Origin: Brachionus manjavacas
Lineage: Eukaryota; Rotifera; Eurotatoria; Ploima; Brachionidae
Assembly: GCA_019054805.1 (NCBI GenBank)
Contig: JAHQIY010000003.1
Location: forward strand, 6,448,001-6,512,000
Direction: 5' to 3'
Length of the DNA: 64,000 bases
Positions 1-64,000 of this stretch are shown here, piece by piece (the stretch's first letter is position 1; every line of letters begins with the position of its first letter). Position numbers and translations under genes: made by a program. The notes below the pieces were generated by a model. The model was given only the letters and a program-made list of their open reading frames with translations. It searched no databases and was not told the origin of the DNA.

Positions 1-1239
1 TGCTCGGCACCTCCTCTCAAAATGAAAGTGCAAGTCTTGGCCTGCGGACACCCGGTGAACAAATTGTATCTTTCTCCTCCTATTTGCATCTCCTCGAACA
101 TAGCACTTGAACCGAGCACGCTACGGTCCAAATTTTCGACAGTGGATTGAATAGCGCCACCACACGCTTTCATTGTTCTCTTCAAATCTTCCTCTGTAAC
201 TCGACCGGCACAGAAAAGGTCTCTGTCGGCAAAATATTGTGTGGCTACGTCACCAATTGGAAGTCGACTTAGAACAACTTTGGCGCCACTTTTGTATATT
301 TTCTCAAGTTTGTCATACAAAATTTGCCATTCGGCATCAACTATGTTCTGGTATTCTTCAACACTTTCAACTCTGATCTCAGCATTGTCTCTTTCGGCTT
401 TTAGTTCAAGCTCAATGTTAAGCAAAGCGATAAGAGGGTTTTCGTATTTTTTAGGCTGCATTTCGAATCCAGCGTAAGAAAATGTCTTCTTAAATGCCAC
501 ACCAGCCACCAAACGAGAGTCTTCAAGAGCACCACCTGTTACTTTCTTGATTCCTATCATGTTCAATGGCAGATATTCATCAAGAAGCATGACAGCATCT
601 ACGACCATGTTGGCAAAAAAGTCTTTGCTATGAGCGACTAATTTCGAACTGAGAGTAGTAGCAGCACACTTGGTCAATAGACTGCGTTGTTCTTCTTTAT
701 TCTCTTTGTTTATTTTGACCGATATTTCCCGTATTTTATCCACTGCCATTTTTGTTCCCAATCTCAATGACTTTATGATAACTTGCGGATGAACTCCTTC
801 TTCAATAAAATGCTTGCAATTTTTTAATATTTCAGTGGCCAAGAGAACTACACTGGTGGTACCATCACCCACTTCAGCATCTTGTGATTTGGCTATATCG
901 ACTAGAGTTTTGCCAGCTGGGTGAACAACTTCCAATAAGTGCATGATCGTGGCACCGTCATTCGATATGGTTGTTTTATCTTCAAGAGCACAATGAGAAA
1001 AAGATTTAATTTTTTTTTTTGATTTACTTTTAGAATCGACAACCAATTTGTCCATGCCTCTGGGACCCAAGGTTGAGCGTACTGACTCGGCGATGGCGCA
1101 ACAGGCATTTATGTTGGTGATGATTTGAGGTTTGCCTTGAGAGGAGTCAGTGCCTTCTTTGAGTAAAATGATTTGTGGTTGCTTTAGAATTTAAATATAA
1201 TTAGATTTTTCAATCATTTAGTTGATAGAAATGTACCAT
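1..1239 (-). CDS. CCT7: T-complex protein 1 subunit eta (CCT7), 5' part
   Basis: Group II chaperonin subunit of the cytosolic TRiC/CCT ring, which folds actin, tubulin and other proteins using ATP. The minus strand encodes about 380 N-terminal residues of a roughly 540-residue family; the rest lies beyond base 1. Visible are GPRGMDKL, the nucleotide-site motifs ISNDGATIM and GDGTTSV, and the eta-typical [15 protein letters not shown] and [17 protein letters not shown]. Proposed exons are 1239-1237 (ATG alone), 1181-1028 and 979-1. The 48-bp intron at 1027-980 is GT..AG and restores [14 protein letters not shown]. The 55-bp intron at 1236-1182 starts right after the ATG and ends right before CAACCACAAATC, giving [17 protein letters not shown], which matches the family N terminus. 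Identity is certain; the one-codon first exon is inferred because no in-frame ATG lies at the start of exon 2. Confidence 0.96.
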
Positions 1240-1911
1240 TTTGATCCTGGTTAGTTATTTTTAAATCTAAATAATGGAATTTTCAGAATTAATTTTTAGT
1301 TAAAATAAAATTTGAAAAAATGTGCTCAAATAAAGAATTTAAATTTTGCTAAAAAATAAAAAGTTATTTGTGAGAAATTAGAAAAATTATAATTTTTTCC
1401 AAATCGGTACTTGAATGAGACTTTAGAAAAAGCAATTAAAAATTTGAATTTTTTAAATGTATTGTTGATATGGGGATCTTGATGATGATTTCTGTAAAGG
1501 TTGAATTTATTTTTATTAAGTATGTACATTGCCATGATTAGAAATAGTCTTGTGCATAAAAAGCATGTGGAATCTTGATTTCTTATTCAGTGCATGGCTT
1601 TTGTTGAAAAGAGCTTAGTAACTAATAAAAATAAAACAGTCTCGAAAAAAGTTAAATAAGTTTTGAAATTGTTTGCATTCACCAAACAACCTTTTTTTTA
1701 AATTAATTTAGAGTTTTGAAAGATAAATAATTTAAAAGATTAATTATCATCACCCAAACTCCTGGGATTCTAATTAAAAATTGATTCTTTTCAAAAAAAA
1801 ATGAGTATAGAAAATTGACTGACCTATTAATTTCTCGCAAGATAATCATTATCAGATTTTTAATTTAATATTAACTTATTTAGTTATAAACAAAAAATTT
1901 TAGTAATCTTT
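1240..1911. other. AT-rich spacer upstream of CCT7
   Basis: Nothing beyond AT-rich sequence is visible. It should hold the CCT7 promoter, but I see no convincing element. Short open frames here have no coding character. Confidence 0.5.
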
Positions 1912-2053
1912 TACAGTACATCCTAAAACTAACTTCATCGATTTCTTTCCTTTCCTTTTCCTTTCCTCTTCCTTCTTTTTCCTTCTTTTTTCTTAGAGGA
2001 AAGGAAGAGGAAAAGAAAAGAAAGCATTGAAGTTAGTTTTAGGATGTACTGTA
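1912..2053. mobile_element. 142-bp MITE with perfect 26-bp inverted repeats
   Basis: The two ends are perfect 26-bp inverted repeats (1912-1937 and 2028-2053), beginning TACAGTACATCC and ending GGATGTACTGTA. Taking TA as the duplicated target, the element proper starts CAGTACATCC, as is usual for Tc1/mariner superfamily ends. The interior is pyrimidine-rich (CTTTCC runs) and then purine-rich, so the whole element can fold as one long hairpin. No coding capacity. Family assignment is inferred from the CAGT end and TA flank. Confidence 0.8.
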
Positions 2054-2198
2054 ATTGATCAAACAGTAGCGGAAGTAAAGTTTATTGGAAAAGATTAATT
2101 TATAGAAAAAGGTTTTTTTCTTTAAGTTTTTAAAATTATCTAAGTTAATTGGGTTTTTGTTTAATTTTGCAAAGTATAACGGTAAATAGTAAAATCAT

Positions 2199-2318
2199 CC
2201 CGTTTTTTTTTATCCCCAAAATATTATCCCGTGGAAAATTATCCCATTCTCTTATTTAAGAAATCTATCCTGTTTTTAAAAAAATAAAAAACATCCCGTT
2301 TTCTTATTTAAGAAAACC
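2199..2318. repeat. Degenerate short repeats of ATCCCGTTTTCTTATTTAAG type
   Basis: A local run of imperfect units built on ATCCCGTTTT and CTTATTTAAGAAA; the clearest two copies lie near 2242-2270 and 2293-2317. Units vary in length and sequence, so this is a decayed tandem array rather than a clean satellite. Confidence 0.45.
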
Positions 2319-2394
2319 TCAGGTGGTCATTACCTTAAATGTGCTAGAGTCTAAAAAGGATCTAATCCAGAGTCTAAAAAATATATTAAGAGTT

Positions 2395-3050
2395 TATTTT
2401 ACCCAATGGTTGATGAAATAAAACAGCGTTGTAGTTCACGGTTGAACTTAATAAAAATATTGTCAAACAAAAAGTGGGGGCTTAATTATTGCACACTAGG
2501 AAACCTATATAAATCTTTAATCGGATCTATAATTGATTACTATTTTCCGTGTCTAAAATCATTTTCAGAGACAAACATTAAAAAATTCAAGTTTTACAAA
2601 ACTTAGCAGTTCGTTATATACTTAAACTTAAATATTATACTCCTTCCAATATTGTGCATCATGAGCTCCTGAATAAACTTAAACTCTTAACTCTCTGGAA
2701 TCGACTTTTTGAATTGAGCGAAAGATATGTAGCGGGAGAACTGCGTCATTCTGCCCCATTGGTTGTCAAGCTGGTTGATGAATATAAAGCGGGTTTTGAA
2801 TCAAGGTGTGTTCAATACCCGACTCCATTGTGTAATTGCTATCTTACTATTTCTTCTTTCTTTCCTGAACAGTTCAATACTTAAATTCTTTGCACATGTC
2901 ACCACAATTTATAAATTTTTAATTGTCTTTTTGTTATATTTTAACTTATTTTTAATTTTTCTTTACATTTTTATTTAATTTTTTTTTTAATCTGAAGGAG
3001 CTTAAGCTCGGCACAGATAAAACAAATAAATAATAATAAATAATAAATAA
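2395..3050 (+). mobile_element. Truncated, frameshifted non-LTR retrotransposon 3' end (LINE family A)
   Basis: Encodes the C-terminal end of a reverse-transcriptase polyprotein in pieces: MVDEIKQRCSSRLNLIKIL and GLNYCTLGNLYKSLIGSIID (2406-2600), then, after a frame change, the ELLNKLKLL..LFELSERYV region (2654-2880). The same protein is found in the two minus-strand copies at 3062-5046. The 3' end carries a signature, CTGAAGGAGCTTAAGCTCGG, followed by an A/T-rich AAATAAATAATAA tail. 5' truncation and frame damage show it is dead. A tiny minus-strand remnant of the same family (ACATTTAAGGTAA) lies just upstream at about 2320-2352. Confidence 0.85.
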
Positions 3051-3061
3051 GATAATTAAAA

Positions 3062-3914
3062 ATTATTTTTTATTTTTTATTTATTTTCTGTACCGAGCTA
3101 GGTCTCCTTCAGAATAAATTAAAAAAAAATCAAAATCAAAATCAAAATAAAATTAAAGCTAATAAAATGATAAAAAAAAAAATCAAAATAAAGTAAATAA
3201 GCCAAAAAAATGAAGTTTAGAAGACATAGATTGTTACATGTGGCACATGTTTAGATATCTCAGATTTCAGGAAAAAAGGAGGAAATAGTAAGGTAGCAAT
3301 TACACAATGGAGTTGGGAATTCAATATATCTCGATTCGAAACCTTCTTTGTATTCCTCCACCAGTCTTACAACCAATGGAAAAGAATGACTCAGTCCTGT
3401 CCCAACATATCTCTCACTCAACTCAAAAAGCCGATTCGAGACTGTTAGTAATTTAAGTTTATTAAAAGCTTCATGATGCACGATGTTGGAGGGAGTATCA
3501 TATTTTAACTTAAGGATGGATCTTAGTACTGTATTCTCAATTGCTTGTAGTTTTTTGATATTTTTTTCTGAAAATGAATTCAAGCAAGGAAAAGAATAGC
3601 CTAAAATTGATCCGACTTAAGATATATAAATTTCCTAGTGTGTTTTGAGTAAGACCCCATTTTTTATTTGACAATATCTTAATAATATTAAGCCTTTTGT
3701 TGCAGCGTTCTTTAATTTCGTCTACTAATTTATTAAAATTTAATTTGGAATCAAATTTTATCCCAAAAAACTTGATTTCTTTTTGGCTCATTATTCTGTT
3801 TCCATAAATTTTTAAGTTTTTAAAATTATCTAAGTTAATTTTTTGTACCTAGAGAAGACAACTGAACACGACTTTTCAACTGATATCTTCATTTTCCATT
3901 TAATAAGCCATTGT
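3062..3914 (-). mobile_element. LINE family A copy 2, 5'-truncated
   Basis: Minus-strand copy of the same LINE. Frames at 3791-3537 and 3583-3260 give RQKEIKFFGIKFDSKLNF-like and NTVLRSILKLKYDTPSNIVH segments, in different frames, so it is frameshifted. The 3' signature (CGAGCTAGGTCTCCTTCAG on the plus strand) and the ATTTATTTT-rich tail lie at 3062-3112. Homology runs to about 3914, where it stops exactly at the 3' tail of copy 3. There is no intact reverse transcriptase. Confidence 0.85.
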
Positions 3915-5046
3915 TCTAGTTATTTATTTATTTATTTATTTGTTTTCTGTACCGAGCTAGAGCTCCTTCAGAATAAGTTAAAAATTAAAAAAATAAAATA
4001 AAAATAAAATTAAAGTAAATCAAATAAGATAAAAAAAAAAAAAAAAAAAAAAAAAAAAGAATTAAAAAAAAGTAAATAAGCTAAATAAATGAAAATTAAG
4101 AATATATAAAATTGGAAAAGATTGTTACATGTGGCTCATGTTTAAATAGTTCAAGTTTCAGGAAAAAAGAAGAAATAGTAAGGTAGCAATTACACAATGG
4201 AGTTGGGTAGTCAATATATCTTGATTCGAAACCTTCTTTGTATTCCTTCACCAGTCTTACAACCAATGGAATAGAATGACTCAGTCCTGCCCCAACATAT
4301 CTCTCACTCAATTCAAAAAGCCGATTCGAGACTGTTAGTAATTTTAGTTTATTAAAAGCCTCATGATGTACGATGTTGGAGGGAGTATCATATTTTAACT
4401 TAAGAATAGATCTGACTGCTGTATTCTGAATTGCTTGTAGTTTTTTGATATTATTTTCTGAAAATGAATTCAAGCAAGGAAAAGAATAGTCTAAAATTGA
4501 TCCGACTAAAGATTTATATAGATTTCCTAGTGTGTTCTGATTAAGACCCCATTTTTTGTTTGACAATATCTTAATAATATTTAGCCTTTTATTGCAGCGC
4601 TCTTTAATTTCATCTACCAGTATATTAAAGTTTAATTTAGAATCAAATTTAATACCAAGAAACTTGATTTCTTTTTGTCTCTCTATTCTGTTTCCATAAA
4701 TTTTTAAGTTAAGATTATCACTCTCTTTTTTGTACCTAGAAAAGACTAATGAACACGACTTTTCAACCGATATCTTCATTTTCCACTTAATAAGCCATTG
4801 TTCTAATTCGTTGAGGTATTTATTGATCTTATTTTCTAGGTTCCCTTTTTTGTTATAAATGAAGAATGTAACTAGATCATCTGCAAAAAGCAGAGAGTAT
4901 TCATTATTTGTTTTGTTTCTTTTAGGGATGTCATTAATGTATATACTAAATAAAAGAGGACTAATTACTGAGCCTTGAGGAACACCTGCAGTTATTTGAT
5001 ATTCTTCGCTCAAATGGTCATTCACATTTACCTTAAATGTCCTAGT
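3915..5046 (-). mobile_element. LINE family A copy 3, longest copy, with RT catalytic core
   Basis: Open frame over 5025-4096 covering the second half of a reverse transcriptase: ITAGVPQGSVISPLLFSIYI, then LLFADDLVTFF with the catalytic ADD box, then KWKMKISVEKSC and the shared C-terminal region. Upstream codons RTFKVNVNDHLSEEYQ continue the frame without a start codon to about 5046, then stops appear, so the element is 5'-truncated. The 3' end at 3915-3970 has the same signature and an ATTTATTTATTT tail. This frame is the least damaged in the family here and could be a useful consensus source, but the element lacks its 5' half and is not autonomous. The jockey/CR1-like grouping is my inference. 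Confidence 0.9.
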
Positions 5047-5563
5047 TTACTGTCAACTTTTTTTTATATTTAGTGCTCTTTTTTTGCTTTTATCGGATTA
5101 TCCGATAATTTAATGGATATAAAAACACCGCAAAAAAATTAAAAATAAGTTAACCGAAATTCTTTAATTAATAAAGTTAATGGCCTTTTTCTGATTCAAA
5201 AGCGCATTTGATTGAGCTTATCAATAAAGTAAGAATTGACCCAATCGAACAAGAAACTAGCTCGAGTTTAACTCACACATCAAAATGTTATAAATTAACA
5301 GTTATTCGGCATATTCATTAAAACAGCTTCAAGAATTATGCCAGAAATCGGAAAAAAAGATGTTTTAATAAAACGCTTGGATAGGTTTTATAAAGTCTTG
5401 AAACCGCAAAATTTAACAAGCAATGAAGATCATTTGATAGATGAAGAAGAGCTCATTGAAAAACGATTGTCTAATCAAGAAGATACGGGACGATTTAATT
5501 GAAAAAATTTTTCCTTAAATTCTAAAATCGTATTCGTTTTTCTTTAAAAACGTTCGTTTTTGT

Positions 5564-5594
<31 letters not shown>

Positions 5595-5735
5595 CAAAAA
5601 AAAAAATCTTACTTTTTTATTTTTTATTTTTTTGTAAATATTCCGTTTTTTTTTTTATGTTCTATTTTCTTTTTTTTTCGTATTTAATAATTTTATTTTA
5701 TATTTCTTATTTTTGTTTTTTTGAAACATTTTATT
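5047..5735. other. Spacer with poly(A) tract and one short open frame
   Basis: Contains a poly(A) tract at about 5565-5600 and a 54-codon plus-strand open frame (5338-5502, MPEIGKKDVLIKRLDRFYK at its start, acidic and lysine-rich). The frame is richer in polar residues than random AT-rich DNA would give, but I do not recognise it. It may be a fragment of a mobile-element protein. Confidence 0.3.
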
Positions 5736-5938
5736 TAAGCTTGGCAAAGGAGCGAAAGCTCGAGCCAATATTTATTTATTTATTTAAATAAAGACGTTTA
5801 TCATCATCATCGTTTTTCTTTACATTTTTATTTTATTTTGTCTTATTTTTTATTTTTATTTAATTTATTTTTTTTTAATCTGAAAGAGCTTTAGCTCGGC
5901 ACAAATAAAACAAATAAATAAATAATGAATAAATAAAT
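5736..5938 (+). mobile_element. Two LINE 3' tails in tandem
   Basis: 5736-5812 holds GGAGCGAAAGCTCGAGCC, an ATTTATTTATTT stretch and a (ATC)n end, which looks like the 3' tail of one LINE type. 5863-5938 holds CTGAAAGAGCTTTAGCTCGG and the AAATAAATAAATAA tail of family A. Neither has coding sequence left. Confidence 0.6.
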
Positions 5939-6949
5939 CGTATTCCAAAAACAAAATACTTTGGTGCAACAATAATTTTTTTGTATTTTTTTTTTGTTAA
6001 AAATTTATTTTTTTGTCTTAAACTTATATTTTTATAAAAAAAAAAATAATATTTTTATTGTCTTTTTCATTATCTTATTTATTTTATTTTTGTTACACGT
6101 GTAACACGAGTTAGCTTTTTTGACATCCAATAAATCCTAGCTAAATTTATGTAGCATTCAATTCTATAGAAAATTTTACTATTAAAAAGCATTTTTTAAA
6201 TTAAAAATTTTAATCATATTAAATTAATTTTCTTATTTTAAATCTTCTATCAAAAGTCAAAAAGGAGTTTTTATTTATTTAATTAAAGTCCCATGGACAA
6301 ATTGAAATAAGAATTTAAAATACAATTAAATTATTATGTTATTATATTTTTTATGTTTTTGCTAAAATAAAGGAAAATTTAGTTTGTTGTTTTGCTGCTT
6401 ATTTCGTTTTTTAATTTCTAATTATCTTTAAATTTATTGAAATGATCAAATTTTTGAATTTTTGTGCTTCGAATTTAATTTTCTTCAAAATTTTGGAATA
6501 AGACGATAATTATTTAGTAAGGAATTTTAATTCAAATGGTAATAAATACCCTTTTAAAAAATCAATTAATATTTAAATTTTTAAAGCTCTTTTTAAGGTT
6601 AATTGTATTTTCTTTAGAATTTATTTGAAGAAAAAAATCACAAATATTTTTTATTTTATTTGAAAAAAGAAAGAGGGTCAAAATAATTTATCAGGAGAAT
6701 TCTAATAATTTTATTTTTTTATAATATAACTTTGAATTGAATTCAAAATCTAATTAAACATGTAGACCTTGATTTATGAGTTTTAATTACAGGTATCATT
6801 GTTACTTTGTATTTAAGACGTTTTTTTTTAAATTTGAACCAAAACAAGTATTCTAAAATTCATATTTATTATAAAAAAATTTTAATTGATATAAATTATA
6901 CTATCAAATTTTTTTCTTTTTTTTTTACTTTATTTCAAATGATTTAAAA
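5939..6949. other. AT-rich spacer
   Basis: No gene seen. There is a small palindrome, GTTACACGTGTAAC, at about 6092-6105 and otherwise only AT-rich sequence with homopolymer runs. Confidence 0.4.
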
Positions 6950-7578
6950 TGGAACAAGCAATGTTACGCAGCGGATGCAAAGGCAAATAGCGTTTTGGGT
7001 CAAATAAAGAGTGAAAAGATTGGGCCACTTTACAAGGGGCTGGTTCACCCTCATCTTGAATATGCAGTTAGTGTTTGGTAGCCTTCGTTTACAACGGACA
7101 TAAATATACTTGATAAGGTTCAGAAGAGAGCAACCAAATTGGTTAAATCAGTTAAAGAGAAACCTTATGAAGTAAGACTTCAAATGTATAAGATTGTGCA
7201 CAAGGTTGAGAATATAGAATTGGTAAATGATGTGAATTATGCTAAAAGTTTGACTCTAAATTTTAGAAGATTAAATGATAAAAAGTTGGAAAGTGAAATT
7301 AACAAAAGAGGACGGTATCGCTACAATTTCTTAATGAACAGAGTTGTCGAGGCATGGAATCAAATGCGGTTAATGCGAAGTCAGTCAATAGTTTCAAAGC
7401 ATTTATAGACCTGGAAATTTTTGGAATGGCTCAAGGCAACGCCTGCAATGGTCATTTTAGGGTAAGGCGAAATTATGCGCAATATAGTAAACAGCAGTAT
7501 AAGCATCTGCATATATTGCAGTTTACTACTACTTCATCGCCTTTGAGGTGTCTAATGAAGTAAATAATAATAATATAC
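6950..7578 (+). mobile_element. CR1-like LINE 3' end, decayed
   Basis: Reading from 6950 gives WNKQCYAADAKANSVLGQIK then GPLYKGLVHPHLEYAVSVW, a stop, and ILDKVQKRATKLVKSV, the usual region after the reverse-transcriptase fingers of CR1/L2-type elements. RGRYRYNFLMNRVVEAWNQM follows at about 7310-7372, and NAKSVNSFKAFIDLE in the next frame. About 40 residues between the EVRLQ and MYKIVHK segments seem deleted compared with related elements. The sequence ends with AATAATAATA near 7578, a typical microsatellite-like tail. One stop and one frameshift make it non-functional. Confidence 0.82.
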
Positions 7579-7980
7579 CCAAAAAGAACGTGAAAATACG
7601 TTTATCCCCAATTAGGTTTTAATTCAGTACTTAGGAAATTTTATTAAAATTATGCATTTCCAATTTTGCAAAAAAATCTCTTTTTTTATTTAATAAAAAA
7701 TCTCTTTCATTATTTGAAATCAATTTGAAAAAGAATATCTAATAAGTATAAGTTAAAAAGAGATATAAAATTTTTTTGACGCTAAATTTTTCTTTTTTAA
7801 AATTTTCAATATTTAATTAAATAAAATTTCGAATTGGCAAAACATTAGAATTTTGGTTTAATTTTCAATGGAGGAACTGAATAAAGCTCTGATGCATTAT
7901 TGATAAGATATATTTTAATTAAAATCAAAAAGGCTTTTCTAAAACAATTTTATTTTATATTTTTTATTCTGATTTGATAG
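7579..7980. other. AT-rich spacer upstream of the receptor gene
   Basis: No coding signal. The last bases before the next start codon read TTTGATAG|ATG, which resembles a 3' splice site; a 5' untranslated exon or a trans-splice site could end here. Confidence 0.35.
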
Positions 7981-10194
7981 ATGAATTTAATAGATTTTTT
8001 CGTACTTCTTTGTATAGTAAGTGCCGAAACAAAATGTACATTAAATGGAGTGAATCAATTGCAATGTTTTTATGAGAATGATGTGATTTTGGATCAAGAA
8101 TTTCTCGATCATCTAACGCTTTATGAGAATGTAACTATAAATTTATCACATCATCAGCTATTTATCGGAAAAATTACAGATTTATCAAAATATTCTAATT
8201 CGAATTTAGTTATCAAAAATGCGTCTAAATTTCACATGAGCAATTCTTTTCCTATAATGAGATTAATTAATGAAATTCATGATAGTCATCTCGAAATATA
8301 TTTTAATGGCACAAGCTTGATAAATAAAGAGCTTTGTTTGAATTTAATTAAATTTGTTCTTAATAAAATTGAGTACTCAAAACATCGCAAATCATCAGTT
8401 GTCTTGAAAAATGTTACATACCCAAAGACTCTGTGTCCATTGATATTTTATTCTTCGAACATTGAAATTTTAAAATTAAATCTTTTTAATGATTTCCCAA
8501 TTTTTTTGCAGCTATCAATCCAAGAATATCTTGACTATTATTCAAATACAAAAATCGATCAAATAGAAGTTAATGGCTTTGTTGGAAGTCTTAAAAGAAA
8601 TTTTTTTAATTTTTTAATTCACTCTAATACAAGAAAAGTTTCATTTTTTAATTCATCTTTTGATGATATTGATGAAGATGCCTTTACTTATGTTTCAAGT
8701 TTGGAACAATTGAAATTCGAAGTGGAAAACTTTAAAGACTTTTGGCAAAATTCAAATAAAAAATGGTTACAAAATTTAAATATTCATTCTTTTATTAACA
8801 ATTTAAGCGACTGTGTTGGTTTGAGCTTGAAAAAATCTAGTGGATATTATGTCTCTAGAATTTATCTAATTTTAAACGATCTAAACAAAAACTATACTTA
8901 TCCTGATGATGATTTCTGTAAATTTGTACATTTTCCACATAAAAATATGGTTTTTCCGATAATTAATTCGAAAAAAAATTTGACATGCACATGCTCACTA
9001 ATTTGGCTTTTATTAAACTATAAATTTGAATCCTTTTTTAAATCAGATCAGATATTTATTTCAATGAGTACTGATTCAGTATCGAATTGCTTCGATAATT
9101 TTGAACACCAAGTAGATAGGTGCAATTTTAGCCAAAAGATGACAAATTGTGGAATATTAAATTTCGATAGATCGGAATACTTTTTTAATTGTGACGTGAA
9201 TTACAAAACAACTTGTCCATTCATTATATTGGAAGTTTTGATAATGATGGTCATTTTTATGGTAGGACTTCCTCTTATAAGTATTAGCTTTTTGTCATTA
9301 CTCATTGGAAATTTAAAGGAAAAAATATATGATTATTTAAAGATTCAACTCTTTTTTCAAATAATATTAATGTTAACTCTTGCTTTTAATTTTGTTTGTA
9401 AATTTTCATCAGACTTAGTGACCTTACCAGAAGATTTATCTTGTGACATGGATTTTCGTTTTGATAACATGATTTTAATTCTTATCAAATATAGATTTAT
9501 TAATTTTTTAACTTATTTTTCGATAAGTTGTTCCTTGTTGGCCACTTATTTGATGATTTTAGACAGGTATTTGTTTATTACAAATCAGAAATATTGCAAA
9601 GTTTATTTCATTTTGAACAAAAGTTATTCTATTATGCTACCAATAATTATTTTTATTGCTGTTTTTTTAAACTTTGATTTAATAGGTCTGATACTTTTCA
9701 AACCATATTTAATCGACTGGTTCGATTCATTAAAACTTAAAATAAACATTTCACAGGACTTGCTTCAATTATTTTTCGTTTTGACAGTTCTTTTAATAGA
9801 TTTAAAACTGATTATTTTTATCTATCGATATAATTTTAAAAATAAATTAGGAATCTATAGAAAATCAAAAAAATCCAAAAAATTCATTTATCAGAGTTTA
9901 TTTCTTGTTTTCCTTAACAGCTCATTGATAATAATATCGAGAATTCCTAATTTTATTCTCAGTTATAAAAAACTAAACAGTTTTTTTTACTTCAAAAATT
10001 CAATTGTAACGTTTGAGGATATAAATCAACACTTAAATCATTTATTCTGGATTTTTTTGATAATGAATAATTTGGTTTGTGTGACTCAATTTTTCATTAA
10101 TTATTTTATGGATAAGAATTTTAAAGAATCTGTCCGTCGGCTGATGTCAATTTTAAAAAATAGTTCAAGAAAATCAAAAAAAAAATCTAAATGA
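7981..10194 (+). CDS. LRR-ectodomain seven-transmembrane receptor (rhodopsin-like GPCR, orphan)
   Basis: Single-exon gene for a 737-residue membrane protein. Residues 1-17 form a signal peptide (MNLIDFFVLLCIVSA). Residues about 19-390 are an extracellular region with weak leucine-rich repeats (for example FVGSLKRNFFNFLIHSN and DEDAFTYVSSLEQLKFEV) and an LRR C-cap-like CTCSLIWLLLNYKF near 335-349; many NxS/T sites are present. Seven hydrophobic helices follow at roughly 413-437, 453-474, 497-524, 550-573, 594-616, 636-656 and 687-709. LDRYLFI after helix 3 stands in for the DRY motif, and MDKNFKESVRRL after helix 7 looks like helix 8. The tail is lysine- and serine-rich. A G-protein-coupled receptor fits best; ligand unknown. 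The canonical NPxxY is not clear. The ATG directly follows TTTGATAG. I see no close named orthologue. Confidence 0.8.
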   Translation: MNLIDFFVLLCIVSAETKCTLNGVNQLQCFYENDVILDQEFLDHLTLYENVTINLSHHQLFIGKITDLSKYSNSNLVIKNASKFHMSNSFPIMRLINEIHDSHLEIYFNGTSLINKELCLNLIKFVLNKIEYSKHRKSSVVLKNVTYPKTLCPLIFYSSNIEILKLNLFNDFPIFLQLSIQEYLDYYSNTKIDQIEVNGFVGSLKRNFFNFLIHSNTRKVSFFNSSFDDIDEDAFTYVSSLEQLKFEVENFKDFWQNSNKKWLQNLNIHSFINNLSDCVGLSLKKSSGYYVSRIYLILNDLNKNYTYPDDDFCKFVHFPHKNMVFPIINSKKNLTCTCSLIWLLLNYKFESFFKSDQIFISMSTDSVSNCFDNFEHQVDRCNFSQKMTNCGILNFDRSEYFFNCDVNYKTTCPFIILEVLIMMVIFMVGLPLISISFLSLLIGNLKEKIYDYLKIQLFFQIILMLTLAFNFVCKFSSDLVTLPEDLSCDMDFRFDNMILILIKYRFINFLTYFSISCSLLATYLMILDRYLFITNQKYCKVYFILNKSYSIMLPIIIFIAVFLNFDLIGLILFKPYLIDWFDSLKLKINISQDLLQLFFVLTVLLIDLKLIIFIYRYNFKNKLGIYRKSKKSKKFIYQSLFLVFLNSSLIIISRIPNFILSYKKLNSFFYFKNSIVTFEDINQHLNHLFWIFLIMNNLVCVTQFFINYFMDKNFKESVRRLMSILKNSSRKSKKKSK

Positions 10195-10882
10195 AGAAAA
10201 TTAAAAGATGATTTTTTAATAGCATTTAACAAATGAAAACAATGGTAATTGACTCAATAAAAAAAATTTTTTAGTGCTTTTCAGATCTAATAATTTCCAA
10301 TTTTTTTTCAATTCAATTTTTATTTTAATAAAAAAGCATTTAAAAAAATAAAAAATTTCTAATTTTTTTGATTCATAGTTTTTAAATAATTTAAGCCTGC
10401 ATAAAAAGAATGAACATGGAAAACCAATAAGTAATGATCAGAATTAGTAAATTATAAGTTCTATAGCAAAGACCAAGTTGGCCAAAGTGCACATATTAAA
10501 TTTAAAAAATTCCAGATATCTCGCATTCCTCCTTTAAGTTACCCATCCATTCTTTCTCAGGTATTTCTTTCTTAAACTTTCCAATTTTTACTCAAAAAAA
10601 ATTAATTGATTTTTTTAATTGTAAACGAATACTGTTATTAGAAAAATTTATATCAATTTAGGGATTAAATCTATATGAGGAATTATATCGGTGATCATAA
10701 GATCTTTTACAACCTTTGGATACATTTTGCCTAGGTAAATGCTAGTCTTGTTTTTTTTTTTTTTTTCCAAAAATCTCAAATTAGTCTTGCTTCCGGTAAA
10801 CTTGCTGGATTCACTTCTTTACACATGTATGTTATTTTTTGCAGCATATAATTTTGTGAAATTCGATGGTGAGTGGTCCAAA
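10195..10882. other. AT-rich spacer downstream of the receptor gene
   Basis: Holds the likely receptor 3' end (CTCAATAAAAAAAA near 10252). No other gene signal; the phenylalanine-rich open frame starting at 10739 is a poly(T) artefact. Confidence 0.4.
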
Positions 10883-11612
10883 TATAACACTAGAACGCCC
10901 GGTGGGGTTTTAAAAACTCCTCATTAAATCCTTCAATTAAAATGCATTTTAACCTCATGTTAAAGACATTTTTTTTTTAAATATGTTATGCTTAATTTAT
11001 TTATTACATTATTACAAAAAAAATAGCATAATTTTTCATTCATATAGCAAATTAATTAATTAAATGCAAAAATTATAAATTCAATTACAAAAAAAATAAA
11101 ATTATAAAAAAAAAATTTAATATTAGTCAAAATCTATCTCCTTTTTCAAAACACTTTTGACAAAGAGGATTCATCATTTGTAGAATCTGACAACTCAAAA
11201 GATATGTTTCAGATTTAAAGGTTTCTTCTTCATAATCAGACTCCTCTGAAGGATATGAATCAGCATCATTAGATTTGGTTAGCTGTTCCAAGGCAAGTTT
11301 AGCTGAAGCTCGCTTTGACATTTTATTTTTATTTATTTATCTTATAATTAACATATGAGAATAATTAAAAAGAAATCTTAAATATTTAATTTCAAATAGG
11401 GGCTTAAAAAACCCCCTTCGGGCGTTTATGTATATATTTTTTTTCTAATGTAATTTTTTAAAATTTATTATTTTTAAAATTAAAGTCAAAGTTAAAATAA
11501 AATTTTAAATTAGGGTTAAAAAAAAGATTCAAAAATATTATTTTTTTAAGCAATTATTAACTTTTAAATATAAAAAAGTGGTTTGAAAAAACCCCCGGGC
11601 GTCTTAGTTATA
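10883..11612. mobile_element. Non-autonomous DNA transposon, probably piggyBac-related
   Basis: Inverted ends: 10883-10920 (TATAACACTAGAACGCCCGG then TGGGGTTTT) and 11577-11612 (AAAAAACCCCCGGGCGTCTT then AGTTATA) are reverse complements with a few differences. A third, subterminal copy of the same end lies at 11396-11438 (AAAAAACCCCCTTCGGGCGT). Between them is one short minus-strand frame (see 11127-11321). The GC-rich CCCGGGCG ends stand out sharply from the AT-rich surroundings. A TTAA target duplication, expected for piggyBac, is not clear; family placement rests on the encoded peptide. Confidence 0.55.
11127..11321 (-). pseudogene. 64-residue remnant joining the two ends of a piggyBac-like transposase
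   Basis: The frame begins MSKRASAKLALEQL and has an acidic stretch, SYPSEESDYEEE, like the N terminus of piggyBac-family transposases. It then passes directly to a Cys-containing end, MNPLCQKCFEKGDRF, reminiscent of the C-terminal cysteine-rich zinc-binding tail of those enzymes. The whole catalytic DDD core is missing. The simplest reading is an internal deletion that fused both protein ends in frame inside a non-autonomous element. The similarity is short and unaligned by machine, so another origin is possible. Confidence 0.45.
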
Positions 11613-11639
11613 AATTAACTCTTGCAATTCCTAAAAAAT

Positions 11640-11752
11640 TTAGACCTCCGAGCCTCTCTCCTCTTCATACAAAAAAAAGATAGATTGTATGAGGCCTTGC
11701 TTCGGAACAACCTTGAGAGTTCATCTCTTTAAAACTAAATATCTATCTATCT
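11640..11752 (+). mobile_element. LINE 3' tail with (ATCT)n end
   Basis: A relatively GC-rich stretch, GAGGCCTTGCTTCGGAACAA then CCTTGAGAGTTCATCT, ends in ATCTATCTATCT. This has the look of a non-LTR retrotransposon 3' untranslated region and simple-repeat tail. No coding sequence remains, so the call rests on form only. Confidence 0.4.
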
Positions 11753-12324
11753 AAAAAATTTATGAAATTATTTTCTCACCTTACTATAACTTTTTATAGC
11801 ATTCTAAAATCAAAAAACTACTTTAAAAAAGTACCGTATCCTCAAATATAATACAAATATAAACGTCATCTAAAATTTTGACTAATATCATAATTTTTTC
11901 TTTGGGACCATAAAATTTTGTCACTGCTGATAATAGCATTGGCAAACAAATGCTAACAATTTTCTTCTAATACAAAACGAACTACTGTATCTTGATCTAG
12001 CTAATAATATTTAAAAAAAAATTAAAATACGAGGTTTAAATAAATTAAATATCTGGTATACATCATCTTTATCTATCTTTTATATTATTTTAGAAACATC
12101 TACGCTTGAGGATACTTGATGCAAGTGGTGAAATGGAAGTTTACAATTTGGTATATCATTAACTACAGCTATCATTTCAGTCTCTTCATCTTTTGTTTTC
12201 TTTTTTGCAATTTTTTTTTTTGTATCTCTTCTTCGCTCTCAGTAAAAAATGAAAGATCAGTCTCTTTTTTGTTTTTTAGATTTTTTTCTTTTTTTACCAT
12301 ATAATACCAAAATTTCGCTGTAAA

Positions 12325-12617
12325 GTTTTACCAGTTTTTACGTAAAAAATGGTAAAAAATTAAATTAAAAAAAAATAGGAGTCGAAATCGTTTTTTTTTT
12401 AAATTTTAGGAAAAACAGCAAAATTTGAGATTTTTTTGGCATTTTTGGATTTTACATAATTTAACGTAAAAATTGGTAATTTTACTTCTATTTACGTAAA
12501 TTTTAGTTAATTTACTATTATTACAATTCTTGTTTTAAAGATTTACGTATTATTGCGTATTTTTGCGTAAAATTACGTAAATTTATCATCGATTCTATTA
12601 TCAAATCACTACTGTAA
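12325..12617. repeat. TTACGTAA-rich element, possible MITE
   Basis: Contains about six TACGTAAA or TTTACGTA motifs in under 300 bp and one end reading CACTACTGTAA, i.e. TTACAGTAGTG inverted, like a Tc1-type terminus. A similarly dense segment starting TTACAGTGG lies at 20338-20525 inside the Dicer intron. Shared motif density and the shared TTACAGT end suggest one family, but the two are not collinear enough by eye to be certain. Confidence 0.4.
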
Positions 12618-12865
12618 TTAAATTCTACGTTTTTTTTTCTATGATGTAATTTTTTACGTTTTTCTATTTTTCTATGTCTTGATTCATTCCCACGTTACTA
12701 TTTCGTCTTTCCTTCCTGGAACTTTCAATACTTATAGATGTAGCACCTTAAATTACTCATTTTAATTTATTTAATTTTTCTATTCTCTTTTACACTTTAT
12801 TTTAGATTATTTTATTTTATTTTAATTCAAACTATTAAAAAATGTAATATTTTATTTTAATTAAT

Positions 12866-13138
12866 ATGATACAGAATTATAGGTTAGATAAAAATATAAG
12901 GTATGTTGCCAAAGAAGTGAATCCAGTAAACATATCAAAAGCACGACCAATCGAAGATTTCTGGGGAAATTTGAAAGTTTATGATGGTAATTGGAAGGCC
13001 AAAAATCTTAAGCAACTCGAAAACAAGATTCGCACTTGTCTGAGCAATATGGACCTAAAGGTTGTACAAGAACATGCTAAAACTGTTCGTTCTAGGCTCA
13101 ATATCATACGCCGTCATGGAGTTAGACATCTTAACTGA
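12866..13138 (+). pseudogene. Tc1/mariner transposase C-terminal fragment
   Basis: Ninety residues match the end of Tc1-like DDE transposases: NPVNISKARPIEDFWGNLK, equivalent to the SPDLNPIENxW block that carries the last catalytic acid (here E in PIEDFW), then KVYDGNWKAKNLKQLENKIR and a RHGVRHLN end. The first two catalytic aspartates and the DNA-binding domain are absent, so this is an N-terminally truncated relic. It differs from the element at 25173-27293 and belongs to another subfamily. Confidence 0.8.
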
Positions 13139-13992
13139 TATTATTTTTTAAAAATAGGAGGGTTCAGTTATAATTTAAAAAAAAAATTTAAAGTCTTTGT
13201 TAAATAAAAATTTTTTTATTCTATACCCGTTAATTTTGACTCTCATTAAAACTTGGACTGCCGAGTTGATTATTTCAAAAAAAGTTGATTCAATTCATGG
13301 CCATTTTGATCATAGTTTAAACAAAGAGAGAATTGTTGATCAAGTATTTTATTTTTTGATGACTTAATCAATGTTTTCTTAGTTTGTTCACTCTGATCAC
13401 ATAATTATAAAAATTGATGATAAAAATAAAAGTATTAATCACAATTTTTTTCCTTTGACAATTTCCTCTAATTTTTTTTTTATTTTTGATTAGTTATTGT
13501 GTGACCATCAATTTAGTGATCAGTTTTGTTCACCAAACCACTATCATTGAAATTACCACATTTTTTTTAAAGTTATGGTCAAGGTCCAAAAATTGAAAAA
13601 AAAATTTACTTTGTAATATCAAATTTTCATAAAATTTAAAAAATGTGAATAAGTAAAATTTCCTAGTGTATAAATTCCCCGCCTAACTAGGATTTATTTA
13701 TTAATATCTCTTTTAGAGATAAGTAGATTAAAAAAAAATTGAATTCAACAAATTTTTCTGATTTGGTTCCTTGTTCTGCAGTCAATCGAACAAACATCGT
13801 CAGATAAAACTTTACATTTAGATCAAAATTTAGAGTATTTTCATGTAAACTATCAAAACCAATATTCAAAAAAAAAACAAAAATAATAATTAATTTCATT
13901 AAATTTCAAACTTGTCATTTATAAGTTTAAAAACAGTATTTTTTTTAAATCATAAAAAACAGTATTCAATTTTTATCTAAATTTTACTTCAA
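13139..13992. other. Spacer upstream of Dicer
   Basis: No gene seen. The last 60 bases before the Dicer ATG are AT-rich, and a splice-site-like ACAG occurs about 30 bases upstream. The 70-codon minus-strand frame at 13687-13899 has no family resemblance. Confidence 0.4.
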
Positions 13993-16900
13993 ATGGATCA
14001 TTTTGACGATTCGATTTTTGACAATTTCACCTTTGAAAAGACAAAAAATGTCCACCAAGAAACAAAATCAAAACATCCGTCTCCCAGTCAGAGGTCGTCA
14101 CACTCAAAAAGCAAAAATAACTCGTCTAAATCGAGTGAAAATCAGAAAAGCGAACGCATCAGATACCGCAAGACCAAGCTAATGCCATGGGATATGGACA
14201 TTCTTCGCGATCGTTTCACACCACAGCCCTATCAAGTTCAGTTAATTGATTTTTATGTCAAAAACTTGACCAACTCTGATACAAATATGAAAAATTTTTT
14301 AATTTTTATGAGAAATAAAGATTGGAAAAACTACCTGAAACTAATCATCCTAAAAGAATTCCATGTTCGTCTAAGTGAAATAGAGTATGAATGTGATATT
14401 AAAAAATTTATTATTTTAGTCACTGACATGGGCTCCGAAACGAGTAAGTACGTGGAGTTGATCAACCGGCACACAAGCTTGAAAATTGCCGGCATTGAGT
14501 CCTATCTAATGAACAATTTTGACACCAACTCGCTGAAAAAATTGAAAAAAGAGGCTGAAATTTTGATTATGAATGTGTGTGTGCTTGAAACATGGCTGAA
14601 GAAGGGCTTCATTCGACCAAACGAATTGGCCTTGGCTATCTTTGAAGAAGTGTCCGCAGCTTATCACAACAATGCTTATAAAAAAGTTCTAGACTTCTTT
14701 AAATCTAGGTGCAGCAGGCCTATTATTGTGGGCTTTGGTTCATTGGAAATAAACAAATCAACTGAACCAGATGGCATAAAGCAGCATTTGGATCATCTAA
14801 AAGATATTTTTTTCGCTGACTTTGTTGAGACAGCAACCGATTTGCTCGATACGGACAATTTGTTTAATGGTGTCGAGCCAGCCGAGTGTGCTCAGATATG
14901 CGATAGTGTAAACTTGAAAAATGGCGATAATTTTGAGTCTAAACTTAGAGAAAAAATAAAAAACTCCTATCTTTATTTGGAAGAAATGAACAAATTTTCG
15001 GTGGCAAATTTGTTGAGCACTGTCAATTTTAAAGACATACAGTCTTATATAAATTTGCTTTGTGTCAGAGTTCTGAACGAATGTGTCTATTTACTGAACG
15101 AGGTTGGCATCTGGTGCTTGGCAAAGTCATTGCTGCCATTTATATGTCAATTGGACAAATTGGCACACTACATAGAAACAGCTGACCGCAAATTAAACTC
15201 GTGCGAAAATTTGGCTCCAACTATTGAGCAATTGTTTGTTGAAGGCCAAAGTTTTTCTTACAGAATTCTGGAAAATCCGTCCACTCATCAGGTGCTGTGT
15301 CTGAAGTATACTTCAACAGTTCTGCGAGAACTGCGCGAAATGTGCATCAAACAATTTGTAAATTGTAAGCATCAATCGGCAACCAGCGATGACCCGATGG
15401 AAATTTTTTTACACTTATTCACAACACCCAAGGTGCGAGCTCTAATTGATCTTTTACGAGAGTCCAGTCTGAGCTCTAGTAGGATCCATCCGGACGAGCT
15501 TTGCTGCTTGATATTAGTTCAGAATAAACAAGTGGCCACGTCGCTTAGTCTTTTGCTCAAAAAGCTGTCCAAAGAGGATCCTGGTCTGGGCTACTTGTAT
15601 CCAAATTACATAATTGGACCCTCTGGGGTTAAAACAGAATCTGACAATCAGGGACCGGACTGCTACAAGCAAGAGGACATTTTGCGCAAGTTCTACTCAG
15701 GTGAGCTTAATCTCCTAATATGTAGCTATGAAATGGAGGAAAAAATCCACTCGCCTAGCTATGTCAATCTAATTGTTAGATTTAACTGCGGCCTATTGAA
15801 TCAGAGCACTGACGAGCTGCCATTCGACTACTTCTCCTACATTTCGGTCAAGACTCGAGCTAAAACAAAAAATTCTCATTGTCATTTTTTTATTGAAAAA
15901 GAAAATTTCGAAAATTTTTTCAATCAATTTGGAAAATTTAAAAAAATTGAGTCTCTTCTAACTAATGAGTATTCTCATTTGATTAATCTAAATCGTTCAA
16001 TACACTCATACTCGGTCAATATAAGATCTTATTTGAGTCTAGAAAATTCTATTTATTACATCAATAAGTATTGTTTACGCTTGCCAAGCGATTCATTGAC
16101 CCAGTTGACGCCTAAAATAGAAATGGAAACAAGACAAAACCAGCACCAAAGGGAATACAAATGCACACTTTTTTTGCCCATCAACTCTGGCTGTAGGCAA
16201 CCGATTCAAAGTGAATGGACAGACGAGCCAAACATGGCTAAGTTGAACGCCGCTTACAGAGCATGCTTGATTCTATGCAAGCTGAGCGAAGTCACAGAAT
16301 ACCTGGAACCAGTGACCAAGGAAATATTCTACCGCCAAAAGCACAGAGCTGACTCGGATGATGAGCGCGAATGGTCTCAGTTTAACTCATGCTTTGCCAA
16401 AAATTCAGACAATCAATCGATTGCCAACTACATGTCCCAAAGACCCGGTGGCAACAAAAGAAAGCAAACTTACAGGAAAAAAATCTCGCACTATTTGACC
16501 AATTCAACTTTGGTTAGTGTTCAACAGCCGAGTTATTTGTACGCCATCAAGTGCCACTTGACCACCCCACTTCAACTCGACACTGCATCAGGTCCAAAAA
16601 AAGTAAAGGTCTTCGGAATTTTGATCACCAAGCCCTTGTTGGATGTTGTCGATTTTCCAATATTTACCTCAATGGGAGAAGAAACCATAAGCCTTGAGTT
16701 GATCAAGTCCTCTATTTTTCTGAGCCCCAACCAGCTTAGAACTCTGCGAGTGTTCCACAAATTTATATTTTCCAATGTTCTTCGAATGGAGGGCAGAGGG
16801 GCTCTGGCCTCAAATATTCTTAACTATCCAGAACAAAAACAAAACTCCAAAGGCTACTATATTTGTTTGCTGAACGAGATCAATTGCGATTTTGAATGGG

Positions 16901-19900
16901 ATCTGATGGCGTCCATTGAGGGATGTTCGGATAGGACTTTGATGAAAGTGCCCAGCTATGCGAGAAAAATCAGCGACGAAAGCCAAGAAGAAGAAGACCA
17001 AGATAACTCAAACCTGCCATCATTTAAATTTAATGAATTTTTTTACCAAGATTCTGTCGTTGTACCCTACTACAGAAATATAGACATCCAACCTCAGTTT
17101 TATTCTGTGTCCCAAATAGACTACACCCTAAGCCCTCTATCTGCGTTTCCAGTCTCCTCACATTCAAAAATTTCCGCATTTGACACATTCTACGAGTACT
17201 TTGCCTGTAAATATCGAATTTTAATAACCGACTTGAATCAGCCTCTGTTAATTGTTAACCATCCATCTACCAGACTCAATCTATTGACGCCCCGCTACAT
17301 GAACATGAAGGCCTGTGTGCTCCAGAAATCATTTCATCAAGGCTTCAAATCGGACAAAAAATCGTCCAATAGCCAAATTTTTTTGGTGCCCGAACTGGTC
17401 AATGTGCATCCGTTGTCGTCCAGTGTATGGCGCAGATCGCTGTGTTTGCCTTCGATTTTGTACCGAATCAACTGTTTGCTGAATGTCGAAGAGTTTAGGC
17501 GCGAAGTGGCCAAGTGGACTGGTGTCGGCGTGCCATGGTTTAGCGAAAGGTTTAATCGCCTCGAGTTCGTATGGGACACTAGCCGAGAGATTGAAGTCAG
17601 CAATTTGCCAGACCATGAAATTGACATAGCCATGATTGAAAGCGAGAAAAAGTCTTGTTTTCAGGAGAGCGAAATTGACCCCAAGTGGAATTTTGAAATA
17701 GGTGAATGGAATGCAAATTGTTTGAATGAGCTGCATTCTACAAACAAAAATTTAGATCTACAATTTTTAGACTTCAAGTCGAATGGAATCGATGGAGCGC
17801 CATCTGGCTGGAATGATGAAAACTTCAAGACTTTGTTCATAGATCCGAATGAGATGAATTTGCTGGTCGATGACATTGACAGTGAGTTTGAGGATTATGA
17901 AGAAGAAAGGCCCAAAAAAGTGGTCAAAGAAGACAAATATGACGAGTTTGATGAAGAAGAAGAGGAAATGAACACAAATAAGTTTACCATCGATTTGAGC
18001 ACTCTAAAGGCCGATATGAAAAAAAAATCAGCCAAACTCTTGTCCAAATTGAGTGTTAGCTCGACCAATTGTAATTTGGTCAAAGATTTGGTCAAAAGTG
18101 GCTTCGACACGGACCATCTACAGACTACTTTAAAAGCAAATGAGCACAATTTTGACTTTAGCTTGGCTAATTTGACCAATGATTGCATATTGAATAGTGA
18201 TTGTCAAATATCGACAAATTCTAAATTAAACATTGATTTTGAAAATTACAAAAATTTTGAGTGGATCAACAAGATTTTTTTTAACTTTTATTCAAAAAAT
18301 AATGAGTATCAAAATAGTTTAGATAATTTGAAAAATTTAGTAAAAAATAAAATTTCTATTGATAAATTGAACGAGTGTTTAATTGAAGCCAAATTAGACT
18401 TTCCATTGCGGAAACAATTGCTAGAAGAAAATCTAGCAAAATTTTGTGTTCTGGACATTGGAAAAAAGTCGAGCAGAAAAAAGCGAGCCAATCGTGCCGA
18501 AATCCAGTCGGCCCGTAATACCGATTGGCAATTTCATTTTAGCTTGGATGACGATTTTAATGACGAGTCAGGTCCGGGTCCAGCTCTTTTACTCCAAGCT
18601 TTGACATTGTCCAATGCTGCAGATGGCTTCGATTTGGAACGACTTGAGACTGTTGGCGATTCATTTTTAAAACAAGCCGTAACAGTTTACCTATTTTTCA
18701 CCTATCCAAATATCCACGAGGGAAAATTGAGCTTTTTGCGCAGCAAACAAGTCAGCAACTACAATTTGTACAAATTAGGCAAAAGAAAAAACATCCAAGA
18801 GTTGATCATATCAAGCAAGTTTGATCCATTGGACTCGTGGCTACCACCACTTTACGAAAGTGTTATAAGCACGAAAGATTTTGGCAGTGACTTTTCCACC
18901 ATGCTGTACACCAAAATGAACAACAGCTCCAAAATAGTGGCCAGTAAAGCGGCAGACAAAAGTGAAAAGTTTGATAAATACAAAGACCATGTTTTGTCTG
19001 ATAAATCGATAGCTGATTGTGTTGAGTCAATAATTGGGGCCTATTTGATCTGTAGTGGGCCCTTTGCTGCTCTCCAAGTCATGTCATGGTTCGGCCTCGA
19101 GGTTCTGCCAAAGGCTAAGTGTGAAGACGGCTCCGAGCTATTGATTAATTTGCCACAAGTTCCACTGCCGCAAATTGACGACCCAGCAAAATTAGATGAC
19201 TTGTTGTTCGGTTTGGAAAGTTTTGAAGCTTGCATTGGGTACAAGTTTAAGCAACCAGCATATTTGTTGCAGGCGTTCACTCATTCATCTTACACTTACA
19301 ATACCATTACGGATTGTTATCAGAGATTGGAATTTTTGGGCGATGCAATACTTGACTATGTGATTACGCGGCATTTGTATGAAGACAAAAAAAGGCATTC
19401 ACCTGGCGAATTAACTGATTTGAGGTCAGCTCTGGTCAACAACAACATTTTTGCCTATTTGGCAGTAAAATATGAATTTTACAAGTATTTCAAGTATTCT
19501 TCACCTGTTTTGTTCACCATTATTGATAATTTTGTGCGCAATCAAAAAAACAGAAATGATGAGTTCGATTTAGATGAAGAAGTAAGCTATAGCTTTTGAA
19601 TTATATAATATGTAAATTTCTCTAATTATTTAAATGAAAAAAATGTCATATAAAATTTAAATTTGTCATTTAAATTTTTTTTTTAAATTATAGAAACCAC
19701 TTAAGATCACTCTGAATGGATCCAAAATCTTCTTTTCAGTCGCGAATAGTAAATTCGAAGTTAAAAATTTTAAAAATTTAGTTACTCTTCATTTAAAAAC
19801 CTATAGTTTGGATAAAAGCAAAATTTAAGAATCTGTTAATTAATCGACTATTAAAATCGCTACCCCAAATTTTTTATTCTTTTTCCCAAATATTTAATAA

Positions 19901-22900
19901 ATTCCCCAATTATTAAGTTTATACATAAAGAGATAAATTAAAACTAAATTAAATAGAAATCCACTATTTTTAACTTATTGACACTTTTTATTAAAACAAA
20001 TTTACGAAAAAGTACCTGTAATAGAAATAAAGTAATGTTCTACTTTATGTTTTATCCAAAGTTTACGAAACAAAAATAAATTTACACTTTACAATTAACT
20101 CCCACAAAAGACGCCAAAGCTCTTAAGGTAAAATCAGACGTAGAATCTTAAACTGCTTCACCAAAAGGTTCAGTGTTAAATTATCTTATTTTATTAATTT
20201 TTCAAAACTTATTTATAGAAGACTTTTCTAGCTAACAGATCCGTAAAAATATACTCATTTATTTTGCTTTACTTTGATTATTGTTTAACACTTGAATGTT
20301 ATTTTTCAAACAATACATAAAATCAAACTTGCTAAAAGTTACAGTGGTTCTATAAAAAGCCCAGAATTAGTATAATTACGTTATTTTACGTAAGTTTTGG
20401 TCAGCCTACGTAATCTTACGTAAACATTAGTCGGTAAGGATATGTATTCTTACGTAAAATTACGTAAGCTTACATTTAAATACGCGAATTTAGGTAAAAT
20501 CGTTCTTAAATGCTTACGTTCAAAAAAATGGGGATTTTGGTAAGAAAAAATTTAAAATTGGCTTCTTTTCAAAAATATTTAATTAATTTAAAAAAAAAAT
20601 TCAATATTCTATACCATTTCTTACTTTAAAATCGATTGAATACCATCTTTTTTTCTAACAAACTCTCTCTTCTCATAATTTAGGTACTTTTTCTAAAATT
20701 TGCTATCATTTTTTAATAAAAAGTTTCAAGTTACTAATCGTGGATTTCTATTTAATTTAGTGTTAATTAATTTTTTTTTATGTAAAAACTTAATAATTGA
20801 GGAATTTATTTAATATTTGTTGAAAAAAATAAAAAATTTGGGGTATTTTATTCAATATTTGTGGAACTCGAACTCAATTTCTTTTAATTAATTTTTAATT
20901 AAACTCCAATTTCAAAATTTTTGTAAATAACTGATTTTGTTAATTTGTTTGTTTGAAATAATAGGATGATAAAATAAATTGTCTCTAAATAAAAAAATTT
21001 TTAAAGTTGTTTTTAAAGAATTTATAAAGACTAGCTACAATCAATAAGCATCGTAAAATTGACAGATTGTTTATAAATTTAATTTTAAATGAGAAAAAAT
21101 AAATTATACGTATAGAAATTATGTTGACATTTAAAAATGCTTAGTCCTTATTTTAACCAAATTTTGACATTTAAACCATAGAGAGTGCTTGAATTTTTCT
21201 GGAAATTCAGTCAACTTTTACTCTAGGCTATTATTGTAATATGTTTATATACAAGGTTATTACTAAAAAACGGATCTCCAAATATAAAACACGGACCCAT
21301 ACTTATCTCTCGAAGTAAAACACCATAACTTATCCTCCACATTTCCAGAATTTTATAGAAAATAATTTCACAAGCTTTTACGCAAAACCAAAATCTAAAC
21401 CTTATCACATTCGGTTCGACCTTTATTCAAACTTGAACTAAAGTGAGTTTTACAAAATTAAATACTTATTTTTTTTAGTTTTCAATTTAATTTATTCATG
21501 TTAATTAATCTGCTTTTAATTAAAAAAAAAAGAAACCGCTATCAACCCTAAATAAGATGTTTTACATTTAATGTATTCTTTTTATCAATTTTTTTTTATT
21601 AGAAAATTAATTAATGATTTCTTCGTTCGATTAGTAGGATAGATTCATTGGAAAAAAATCTAACAATCATGTCATTTCATATACCTTTACTTTTTTCATA
21701 TTTTCGCTCTTATCAAGCTTTTAACTTCTACATCATTCTTAGTTTAGAATTTTATTTTCCCGAATATTTAAATGTTGATTATAAAATCAGAAGAAGTTTA
21801 TAAACAAGTATTAGAATTGTTAAAGAAAATTAGTTAATATTCAAGAAAAACCTCATTAATTTTTTTTAAAGGAAATTAATGGTTTAAAATAGGAGATTGT
21901 TTCCATAAAAATCTTAAAAAATATAACTTAAAGGATAATTGAATAATAAATAAAAAAAAAAGAGAGCAGTCTATCAAATTTATTCCCGCCTGAAATAAAT
22001 TTCTATAAAAAGTTAAAAAAAAATTACGATAAAATAAAAACTAAATCTAGAATATTTTTGACCAAAAATTCTAAGAAAAATAAAGTTTAAAATATTACTT
22101 TCATAAAATTTTTAAAAATTTTTTATTAAGGATCATTTAAAAATCTCTAAAAGCTTTTAAATAAGAAGCATTTAATTTTAAAAAAAAAAAAAGCTTTATT
22201 TTATTAATATTCTTAAAATATTAAAGTTAAATCTAAATAATAATTTAATCTCACCAAACAAAAACCCATATAGGGATCGCTTTGGTAGCTTTCCGAGAGT
22301 GACTCATTCGATATCATAGGTATCGCGACGAATTGTTTTCGTCAACCATTTTCTTAAACAAGTTCTTTTTTTGATATTTTTTCGAACCATCAGTGAGGCG
22401 ATAAAAAAAACAATTTTTACTATTCATTTTTAAGTTTTTCGATTACCAAATTGATGATGAAGACGATGAATATTTTTTGTTGATGAACAACGAGGATGAA
22501 ATCGATGATTCTGAAATTAAGTCTTCGAAATTAATGGAGAATTTTGTTGAACAGGACAATCAATATAAGCCTTTTATAAATTCGCGAAACAATGAATTCG
22601 AAGAGCTTGAGGTTCCGAAATGTCTTGGCGACATCTTCGAATCTGTAGCAGGAGCGATATTTTTGGATTCAAATAAATCTTTCGACACTGTATGGAGGGT
22701 TTACTATGGACTCATGAAGCCTTATATCGACAAATTTACAAATGAAGTTCCCAAATCTCCAATAAGAGAATTGCTAGAATTAGAGCCTGAAACAGCAAAA
22801 TTTGAAAAACCAGAGCGAACAATTGATGGAAAAATTCGTGTTACAGTGTCTGTTTTTGGTCGTGGCAAATTTAAAGGAATTGGAAGAAATTATCGTATTG

Positions 22901-22965
22901 CCAAAAATGCTGCGGCTAAATTGGCGCTCAAATTTCTCAAAAGCCAATCTAAGTCAGTTGATTAA
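13993..22965 (+). CDS. DICER1: Dicer endoribonuclease with degenerate helicase domain
   Basis: Cleaves long dsRNA or pre-miRNA into small RNAs. Exon 1 is 13993-19581 (1863 codons); exon 2 is 22435-22965; joined protein 2039 residues. The donor GAA|GTAAGC and acceptor TTTTAAG|TTTTTC are both phase 0. Domains by residue: degenerate helicase about 80-640, DUF283/dimerisation 686-785, PAZ about 910-1070 ([26 protein letters not shown]), acidic linker about 1300-1330, RNase IIIa 1530-1690 ([15 protein letters not shown] and [16 protein letters not shown]), RNase IIIb from 1745 ([20 protein letters not shown] and, in exon 2, [15 protein letters not shown]), and a C-terminal dsRBD ([16 protein letters not shown] to [12 protein letters not shown]). 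All acidic RNase III residues are kept. The helicase has MRNKDWKN where Walker A should be, FEEVS for DECH, and SVKTRAKT for the QxxGRxR motif, so ATP hydrolysis is unlikely. ATG context CAAATGG is good. Confidence 0.96.
19848..20866. mobile_element. Foldback DNA element, copy A, inside the Dicer intron
   Basis: The left arm (from 19861, TACCCCAAATTTTTTATTCT) is repeated in inverse at the right arm (to about 20866, ending AAAAAATTTGGGGTATTTTA and TTCAATATTTGTGG), with arms near 200 bp. The interior (20090-20340) is also found, reverse-complemented, in copy B at 43412-44270, including GACGCCAAAGCTCTTAAGGT and CTTCACCAAAAGGTTCAGTG. So this is a full inverted second copy of the family. A TTACGTAA-rich segment of about 200 bp interrupts the right half here and is absent in copy B. 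No transposase frame. Confidence 0.75.
20338..20525. repeat. TTACGTAA-rich insertion within foldback copy A
   Basis: Starts TTACAGTGGTTCTATAAAAA and holds at least six TACGTAA motifs. It is missing at the matching place in copy B, so it probably inserted into copy A. The nearest look-alike is 12325-12617. Confidence 0.45.
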
Positions 22966-23844
22966 TGATTAATAAATGCAGGAGTTTTATTGTAAATTGT
23001 TAAAATATTTTATTAGTTGATAAATATATTTTTCAAATGAAAAAGTTAATTAAAATTTTTTTAACTAATGATTTAAATTTTTTAAATACAATAGTGAAAA
23101 AAAAGCTAAATTTTAGATTATTTTGAATGATTAAATTTATTTTAAATATTTATTTTATTCTAAATATTTATTTTATTCGAGAATATAAACGTCCTCATTG
23201 ATAAGTATTTATTTAGGGATTTATTCTAATCTTTACGGTCACCGCTATTACATATAAATTGATGAAATCTTTTGAGTTTGTTTTTTTTTAAACTATCTAT
23301 TTGAATTATTCTAAAAAATATTAAATTATTACAATAATAAAAGAAAATTATTTAATAATATTGGAAAAAATCAGGCAATAAAGGAGTCTAAAAAACTCAT
23401 CCGGCACTTATTCATATTTATTTTTATTCGCTAGATTTTAGTATTTAAAAATTTTAAGCATATAAAATGTGAAAGCAAAATTTTTGATAAAAATTTATTT
23501 TTTAGTAAATATTCAAAACTTAATAATCTTTTTCAAATTATGATCTCTCTAATTTTTGTATAACTATGCAAAGTTTTGAAAAACTTATAAACCCGATTAA
23601 TATTTTTGGTAAAGTGTCGGAAATCAATCAAATATAAGGAAAACATATTTTTCATATATATCAAAAAGAAATTCAAATTTTAATTCATCTGATATTATCA
23701 GATATCAAATGATAATAGCTGATTTCAGCTGATATGAGGAAAGTTTAAAAAGTTATCCTAAATTTTTAAATATTTTTCTCAAAAACAGAACTAAAATTAA
23801 TGACTTATTAGTTATTTTCTGTCTTGCTCCAGAGAAACCTCACC
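22966..23844. other. AT-rich spacer downstream of Dicer
   Basis: Holds the Dicer 3' end. No further gene or RNA recognised. Confidence 0.4.
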
Positions 23845-24048
23845 TGTTGAATCGTGTTAGCGCATGGTGATCATGTGATCATCACACACTAACCGAAGCA
23901 TCTAGAACGCTCTAGAAGCACACTCCACTCTCGACACGCATACACTTACAACTTTTGAGATTTATGGGATTATTGGAAATAATAACGAAAAAGAAAGAAA
24001 AGAGTTTTGGCTTAACCTCTTTTATTGAGTTAAGCTACGATACATCAA
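23845..24048. mobile_element. Possible solo LTR
   Basis: A 204-bp block begins TGTTGAATCGTGTTAGCGCA and is flanked on both sides by TCACC (23840-23844 and 24049-24053), a 5-bp duplication as LTR retrotransposons make. It is clearly less AT-rich than its surroundings and has CTAGAACGCTCTAGAAG, a motif type common in LTRs. The right end reads CATCAA, not the usual CA, so the boundary is uncertain. No internal retroelement genes are nearby. Confidence 0.4.
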
Positions 24049-24084
24049 TCACCTATTTTAAGGATGTTAATAAATTAATAAATA

Positions 24085-24608
24085 TAACGTAATGGTCCGA
24101 TAAATATGACATGTCACTAAAACAGAGTACCTTATTTTAGTGACATGTAATATTTGAGTGAACACTGATTTTTAAAATTGAAATATTCGCTTTTAGTGAC
24201 ATGCAACAAAAAGCGAATATGCATAAATAATGTTATTTTTTATGAAAATATTGCTCGGGTTTAATGACATGTTTTTAACTCATGTTAATTTAAAAATCAA
24301 CTTCTTTTTGTATAATACATTAAAAAATTCAATTCAATTCAAATAAAATATATTTTTCGACAAAAACTTTTATCTTAAATTATTTATTATAAAAAATTTG
24401 TCAATTACATGAGTTAAAATATGTCATTAAACCCGAGCAATATTTTCATAAAAAATAGCAATATTTATGCATATTTGCTTTTTGTTGCATGTCACTAAAA
24501 GCGAATATTTCAATTTTAAAAATCAGTGTTCACTCAAATATTACATGTCACTAAATTTGTTAGTTGTTATTTGTGTTGACATGTCATATTTATCGGACCA
24601 TTACGTTA
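24085..24608. mobile_element. 524-bp foldback element with about 200-bp inverted arms and subterminal repeats
   Basis: The left arm starts TAACGTAATGGTCCGATAAA and the right arm ends with its exact inverse, TTTATCGGACCATTACGTTA. Pairing continues for roughly 200 bp each side (for instance GCTCGGGTTTAATGACAT against ATGTCATTAAACCCGAGC), broken only by one unmatched segment of about 20 bp near the outer end. Each arm repeats the motif TTTAGTGACATG three to four times, which looks like a set of transposase-binding sites. Flanking TA may be the target duplication. No open frame. Confidence 0.85.
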
Positions 24609-25172
24609 ATTAAAAATGATGTTAAACTCTTAAAATAATTTTATATAAAGAATCTAATTTTATCATTTTCAAATATCATTGGATTAAAAAATTTGTAAAG
24701 GCTGTCAATATATATTCTTAACTTAAAAAACATTTTTTTTAATCATAATTCAATTTTTGTTTTATTCTAGGTGAAGCTATTAACTGATCACTGTAAAATT
24801 TAACAAAAGTGTTTTTCCAAATGATTGTTAAACAAAAGCTATTAACTGTTATTTAAATAAAGCATTAAAGTTAAAATTTAATAAAAATTATTTTTTAATT
24901 TTTTAAATAATTAATTCTAAGTCATAAAGTCAAAGCCAATTTAATTCATTAGACTAAAGTGGCAGCACTAACTACCTGGATCAGATAAAAATTCATGAGG
25001 ACGCAATCATGTCTGCATAGAACGATAAAAATTCAAATATTAATTTGAGTTAAAAATGACTTGATTTATAAGTCGAGTTTGATGACTTGATCTAAAAAAT
25101 GACTTTTTTTCTGACCTTTGCACACAAGTGAGTCAGTACTTTAAATTTCTATTCATGCATTTTCTCATTCTG
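24609..25172. other. AT-rich spacer
   Basis: Nothing recognised between the foldback element and the Tc1 element. Confidence 0.4.
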
Positions 25173-27293
25173 TACATTATGTCGAGAAAGTTTAGAACAT
25201 TACTAAAAAATTTAAAAAAAATATTTTAAGGTGTAAAAATCTAAAATTATAATCGATTTACATTTGATGTTAACTATATCATCTTAAAGATAATTTTATT
25301 AGCTTTCTTTTGGTATAAAGATTGTTCAAAAAAAATTTCTGAACACTCCAGAACCCATTTGAAAAAAAAGATAAATTTGAAAAAAAAAAAATAGTCTACA
25401 AAGTTTAGAACAATTATTTTATCCTAAAATTTTACCACACCTTGACAATTCCTGGCCAATTTTTTTTTTCACACAATGCTTGGAATGTTTTTTCATACTG
25501 TTTGTCTGCACTTATTACGTTTGGTTTATTATTTTTGGATTTTAAAATCGGTCATTTTATTGAGTTGTACCATTTTGGCGTTTTTTCCATAAAAATAGGC
25601 AAATAAAAAGCATCTAAGGTGGCAAATAATTGGTCTATTGAAGGATAAGACCAAATCTCAACACCTGACCTGATCTGGAATGCGATTTTTACGCGTATGA
25701 AGGTGAATAAATTCGCAACGAGGGATGAATTTATTGAAGAAATAAAAAGAGCAATCACTTAAGTACAAACAGACAAGGTTAAAAAATCAGATTGTTCTTT
25801 TAATAAAAGAATTAGTAATGTCGAGAATTCAAAAGGAAATTATTCGAATGATTTGAAAATACAAAGGAACAGTGATATACAAATTAAAGCTCAGCTTATT
25901 AGCTTTAATTTAAGCACATAAACTTAAACTTTGAACTAAGTAATTATAAATAAAATTTGACTTAAAGACTACCATATATTTCTCATTTAAACGATTATAT
26001 AAAATAGTGAAGAAAATAGTAATTTGTAAAAATTTTTATTTTTTTATTTAAATTGAATCAAATTTATAAAAATGTTCAAAATTTGGTGTAAATATCTTGT
26101 TCCGTTCAAAAGTTATACGATCAAAATCAAAAATATTCCAAATTTTTTACTTTTTAAAATAAGGTTAAAATTTGATGGTTTTTTGAGTATATCTCTTGAA
26201 CTGAATGTAATAAAAAAATGATCTATATATCATCTTGATCCTTGTTTGATTATCTATCAAATGATATATAAAACTTATTAAAATAATATCATTAACTAGG
26301 AGGACATTGAGATTTTTTAGGTGGAGTCAAGGTTATGCCGTTTATTTCCGGTATAAACAAAGCAGATACCTTATACAAAGTGTTTTGTAATCATTAAGGT
26401 CTAATATATATATGTATAAAATTTCAAAAATTTTCGATGAACCAATCACTAGATTATATCGAAAACAAACTCGCGCCAACATTTATTGAACACCCGTTAT
26501 TAAACAGAAAACCTAGGCTGTTTGTAAAACTTTTTGCAAACGAAAAGTATCACACCAAGTTTTGTTTACTAAAGTTACAAAATGGTGGAGATATTTGTTG
26601 GTATTTGGGGATGTATTAATTATTAAGGTACTGGATGCTGCTCCATTTATACAAGCAGAATTAATCAATTTGTGTACATGAACACTCTGGAAAATAACTT
26701 ATTACCATCAGCCGAGATATTTTTTGATCAGAGTCAAGACTGGATTTTTCAGAAGGATGGCGCTAGCGCATCTTCTGCTCATTACGTTCGATATTGGTTT
26801 CAAGAAAAACAAATAACAATTCTCCCCTGGTGCCCAAGATCACCTAATCTCAATCCAATAGAGAATTTAAGGTCATATATTGACCACAAAATGGTCAATA
26901 CAAAAATTACGTCAGTAGAGCATTTAAAAAGCGTTCATTTTGATGAATGGTTGAAAGTTCCTAGTGAAGTATTAAAAAACATGATTGAATCTATGCCAAA
27001 ACGTGTCGCTGAGTGTATTAAAGCTAAGGGTGTGCATTTTAAATGTTAAAAATATATGTTCTAAATTTTTTAGACATTTTTTTTTATTTTAAAAAATTTC
27101 ACTCCTTTTTTTTTGCGGTTTTTTTACTTCGATTTTTTTTTCTATCCTAGTTTATGTACTTTTCCGATAAAAAATTTTTTTAAATAGATTTCTAAAAAAA
27201 AATATCTATTTATTTTTAATATTTAGCCGCATGGCTTTCAAGAAACAAACCTTGCATAAAAAAATTGAAATGTTCTAAATTTTCCATACATAC
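25173..27293 (+). mobile_element. Tc1-like transposon with IR/DR-type ends, decayed
   Basis: Four copies of one motif mark the ends: AAAGTTTAGAACA at 25187 and 25400 on the left, and its inverse TGTTCTAAATTT at 27057 and 27271 on the right. The left pair is 213 bp apart and the right pair 214 bp, which is the inverted-repeat/direct-repeat layout of Sleeping-Beauty-type Tc1 elements. Outer ends read TACATTATGTCGAGAAAG and TTTCCATACATA. The transposase lies between (26437-27049). A second transposase-like scrap (ATRDEFIEEIKRAIT, 25660-25762) from another Tc1 subfamily suggests a nested insertion. Confidence 0.75.
26437..27049 (+). pseudogene. Tc1-like transposase, frameshifted
   Basis: The piece at 26437-26619 reads RKPRLFVKLFANEKYHTKF, then the frame breaks; a second frame gives VGIWGCINY and GTGCC near 26590-26640. 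From 26672 the catalytic end is open: MNTLENNLLPSAEIFF, WIFQKDGASASSAH (second catalytic Asp block, normally QxDxAPxH) and SPNLNPIENL (third acid). It ends MPKRVAECIKAKG. The DNA-binding domain and first catalytic Asp region are lost or too damaged to read. Stops and frameshifts mean no active enzyme. Confidence 0.88.
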
Positions 27294-28901
27294 TATTTAA
27301 CCAATTGGTAATTCAGTAAAACTAAATAGTTTTAAAATAAATTTTAAGATCACTGAATTTTAGATTAATATGATAAAAGGTGATTCAATGATTTCTTGTG
27401 GATAAGGAATAAACTTTTTATTTTCTGTTACAAATGAGTTTATTTGTAAAATTAATGGAATTGAAAATTAATAGCTTAAATGTCTTAAACTTCAAAATTG
27501 ATCTTTTGACCACAAAGCATTTTATTAATCTTGAATAAAATTATTCGGGCAATTGGAAGTTTACGATCAAGTGTAAATTTTTGATCAAATTTCTAGTTTT
27601 TGATTTATAAAAAAATAGTATTTTTTATCGATTGATATAATACTAAATTTTTAAACTTTATTAGATATGATTTGTTTAATCATTAATTAGGAAGAAAGTT
27701 ACATGAATTTTTTATCTGAAGTAAAATAAAATCTAAATCAATATTTTAAAATTTTGCAATACAAAATTTAACTTTGTTTCGCTGTAATATATTTAATTTA
27801 ATATTAAAATGATTTAAAGCCATAATTTGGATGCTTAAGTGTGAAATTTAAATTTGTCTTGAAAATTTTCAAATAAATATTTTATAAAAATCAATTAAAG
27901 ATCAATTGGAAAAAAAGAGATATTTTTTATTTAATCAAAATAATAAACATTTTGTGTTTGATTAAAAAGTATTTTAATAAAGCTTTATTGATAATTTTAC
28001 CAAGATTTTAATCAATTAATTTTTGATCATGTGATCATGACCATGAACTTCGAGTTACCATTATTCGACGGTTACGGTTAAATTATGTTACCGCTGTTCC
28101 TCAAATAATATTTCAAAATTCTGAGTAATTATTCTTTAGTTTCTATTTTAAATTTAAGGAGATAAGTTAAAAAAAAGTTATCATTTTTAAAAAAATTATA
28201 TGTTGGTATGAACAAAGATCATATTTTTCTTAATAAAACTTTTATTTTATTAAAGCCATTAGGTTCAAATATTGAATTTAAGAGCTTAATAATAATTAAG
28301 TAATGGTTCTTTACTAATCTTAAGATTACTTAAAAAAAAATGGACTTAAACTGTGATTGCAGGATAGAAAAAAGTTTCCTAATGACTTTGATTGATAATG
28401 ACTTTGATTTGCAAGTTTTACAAAATTTAGATCTTGGTCAATTAAAAATTGTTTAAATTTGTTTCAACATGATTTTACCAAACTCTTAAAATAAACAAGA
28501 AAAGTTTTATGTTATTAAGAGATCAAATCAAAATGATATTTTATTAAAATGTTTTGTAGGGAAAATAAAAATAAATCCATAAAAGAATAAAAATAGGGCC
28601 AAGCTTTCTGATAAATTAGAATTACTATTAAAACTTTGTATTCACTTTGTACATATAAAAATAGAAAACATATCTTATGTAACTTTTCTACGGTCATTAG
28701 CTCAGACAAAATTAGCAATAAATTCATTTTAAAAATATAAAATTCAAATTTTTCGTCAGGTCTTCTAAACTTCAATTTTAGTTGCATATTTTCGACCTGA
28801 AAGCCTTTTGAATTAAATAAAGAATGTATTTAAGAGTATTAGGATGGAATTTGTAAATTTTATAATAAGTTTTTTTAAATTTAATTATTAGTTCGACATA
28901 A
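27294..28901. other. AT-rich spacer between Tc1 element and CDC50 gene
   Basis: No gene recognised. It contains GATCATGTGATCAT at 28025-28038, a 14-mer that also occurs in the possible solo LTR (23869-23882). A 90-codon minus-strand frame at 28515-28787 has no visible domain. Confidence 0.4.
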
Positions 28902-31900
28902 TTAAAATTGCTGACTCTCGCTAGCCTCTATTACAGATATGTTGTTTCTGGAACTCGATGCCATATTTGACTGATACAGATCGTCGTTCGATTTTAGACT
29001 AGATTTAAATTAAAAAAAATAAATCAAAAAATTTAATCATAGCTTACTTTCGAGCAAATTTGAAATGAATGGCTAGAAATACAAAACCGAGTACAATGCA
29101 CAATGAGCCCACAACCAAATAGGCGATTCCGAGGAACGGATTTTTTCCTCCTATCCAAGTAGTCGTACTAATAATAAAAGTTTTCCTTCCATCAAAAGAT
29201 GTCACTGGATAATCTAAAAGATAAAACGAAATCAATTAAATCAGTTTGCCTTTTTGCTTTTAAAACTAACTGTAATCGATTTTTATTTTGTAATAGCCTT
29301 TTGGCAAGGAGCTATTGAAGGCAATTTTTGTATGATCAACTCTTCTGTATAATTTTCTAAAATTTGGCAAAGCAGCAGTTCTCATCCAAACAATTAAGTC
29401 TTCGTTTTTAAACCCATTGTTGTTTGGATCGTCTGGGTCCAATTCGGTGACATTTTTTTTCCAATTTATTGGTTTTATTGTATTAATAAAATTATTTTCT
29501 GGATTGTTGAATTTGACATCCTTATCTGTATTCCATGCTATTCCAGTTCTCAATAAATTAATTTGTACTGCAGGACTTATGTTAGCTACACCGGTATAAT
29601 TTATTTCAAAGGAATCATTAAAAAGAGAGTTGGCAATCGCACCACAAGGCGCAATGAATTTCTTTACTCCGTCCACAGTTTGTTCGTCATATGGTTTACA
29701 TTCACTGTTCAGACTTGTGTAAGATTTTCCTAATAGTTGGTTATCATCGCGCGATTTCACGTATCGTCTGTGGTTTTGGTAAAAATTTTTTAGACCATAA
29801 TATACATAAACCGGAGCCTCGAAGTCTTCATCGAGCTTAAAAGATATTTCACAGTAACAAGTTGCTGTATGGTTTACTAATTTTGAGCATGGCGTGCTTG
29901 TATCTATTGAATTGCAATCAGTATAGTCGTAAACAAACTCATTTACCTAATAAATTTAATTGCTTAAAAATTAAAATGAAATAACTGATGAATTACTATA
30001 TTTGAGAAATGTAACAAGATACCACCGAGAATAACAAAAATAACTCCGATTGAAAAGAATAAAGGCAAAACGGTTTTCGCTGTAAGAATCGGTTGCCAGG
30101 CTGGCAATCTTTGCTGTTTTAATAGTGTATCTTTTTAAAAAATAAAAAATCATGTGGGTTTTATAAACAATTAAAAAATTTAATACACATGATGCGCACT
30201 TTACCAAAAATTTGTGAGCAACAAAATGATAATTCCTAATGTTTTGAGAAAAGTAAAAAAAAAACATGAATCTAATTTACTAGTTAAGATAAGAGATAAT
30301 AAAAATAATTGAAAATAGAAGAATAAAATTTAAAATAAAGTTAATTTTCGAAATGAATTGCTTTGCACTCTGCACTTGAATTTTTGATGCTTTCGACACC
30401 TGATTTTATGGCAGTGTGATTATTAGAATAAAAACAGTGGCTAGAAATTGAGTTTGTATCTAAAATGACTTTGTTTATCACTAAGATAAATTTTTTTTAT
30501 GAAGATGCTACATACATTTGAAATAACTTTTTTTAATAAATAAACAGCTATTCTAATTTAAAAAAAACTCTTTGCATATTAAAGTCTTTTTTGACCTTTT
30601 TTGAGAATTGTTTCAAAAATAATTTTTGATCGAATTTTAAAATGTTTAATTTGGAAAATGAATCCGATTGTCGCTTAATGGAAAAAATGGACACTAAAGA
30701 CACTCAAGCAATTGCTAGATAAAGATAAAGACCAAAGAAATAGGCGCTTAATATTTTGGAGTTTCGAAGTCATTTTAAGATATTTCTAAATTTTTTTCGG
30801 ACTTAAGTATTATTTTCATTGAAAAAGTTTTTTATTTAAAAATTATTTTTATCTTAATTTAAACGCTAAAATTCATTTTATATTGATAAAAGTAAATTTT
30901 TAAAGGTAAAGTTAAATAAGTGATAGAAAAGTATCGGTCGAAAACAGAACAAAAATGAAAAAATTCAATGAATTTTATTCTGAAAATTAAATCAGCTGGT
31001 AGATTTAATGCAACAACTAAAATATTCTAAAAAAATGTACATTCGTTAAAATACAAGAAAAATGGCCTTGGGTAGCATATGCAGAAATTGAATCTAGGTG
31101 ATACTTTAGCTGATACAATTTTCAGAATAAAAGGTATTGAATTTTATTTAATTTCATCTTTTTCTTTTATTTATTTTTTTAATTTTTATTTCCCATTATA
31201 ATCAGTAGAGTAGAGTATCTGTTTGTATTATAATTCGAATTTTTGGTGGCTGGGACAGCGACATTTTTAAATAAAAATTTTATTGTAAAAAATTAAAGAG
31301 AAGACTGCTAATTATTTTAATTCAAAGTTCCAAGTCAATTAATTAAAATATTTTAATCAAAAACAATCGAACAAATCTTGAATGAAATAATACTATTAAT
31401 AATTGTCAGATTTCAAATAGATATACAGCAAAAATATAAGAATTGTTAAAAATTTTACTAATCATGATTAAAATTTTTTATAGTAAAATAAGTTATTAAT
31501 TATTTTTGGTATTAAGACTTAATACGGTAAAATATTTCATGTTAAACAAACCATGCTTAACCATAATCAAGTCTTAAATATTCCATTATTGTTAATCTAT
31601 GGTTTCTGTAATTTTTGTTTGAAAATTTTTTCTCAATATACTCTAATTATAATAGAGACACCGACGTCTAGTCGGGTTAAAATTTAAAATTAGTGCTCAC
31701 CTGAGATTTTTTTAGCTAGAATATCTAGTTTTATTTGTTGGATTGGAAGTTTCAGTAAGATTTAAAACTCTTAAATATTTACAGTTCTCATAATTCTAAT
31801 TAAAGAATCTAAAACAGGTAAATATGTCAATATTACTCATTCTCAAAAATTACAAGTGAATAAAATGTCTTATTGAGAAAAAATGTCCCAAAGCTCTACC

Positions 31901-32183
31901 ACTTAAAATATATGCTAAATGAAAAACCCGTAGAATTTAAAATATCTAAGCCTATCAAGATTTAAGAGAAATTTATATTCAAATAAAAATTTAATAATAA
32001 AAATAAATTACTTTTTGGCCGTTTCGATTGATTATTTTGTGGTTGTTCGGTAGAAGAGACAGTTGGTCCGGATGTGATGTCATCTCTGCTCCCTTCTGAT
32101 TTTTTATACCCACGGTTTATTGCACTTGTTTTGGTTCGTTTTATTTGGTCTATATTGGTAATGACCGAGTCGTTTTGATCCAT
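28902..32183 (-). CDS. TMEM30A: CDC50/TMEM30 family, beta subunit of P4-ATPase lipid flippases
   Basis: Partner subunit that P4-ATPases need to leave the ER and flip aminophospholipids. Five exons: 32183-32012, 30130-29997, 29946-29271, 29213-29048, 28998-28902; introns 1881, 50, 57 and 49 bp. All junction phases agree, giving 414 residues. The cytosolic N terminus is followed by [19 protein letters not shown] and the first membrane helix (about 73-98), a large ectodomain with KPIAPCGA-type [22 protein letters not shown]-type [20 protein letters not shown] and several NxS/T sites, then [15 protein letters not shown] and the second helix (about 350-375). Exon 5 replaces a stop that would follow if exon 4 ran on; it adds 32 residues ending EASESQQF. 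Identity to TMEM30A versus B cannot be decided, and invertebrates often have one gene. Confidence 0.95.
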
Positions 32184-33945
32184 TTTTTTTTATTTTTCAC
32201 CAAATTAATAACGAAGCTGTAATAAATTCTTTGATAAAAAAACTGTTCAATTACAGTTTAGATAAAAAATCATGACTTTTTTTCTAATAATAAAATAAAA
32301 TTATTTATTGAGCAACAAAGATAAAAATTAGTTAAAATGCAAATTTAATTTTATTCACTAATGTAAATTCTGTAATTAGAAAAGCAAAGGTAAAACTAGA
32401 ATTTATCTTAAGTTGAGGTCTGATCGATGTAAAAATTAAAACGTCGCGCTTAAAGTCGACAAGAATTACATAATATTCGTCTATGGAAAAATTTTAATTT
32501 TGACTTTACGATCAACTCTTTTGCTGATGATTTTCTCTTTTATTTTCTAAATAAAATTTTATGTTTTTTTTTTATTTTTTTAAATTATGATCTTTCGATA
32601 CAAATATTACTCCAAAAATAAAACAACAAAATAAATTATAAAATTTTATTATAATTCGAATATTTTCTCGCCCGAACATTCACTAACAAATAAGTTAACT
32701 AAATTACTAAGATATCGCCCTTTTTTTAATTAAATTTGGGACTAAAAACTTTCATAAAATTAGAATACTTAAATTGGTGTACTATAGAGAAAAAAAATGT
32801 TTCTTTTTGTAAGAAAATTTTTTTAAAACCAATTAAAACATTATTTTTTGATCACTTTTTTCTTAAATTTCTACTAGAAAAAAAAACCTTTTCAAAATCT
32901 GCTCTAGACAAAAACTCGGTTTCCTGTTATGGATTTTTTGATTAATTTTAGTTCTTTTATTAATTATTTAACATCAAAAATGTTATTATTCTAAAGTTCT
33001 TCCTAGAAACGATGTCTGTGGCCATGACTACTCAATAATTTTAACAAAAAAAATATTCCTTACGTAAAAGATCAAATCATGATTGTTTGTAAAATTGGAA
33101 TTGTGCTAAATTAAAAAAAAAGCTTACGTCAAGTGAAAAATTTTGCTGAATATATCTTGGCAAAAATGTACTCACATTCACCAATTACTTTGGAACAAGA
33201 TGAAAAATATTCAAATATTAGAAAATAATAAACAAATTTCAATCGAATGATGCAAAATATTTAATTGCCTTGGTGTCATCTGCAAGCATAGAAACTTTTA
33301 AAAATAATTCAACGAATTTTGCTTTTTTTAAAGGTTTTTGTTTATTTAAAGAACAACATTAGGAAGCTTTGAATAAAAAAATGAGGATTTGATCTAATTT
33401 TGGCCAAAAAAAATAATAATAGTCACATTCTTAAATAAAAAACATAACTATTTTTATCTAATTTATTTTTATAAATTCGTCAAGTTTATTTTTATTTCAA
33501 AAGACATTGATTGATTTCATAAAACAAACTTTTGGATTTTAAATAAAAATTTATTTTACAAAAAATGAACATTTCTAAAAATAACCTTATTCCATTTATG
33601 GCTTTTTGGTTCAAGTGGTTGATCATTCGAGTCCAAAAATATCGATCTAATGCAGCCATAAAACTCTGTATACTCTTTTTTATTATAATAATTTAAATTA
33701 AGTCTATAGATTAGAAATTTTGCTTATAAAAACTAACAGTTGTCAAGCTTTATTCTCGAATTTGAAAAATTTATTATAATATCTGCTATAATTTTTGAAT
33801 TTATTCAATTTTGAAATAGAATCGCTGTGTGATATTGAATGTTCGAATTCTATTCAAAAAATTTATTTTCTCCTACCTATCAAGCTTTTATTTTGATTGA
33901 AAATTAACATGTTTTTTGTAGAGTTGGGCTATGCATAATTAGACT
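32184..33945. other. Spacer between divergent CDC50 and EHBP1 genes
   Basis: About 1.76 kb of AT-rich DNA that should include both promoters. TTTTTTGTAG at 33912-33921, 25 bases before the EHBP1 ATG, could be a 5' UTR or trans-splice acceptor. Nothing else is recognisable. Confidence 0.4.
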
Positions 33946-36900
33946 ATGCCTAAAGTTTGGAGGCGTTTGCAGCGTATTGGCAAAAAGGCCACTAAATATA
34001 AATTCACCACTTTTGGTCATGCTGTCTCAATAAACTGTGTATCAAAATGGCAGCCAAACAAAGTGTGTATCATATGGGCCCATCGAAATAGAAAGTATCA
34101 GTCACGGGTATCTAAGATTAGACAAAAAGCTTGCATGGACTAAAATTATTTTTTTCAGTATTCAAAATGGGAGCCAGGACTGACCAATGTTTACGAGGGC
34201 ACTGTCGAATGGGATGGGTCAGTAGATCAGCTTGAATTTGATGTGACACTTTATAGGACAATAAATGAGACTGATTATGAAGAGAAAGAATGGACCTTGA
34301 TGATTGAGAGTGTAGTTTTTTGTTTTAATGGAAATGAAAAATATTAAAATGCTTTAAAGGACAATGCAGATGGTAAAAAACGTTTATTGGCTACTGGAAA
34401 GTTTAATCTAGAGAAATATGCAAGTATGGAGCCTTTTCATCAGACAGAGATTCAAAATTTTACTCTCAAACCAGCATCAAGCAAGATTAAGTCAGTAGCT
34501 GTATCTTTTCAAATTGCGTGCCAATTTATCAAAGAGGGCAAAGCAACGTAAGCTTATTATTTTATTAGTTTAGTCTAACTAACATAGATTATAAAAATAT
34601 TTATTGTTCACAGGTTTAAATGAATTCTTAAAATTACCTAAAGCCGTTTCTGCAAGACTTGTTTAAATTTTAGAATCGATTAAAATTTTTTTATTTAGTT
34701 GATTTTAAAATTTTGCTAAATGCCTCTGTGGTTGAGTTGAAATAAGCTGGAGTTCTAGCCCGGTGTATTTTTGTTAGAATTTCTCTTGGCAATCGATTCA
34801 AAATAAAAATATTTTAACAAAATTGAAAAAACCCAAAATGTAATTTTTCTTCTCATAAAAACTTAAAAAGTTGCTTAGTTCAAAAGTTTTTGGGGCATAA
34901 GTAATTTAGACAATTATTTTAAACTTAATTAGAATTTTGACTCATGCGTTTTTTAACCAAATTTTGGTTTTATCCTCATCGCTTTCGAAATAAATTTAAA
35001 AAAATTTTAAATAGTTCATTTCTTAACACTTAAAGAATTGAAGCAAAAAAATTGAAATTCAAAACAAAAATTTGTATTTGATTATAGAAAAATCTTTTTT
35101 TTTAGATCCGTTTTTTTGGTTGATAGAATATATGAAGTTTAAGATAGAATAGAGAATTAGATTTTTTTTCAAAATTTCAATAAATTTCAATAAACCCAAA
35201 ACGGGTTAAACTTTTACAAGCTTTACTAGTAAATAAATTTTTAAGCCATATATCCAGTATGGTTTTAAAAATATTTTTTGTTTCTAAATTAACTATTTCT
35301 TCAGACAGGCTATTCCATATTTTTACCACACGATTTGAAAGAAAATGATAACGATGCATACAATTTTTGACATCTTCTCTTACCCTGCATTTTGTGTGTT
35401 TCCTCAAATTGTAACTTGATTTGGAGAGAGGTTAATTTCATTAATAAGTTTAGCACTTTCATAGCCATTAATGATTTTATAGATCTAAATTAAATCGAAC
35501 CTCATTCTTTTTACTTTGAGGTAAGTTAATTCTAACAACTCAAGTCTTTTGTCATATTCGTAAACGAAGGATAGAAATGAGTCTTGTTGCTCTTCTCTAA
35601 ACCTTTTCAAGTTCAACGATTTCTTTTTCTAAATATGGGCACCAAGAACTAATTGCAAACTCTAAGTGTGGCCGTACGAGAGCATTCTCAAAGAGTCTGT
35701 ATTTAAATATCTGAAATTCTTTGCTATCATTCCTAGCATTCGGTTTGCAATATTTGTGCAGTATCTGACTTGGTTTGTTCAGTTAAGGTCATTTTGAATA
35801 TACGTACCTAACCCTTTTCTAGAGTCGTTTTAGAAAGTTTTATAGTTCCATTTTTATTAAAAATTGTTATAGTTTGGATTTTTTGAACCAATATGCATTA
35901 CAAGGCATTTCTCGATTTTTAAATCAAGAGACCAGGTTAGAGACCAGCTTGAAAAATGATCTTTATCTTTTTGAAGTAAAATGCTGTCTTTTTTTGTTGA
36001 TTGATAAGATAATAAAATTATTTTTATAAATTATTTTAAAAAATTTATTATTTATAATTTATTATTTTTATTGTACTTTTAATATGGACCAAACCAAACG
36101 TTTAAGCCTGTTTTTTATTTACAATTAAACCACCAAATTTATAATTATTTGAGTATAGATTTTAAAGGATTGAGCGAGGACTGAATTTTTACTTGTATTT
36201 TTTATGTTTTCTTTGATCTTTGTGATAATTTGTTGTTTTAAATAATAAAATATTGATTTTAAATTTTTCAATATTACCTTAAAATTAAAATCAATCAATT
36301 TTTTTAATTTAGTGAAGCATATTTTATTAAAGCTGTTTCACTTTCAAAGTTCATTTAGTCCAATTTTATCAAATTTAATCTACGAAAAAAATATTTTTTG
36401 TAAAAGTCTTTTTCAAAAAAATTCATCTTTGCCATTCAAATTTGAATAGATTTCCAAAAAATTCAATTTTTAAATAGTAATATATTTTTTTACTTGTTTA
36501 CAATTAAAAAGATATATTTTTAACCAACAAAAAAAAATAAAAAACTTCATTAATTGCTGGATGGAAAAAAAATAAGAGTTAAAGTTTAGTTTAATATTTT
36601 GGAATTTGGATGATAAAAAAAGTCAGTGGATAAGAAATAATGAAAAAGATGAATAATTCAGCTGCAGCTAGTCTCTTGGCAAATAGAGAACTAAAAAGAT
36701 TTTTTTTTTAATATAATTGAAAAATATACCCCCAGGACTCTCCCGAAAGGCTGTATACCTTATTTTTAGTCCTCTTTAGTCCTCTTGATTTAAAAATCGA
36801 TAAGAATTAATAAGATTTGGTAAACTAAAAAGCATTCGATGATGAAAAGAATTACATTTGTTTAAAAGTTTTTAGATAATTTTGCATCAAATTGATTTTT

Positions 36901-39900
36901 TAGAAGAGCCTTTATATTTTAGGCTGATTAAAATCTTAGAACAAATTTTAGATTTAATCAAAACAGTTTTAATGCGCAATTAGATTCAATGCATTTTCAA
37001 AAATCACAATTCTTATTTAAAAAATTAAAAATTTACTTTGAAACTTAAAAAATAAATTAAATCGCATTTTAAATTTTTTGGACCAGATTTAAAGCTAAAA
37101 TTTGATCAAAAGTTTTATTTTAAAATAACAATTTTGAAATCAAACTTTAATTAGGAATTTTTTGAAATTAAAAAAAAAAAAATATAGAAACACTTTCAAA
37201 TATTTTATCGATTAATAAAAATTAAATGATTTAAAAAGATCATAATAACGAATAAATAAAAACAAAAAATTGTGTCAAAAAAAAGGCGATTTTTTTTCAA
37301 AAAATTAACTTTTTCAACAACTCTGCAAAAACAAATTTTTTAAATATTTATCTTAACGAATTTTCAGCTAATAAAAGTGAAATTTTTAATTACGGTAAGA
37401 TTGTCAGCTGCAATGCTCATTAAATTTTAGTGAACAATAAAAATTTAAGTTGGTCTAAATTTTAAGATTAATTAGCTTTTTAATTAACTACGTTTTGTCT
37501 TAAAGGGATGAAGACATGATAAGCATAGCTTCTTATATGTCAACTGCTTCTACGGCGACTAACACATGTTCAAATATTTTATCCGGTCAAAAGTTTGATG
37601 GTCAAGTGTTATCTACGGAATATAATTCAAAAAACAATCTTTATTTGAAAGAAAATAATGATATACTTGAAAAAGAAGAGCTGGATATAGACTCTTATTT
37701 TGACCATAATTTTAGCGCCAAATTGGACAACATTGCCTACAATTTCATGGAAAGCACAGCAAATAATACACTTACTGAAGCTTCCAACAAACATCAAGTT
37801 GTATCTTTTCCAATTATTAAGAAAAGCCAGAGTTCGCAAATTGAATCTTCATTTTCGGGATCAAACTTAGCAAAAATGACATCTTTAAAAAATTTAACTC
37901 CTTCGCATTCTAAGGAACAGATTAAAATTTCAGACAATAGTAATAAAAATGAGCCTAAAGAATCAAATCCTTTCTTGGAGTCAAATGAAATTGAGAAAAA
38001 AGATATGCATAAAAGCGATCAAAACACTATGATTCCTCCTAATCCATTAGAGGACGAAGCCACTGATGATTCGAATCCATTTTTAAATGATGAATCATCT
38101 GAAACAACTACTTTCGAAGTAGATAATAATTTTAATATAAAATTAAGCTCCAAAAATAATCAAACAATTGAAAATGATTCAAGCAATAAGACAAGTAAAG
38201 ATTTGCTTGATTGGTGTAAGGAAATCATTCAGTGTTCCAAGTTATTAAGTCACAAATTGTTGAACGACTTGGAGGTCAATGATTTTACTGGATCATGGAC
38301 AAATGGCATAGCTTTTTGTGTTATAATACATCACTTCAGGCCAGATTTAATGTAAGTTTAAATTCTTCTATCTATTTAAAAAATAATAGGTACCGTAAAA
38401 TACGGCTTTAACGAAGTCACTGTGGTATTTAATAAACGGTTCGTTATAACTGAATATCGTTGCATCCGAATAAGATAAAAAAAAATTTTAAAGTTTTTAT
38501 TTTATTAAGATTTAAAGAACTAATTATGAAAAATATGATTTAAAAAAAATAAAATGAAAATAGAAGAAAAATTAGCAAAAAAAAATAGAAAAAATAAAAC
38601 GGTTTAAAAAAAAGGGTATATTTTTTTTTTATCTTAATAAAGGTAAATGTGCGATTTTTTAAAATATTAAATTGATCATAAAGGAGGGATTAGTTTTAAG
38701 ATTTCGGTATTCAAGAAAATTTATATTTATTTGTTGATTTCGATTAATAAAAATTAAGAAACCAATATTTGACAAATGCATCTTTAATATTTTCGTTATA
38801 GCCGTACTTTACTGTAATTCGTAATAATTTTATACATAATTTATATTTAATAGTTAAGCATTTAGTTTTCTTAATTAAATTACAGTAATAAGCAATTTTT
38901 TTTTCAAAGTCTAATTCAAAATTTTAAATAATCTGTAATTAGGAGATTACAAATTATTTATTTATTTGTTTTCAAAATTCTTGTATTTAATGTAGCCTAA
39001 ATCTAAATTTTTAAAGAAAAATTTAATCAAACTTTGGCTTCGGAGGTTTTCATTATTCCTATCTTATACTTGACAAATGAATAGGATTTTAGAAGAATGT
39101 GTGTAGCAATTTTAAATAAGAATAGCATTAAAATGACCCACACAACGGGAATAAGGAAATACCTGTGGAATACTTTATTAAGATAATTAAACAGGTAAAA
39201 AAAAAGAAGCGAATCAATTATTATTTATCTATTTTTTATCTATACCGCTAAAGTTTCTTTAGATCAAAAAAAATAAAAAAAATAATTTAAAATAAAATTT
39301 ACCGAACTTTTTTTCTCCTAATTGATAAATCATCCTTTAATACCAAAAATTTTAGGGATATTTTTTTAACAAAAAAAATGTTCAAATCTCCAAACACTAC
39401 TCTATTTATTTAGCAAAAAAAAAAAATTCAGTCTTGATTAATCTGAATAATAATTTTTAAAATTTTTTAACATTAGTGAATCTTTGTTCGTCTGTTTTTC
39501 CAGAAATTAAATACCAAGTTTCCTCATGCCTCAACACATTTCAGCTCGAGATTAGAAAAAATCTGATTCAGAAGAATAGAATTTCAAATCACAACTAGAT
39601 TACTAAAAAGAATTAAAGTTAAAATTTCAACTCATTGGATTTAAATATATAAAGCTTGGTATTTTCAAGAAAAATTTTTAATAGCCCCTAAATAAAACAA
39701 TTAAGAAAATGTCATATTTCAACTAAATGTTGAATAGCTTTTTTTCAACTTTTTCTTAAAAATTTCTTTTTTAATTTATTGATCTTTTACCCATTTCAGT
39801 AATTTGAATGAACTGAGTAAAACGGACTTTAAATCAAATTTAAAGCAAGCATTCAACGCAACAGATAAAGAATCCATAGTTAGAGTGGTTGATTATGCCG

Positions 39901-41274
39901 ATTTTTTAAACCGAAAAAACTTAGATCGTCTATCCATTATGACTTATTTGTATCAAATTAGAGAAAAATATGATCCATCTAACCCTTGCTCATTTAACAT
40001 ATCCCCAAACTCAAAAACGCTGACTTCATTGAATCAAGAAGCGAAAGTCAAGAATTTTTCAAATTACTCTGCAACTCCGAACTCAACTCAAAAGAAAAAA
40101 ACAATCACACATGTAAATAAGGCTGACACCTTGGTCAATAACCAGCAAATCAAAAATTCTTTTTTTAACCCTTTTGATTCGGATGATGATGACTTAGTAA
40201 AAGAAAATAAGATAAAACAGAACAAAAAAGGAATAATAGAAATCAAGTCACCGGAAGAGGCCAAAAGTAATCATCAGAAAAAACAAACTACCGACAAAAA
40301 GGTTAAATTAAGAAAAAATTCGAATTTTAAAATTATTTTCAATTTTTTTAGAAGTCTTCAGAAAAAATTTCTAGATTTATGACGCCAAAAAGCAAAACAC
40401 TGGCTCCAAAAAAGAATTCATCTAGTGAAGAACTGATTAATAATGCTAAGAAATTAATGGAACGAAATAAAGTAGAACAATTAAATTTATTCTATAAATT
40501 TGACCATTTTTTTTAGAGTTTTGAAGAAAATGATGAATTTAGAAAAAAAGTTGATAAAATAATCACTGAGTCAAAATATACACTTAGAAAGCCTTCAGAA
40601 GACTTGATCAAACCAACTAATCCATTTGAAGACGAGGATGAAATTTTGGTGGGAACTGAGTACATCAACCAAGAGATTATTAATTTAAAACAAAAGCAAA
40701 AAGAACTTGATGAGAAAGGGGGGTTAATAGAAAAACAGCTGAGATCCATCATGAAAAAGACAAGTGCAGAAGAAGGTATCAAAGTAAGCGAAAAGGACAA
40801 AAAACTCGAGGACAAATTATTAAAAGAATGGTTTTTGTTGGTAAACGAAAGAAATGTTTTACTACATCAACAACAAGAACTTGAATTACTGTAAAATATT
40901 TGAAATTTTATACCTTTTTTTTTAATAATTTTTATAAAATAAGTCAGAATGAAAAATGTTTGGAAAAGCGCTATCAAATCTTGAGTGATCAACTTAGAAA
41001 TTTGATGCAGATAGAAGATAACCTGAAGACAGAAGAACAGAAAAAAACTGAAAGCGTTCTTTTCAATGAGCTTATTAATTTAGTCAACAAAAGAAATGAA
41101 TTAGTTATTCAGTTGGATGAAGAAAATAAATTGTAATAAAATAGAATTAAAATATTTTTTGAACGAAACTTAATTATTTTTTTTTTAAGATTAAATGAAG
41201 GGGAATGTATAAATGAATATATTGTTAATAAATCGACTTTTCAGCCAAAAGAAAGCCAGTGTGTTGTTCAATAG
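33946..41274 (+). CDS. EHBP1: EH domain-binding protein 1 (NT-C2, CH and bMERB domains, CaaX end)
   Basis: Links EHD proteins and Rab8/Rab10-family GTPases to actin in endocytic recycling. Nine exons: 33946-34107, 34159-34311, 34360-34547, 37506-38351, 39800-40301, 40352-40471, 40517-40890, 40944-41132, 41190-41274; phases agree throughout, giving 872 residues. Domains: NT-C2 at about 1-170 (KVWRRLQRIGKKATKYKF, KEWTLMIES), a disordered region with NPF motifs for EH domains (SNPFLESNE, SNPFLNDE, FFNPFD, TNPFED), calponin-homology domain about 400-500 (LLDWCKEIIQ, IAFCVIIHHFRPDLI, SIMTYLYQIREKY), and a C-terminal bMERB coiled coil (EWFLLVNERNVLL, LVNKRNELVIQLDE). It ends CVVQ, a CaaX box. Human EHBP1 is about 1230 residues; the linkers here are shorter. 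Introns 3 (2958 bp) and 4 (1448 bp) are large and carry mobile elements; the other introns are 45-57 bp. Confidence 0.95.
35150..36000 (-). mobile_element. Decayed CR1-like LINE in EHBP1 intron 3
   Basis: Minus-strand coding scraps: HRYHFLSNRVVKIWNSLSEE (35407-35177 frame), the usual near-terminal block of CR1-type polyproteins, and upstream RRATRLISILRLR near 35600. Several stops and frame changes separate them. It lies antisense to EHBP1, so it is not part of the mRNA. Confidence 0.75.
38391..38816. mobile_element. 426-bp Tc1-type MITE in EHBP1 intron 4
   Basis: Left end TACCGTAAAATACGGCTTTA and right end inverse TACAGTAAAGTACGGCTATA pair over about 27 bp with few mismatches (continuing AACGAA). 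TA at both borders fits a TA target. The interior is AT-rich and has no open frame. Confidence 0.65.
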
Positions 41275-41559
41275 ATTCTATTTCAGCATTATTTCAAATT
41301 TCCGTAATTTTTTCAATACTCTAATTTTAATGTAAAGCAATTATTTATAAACATTTTTAAATAAATTTAAAATTTGGATAACATATTTAAAATTTTATCA
41401 ATAAATTTTAGAATAAATAATTAAAAGAAGATTTTCAAAAATTTAATTTATTTTTTTGTTGAGCCACAAATTATAAACAATTGTTAAAAATTTTTATTTT
41501 TAAATTCAATTATCTTCATAAAACTACAATTAATTAATTTCTATTTGATTTCGATCGAT

Positions 41560-42150
41560 CGACACTCGATCTCAGACGCAAAAGAGGTGATTTAATTCAA
41601 TTTTTCATTGAATGTCAATGAATGAGCTCGAGTGTATTGACTGGTATTAAAGACCATATCTTGAATCAAGCGTCATTCAAGATGTTCCTGCGGCCTCAAC
41701 AAGATGCAATAAAAGGCGGGTAAGGTCACAAAGTTTCACTTCACGTGAAATCAACGACTTTCACTCGCCGGTCAGTGCAAGAATGCATTTTTTCACTAAC
41801 AGAGTATCCACAATTTGGAATCAGCTGCCGGACAGTATAGTAAACGCTAGTAGTCTCAATATTTTCAAAGTAAGATTGGATTTTTGGCTTAGAGAAGAAG
41901 AGAATAGGAAAAAGCTTGGTTAATGGTATTTCAAGAATTTATATTATGGTATCTTATTTATTGGCGTTTGTATTAATATTTTTTTTATATTACTATCCAT
42001 GTGAACGGTTATTAAGGACACTCGAGAAAATTGGTTAAGAGGATAGGTTCAAATGTTATGATGCCCAGGCTCAGAGGCTCATAACATTACAGGTACTCTG
42101 GCTACTACAGTTGGGCGTTTTTTTTTGGGGCTCTGGCCAACTTAGAAGCT
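41560..42150 (+). mobile_element. LINE 3' end with short intact frame
   Basis: Fragments RSRRKRGDLIQFFIECQ (about 41570-41620) and then an uninterrupted frame at 41714-41923: SPVSARMHFFTNRVSTIWNQ and LPDSIVNASSLNIFKVRLDF, ending KKLG. This is the C-terminal end of a CR1-like polyprotein, different in sequence from the copy at 6950. The following GC-richer tract to about 42150 (CTCTGGCTACTACAGTTGGG) is probably its 3' untranslated region. Confidence 0.8.
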
Positions 42151-43411
42151 TGTGGGTTTCCACGCAGCAAAATTCTTGAATTCTTTTTAAAAAAAGTTAC
42201 AAATTTTTTGTTTAATTTAAAATAAAATTTTAATAAGTCCAAAATTACAGCTTATTCGTTCGGAAATTCTAAATTCAATTTTCTTTCTAAAAATAAGAGA
42301 AATTAAAAATATAACTTTTATATATCTTTTGGCTTCTCCACTAGCTTTCATTCGAACTGAAACCATTTTCTGGCACGGTAATAAATTTAATTTTTAAATT
42401 TGTTTTTTCAAATAATAATCTGACACCATAAAACAAAAGAAAACCCATCTTATTTTTTTTAATTCTTTTTAAATTTTTGTAATTTTCTTAACCCTCTCGT
42501 TAAGAAAATTAAGAAAAAATTTAATATTCTTGTGTTTGTGAGTAGTTTTTTTTACTCTTTGAAAAATTTAATAAAATAAAATAAGAAAATGTATAAATAA
42601 TTTGACATATTTTTTTCGAGTTCTAGTGTGAGTATGTTTCCTATGCATTCAACTAATGAGTGAATGATAACATTTTTTGAGTGAATCATTCACGCTTACA
42701 CTCATAATTAGGGAGAATTTTTAACTTGAAATAATAATTATTCTTTTAATTTTTTTTTTTGGTATTTCAGAAATTTTATTCAATAAAAATAAGAAAATTT
42801 TATATTTCTTTTAAATACTTTTACCCAAGGAAAACCAAATTTACGGCTTTATTCGTAAATTAAAAATATTTTACTTTCAAGTTGATTTTATTTAATTTAA
42901 TTAGGAATAATTTTCTTATTACCATTATGACCATAAAGAAAGTTTCAAAATGTTTATGGAATTTCGATCAGAGATTATTGAAAAACATTGTAACTTATTA
43001 ATAGGCTCTTGATAAGAGTAAAATCTAATATGAATTAAATTGAAATTTAAAACATTAATGAACAGGTGAGAGCTAATTTTTTTTCAAAGAAACGTATGTA
43101 TAATTCAAAAGAATAAATCGAAAATGAATTAGAGTAAAGAAATACGAGTTTTTTATTACCGGATAATATTTAAAAAAAAAAAGAGTAATTTTAAATTCTT
43201 TTTTATTTTTAAACTTTAATGCCGCACCAAATACATAATATAAAAAACTCTTTTTTTTTTAAATATTATCCCTTTGCTAAACTTAAATAATGCAGCAACA
43301 TTCTCAAGACCCTGGATATAGTGCATCGCCACAACCCGAAATACGGTTTTGGCGCATGCAACACAAGTTAAGTTGAATTTAACATGGGCGAGATTTAGTA
43401 TAGCGCCTGCG
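42151..43411. other. AT-rich spacer
   Basis: No gene seen. A partly palindromic patch, GTGAATCATTCAC with flanking TGTGAGT / ACACTCA, lies at about 42627-42712. 43300-43410 is a less AT-rich stretch of unknown origin just outside foldback copy B. Confidence 0.35.
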
Positions 43412-44270
43412 CCACAAATTTTGAATAAAATACCCCAAATTTTTTATTTTTTTTTCCAAATATTAAATAAATTCCCCAATATTTAAGTTTTTGCATAAAA
43501 AAATTAATTAACACCAAATTAAATAGAAATCCACCATTTTTAACTTATTGTCAATAAGTAAAAAAGTTTCGGAAACTTTTTATTAGAAAATGATAGCAAA
43601 TTTAAGAAAAAGTACCTAAATTATGAGAAGAGAGTGTTTGTTAGAAAAAAAGATATTACTCAATTGAGTTTTATGCTGAAATTCATATCAGCCATATTTT
43701 TCTAGAGAGTTTTTTATGTCATTGAAGTTATTAGCTTAAATTTTAAATCTAAATAATTTAAAAATTTAAAAATAATAAATTTCAGCAAGTTTGATTATTG
43801 CATTTTTTGAAAAATAACATTCTAGATTGAAACAATAATCAAAGTAATGAGTATATTTTTACGAATCTGTTAGCTAGAAAAGTCTTCTAAAAATAAGTTT
43901 TGAAAAATTAATAAAATAAGATAATTTAACACTGAACCTTTTGGTGAAGCAGTTTAAGAATTTACGTTTGATTTTACCTTAAGAGCTTTGGCGTCTTTTG
44001 TGGAACTAAATTGTTAAGTGTAAATTTATTTATGTTTCGTAAACTTTGATTAAACAAAAAGTAGAACATTATTTTATTTTTATTACAAAATGTAAGTACT
44101 TTTTCTTAAACTTGTTATCATTTTTTAATAAAAAGTGTCAATAAATTAAATAGTGGATTTCTATTTAATTTAGTTTTAATTAATTTTTTATGAATAAACT
44201 CAATAATTGGAGAAAAAAATAAAAAATTTGAGACATTTTATTTAAAATTTTGTGGTATTGATTTTAATCG
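43412..44270. mobile_element. Foldback DNA element, copy B
   Basis: Begins CCACAAATTTTGAATAAAAT then ACCCCAAATTTTTTATT and ends with the inverse arm (AAAAAATTTGAGACATTTTA to TTTTGTGG and ATTGATTTTAATCG). The interior, e.g. AACCTTTTGGTGAAGCAGTT and AGAGCTTTGGCGTC, is the reverse complement of copy A's interior at 20090-20340. Copy B lacks the TTACGTAA insertion of copy A. It ends about 10 bp from the tRNA gene. Confidence 0.75.
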
Positions 44271-44273
44271 TCC

Positions 44274-44282
44274 AAAAAAAAA
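44274..44282 (-). terminator. RNA polymerase III terminator of tRNA-Gly
   Basis: A run of nine T residues on the minus strand directly follows the tRNA 3' end, the standard Pol III stop signal. Confidence 0.85.
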
Positions 44283-44353
44283 TGCACTGGCCGGGAATCG
44301 AACCCGGGCCGCCCGCGTGGCAGGCGAGCATTCTACCACTGAACCACCAGTGC
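44283..44353 (-). tRNA. tRNA-Gly (anticodon GCC)
   Basis: Seventy-one bases, reading GCACTGGTGGTTCAGTGGTA at the 5' end. The acceptor stem GCACTGG pairs with CCAGTGC; the A box is TGGTTCAGTGG; the anticodon loop CTGCCAC carries GCC; the B box GGTTCGATTCC forms the T arm; the discriminator base is A. No intron. All cloverleaf stems close, so it is probably functional. Confidence 0.98.
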
Positions 44354-44497
44354 TTATCTAGATTTTTTTCAATTTTAAAAAATAAATTTTTCTTTTATCT
44401 TAATTAAATCACGTTATTTTAGAAACAACGCTATTTTAAAATTTTTTTAATTTTTAGACAACAACATACTAAATATTTTCAATTTTTGACTTAAAAA

Positions 44498-45574
44498 ATG
44501 GCATCTAAGGTATTTTTCAAATAAATTTTTATTCATCATCAATTAGAAGAAAACAAGAACAACTCTCCAATTCCTCGAATTTTAAAATTAATTTTCTTTA
44601 TGTTTTAAAACAATATCGGATGCAAAATAGTCTAATCTTTATAATTTTAAAATATTAAAATTCTCTTTAATTATTGATAAATGAAAAATTTTAATGATGC
44701 GATAATTTAAGTTTAAATTTTATTAAAACGATAAATGTTTTTTATTACCTAAACACTAACCACTTTTTAAAAAATTTAGCCCGTTTTATGGAATTTTTTT
44801 CGAAGTTCAGCCTCATGGCGTGTTAGAATAGGTACAGAATTTCTTCAATACCAAAATAATTAATCTAGTTTATTTTTTCCATAGCTTTAGCATTAAAGGG
44901 AATTGACTATGAATATAAAGCGGTCAATTTGTATGCTGACGAACAGGTAAATGATATGTGTTTAAAATTAAATTTCACCTTTATTTTTAAACAGCTAAGC
45001 GAAAATTTTACCAAACTAAATACGAAACAAGAAATACCCATTCTGGAAATTGATGGACTTCGTCTTACACAATCAGTAATAACTTAATTTTAATGATTTT
45101 TTTCAAAAATTTGATTTAAAGTTGCCAATAATTGAGTATATAGACGAGACTAGGCCACAGGAACCTAGAATATTGCCCCAAGATCCAGTTAAACGATGTA
45201 GAGCCCGAGCTATTGCTGAAATAATCAATTCTGGTGTTCAGCCATATCAAAATACAAATGTTTTGAAGCGTTTGGTTTCTGAAATAGGAGAAGAGAAAAA
45301 AAATGAATGGCTTCAGCATTATTTAACTAAAGGATTTCGAGCGATTGAAGCTGCTTTAGCAGAATCAAGCGGAAAATATTGTGTGGGAGATGAATTAACA
45401 ATAGCTGATCTTTGCTTAGTCCCTCAAGTATACTCTGCTCACAGATTCAATGTCAGTCTAAACGATTTTCCAAATATTTTGAGAATAAATGCTGAACTTG
45501 AGAAACTACCAGCTTTTCACAAATCTCATGCTCACAGACAAATCGACACTTTTGCCGAATACAAAGAAAATTAG
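44498..45574 (+). CDS. GSTZ1: Maleylacetoacetate isomerase / zeta-class glutathione S-transferase
   Basis: Catalyses glutathione-dependent isomerisation of maleylacetoacetate to fumarylacetoacetate in tyrosine and phenylalanine breakdown. Five exons: 44498-44509, 44780-44831, 44885-44946, 44995-45075, 45122-45574; introns 270, 53, 48 and 46 bp; 219 residues, the normal family length. The thioredoxin-like N-terminal half has RSSASWRVRIALALKGI, where the family signature is SSCxWRVRIAL; the conserved Cys is Ala here while both catalytic-site Ser residues remain. Further blocks are QEIPILEIDGLRLTQSLPII (GSH-binding IPxL-type and QS), LPQDPVKRCRAR, GVQPYQN, and YCVGDELTIADLCLVPQVYS of the helical half. 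The first exon is only four codons (MASK). The gene starts 145 bp from the tRNA, on the opposite strand. Confidence 0.96.
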
Positions 45575-45594
45575 CAGAGTTTTTACTATTTTAA

Positions 45595-45780
45595 GGAAAA
45601 CAAGGTTTTACCTTGAAATAGCTCCGCTGCCAGAATAATAAAAATAAAAGAAAAAGAAATTAGTTCTGATTATTTAATTGATTGATTTATTTTATTGAAA
45701 AATTCTTATTAAAAATAGATTTAAAATTTTTTTTTTCATAAGTGTTGATTAAATGATTTAATGAATATATCGGTCCAGTA
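45595..45780. repeat. Direct repeat, left copy (186 bp)
   Basis: Starts GGAAAACAAGGTTTTACC 20 bases after the GSTZ1 stop and ends ATGAATATATCGGTCCAGTA. The same sequence recurs at 47608-47854 in the same orientation; the LINE lies between. Most of the 3' 150 bp are nearly identical, e.g. TTAGTTCTGATTATTTAATT. Confidence 0.85.
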
Positions 45781-47607
45781 TTATTATTATTATTATTTGT
45801 TGAAAAATTAAACTACGTCCCATGGACGATTTCAAATAAAAAAACATATATAAAAATTATTATAAAATAAAAAATAAAGAAAACTTAAGTTACTTGTTCA
45901 CCAAGAACTTTGTATAAAATATTTTTATAGAAAGAGGAGTTCAGTTCATCCTCAGAAATTAAACGACAAAGATTAATTATTTTCCTAACTAATTCTTCTT
46001 TATTGATATTATTCAATTTAATATCAAAATGCTCATTTAGCCTCAACAAACAGTCTTTAAAATTTAGAGCTTCCAAGTTACCAACTATCTCTGTTGTTTC
46101 TCTTAACTGGTTAATGAAAGAATTCTGCGGAAATTTATTGTTAGTATAGTAGTTCTTGAGATCGAAAACAACTTTGACTTTTTCTAGACTTTTAACTTGT
46201 TGAAAAAATAGTATTTTATACTTTAAGTAAACTAATTTTATTAACCCTTAGAGCATTTAATAGAAGAGTGTTTCTTGCAAACTTGGGTAGACCAAGATTT
46301 CTTTTAATCAGACAAGCTTGAGATTTATCATACTCGCTCAATTTTGTTTTTTTAATAAAGCACATTTCTAAGCCATAGCTCATGATAGGTTGACAGTAAA
46401 TATTAAAGATTTTAGCTAGAACTATAGGATTCAACCCATATGCCCTACATCCTATTCTCCTTAATGAATATAATAAAAGCCCTTTGAACTTTATTGAATT
46501 TTTCATCCCAGGACTTATTTAAGAAATTTTGGTTACCAATCGGAAGACCAAGATATGTTAAGCTAGAGACTCTTTCAAGAATGCTCCCATTTAAAAAGAA
46601 ATCCCTTTTTACATTCAATTTGTTTCCTTGGTGTTCTGAACAATATATTACAGATTTTTTCGCGTTAAAATTTATTTTCCATTGAGTTCCAAAAAGGCTA
46701 GATTTATCTAGAAGGAGCTTTAAATGGAATCTTGTTGGACTTAGAAGAACAATATCATCACAGTACGCAATTATAGATAAATTATGAGGACCTATTCTGC
46801 ACCAAATTTTGAATCTATCGCAAGTATCTAAAAGCTCATTTATGTAAAAATTGAATAAATAAGGTGATAAAATCCCCCTTGCTTTACTCCATCAGTGATG
46901 GTAAAAGGATTTGATTTCCTATCATTAAATTTAACGACAACTTTTGATGCTTGATAATAATTATACAATGTTCTCCAAAACATTTCAGGTATTTCTTTTT
47001 TTGATTCTTTTTTTTAGGTATTTCTTTTTTAAAACAAGCCTTTCCTCCACAGTCTGTCGAAAGCCTTCTGGGCATCTAAACTGGCCATGTAAACATTTGT
47101 TTTGTTTTCATTATAATATTGGATATTTCAATAACTAGAAAATACGCGTGTTTACACGAGTACTGGTTTTTATAGCCAAATTGATTCTTGTGAATTTTTC
47201 TTCTAATGTCTATATTTTGTAATATTATATGCTCTAGAATACTAGCAAAACTTGAGGAAACCGATATCGGTCTAAAATCTTCTGGTGCTTTAGAGTCAGT
47301 TTTACCTTTTGGAATTGGAGTGACAATGCATGTTTTTATATTTTCAGGAATGAACCCAGAATTAAAAATAATTGAATAAAAAAGGGTTAGAAGCTTTTTA
47401 AATTTAGTTCATTTCAGCTGGTATATCATCAAAACCTACTGCTTTATTTTTTTTTAATTTTTGATAGCTGAATTTATCTCAAATTCTGTTACATAATATT
47501 CGTAAGCTTTGTTCTGTATAGATCTGCTAAAAGAAGAGACTTCATTTTCAATAATTTTATGCTCATCGGTGTTTAAGGCCTTACTTGAGCAAAAAAGGTC
47601 CTTTTAT
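45781..47607 (-). mobile_element. 5'-truncated LINE (family B) between long direct repeats
   Basis: Minus-strand reverse transcriptase in pieces. From its 5' side: YVTEFEINSAIKN (47500 region), APEDFRPISVSSSFASILE (near 47250), KNQFGYKNQYSCKHAYF, NVYMASLDAQKAFDRLWRKG, GGILSPYLFNFYINELLD, SIIAYCDDIVLLS with the catalytic YxDD box, and VSSLTYLGLPIGNQNFLNK; then frames at 46506-46216 and 46076-45885. Its 3' end is an (AAT)n tail at 45781-45798. Several frameshifts, and loss of the 5' portion, make it inactive. It is not closely related to family A. Confidence 0.9.
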
Positions 47608-47854
47608 GGAAAACAAGGTTTTACCTGTTGCTCCTGTTAAACGGCTGAAAGGACAAGGCCAAGGACAAGGACAAGGACAATTTTGCTGGCATAACACTCC
47701 GCTGCCAGAATAATAAAAATAAAAGAAAAAGAAATTAGTTCTGATTATTTAATTGATTGATTTATTTTATTGAAAAATTCTTATTAAAAATAGATTAAAA
47801 ATTTTTTTTTCGTAAGTGTTGATTAAATGATTTAATGAATATTTCTGTCCAGTA
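47608..47854. repeat. Direct repeat, right copy (247 bp)
   Basis: Same as 45595-45780 but with about 60 extra bases near its start: TGTTGCTCCTGTTAAACGGC and a small GGACAA array (roughly five units). It ends CCAGTA exactly where the left copy meets the LINE tail. The shared part CCGCTGCCAGAATAATAAAA resembles a LINE 3' tail. Confidence 0.85.
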
Positions 47855-48759
47855 TGTCACAAAAAGTTAGAATCGAACTTTTTTTACTATTTGGTTGTTT
47901 TTTTGTTCATTATTTCGTTAACTCGGCTATTTCTCTTTCAGTCTTTGTCTGATTTGTCAAAAAACATGCAATTTGAGATCTTTGTTGATCAGTTAGTTTA
48001 TTTTTACCCATTTTTTCTCTATTTTATCAGATTTTTAGGCAGTCTTATTTTTAAAAGGCTATTATTTGAAAAAAATCCATAATTAACGATTTTTTTAATT
48101 GCAAAAAAACAATATTTTTATTTTTTTCAACTCGATTCTAACTTTTTGTGACATACTGTACAAACAACATTTCTTGTAAGAAAAATTTGAATGAATGAAT
48201 TTCAATGAATTTGAATTTTTTTTCTTTTCTTAATTTTTTAATTAAAATTTATTTTTAAGTTGTAAAAATATTAATATATATTATGTAATCTAAAAAAATG
48301 GATTAAGGAAATTATAAAAGCACTATATTCAAATATTAAAGTTAGTTATCGAAAATATATGCATGAAAATTTTACTTTTTTTCACACGTTTGGGTTTTAA
48401 ATATTAAGATTTTATTTTTATTTTAAAATTTATTGTGTTTCTTATAATAAAATGAATTTTTAGTTTAATTTTATTATCAAAAGTTTAACATAAAATTTAC
48501 AAATTAAAAAGTTGAGAAATTTAAACAAAAAAAATAACCGAAAAATTTTAATTTGTTCGAAATAGTTTGATTTTTTTGTTTTAAAAAAATTTACAATTTC
48601 CGAAATTATTTGAGTTAACATTCAAAATGGTTAGTTTTCGATTTTCGAAATTGTGAAAAATCGAAAATTCCCACAAAAATGTTCAAAATGCGATTTATTC
48701 AAATCGTATAACTAAAAATTTGACAAACTTTATTATAAAACATTTTACAATATAATCAT
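47855..48759. other. AT-rich spacer
   Basis: No gene seen. Includes the 3' flank of the SH3BP5-like gene. The phrase GTCACAAAAAGTTAGAATCG at 47856 recurs inverted at about 48129 (CGATTCTAACTTTTTGTGAC), so 47852-48155 is a probable Tc1-type MITE of about 300 bp with CAGTATGTCAC / GTGACATACTG ends. Confidence 0.55.
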
Positions 48760-51733
48760 CTAATTAAGCGTTTCGACATAGTCGTTTGGATTTTCGGAAC
48801 CTACTCCTGACTCACGTGAAGGTGATTTTTTTAGACCTCTTTTTTCAGCACTCCGCTTTTCATGAATCTAAAACAAATTTAAAATAAAAAAACAAAAAAT
48901 TTTTTTTTTTACTTGTTCAGATATGTTAGATAAATTTTTCATTGCTTCTTTATAGGTTACCTTAGCATGGGTCAAAGCTCGTTCTAACTCGTCTATCCGT
49001 GCTTTCTGTGCTTCCGTTTGGACATTCCATCGGTTTTTTTCCTCGTAATATGGCTGTGACTTTATAATGTATTTTTTTAAGTCTTTTTCAGAAATTAAGC
49101 AGCGTTCTTCGGATGACTGAAATTCTGCGGCTTTTTGTCGATGATTTTCTTCAGCTTGATCGACCATTTTTTTGCTCATATTAATTTTTGTAATAGTTGT
49201 ACTCATATGTTCTTGCCATACATCAGGTATTTCGCCTGATAAATTATTTTCGGCAACTGATAAGGTTTCTTTGGCAGTTTTGTACAAACTATAGGCTTTT
49301 TGATACTCTTGAACTGCTTTTTGAGTTTCAGATCGAAGCTAAAAAATAAATTCAAATTAAAAAAAGTATGATTTTAAAGATTGGGAACAAAAATTATATA
49401 ACATATATCGTACAGATATAAAAGCCAGTATAAAAGTATCTAATTCTTGAATCTTTTCATTAAATTAACAAAATTTTCTAAATATTTCTCTTTTGATAAT
49501 TTAAAATTAAATTTTTTAAAATAATAAAATTTTTTTCAAATTATTATTTGTATTTTAGGTAAAAAAGGTGCAACAAAGTATGCTGTACTATGTTGCAGTA
49601 TTTTTTAAAATATGTTTTATTTCATTTAATTTTAATTTATCGAAAAAGGAAAAATTTTTGTTCAATTTGTTTTTGAAGTACACAATGTTTTAAAAATTAC
49701 GAAAAAAAAAAATTTATCATGTGACTTGTGACTAGTCTATTTTTTTCTTTAATTGATTTTTATTTTTTACATAAATCTCTTAGTTTTAAAAATATAAATT
49801 ATTTAATTTGGATTATTCCAAATTTTCATCTTGGTGTATATTTTATTTGGATCTAGACTATTAGTCCAAAACTTACCTTAAATTTTATATCATTAGAAAT
49901 TAAAATATCTAGGCAGTTTTCTTATTTAAAAAAAAAAGAATGCTTTTAAATATTTTATTAAATTTTATTAAAAAATTTTTAATTAAAAACAATTGCTTAG
50001 TAAACTTAGATAACCATTAAGATTTTAAAAGGCATTATAAAATTTCATACAAACCTTCCCAAAATTACAAAAAAAAATTCTTTTTCAATAATTTAAATTC
50101 ACAAAATTTAGATTATAAAAAATTTGATGATAAAATTAAATTCAAAAAAGATTAATTTTTATTAACACGAAAGCATTAATGATAAAACAAAATATCAATA
50201 TTTTGAAATTTATTTATTTCTTGTCTCTCTGATCTAATCAGTTTTTTTTTTTGTATTTAATTTATTTTATTTAAATGTTAAAATTCTGTCATCATTATAA
50301 TTGTAAAAAAAATATTTTTCATTTCTTAGTTAACATCCAATTTGAATAAAAAAAATCCATTTATTTATTTGAATTTTTTTTTAAATTGGACTGTAAAATG
50401 AAACATTATTTGTTTCACCTTTAAAAAGTACAGAAAAATCTGTAGTTAATAAACCATAATTTTAGAATTGTTTTGGAATTTTTGTATGAAAATTCACAAT
50501 GCCATTATAGAATAGAATTTTTTGATCGGAAACTTTTGAATACTTTATTTTAAATTTTTTTCTTTACAAAAGTGAGTAACTTTTAAAACAGTGGGCTTGG
50601 TCCGATTCGAGTTAATTTAACTAATTTTAACAAAAATATAACAATTTTCACGCTCTGTTCAAAAATGCATTAGCTTTTCGTGTATCTGGAAAGTTATGGG
50701 ATAATTTTGGGTGTTTTAAATTGTTTATAATTCAGATTAAAGAGCTCTTCTGAAGGGTTTTAATGTAATTATTTATCTAATCAAATTTAAGACTTCAAAA
50801 ATCGAAGAGACTCCACAAATTTATTAATATAATTTTAAAATATAATTTCGTTTAGGATTTTATTTCTAATTCAAATTCATTTAAAATTGTAAATGCTTTT
50901 TCACAGAAACTTTTTTTCAACTTAAAAATTTTTGGGGCTTTTCAATTTTGAGACCAATTGGTTGTATCTTTATCTTTTAGTAAGTTTTGTGAATAAACTA
51001 AATTTATTACTAAAAATAAATTATTTAGCCAGAAAATTTAACATTAACCCAAATTTTTTCATCAATGGAAAATTTTTTCATCAATGGAAATGAAAATTTT
51101 CTCAGCTAAAGTGGTACTATTCAAAATGAGCATGGTCAAAATTAACTTTAATTAATTAAAAGCAAAAATTATTTTGAAGGTAAATTTTACGCTTAAAAAT
51201 AATTATTAAGATGGAGTTTTTTGACCATAAAATTCACATTTTTTACTCTACAAATAAAAAAAGTTAAAAATCATTCTAGGATGTTTTCTTTTTTTTGTCA
51301 GCTTTTTAAATTTTTAAAATCAGTTTTAACAAGTTAAAAAAAAAATTAAAAAAGGAAAAAATTTAAATACTTTTTCTGTTATTTTAAGAGCTTCATAGTA
51401 AGGTTTAGATTTGACTATACATGATCCGAATTTTTTTTGAAGAAATTCTAATCGTTGGAGTTGTCGATTTCTGGTCGTATTAAACAAATTTTTGGCATCC
51501 TGAGAAAAAAAATTTTTTTTTTTTAATTTAAAATTTTCTGTTAGATTACTTCAAGTTCATTTTCCATTTTGTTTATATCCGAGCTAGCTTGATTTAGTCG
51601 CTCAAGTTCTTGCTAAAAAAAATTATCTTACTAATATAATTCAAACTAGATAGTGTTTAATTACCTGGATTCGAGGATCAAGCGCTTCCGAATCATCATC
51701 AAAATGTGTATTTAGTTCTTCTATTAGTGACAT
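48760..51733 (-). CDS. SH3BP5: SH3BP5-like protein, Rab11 guanine nucleotide exchange factor family
   Basis: Family members are elongated coiled-coil exchange factors for Rab11. Five exons: 51733-51665, 51612-51550, 51499-51371, 49338-48913, 48867-48760; all phase 0; 264 residues. Introns are 52, 50, 2032 and 45 bp. The start MSLIEELNTHFDDD gives an acidic lead, then DPRIQQELERLNQASSDINK, the family opening. KSKPYYEALK and later KSQPYYEEKNRW are the two conserved SKPY-type blocks, and YKEAMKNLSNISEQIHEKR closes the coiled coil. The predicted protein is almost all alpha-helical. It stops 35 residues after that block (ending DYVETLN), whereas human SH3BP5 continues for about 170 disordered residues. 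SH3BP5 versus SH3BP5L cannot be separated. Confidence 0.93.
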
Positions 51734-53973
51734 ACTCTGAACATTACGCAAATTTAGAACAAATGTAAAAAAAACACAATTGCAGAATCAAAATTTCTCA
51801 AAACTCGGTCTTTATCTTAAATTTTTGTTAATTCTGATCAGACTCGAACAGCTGTAATGGTTTATTTAAAATAAAATAAGGCTTTGGGGTTAGCTTGAAA
51901 CAAAAGGTTTCATTTCAGTAGATTTGAGCAAGCCAACTATCTATATTTTAATAGCGACTGGGTTAATTATGGACTAATTATCAAAACTCTCAACTTAAAA
52001 ATAAAATGCAAATACAAAATTTTGTTTAGCATTTTTTCTTTATTTTATCCAATATCTTTAGATACATAAATTTTATTAAAATAATTTATTCGAATTATGA
52101 ATCAGCTTTTGAATGAAAATTGATGTAGACAGTAAATGAGGCCTTTTTGAAATTCGCCTATTTCATAATAGACTGATGCTTTTCTGAAATTTTTTTTGAA
52201 AATTGCGCAATTAAAAACTTTGACAAAAAAATTGAAAATTTTTATTTTTAATCAATTTTATAGCTTTTTTTTTTTTGAGAGAAATTGAAAATAAAATTTA
52301 TTTTCTCTGTCTTACTTATGATTAATACCGTAATATTTGATTCTAAAAGAAAGATTAAATAATACTTTTTGCTAATGTTAATTTCCATTAAATTACATAA
52401 ACTAAATTTATTTTTGGGATTGTTTTAAACGAAAATCTTTGCTCTTTAAATAATTTAACAGATAAATAAACAAAATACTTGAAATTTTTTGAAATAATTT
52501 TTTTTTGAAAAATGGTTGCTGAACTTGTCTAAGGATTAATAATTAAATTAAAAGAAAAATATTAGATTAATGCCACTTCATTTAGCCATTTTTTAAAAAT
52601 TTATTTGTTCCACCCTAAATCCTTTTTGTTGATTGCGTTTATTTTAACGTCAAGTGAAATTTAATTAAAGCTCTAAGGAAAAGAAAATGTTTTCTTCTTT
52701 TAACTTTTAGTAATTGACGTGGTATATTCAGTCGAAATAACCTAAATGATAAAAATTTAATTAATTCAAGTCGACAACCATGAGCAATGATTATTGCAAT
52801 GATCAAATAATTTTAAATTTTCGGACTTGGTAACAACGTCTTAAGTAAGCCGTATTCAAAAGAAAAGAAAATACTAATATTTGCATTATTTCAAATAATT
52901 GAGTTCTAAATTTTTTTGCTTTCAAATTAATTTTGCCTAAAAACCACTTGAAAATTCGCTTGTTTTTCTTGAAATAAATATGGTTATTAAGCTTTTCTTT
53001 TTTCACACACTTAATAATTCAATGATCACGATATCAGATCGTATGATTTCTATATAATTTTTTTGAGCATAAATTATAAAATAAAACAAAATTTTGTTCA
53101 ACAACAAAAAAATTTAATTTTAAATTTTTTTAATTTCTTTTGACTTAATTCACACCCAGGTTATATAAAAAAATCTAGCCCTATCGAAAACTACGTGTTA
53201 AGGTAAAATTACTAATTTTTTCAATTCCTAATTTGATTTGAATCATGCTCTTAAAAACACATCTGAGACTTAGACTTAAATTAAATGATTTGTATAAAAT
53301 GTTATCTAAAATAATGTCAAAAGAAAATAAAAATAAAAATAAAAACATGGACCACGATCCAGGTCAAATTAGATAATTATTTGAGTTTTTCTATTTTTAA
53401 ATAAAATTTTCCATTAAAAAATTAAAAGAATTGCACAAATAGATTAAATATTTTATTTCATCCAAACGAGCTTTAGGCTGACCCATCTTTTTAATTTTTA
53501 AAAGCTTTTATCTAAACAAATATTTAAATATTTATTTTGATTTAAAATAGTGAACTTTAATAATAAGATTTTCTTGATTAAAAAAATTATTAAATAAGAT
53601 ATAGTAGGATCATGATCATGTATTTAAGATCATGATCTAAAATAATTAATAAATAAATTAAAACTTATGTATGTTTGATAAATTTTGAATTTAAAATCTT
53701 TTAATTATTTAAAAAAACGTAAAAAAGTGAAAAACTGTTGGATAAACTAAATTCCAAATTTTAAATTAATGTCAACTAATTTTTCAATATGGCTTTATTC
53801 GGAAGAATTATTAAAAATTCCCAAAAAAAATTCGAAAGCGAAAATAAATATTTCTTAAAAAACACAAAAATTCTAATTTTGATTTTTATTTAGCTATGTA
53901 AAAATATTTTTTGACATAGTTTTTCTATTTCGTTTCTTTAGAAAACTTATATTTTGAAGTAAAAATGTATGTG
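51734..53973. other. AT-rich spacer
   Basis: About 2.2 kb with no recognised gene, RNA or repeat. Short open frames are the chance product of AT-rich sequence. Confidence 0.4.
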
Positions 53974-54046
53974 TAAGATTAAATTATCACTTATTAGTAA
54001 GGGTTCAAGTTTAAATTACCGGTTTTTGACCGTCTTTTATTGCAGA
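53974..54046. repeat. 73-bp direct repeat, left copy
   Basis: Starts TAAGATTAAATTATCACTTA and ends GACCGTCTTTTATTGCAGA. It is identical to 54738-54810 except for one C/T difference near the end. The pyrimidine tract plus CAG makes a good splice acceptor, directly joined to the open frame that follows. Confidence 0.9.
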
Positions 54047-54513
54047 ATCCAATAAAAAGAAAAGAACCAGGAAGAACTGGATCTATGAGAGAACATTCGA
54101 CGATCAAGAAGCATCCAAAGACTGGTTAGATAATGAAAAGATTTGGTCTTCTCTGAAAAGTAGTGAAACTGAGGAAAATATGAAACTTGTCAAAATACCA
54201 ATTGAAGATAAGCAAGTAGTTATTGGACAAAAACCTAGAAGAGGTAGACCGTGTTAGTCTAAAAAGGCGCTTGAGTACCAATCAGAAGCAGATAAAGAAG
54301 AGAGAGTTGTCAGCTCAATCAAGTTCTAAAGCGAAAGATAACAGAAGTAGAGGAAGAAACTCCACAAGAAACAGTTATACCAACAAAAAAGAACAAAAAA
54401 ACAATTGATAAGGAAGCTGAAAAAGTAGTGCAAGCATCAACCAGCAGTGATATAAGTAAGAAAGTAGAAGCTCCACTAAAGAGAGGTAGAGGTAGACCAA
54501 GAAAAAACTTATA
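54046..54513 (+). pseudogene. Broken AT-hook / MULE-like protein gene
   Basis: Right after the acceptor-like CAG, one frame reads ESNKKKRTRKNWIYERTFDD then KDWLDNEKIW, which resembles the start of the zinc-finger region of rotifer and insect Mutator-like (MULE) transposases, and continues to QKPRRGRP, an AT hook, and a stop at 54255. A second frame (about 54330-54513) gives EEETPQETVIPTKKNKK and ends PLKRGRGRPRKNL, another AT hook. The transposase core is missing and stops break the frame. I infer an internally deleted element or a dying domesticated gene. The family link is from memory of motif style and is uncertain. Confidence 0.45.
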
Positions 54514-54737
54514 AGTTATTATTTTATTTGAAATTATTTGAAATTTTTTATAATTCTTTTTTTTTTAAATCAATTTAATAAATAAAAATAAGAGATACTT
54601 TAAGTAAAATTAGTTGCTGTTTTATTTAATTTAGGAGACAGATTAATAAATATAAGTTAAGGGAATTTAGTAAAATAAGAGATAGAAAAATATTAGTGAT
54701 CGATTAAGTAATTTTAGAGATCGATTAAATACCTCCC

Positions 54738-54810
54738 TAAGATTAAATTATCACTTATTAGTAAGGGTTCAAGTTTAAATTACCGGTTTTTGACCGTCTT
54801 TTATTGTAGA
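54738..54810. repeat. 73-bp direct repeat, right copy
   Basis: Second copy of 53974-54046, ending TATTGTAGA in place of TATTGCAGA. The two copies are 764 bp apart, start to start. Confidence 0.9.
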
Positions 54811-56447
54811 TTCTTTGTATTTTTAAGCCGCGTTTAAAAATGAAAATATCCATTATAAGAGGGTTGATTTTAACACAGGGTCCTACTTTTGCGTGCACTA
54901 CTGAGGAATCAAAAGTTATACTTCTCACGGTCTGGAAATGGTTTATGAAATATTTCTTTGATTTTAATACTTTTTAAACTGTTTTGAATTAGATGATAAT
55001 TCTTGGAAAAATTTTTGAATTTTAATTTTGTTTTGTAAATATAAAAATAATAATAATAATAATAAAAAAAATCCAAATCATCATCCAAAAAACCCGATAT
55101 TTTTTAGCAACTATAATAAAATTAAGAAAATAAATAAATTATAAAATGTCATTGAATAAACATATTCTGAATAAATATTTCGACTCGTCATTAATTTGTG
55201 TTAAACACATTGATAAAATTTTTGAATAAATAAAAACCACTAGTAATTTTGAGGATCAATTTTTTCCATGATTTTAATGATCGTGATAAAAAGTATTTTT
55301 TTTTTTAAATAAAATATTTTCAAATCTAAAACGAAATCTTAATTTAAGGATTCAAAGAACCTTTATTATAAGGCGTTTAAAAGTTTGTTTTTAGAAACTC
55401 GGGGTTCTTTTAATAAACAAATTAAAAATGTCAGTATTATTATCAATTAATTTTTAAATATGACTGTTGGCATGATTTTTTCCCATGGAAATTTATTATG
55501 ATACCTTAAAATCTAAAAATTTTTTGATTAAAAAAATTTCGCACCTACACATAAATAAATAAAATTAATTTTCATAAAAAGACTTAATTTATAAGCACTT
55601 TGAGTTAAAAAGTTTTTAATAATTAAAAATTATCGAAAATTTAATCAATAGAAAAGTGAATTTTTATAACAGTATTTTGCGCCGTAAATTTTAAATCAAG
55701 ATCTTCAAAATTAAAGAAAAGATTTAAGATTTTTATTTCTATTAAAATAGAGAAGTAAGTGGTAAATCGATAATTAAGAAAAAAATGTCAATTTTAAAAG
55801 AGTATTTCAAATTAAGTTAAAAAATATCCTAAATTAAGATTCTTATTTTAAAAATCCTAAATTAAAATTCCTATAATGTCTCACTAAAAAGCAAAATTAA
55901 TTAATTGTTTAAATTATTAATTAAAAAATTTAAAACAAAAGCTAATTGAAACGGTATCTGAATTTTTCTAAAAACTGCTTTCAACAACTTCTTGGGATTC
56001 CAATGCAAGTTTCAAAATAAATTTTCCCACAATGAATGAAAAAATTAATTAAAGGAAAAATAAATTGTATTGTAAAAATGTTGAAAATTTTTAAATTTTA
56101 TCGTTTTTTTTTAATTGCAATAACTTAAATAAAAAGATTAAAATTGCAAATTTATTAATCTAATTTGAAAATAAAAATATCAAATAATATTAATTAATTA
56201 ATTAAAAAAGGATTTTTGATAAGAAATATAGTAAGACCAAATTTAAACTAAATCTATCTCAAACTATAAATATCAATATTTTGTTATTAAATTGAAGCTT
56301 AAAAAATGGATTAAGAGTTCAGTTATTAGACAGATCAACTTAATAAAATTAAATAAGAAAAAAACGACCAAATTAATTTGACACAACATTTAATATTTAA
56401 ATTAATTTATTTATTTTTCTTAAATTAAATCTTGTTGTGTATAAAAT
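54811..56447. other. AT-rich spacer with a short (AAT)n microsatellite
   Basis: (AAT)n at about 55047-55064. No gene recognised. The part near 56440 holds the 3' flank of the mS25 gene. Confidence 0.4.
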
Positions 56448-57014
56448 TTATTTAGAATTCCAATATTCGGCTAAAGCTTGTTCATCAGATTTGGTTTTTC
56501 TTATTTCTTCTAACTCATCTTGTTTGCTTAATAAGTACTTGCCTCTCATGAACTCTGGAAGTGGTTTGTATCGAGGACATGCTACTTGGCCTTCGACCAA
56601 GCATATGCAGTACCTCGAGCATCCTTCACCAAAATTAGCCTGATTTGTTTGTGCTTCTCGCTCAATTTCTTCAGCAGTTTTTCCCACCAATTTCTCACAG
56701 TATTCCAATATCTCATGCTCTTTTTTCTTATAACAATTTACATAAATACTATTTATCTTATCATCTTCTAGTGTATGAAATGTAATAAATGGTGTTTTGA
56801 CTATATTTTTCAATTGAACACATTGGACATGAGGATTTTTGTATTGAATTTGAGCCAGGTGCCAGAAAACAAAACGTCGTAGGCCATCGCTTTCAGATTC
56901 AGTCTCATGATAATTTATTGTACAAACTTTAACTTTTTCTCTAAATACAAGAGTTCCGCCTTTTAGGTAATCAATGGTTCGGCGCCATGATGCTGGACCT
57001 TTTTTAAACGGCAT
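56448..57014 (-). CDS. MRPS25: Mitochondrial small ribosomal subunit protein mS25
   Basis: Structural protein of the mitochondrial 28S subunit. Intact single-exon frame of 188 residues (human about 173). Family landmarks in order: MPFKKGPASWRRTIDYLKGG, VFREKVKVCTINYH, RRFVFWHLAQIQYKNPHVQ, TPFITFHTLEDD, ANFGEGCSRYCICLVEGQV and LPEFMRGKYLLSK. The cysteines of the CxxxCxC-type block, which in vertebrate mS25 take part in metal binding, are partly shifted (GCSRYCIC). The upstream sequence reads AAAATTAG|AATCCGAAAATG, so a 5' splice or trans-splice acceptor may lie 10 bases before the start. Neighbours are spacers on both sides. Confidence 0.95.
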   Translation of the reverse strand: MPFKKGPASWRRTIDYLKGGTLVFREKVKVCTINYHETESESDGLRRFVFWHLAQIQYKNPHVQCVQLKNIVKTPFITFHTLEDDKINSIYVNCYKKKEHEILEYCEKLVGKTAEEIEREAQTNQANFGEGCSRYCICLVEGQVACPRYKPLPEFMRGKYLLSKQDELEEIRKTKSDEQALAEYWNSK

Positions 57015-58189
57015 TTTCGGATTCTAATTTTAGTGAAATTTTACCATAAATTTGAATTCAAAGATTGTTTTCATTTAATATATGCACAACTTTTAAGAGA
57101 ATATATTGGAATTGTTTGAAATTGAGGTAATTTGTTAATTTTGTTTTATTTGAAATTTTCAAATAAAAAGATATTAAGACTCTAGCTTAAATGATAGCTT
57201 TTTAAGATAATTTTCAATTTAAAATTTTTTATCTAGGTGAATGTTAAAAGATTATGATTGACGTTCCTGATCGTTCATGATCGCATTTATAATTTTTCCA
57301 AAATATTAATTTTCTTTCGCAAATTTTCATGATTTTTAAGTCAAAAATTAAATATTTTAATAAACATGTGGTTTTATTTTTTGTGTTTGAATTACAAAAT
57401 GTATCCAATGTTGAAATAACATTGAAAAAGTGCGATGTTTCAAATATTTTTTTCAGTTTCAAAAAAAAAATAATTTTAAGTTAATATTGCAAACATGAAA
57501 AAAATTTGTTTTTTTTCCTAAATTTTGACTTTGGGTTTGTGATATGATGATCCTTAAAGATAATAATTGTAGTTTAAAAAACTAGCTTCGCTCTATTCTT
57601 AAAATTTCATTAATTAAGAATTTGTTAAAATGCACCAAACGAAATTAAATTATCACTAAAGTCAAAATTTTATTAGAGGAAAACATAGTTTTTTGGGTCT
57701 AGTCGCTTAGGTAAACTATGGTTGTTACTTGAACAATTCTTGTTCTCATGTTTAATGAACTATTAATTGACCTTAATATCATCTAAAAATTTTTCAATTA
57801 TTTTGAAATTTTTTCATCTATTTAGAAAAAAAGCTAATGTAGTGATAAAAATAATTACATAGAACATTTAAAATTGGGCGAAGTAAGTTAATTTTGGGAA
57901 ATAGATGAATCTTTGTTGCCCAAATTCAAACTCTTAAAGGGTGAACAATTTATTTTAATTTTCTTTAATTTTTATTATTTATGCTGAAAGGCAAAGATTT
58001 AAGAAGAGAGCGCATTTGGGTATTTGGGATTGTTGAAAGGTTAATTCCAAGTCAACCAGATCAGAGCAAATGCTAAGCTATTTTTAAAGCTCCTTCAAAT
58101 AAGCAAAAAAAAAAATTATTAACTAATTTTTATATCAATTTCGAGAATTAAGAATTCTATTAAATAGCTTTATTCAATTTTTTCACTTA

Positions 58190-58192
<3 letters not shown>
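57015..58192. other. AT-rich spacer
   Basis: Contains the mS25 promoter side. No other gene or repeat recognised. Confidence 0.4.
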
Positions 58193-58223
<31 letters not shown>

Positions 58224-58790
58224 TGAGTCATAGCAGGGAAGCACCCTGCGAACAATCCAAAACAACTTGAATCGCTATGATGACTGGTTGTGCGTTTGGC
58301 GAGAAGGAATGTGGGACGATGAGTGTTCGAGCTAAGACCCCCCCCCCTCCAGTCCTAGCGTAAACGCTTCTGGGAACTGCCCAGGCCTTCAACTCACCGT
58401 CTCACTGACTGGGCCATGGTTGGTCGTTGAGGTTTAGGTGGTGGTGGTGTTCGTGCGGGCAAGATGTATGTCGAGGCGGGCCTTGAAGCTCTTAAGGGTT
58501 GAGCGTTGACTGTCGAGGACGCGAGGTTGTTCCAGGTAGATGTAACTCTGTTATTTAGGAAGTTTGTTCGCGCCGGGCAGTTGGATAGTTGGACAAAAAG
58601 GCGTTTTTTGTGACCCCTGCTTGCGATTGCTGGGCCGTGACAGGCGATGGACGATATAAGTTTGGTTGAGGCTAGCCAGTAGATGTCAAGTAGTCCATTA
58701 GCGATTTTTTAGTGGGAGATGAGGTCACCCTTTGATCTGCGTGATTCGAGGGGTGACCTCATCTTGTTTAATTTAAAAGATATCGTGAAA
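58193..58790 (-). mobile_element. GC-rich LINE 3' end with (TTA)n tail
   Basis: A GC-richer block in AT-rich DNA. On the minus strand, frames give ARTNFLNNRVTSTWNNLASS and, shifted by one, LKSFKARLDIHLARTNTTTT: the NNRVxxxWNxL and SFKxRLD blocks of CR1-like LINE ends, with a frameshift between them. The 3' end is the (AAT)n run at 58193-58220. A C10 run lies at 58339-58348. A 14-bp hairpin (58717-58730 with 58751-58764) marks the other border. Confidence 0.8.
58717..58764. repeat. Perfect 14-bp stem hairpin
   Basis: AGATGAGGTCACCC pairs with GGGTGACCTCATCT across a 20-base loop. It sits at the 5'-truncated edge of the GC-rich LINE block. Confidence 0.8.
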
Positions 58791-59313
58791 TAGTTTTTAA
58801 TGGACTTTTTCCCAATTATAAATTTCCGTAAATGTCAAATTTTTCAGAAAAAATTGGTTCTTATTAAATTTAAAATTTTTTTTCTCATTTTTGGTAATTT
58901 GTTAATTTAAATTTAACAATTGAAGTAAAAAATGTTCTAAATTATTTAACCGTTATTTCAAAGGCGTTCAGAATTATAATATATTTTAACAGTTAAATTT
59001 TTACTTTAGAATATTTTATAGAAATATATAACTTACTTCTAAAAAAAATCTAAGATTATGTGTATTATTAATGTTTTTACATTTTTCACAACTTATTTAT
59101 CTTTTTTTTGTTATTGTTAGAGCAAAATGCACCTATTAGATATCTTAAAAATTTAAATACATAAAAAAATTTACATTTTTTTTAATTACATAAGTTAAAA
59201 AACATATTTTGATTAGCTTCATTTTTGAAAATTTAAAATAATATTAATAATAATCAATTCATTCAAGTTTTTATTTTAATAAAATAAATTTAAACAGTGA
59301 GTTTTTGGATAGT
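58791..59313. other. AT-rich spacer downstream of FNTB
   Basis: Only AT-rich sequence; includes the FNTB 3' end. Confidence 0.4.
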
Positions 59314-61211
59314 TTATTCTGATATTTGAATCGGATGATTCTTAAAATAATTAATGGCTCTAGTTGCGCCTTCAAACCCAATATTGAACAATGGGTGAGT
59401 ACGATTCTTAATAAATCGTTTGAAAAATTTTAAATCTTTGTAATATTTTGACTTACTAATAAGCTGTCATCATTTCCGCAAATATTAACTGTATTGTCCA
59501 TGCAATATTGAGATACCGATAGTCCTGATAAGCCGTAGCACGTATGATAATAATCCCGGTTTCTTTTTAGAAATAGATTATCAAAATTTGACAAATAAGA
59601 AAAAAAAAATTTAAACAAAAATTAAAAATAATTTGTGAAACACTCTAGAGTATGTAGAAATTTATTTGGTTTCTTTTAAAAATAAAAAAAAAATTTTTAC
59701 TTTCCCGGTTTGTCAATAATTCCACCATAATTTGCTTGGCAACATATTAAGATATACTCTTGAAGAGCCTCTAAAATTGACGAAAAATAAATCTGAATTT
59801 AAAGATAATAATTTGAAACAATCTTACCTCTGTCAAACAGCCAATTTTGATTATCCTGAAGATATTCACTATCTTAAATTTATAAGTCTTTGAAGTATTT
59901 ATTAAAATTAAATTGAAAAAAAATACCTAATATCAACACAGAATGAATAATTGGAAACATTCCTCCCTGCCAAAAAGAGTAACAACAATCGACCAACTTG
60001 TTGGTTCTTCCTTGAAAGCCGCCCTCGAACTTCATTTGTTTGTTTACTAGCCAATACTATTTATATAAACTTAAAAAAGTCTTAGCATCAATTTAAATCT
60101 ACCGTAAGCTTTTCAATGTCACATTTTTTTTCTTTACCCAAAAGCTTAAGTGCTGCAAGTGCACAAAAACTGTAACCTCCGTGGGCTTCATTGAACGGAG
60201 TTGCACCAAAACCACCTTCATAAGTTTGACAGCTTTCGACAAAAAAATTAAAATTAAAAAAATTAATTTTTAAATAATCAAGAAATACCTTAAGATCCAT
60301 TCAATGACCTTGTCAAATAACTTTGGTTCAAATTGCTCTAAGTTGCACAATTTTGCAACACTAATGGCACAATAAGCTCCCCTGGTAAAAATTTTAATTT
60401 TATAGCTAAAACAAGACCAAAACTAGTAATAAATACCGAACATCTTCTTCTCCGTCGGTGTGCATACACATTGCTCCATTATCTAATATTAAAGACTTGA
60501 TCCAAGATAATAATGGTTTTACCTTAAAAATAAAGAAATAAAACTTTTCAAATTTTGTTAATTTTATTCTACTTTGATAATTTTTAGGGCTCTATCAGAA
60601 TTTAAATTGCATAAAGCATTCACAGCCGCATAAGTGGTTGCAAGATGAGAAATTTGTCCAGGCCCACCACCAAAGCCTCCAGTTTCGTTTTGACAAGTGT
60701 CCAGAAATTTTGTTACTCTAATTTATAAAAAAAATTATTATTAAAATTCTTAAAACAGCTATTTACTCATCAATTAGTTCTTCACTAAAATCAGTGTTCA
60801 AAAGAAACAAAGAATGCAAGATCCAGTAGCATATCCAAGGCTGACTTGAATCTAAACACTATTCTTTTTTAATATCAAACGCCAAAATAAAATAATTTGA
60901 CTAAAATTTACCTCAAATGATGATGGCAAATTTCTTATTCCTCGTTGAAGAAACTTTATGTGAAAATTTCTGTCTAAAAATGGCAATCTTTGCAACAAAT
61001 AAGTCAAGTTTTAAAAATATAAAGATTATATCTACTCAGAGTCCTTAAGATAATTCTGTATGAACTTTTCATAACAATTTCTGACAAGTTCTTCAGTATT
61101 TATTTGCTCTCTTGTAGTGTGAGTTTGATCGTCGGTTCTTTGAGGTGTCATAAGGTTGAGAAAATTGGCATCTGCCAGACACCTTATATTTTCACGATCA
61201 GTTAAATTCAT
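59314..61211 (-). CDS. FNTB: Protein farnesyltransferase subunit beta
   Basis: Catalytic subunit that, with the alpha subunit, adds farnesyl to CaaX cysteines. Twelve exons: 61211-61036, 60987-60912, 60858-60767, 60717-60573, 60522-60437, 60381-60289, 60232-60103, 60056-59927, 59872-59828, 59770-59701, 59562-59457, 59406-59314. Introns are short (46-138 bp) and all phases fit, giving 413 residues (human 437). FLDRNFHIKFLQRG opens the barrel. Five QxxxxGGFGxxP-type repeats are visible, including ETGGFGGGPGQISHLATTYA, YEGGFGATPFNEAHGGYSF and KFEGGFQGRTNKLVDCCYSF. Zinc ligands are kept: Asp and Cys in VDCCYSFW and His in DYYHTCYG; so are the peptide-pocket Trp residues in QPWICYW. It faces the ankyrin gene head to head, with 152 bp between start codons. 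Confidence 0.97.
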
Positions 61212-61269
61212 TTTGATAAATGTTCAAAAGCGTATTTAATTTGCCTGATTATTTTATATTTAAAATTTT

Positions 61270-61287
61270 TTTGGTCACGTGACCAAA
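61270..61287. promoter_or_regulatory. Palindromic E-box in the FNTB/ankyrin divergent promoter
   Basis: TTTGGTCACGTGACCAAA is a perfect 18-bp palindrome centred on CACGTG, and its core GTCACGTGAC equals the site preferred by MITF/TFE and USF bHLH-zipper factors in animals. It lies 58 bp from the FNTB start codon and 76 bp from the ankyrin start codon, so it can serve both. Function is inferred. Confidence 0.6.
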
Positions 61288-61363
61288 ATAAGTAATAATT
61301 CTATTCATATTTAAACTTAAATTTAGTCAAAATTAAAAATGAACCAAGTTTTGTTTTAAAAAC

Positions 61364-62736
61364 ATGAAAACAAAAAATAAATCGTACAACAATGAATCGA
61401 TGATCCGTGCCGTCAAAGATAAAAATTTGCAAAAACTCAAAAATATTCTCGAAACTTCAAAATGTTGTTTAAATTACTCGAATAAAGTAGGTAAATTATA
61501 TTTTATTCACTTCTTTTTAGAGTTTGATTTTATATTAAGAATATTTGCTCTATAAAAATCAAAAAATCAAAATATTTATTTAAAAATTTTCAAATAAATA
61601 AAATAAATTCTTGTAAATAAATTTTAAATTAAAAAAAAGGATGGCATGAACGCTCTTCATATAGCAACCTCAAATAACGATTTAGAAATGGTCAGCTATC
61701 TGATAAATCAAAAAATAGACCTAGATTCACGATCTAATTTGAATCGAACAGCATTACACTATGCCTGCCAAGGTGGATACCTCGATATAGCCTCTTTGTT
61801 GATTGAAAACAATTCTGATGTAAACGCTGCTGACTTTCTGGACATGACACCTTTGCACTTGTGTGCTGAAAAAAATAACAATCAAATAGCCAAAATATTA
61901 TGCAAAAGCAAGAACATTAAATTGGATAGGTGCGATAGATTCAATCGAACCAGTTATTCAATAGCCAAATCAAACAAAAATCGCGAGTTGATTAAAATAC
62001 TTGAAGATCTAAAAAATGAAATAAATAATGAGAAAAAATGTGAGGTGAATAATAAAGATTTGGATCTAAGCACTCAATTGTCTGAATTTTATAAAAAAAA
62101 AAGTTTTGCTCGACCGATCAGCCGATCGACCAAACAGACAATTTACAATTTTTACACCGATTCTTTACCTGAAAAGACCATGGCATCAAGTTCTGTTATG
62201 AGCTCAAAGTCAAAGCCTAAATCGTGTTCAGTTGAATTTAATGAGAGTTCATCAGATAGTGAATGTCATTACGACATTAATAAAAAGAAAAAACTAAGCT
62301 CTTCACCAAATTTTGTAGATAATAATTTAAATTGGATGACTAATCAGTCAAATATTGATATTTCAAATGTTGAACTATCACTTACAGGTGATTTTTTGAA
62401 ATTAGGTCTTTTTTTTTTATTTTAAAACTTACTTTAGAGGCGGGGAAATTAACATTAGATTATTTGAATAAAACTGACCCTATCGGAGATGAACAGGTCT
62501 ATTGAAAAAAATGATTAAATTAAAATTTAAAATTTAAAAAATTGTTAAAAATATTTTAGCGTCTTCTAATGAAATTGATGAATGACTTGGAAAACGATGA
62601 CAAAGATGAAATAAATGATATGATTGTTGACGAAGAGGATCAAAAGTTAGAGAAAAATTTTTTGAATTTGATCACAGATACGGACCAAAATGACGTGGAC
62701 TATTATAATATTTTTGATAATTTTTCATTTTCTTAA
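61364..62736 (+). CDS. Ankyrin-repeat protein, unknown function
   Basis: Four exons: 61364-61486, 61640-62387, 62438-62496, 62560-62736; introns 153, 50 and 63 bp with matching phases; 368 residues. Residues about 10-165 form four to five ankyrin repeats: GMNALHIATSNNDLEMVSYL, NRTALHYACQGGYLDIASLL, DMTPLHLCAEKNNNQIAKIL and a weaker last one (NRTSYSIAKSNKNRELIKIL). The rest is polar, with serine-rich (SVEFNESSSDSE) and lysine-rich stretches, then an acidic C terminus (DLENDDKDEINDMIVDEEDQ) ending NFSFS. No catalytic or membrane segment. I do not recognise a named family; a scaffold or transcription cofactor is possible. It probably shares a promoter region with FNTB. The exon 1 donor AAA|GTAGGT was chosen over the overlapping GTAG|GTAAAT because only the first keeps frame. 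Confidence 0.85.
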
Positions 62737-63164
62737 AAAAAAAACAAATTAATTTATCTTCCAATTTTTTTTTGTTAATAATAATTATTATTCATAGAAT
62801 AAATAATTTAATTATAGAATATATTTAATTTAATAATTAAAAATAAGAAATTTCATTAAATAATAATATACAACGAAATAATGTCCGAAATGCGACTTAA
62901 TATTGTTAAAAAAATTTAATGATTTTTGTTAACAATTTATATTTTTATTCATTTAGTTAGTGAAAAAAATCTTAACTCGTATCACGAAATTTAGAAATTT
63001 CAGAATTCATTCTTTATTCATATTAATGGTTTTCCGCCGCAAGTTACAATAGACTCCGAGTGAGGCTCATTTTTATCTCTTTTTTCTAGAAAAAAATTGT
63101 AATTTTTTGAATTCAGTTAAATTTTTTTTTAAATATTTATTTTTTATTTAAAAAATAATTTAGA
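62737..63164. other. AT-rich spacer
   Basis: 3' flank of the ankyrin gene; nothing else recognised. Confidence 0.4.
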
Positions 63165-64000
63165 GATTATCTCCAGAGCGGCGTAGGCTCCCTTTTCAGC
63201 CTTCCAGGTAAGAAAAAGAGTAAATAGTAAAAATTAAATGAGTAAATGAATATAAAATAAAAGTAAAAAAGTGTAATGCTATAATAAGGCTAAAATTTAG
63301 TTTAAAAAAGAGAAAAAAAAAATATGATTTTTCGATTTTAAAAAATTTTAGAAATTGTGAAATTGGCGTTTGCTCGGTAGTCTATTTTTTTAATGCTTTA
63401 TAAATCGTTTTTGCTTGGATGCTTGTTTTTGTCTCGAAAATTTTTTAAAATTTGGAATACTTGCTTAAATAGGTCTACAATTTTTCGATAAAATCCGATT
63501 CCTTTTTTTCAGTAATTAAATAAAATTCAAAAAATGCATCTCATTTGCATCCAAAACGTGCCTTTTTTCAGTCAGCATATTTGAAATATTTTATCAATTA
63601 AACCATATTACTCATAATAATATTGATGGCATAAAAATGGCCCGGAATTTGTTTTGGTTCGGATTAGATCTTTTTACAAAAATCGCCGATTTCCTTTGCA
63701 ATATATTTTTATTTATCTCTTGGTTTCATTATTGAGTTGGTTTGATCTGTCTTTAAGTTTATTTGTAGAGGGTTAAATTGATTTTAAGGTATCCATCTAA
63801 AGCCTTTGATTCAGCGAATTGGGTTCACTTTTTAAACTTTTTTTCCATGATGTCTTGTAGAAGGCTTTTGTAGGTTAGTTTTGAATCAAGTTTGATACCT
63901 AAAAAGGTAGGATTTGGCTCAAATGGTACCTCTTTCTGGTCGATTTTGAGATTGAGCTTGTATTTCCTTTCGTAGTTGCTTGTCTTACCAGCCAGTAGTT
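63165..64000 (-). mobile_element. LINE 3' part, running off the window
   Basis: At the window end the minus strand encodes TSNYERKYKLNLKIDQKEV and FEPNPTFLGIKLDSKLTYKS, the block after the reverse-transcriptase palm where family A has EIKFLGIKFDSKLNF; sequence differs, so this is a separate family. The rest (63200-63850) is too decayed to read. The 3' end seems to be the GC-richer AGAGCGGCGTAGGCTCCC segment at about 63175, with an AAATAAATA-like tail. Confidence 0.7.

Follow-up and report, generated by a model that had tools for sequence, protein, structure and literature searches.

A probable Dicer-1 gene with a decayed helicase domain in a genome whose second Dicer keeps its ATPase motifs intact

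Gene model and domains at the Dicer locus

The window, the whole 64,000-nucleotide stretch of DNA that was analyzed, corresponds to C3:6448001-6512000 in a 114.17-Mb genome of 61 contigs and carries a Dicer gene on its plus strand. As shown in Table 1, the gene is predicted to consist of two exons. Exon 1 is contained in a stop-free frame of 1868 aa at 13993-19599 (+), which was recognized by its open frame and Pfam domains; a donor GTAAGC follows at 19582, the acceptor ends at 22434, and the two exons are joined in phase, so that the spliced product, with its single intron deduced from the sequence, would be 2039 aa long. Residue 106 corresponds to base 14308, which is the position where the earlier note on this DNA began its Dicer interval. 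The GC content is 0.24 in the 2-kb block upstream and 0.37, 0.41, and 0.33 in three blocks across exon 1, with a third-position GC of 0.44 for the Dicer gene; the window as a whole has a GC of about 27%, and other stretches of the same genome lie between 27% and 36%. Elsewhere in the window, a stop-free frame of 737 aa at 7981-10194 (+) appears by eye to encode a membrane receptor, and Pfam gave no match for it at E values up to 0.1.

Table 1. Features of the Dicer gene, with positions in the window and residues of the product.
Feature	Position	Strand	Description
Dicer exon 1	13993..19581	+	residues 1-1863; helicase, DUF283, platform, PAZ, RNase IIIa, most of RNase IIIb
Q-motif region FTPQPYQ	14215..14235	+	residues 75-81; mostly conserved, 4/7 kept relative to human YTPRKYQ
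Decayed motif I (Walker A)	14314..14334	+	residues 108-114; NKDWKNY replaces TGSGKTF; Lys column kept
Decayed motif II	14641..14655	+	residues 217-221; FEEVS replaces FDECH; Glu column kept
Decayed motif III	14734..14745	+	residues 248-251; FGSL replaces LTAS
Hel2i / partner-binding region	15031..15168	+	residues 347-392; Pfam Dicer_PBD 24.7 bits, cut-off 26
Decayed motif V	15712..15756	+	residues 574-588; human counterpart LLIATSIVEEGVDIP
Decayed motif VI	15838..15864	+	residues 616-624; YISVKTRAK replaces YVQSKGRAR; first Arg column kept
DUF283 / Dicer dimerisation domain	16048..16323	+	residues 686-777; Pfam Dicer_dimer 57.8 bits
Platform domain	16519..16794	+	residues 843-934; Pfam Dicer_platform 63.2 bits
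PAZ domain	17011..17475	+	residues 1007-1161; Pfam 51.1 bits
RNase IIIa	18637..19056	+	residues 1549-1688; signature ERLETVGD and one further 10-residue signature present
RNase IIIb, first part	19261..19581	+	residues 1757-1863; first signature including QRLEFLGDA present
Phase-0 intron (predicted from sequence)	19582..22434	+	2853 bases, GTAAGC...TTTTTAAG
Dicer exon 2	22435..22965	+	end of RNase IIIb and dsRBD; stop at 22963-22965
C-terminal dsRBD	22690..22950	+	Pfam Dicer_dsRBD 149.8 bits, E 3.3e-44

Two RNase III domains with their acidic signatures, the PAZ and platform domains, DUF283, and a C-terminal dsRBD are all present, and the product can be assigned to the Dicers. The Ribonuclease_3 match in exon 1 reaches 125.7 bits in Pfam, and the last signature of RNase IIIb, LGDIFES, is encoded at 22624 by exon 2. 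The claim that the RNase III core and the dsRBD are kept is thus borne out by the signatures of both RNase III domains and by the strong Dicer_dsRBD match, with the dsRBD and the end of RNase IIIb lying in exon 2 (22435-22965), outside the interval originally marked. In the alignment to human Dicer, the column of the human RRR loop is a gap and the R821 column does not hold Arg; the RRR loop and R821 are presumably the platform half of the 5′-phosphate pocket of the human enzyme. Unlike the platform side, the PAZ side keeps its His/Arg/Arg residues (window 16519-17475), and given the platform changes, 5′-end recognition of pre-miRNA may differ too.

For the whole protein, phmmer gives 665–674 bits to mammalian Dicers (the top five chains), human and mouse Dicer being the best whole-length match, followed by 568 bits to fly Dcr-1 and 209 bits to fly Dcr-2. 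Judged by these similarity scores rather than by a tree, the window gene is most likely a Dicer-1, that is, a Dicer of the miRNA type.

The helicase region and its altered motifs

When residues 60-680 were compared with PDB chains by phmmer, 17 distinct sequences were matched at E values up to 10; the region scores 115.9 bits to AncD1D2 (E 2.4e-32), 112–115 bits to mammalian Dicers, 112 bits to human Dicer among them, 38.6 bits to fly Dcr-2, and 27 bits to fly Dcr-1. It aligns end to end with human Dicer and AncD1D2, and the register is identical against each of these and in a five-way alignment that includes fly Dcr-1 and the second Dicer of the same genome. Identity to human Dicer is 146/558 columns in the HMMER alignment and 139/516 columns (27%) in the MAFFT alignment. 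A protein scan places MRNKDWKN at residues 106-113, GFGSL at 247-251, and SVKTRAKT at 618-625, and the landmark segments named in the earlier note at residues 75-87 and 561-576, so its reading of the gene as a Dicer whose helicase aligns by landmarks holds, with every named motif at its residues and the AncD1D2 score in agreement. In Pfam, DEAD, ResIII, and Helicase_C are absent from the whole frame at E values up to 1 and from residues 60-680 at E values up to 10; the sole match for these 621 aa at E values up to 10 is Dicer_PBD, just under its cut-off.

The Walker A glycines and Thr, the Asp and His of DECH, and all four residues of motif III are changed, as are the Gln, Gly, and second Arg of motif VI, and the context of motif II has passed from VFDECH in human Dicer to IFEEVS. 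The five-way MAFFT alignment also reveals insertions of 9 residues ahead of motif I and 10 residues past the motif V region. Three catalytic columns survive, namely K112 (the motif I Lys), E219 (the Glu of DECH), and R622 (the first Arg of motif VI). It had been stated that the ATPase residues are gone; this is correct for the decay of motifs I, II, III, V, and VI, but it goes too far for the K112, E219, and R622 columns, which are kept. An active DExH-box ATPase of the RLR/Dicer type is recognized by GxGKT and DExH, and the window Dicer, with NKDWKNY and FEEVS in these places, falls outside that class. Because the P-loop glycines, the Asp and His of DECH, and motif III are lost, ATP hydrolysis by the window Dicer appears very unlikely, while the retained K112, E219, and R622 columns would leave some room for residual nucleotide binding.

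The decay could be apparent only if intact Walker A and DExH motifs lay elsewhere or in an upstream exon, as the earlier note itself had pointed out; the alignments and a six-frame scan found neither near the gene. The scan, which covered stop-free stretches of at least 30 codons in the window, detected no DE[ACVLI]H and a single [GAS]xGK[ST], ATGKT on the minus strand at 47631, far from the Dicer gene. A missed upstream exon with the motifs was considered and rejected, since the 5.6-kb exon runs unbroken through the regions of motifs I and II, and the sequence flanking them can be aligned, which leaves no room for one.

The manner of loss was assessed on 125 invariant columns, defined as those in which human Dicer, AncD1D2, and the second Dicer of the same genome share one residue. 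The window Dicer keeps 11/33 of these columns in motifs I, II, III, V, and VI and 35/92 elsewhere (Fisher p 0.68); fly Dcr-1, with only its first 330 residues counted, keeps 5/15 and 22/59, respectively. As motif and non-motif columns are retained alike, the motifs are not singled out, and targeted loss of the ATPase motifs was rejected. The helicase domain is divergent as a whole, and the pattern suggests relaxed constraint, in which the motifs, here and in fly Dcr-1, would have lost the extra constraint imposed by catalysis. Motifs that change at the pace of the surrounding domain, together with only 27% identity to human Dicer, would also fit a helicase that is a decaying, functionless appendage of a protein in which selection maintains the RNase III core alone, but about 620 helicase codons can be aligned without meeting a stop (E 2.4e-32 against AncD1D2), and the partner-binding region can still be recognized, with Dicer_PBD near its cut-off, which makes such an appendage most improbable. 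The helicase domain would instead probably serve as a scaffold that holds the closed conformation, helps to gate the pre-miRNA hairpin, and docks a Loqs/TARBP2-type protein.

A second Dicer and the small-RNA pathway genes of the genome

The question of whether one Dicer or two are present was answered by a whole-genome search. A second Dicer gene, whose ATPase motifs are intact, also lies on contig C3, on its minus strand at about C3:7953422-7962400 and 1.5 Mb from the window gene. By exon reading, its motif I is ARTGSGKTF, and its motifs V and VI are intact (ATSIVEEGVDVP, EEGVDVP, QSK|GRARS); FDECH spans a 52-base GT...AG intron and is followed by GMTAS, these exon joins being deduced from the sequence. 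A PAZ domain is followed by the RNase IIIa signatures ERYEILGD and DKSMADCIEA, the RNase IIIb signatures are RLELVGDAVLD and LADIFES, and the dsRBD gives 29.2 bits to dsrm and 24 bits to Dicer_dsRBD in Pfam, the latter under the cut-off. A 137-aa helicase exon alone reaches 55.3 bits to Pfam DEAD and scores 131 bits to AncD1D2, 89 bits to fly Dcr-2, and 75 bits to human Dicer. The divergent PAZ–RNase III part scores 172 bits to fly Dcr-1, 157 bits to mammalian Dicer, and 89 bits to fly Dcr-2; this part is closer to fly Dcr-1 and mammalian Dicer, and therefore orthology to Dicer-2 is unproven, and the gene is best regarded as a second Dicer whose helicase has intact ATPase motifs and seems Dicer-2-like. 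Long stop-free coding stretches occur in Dicer-1 (1868 codons), the Drosha-like gene (710), and the miRNA-type Argonaute candidate (1157); the second Dicer, by contrast, is divided into several exons, and its longest open frame has 600 codons.

A third Dicer was not found among the best-scoring candidates of two genome protein searches and a Dicer_dimer profile search. The first protein search returned eight matches, one to the window gene, four to the second Dicer, two to the Drosha-like frame on C11, and one to an RNase III from C21, a bacterial contig; all four matches of the other search belong to the second Dicer or the window gene. Of the five Dicer_dimer matches, one is the window gene and two are parts of the second Dicer; the remaining two are a C23 frame that passes the cut-off only with its neighbours and a frame at C3:5260665 that stays below it; we take the C23 frame to resemble DHX9 and the C3:5260665 frame to resemble kanadaptin. 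A genome search with Dicer_PBD gave six matches, repeated ones on C10 and C4 included, and none above the cut-off. Three further places are matched by the helicase exon of the second Dicer, namely a RIG-I-like gene on C4 and, weakly, C4:3611411 and C14:1414605. Outside the genome, the Dicer protein found no relative in a contig collection without eukaryotic references (40 pattern matches) or in a viral contig collection (17 pattern matches); a 69-aa RNase IIIb query gave nine loci of 281 pattern matches, all in bacterial-titled records, which were taken as bacterial RNase III and set aside. An intronless coding exon of 5.6 kb could suggest a retrocopy, and the window gene would then be a pseudogene or a mis-assembled copy, with the true Dicer-1 elsewhere; this is hardly conceivable, given the in-phase intron before the dsRBD exon, the open state of all domains, and the lack of a third Dicer among the best candidates of the genome searches.

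Several of the matches above have contexts of their own. In the RIG-I-like frame at C4:5307190-5308188 (+), the DEAD/ResIII helicase carries GSGKT and DEIH and is preceded by a weak RIG-I_C-RD match (20.4 bits, cut-off 25.6), and this domain order is presumably reversed relative to RIG-I. C21 (1.22 Mb) is a bacterial contig in the assembly; we take the frames adjacent to its RNase III (1-9000 of the examined piece) to resemble lepB, sppA, accA, and a SulP-like transporter. Elsewhere on C21 there is a COX1-family oxidase frame, which was the sole match in a COX1 search of the assembly that yielded no mitochondrial COX1. The contig may represent a symbiont or a contaminant.

In addition, candidates for other components of the small-RNA pathways are present. 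DGCR8 structures are the best match (74 bits) of a frame on C24 that encodes a dsRBD, and a 710-aa frame on C11 (L020 3353-5485) shows a pair of RNase III domains together with a dsRBD in Pfam, so that it appears Drosha-like by architecture. Two neighbouring genes on the minus strand of C5, at about 3581100-3585000, encode dsRBDs that, among PDB chains, match Loquacious best, at 69.5 and 49.6 bits, and are candidate Loqs/TARBP2-type partners; by analogy with fly Loqs and R2D2, the adjacent pair could mean one partner per Dicer. Piwi-domain matches occur in at least 8 places (at least 20 stretches) across the genome, among them an unbroken 1157-aa frame on C8 (L051 1635-5108) that we take to resemble a miRNA-class Argonaute. 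The earlier suggestion of a miRNA-type Dicer gains support from the ATPase-intact second Dicer and from the candidate DGCR8, Loqs/TARBP2-type, and Drosha-like genes. With the helicase region present, motifs I–III lost, a second Dicer intact in its ATPase motifs, and candidate partner genes at hand, the window gene belongs by its sequence with the helicase-degenerate Dicer-1 proteins.

The window Dicer could also be a general-purpose enzyme, able to process long dsRNA even in the absence of ATP, the second Dicer being specialised or minor. Its RNase III core and dsRBD are both present, and it has been reported that helicase-inactivated worm or fly Dicers can still make endo-siRNAs (PMC11114477); against this stand the second Dicer, in which RNase III signatures accompany a full set of ATPase motifs, and the two Loqs/TARBP2-type genes, which would fit two pathways, and a general-purpose role is considered unlikely. 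An ATP-independent miRNA Dicer working alongside an ATPase-type Dicer in a bilaterian animal with a small genome, as in flies, is considered highly probable. The window Dicer would then no longer hydrolyze ATP and would cut pre-miRNAs from Drosha/DGCR8 once, without ATP, and the second Dicer, with its complete ATPase motifs, would take over long dsRNA. How the window Dicer folds, that it works without ATP, which substrates it cuts, and how the work is shared between the two Dicers are predictions from sequence.

Comparison with known Dicers and possible significance

It has been reported that fly Dcr-1 has a degenerate helicase and is ATP-independent, and that fly Dcr-2 hydrolyses ATP, by which dsRNA is fed into the enzyme (PMC10328071). 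The window gene fits this description of Dcr-1 in sequence, and the helicase of the second Dicer fits that of Dcr-2. In fly Dcr-1 (PDB 8dfv), Walker A, DECH, and motif III are decayed too (CLGHRSSKEF, LEDCH, LAGP), and the fly, like this genome, has a further Dicer, in the fly's case one with an active helicase. The comparison with Dcr-1 covers motifs I–III, and motifs V and VI are altered as well in the window Dicer, whose helicase region scores far lower to Dcr-1 than to human Dicer. The earlier note had set the window gene against processive cutting of long dsRNA in flies; this trait belongs to Dcr-2, and the fitting comparison is Dcr-1. Since Dcr-1 is likewise decayed, the window Dicer is less exceptional than had been supposed.

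Human Dicer differs in having intact helicase motifs, in contrast to the decayed ones of the window Dicer. Its helicase has been called inactive (PMC10159624), its helicase domain has been reported to hydrolyse ATP (PMC11658451), and the helicase of mammalian Dicer has been given a structural, ATP-independent role (PMC10328071). As the same intact motifs have been called both inactive and active, motif state and activity need not agree.

Among lophotrochozoans, altered motif II has been described in Dicer-1, as ECSN in cephalopods and ENCH or DHCQ in some bivalves, and DDCH is found in most annelids and gastropods (PMC11114477); altered DECH boxes in molluscs also appear in PMC10159624. The window gene resembles these molluscan and annelid Dicer-1 proteins in its mutated motif II, but these phyla are described as lacking DICER2 (PMC11114477), whereas a second Dicer with an intact helicase is present here. 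In the same survey, three species of Syndermata and every platyhelminth that it covered have both DICER1 and DICER2; the DECH box is described as conserved in Syndermata and highly diverged in Platyhelminthes, and DICER2 as lacking a helicase domain in most lophotrochozoans, two Syndermata paralogs excepted (PMC11114477). The present genome is similar in having a probable DICER1 plus a second Dicer, and a diverged DECH box is known from the Platyhelminthes of that survey, but it differs from that account in that the Dicer-1 helicase is full-length and decayed and that of the second Dicer is intact. As for number, one Dicer was counted in the rotifer Adineta vaga (PMC4793324), and an average of 3.5 is given for monogononts (PMC7943196), compared with the two found here. 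Among the matches listed for open-access rotifer, Brachionus, or monogonont papers, no title or abstract opening mentions a degenerate Dicer-1 helicase in a rotifer.

Reconstructed ancestral animal Dicer helicases hydrolyse ATP, an ability that was later lost in some lineages (PMC10159624, PMC10328071). Degenerate Dicer-1 helicases are already known from Drosophila and some molluscs, and the window gene is a further, probably independent case; it gains interest from two features of this genome, namely a second Dicer that keeps its ATPase motifs and a duplication of the partner gene. It is tentatively proposed, at somewhat less than even confidence, that a fly-like split between Dicers arose independently in animals other than arthropods, probably in a rotifer-type lineage, with the ATPase of Dicer-1 lost, that of a full-length second Dicer kept, and the Loqs/TARBP2-type partner tandem-duplicated, perhaps one for each Dicer. 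If so, the statements on the Syndermata DECH box and on helicase-less DICER2 (PMC11114477) would need refining here. A full-length decayed helicase can yield zero Pfam helicase matches, and therefore domain surveys could overlook such Dicers. A pair of Dicers outside flies, one with a dead motor and one with a live motor, would amount to a second natural instance of the fly situation and would test whether motor loss in Dicer-1 follows the handing of long dsRNA to another Dicer.
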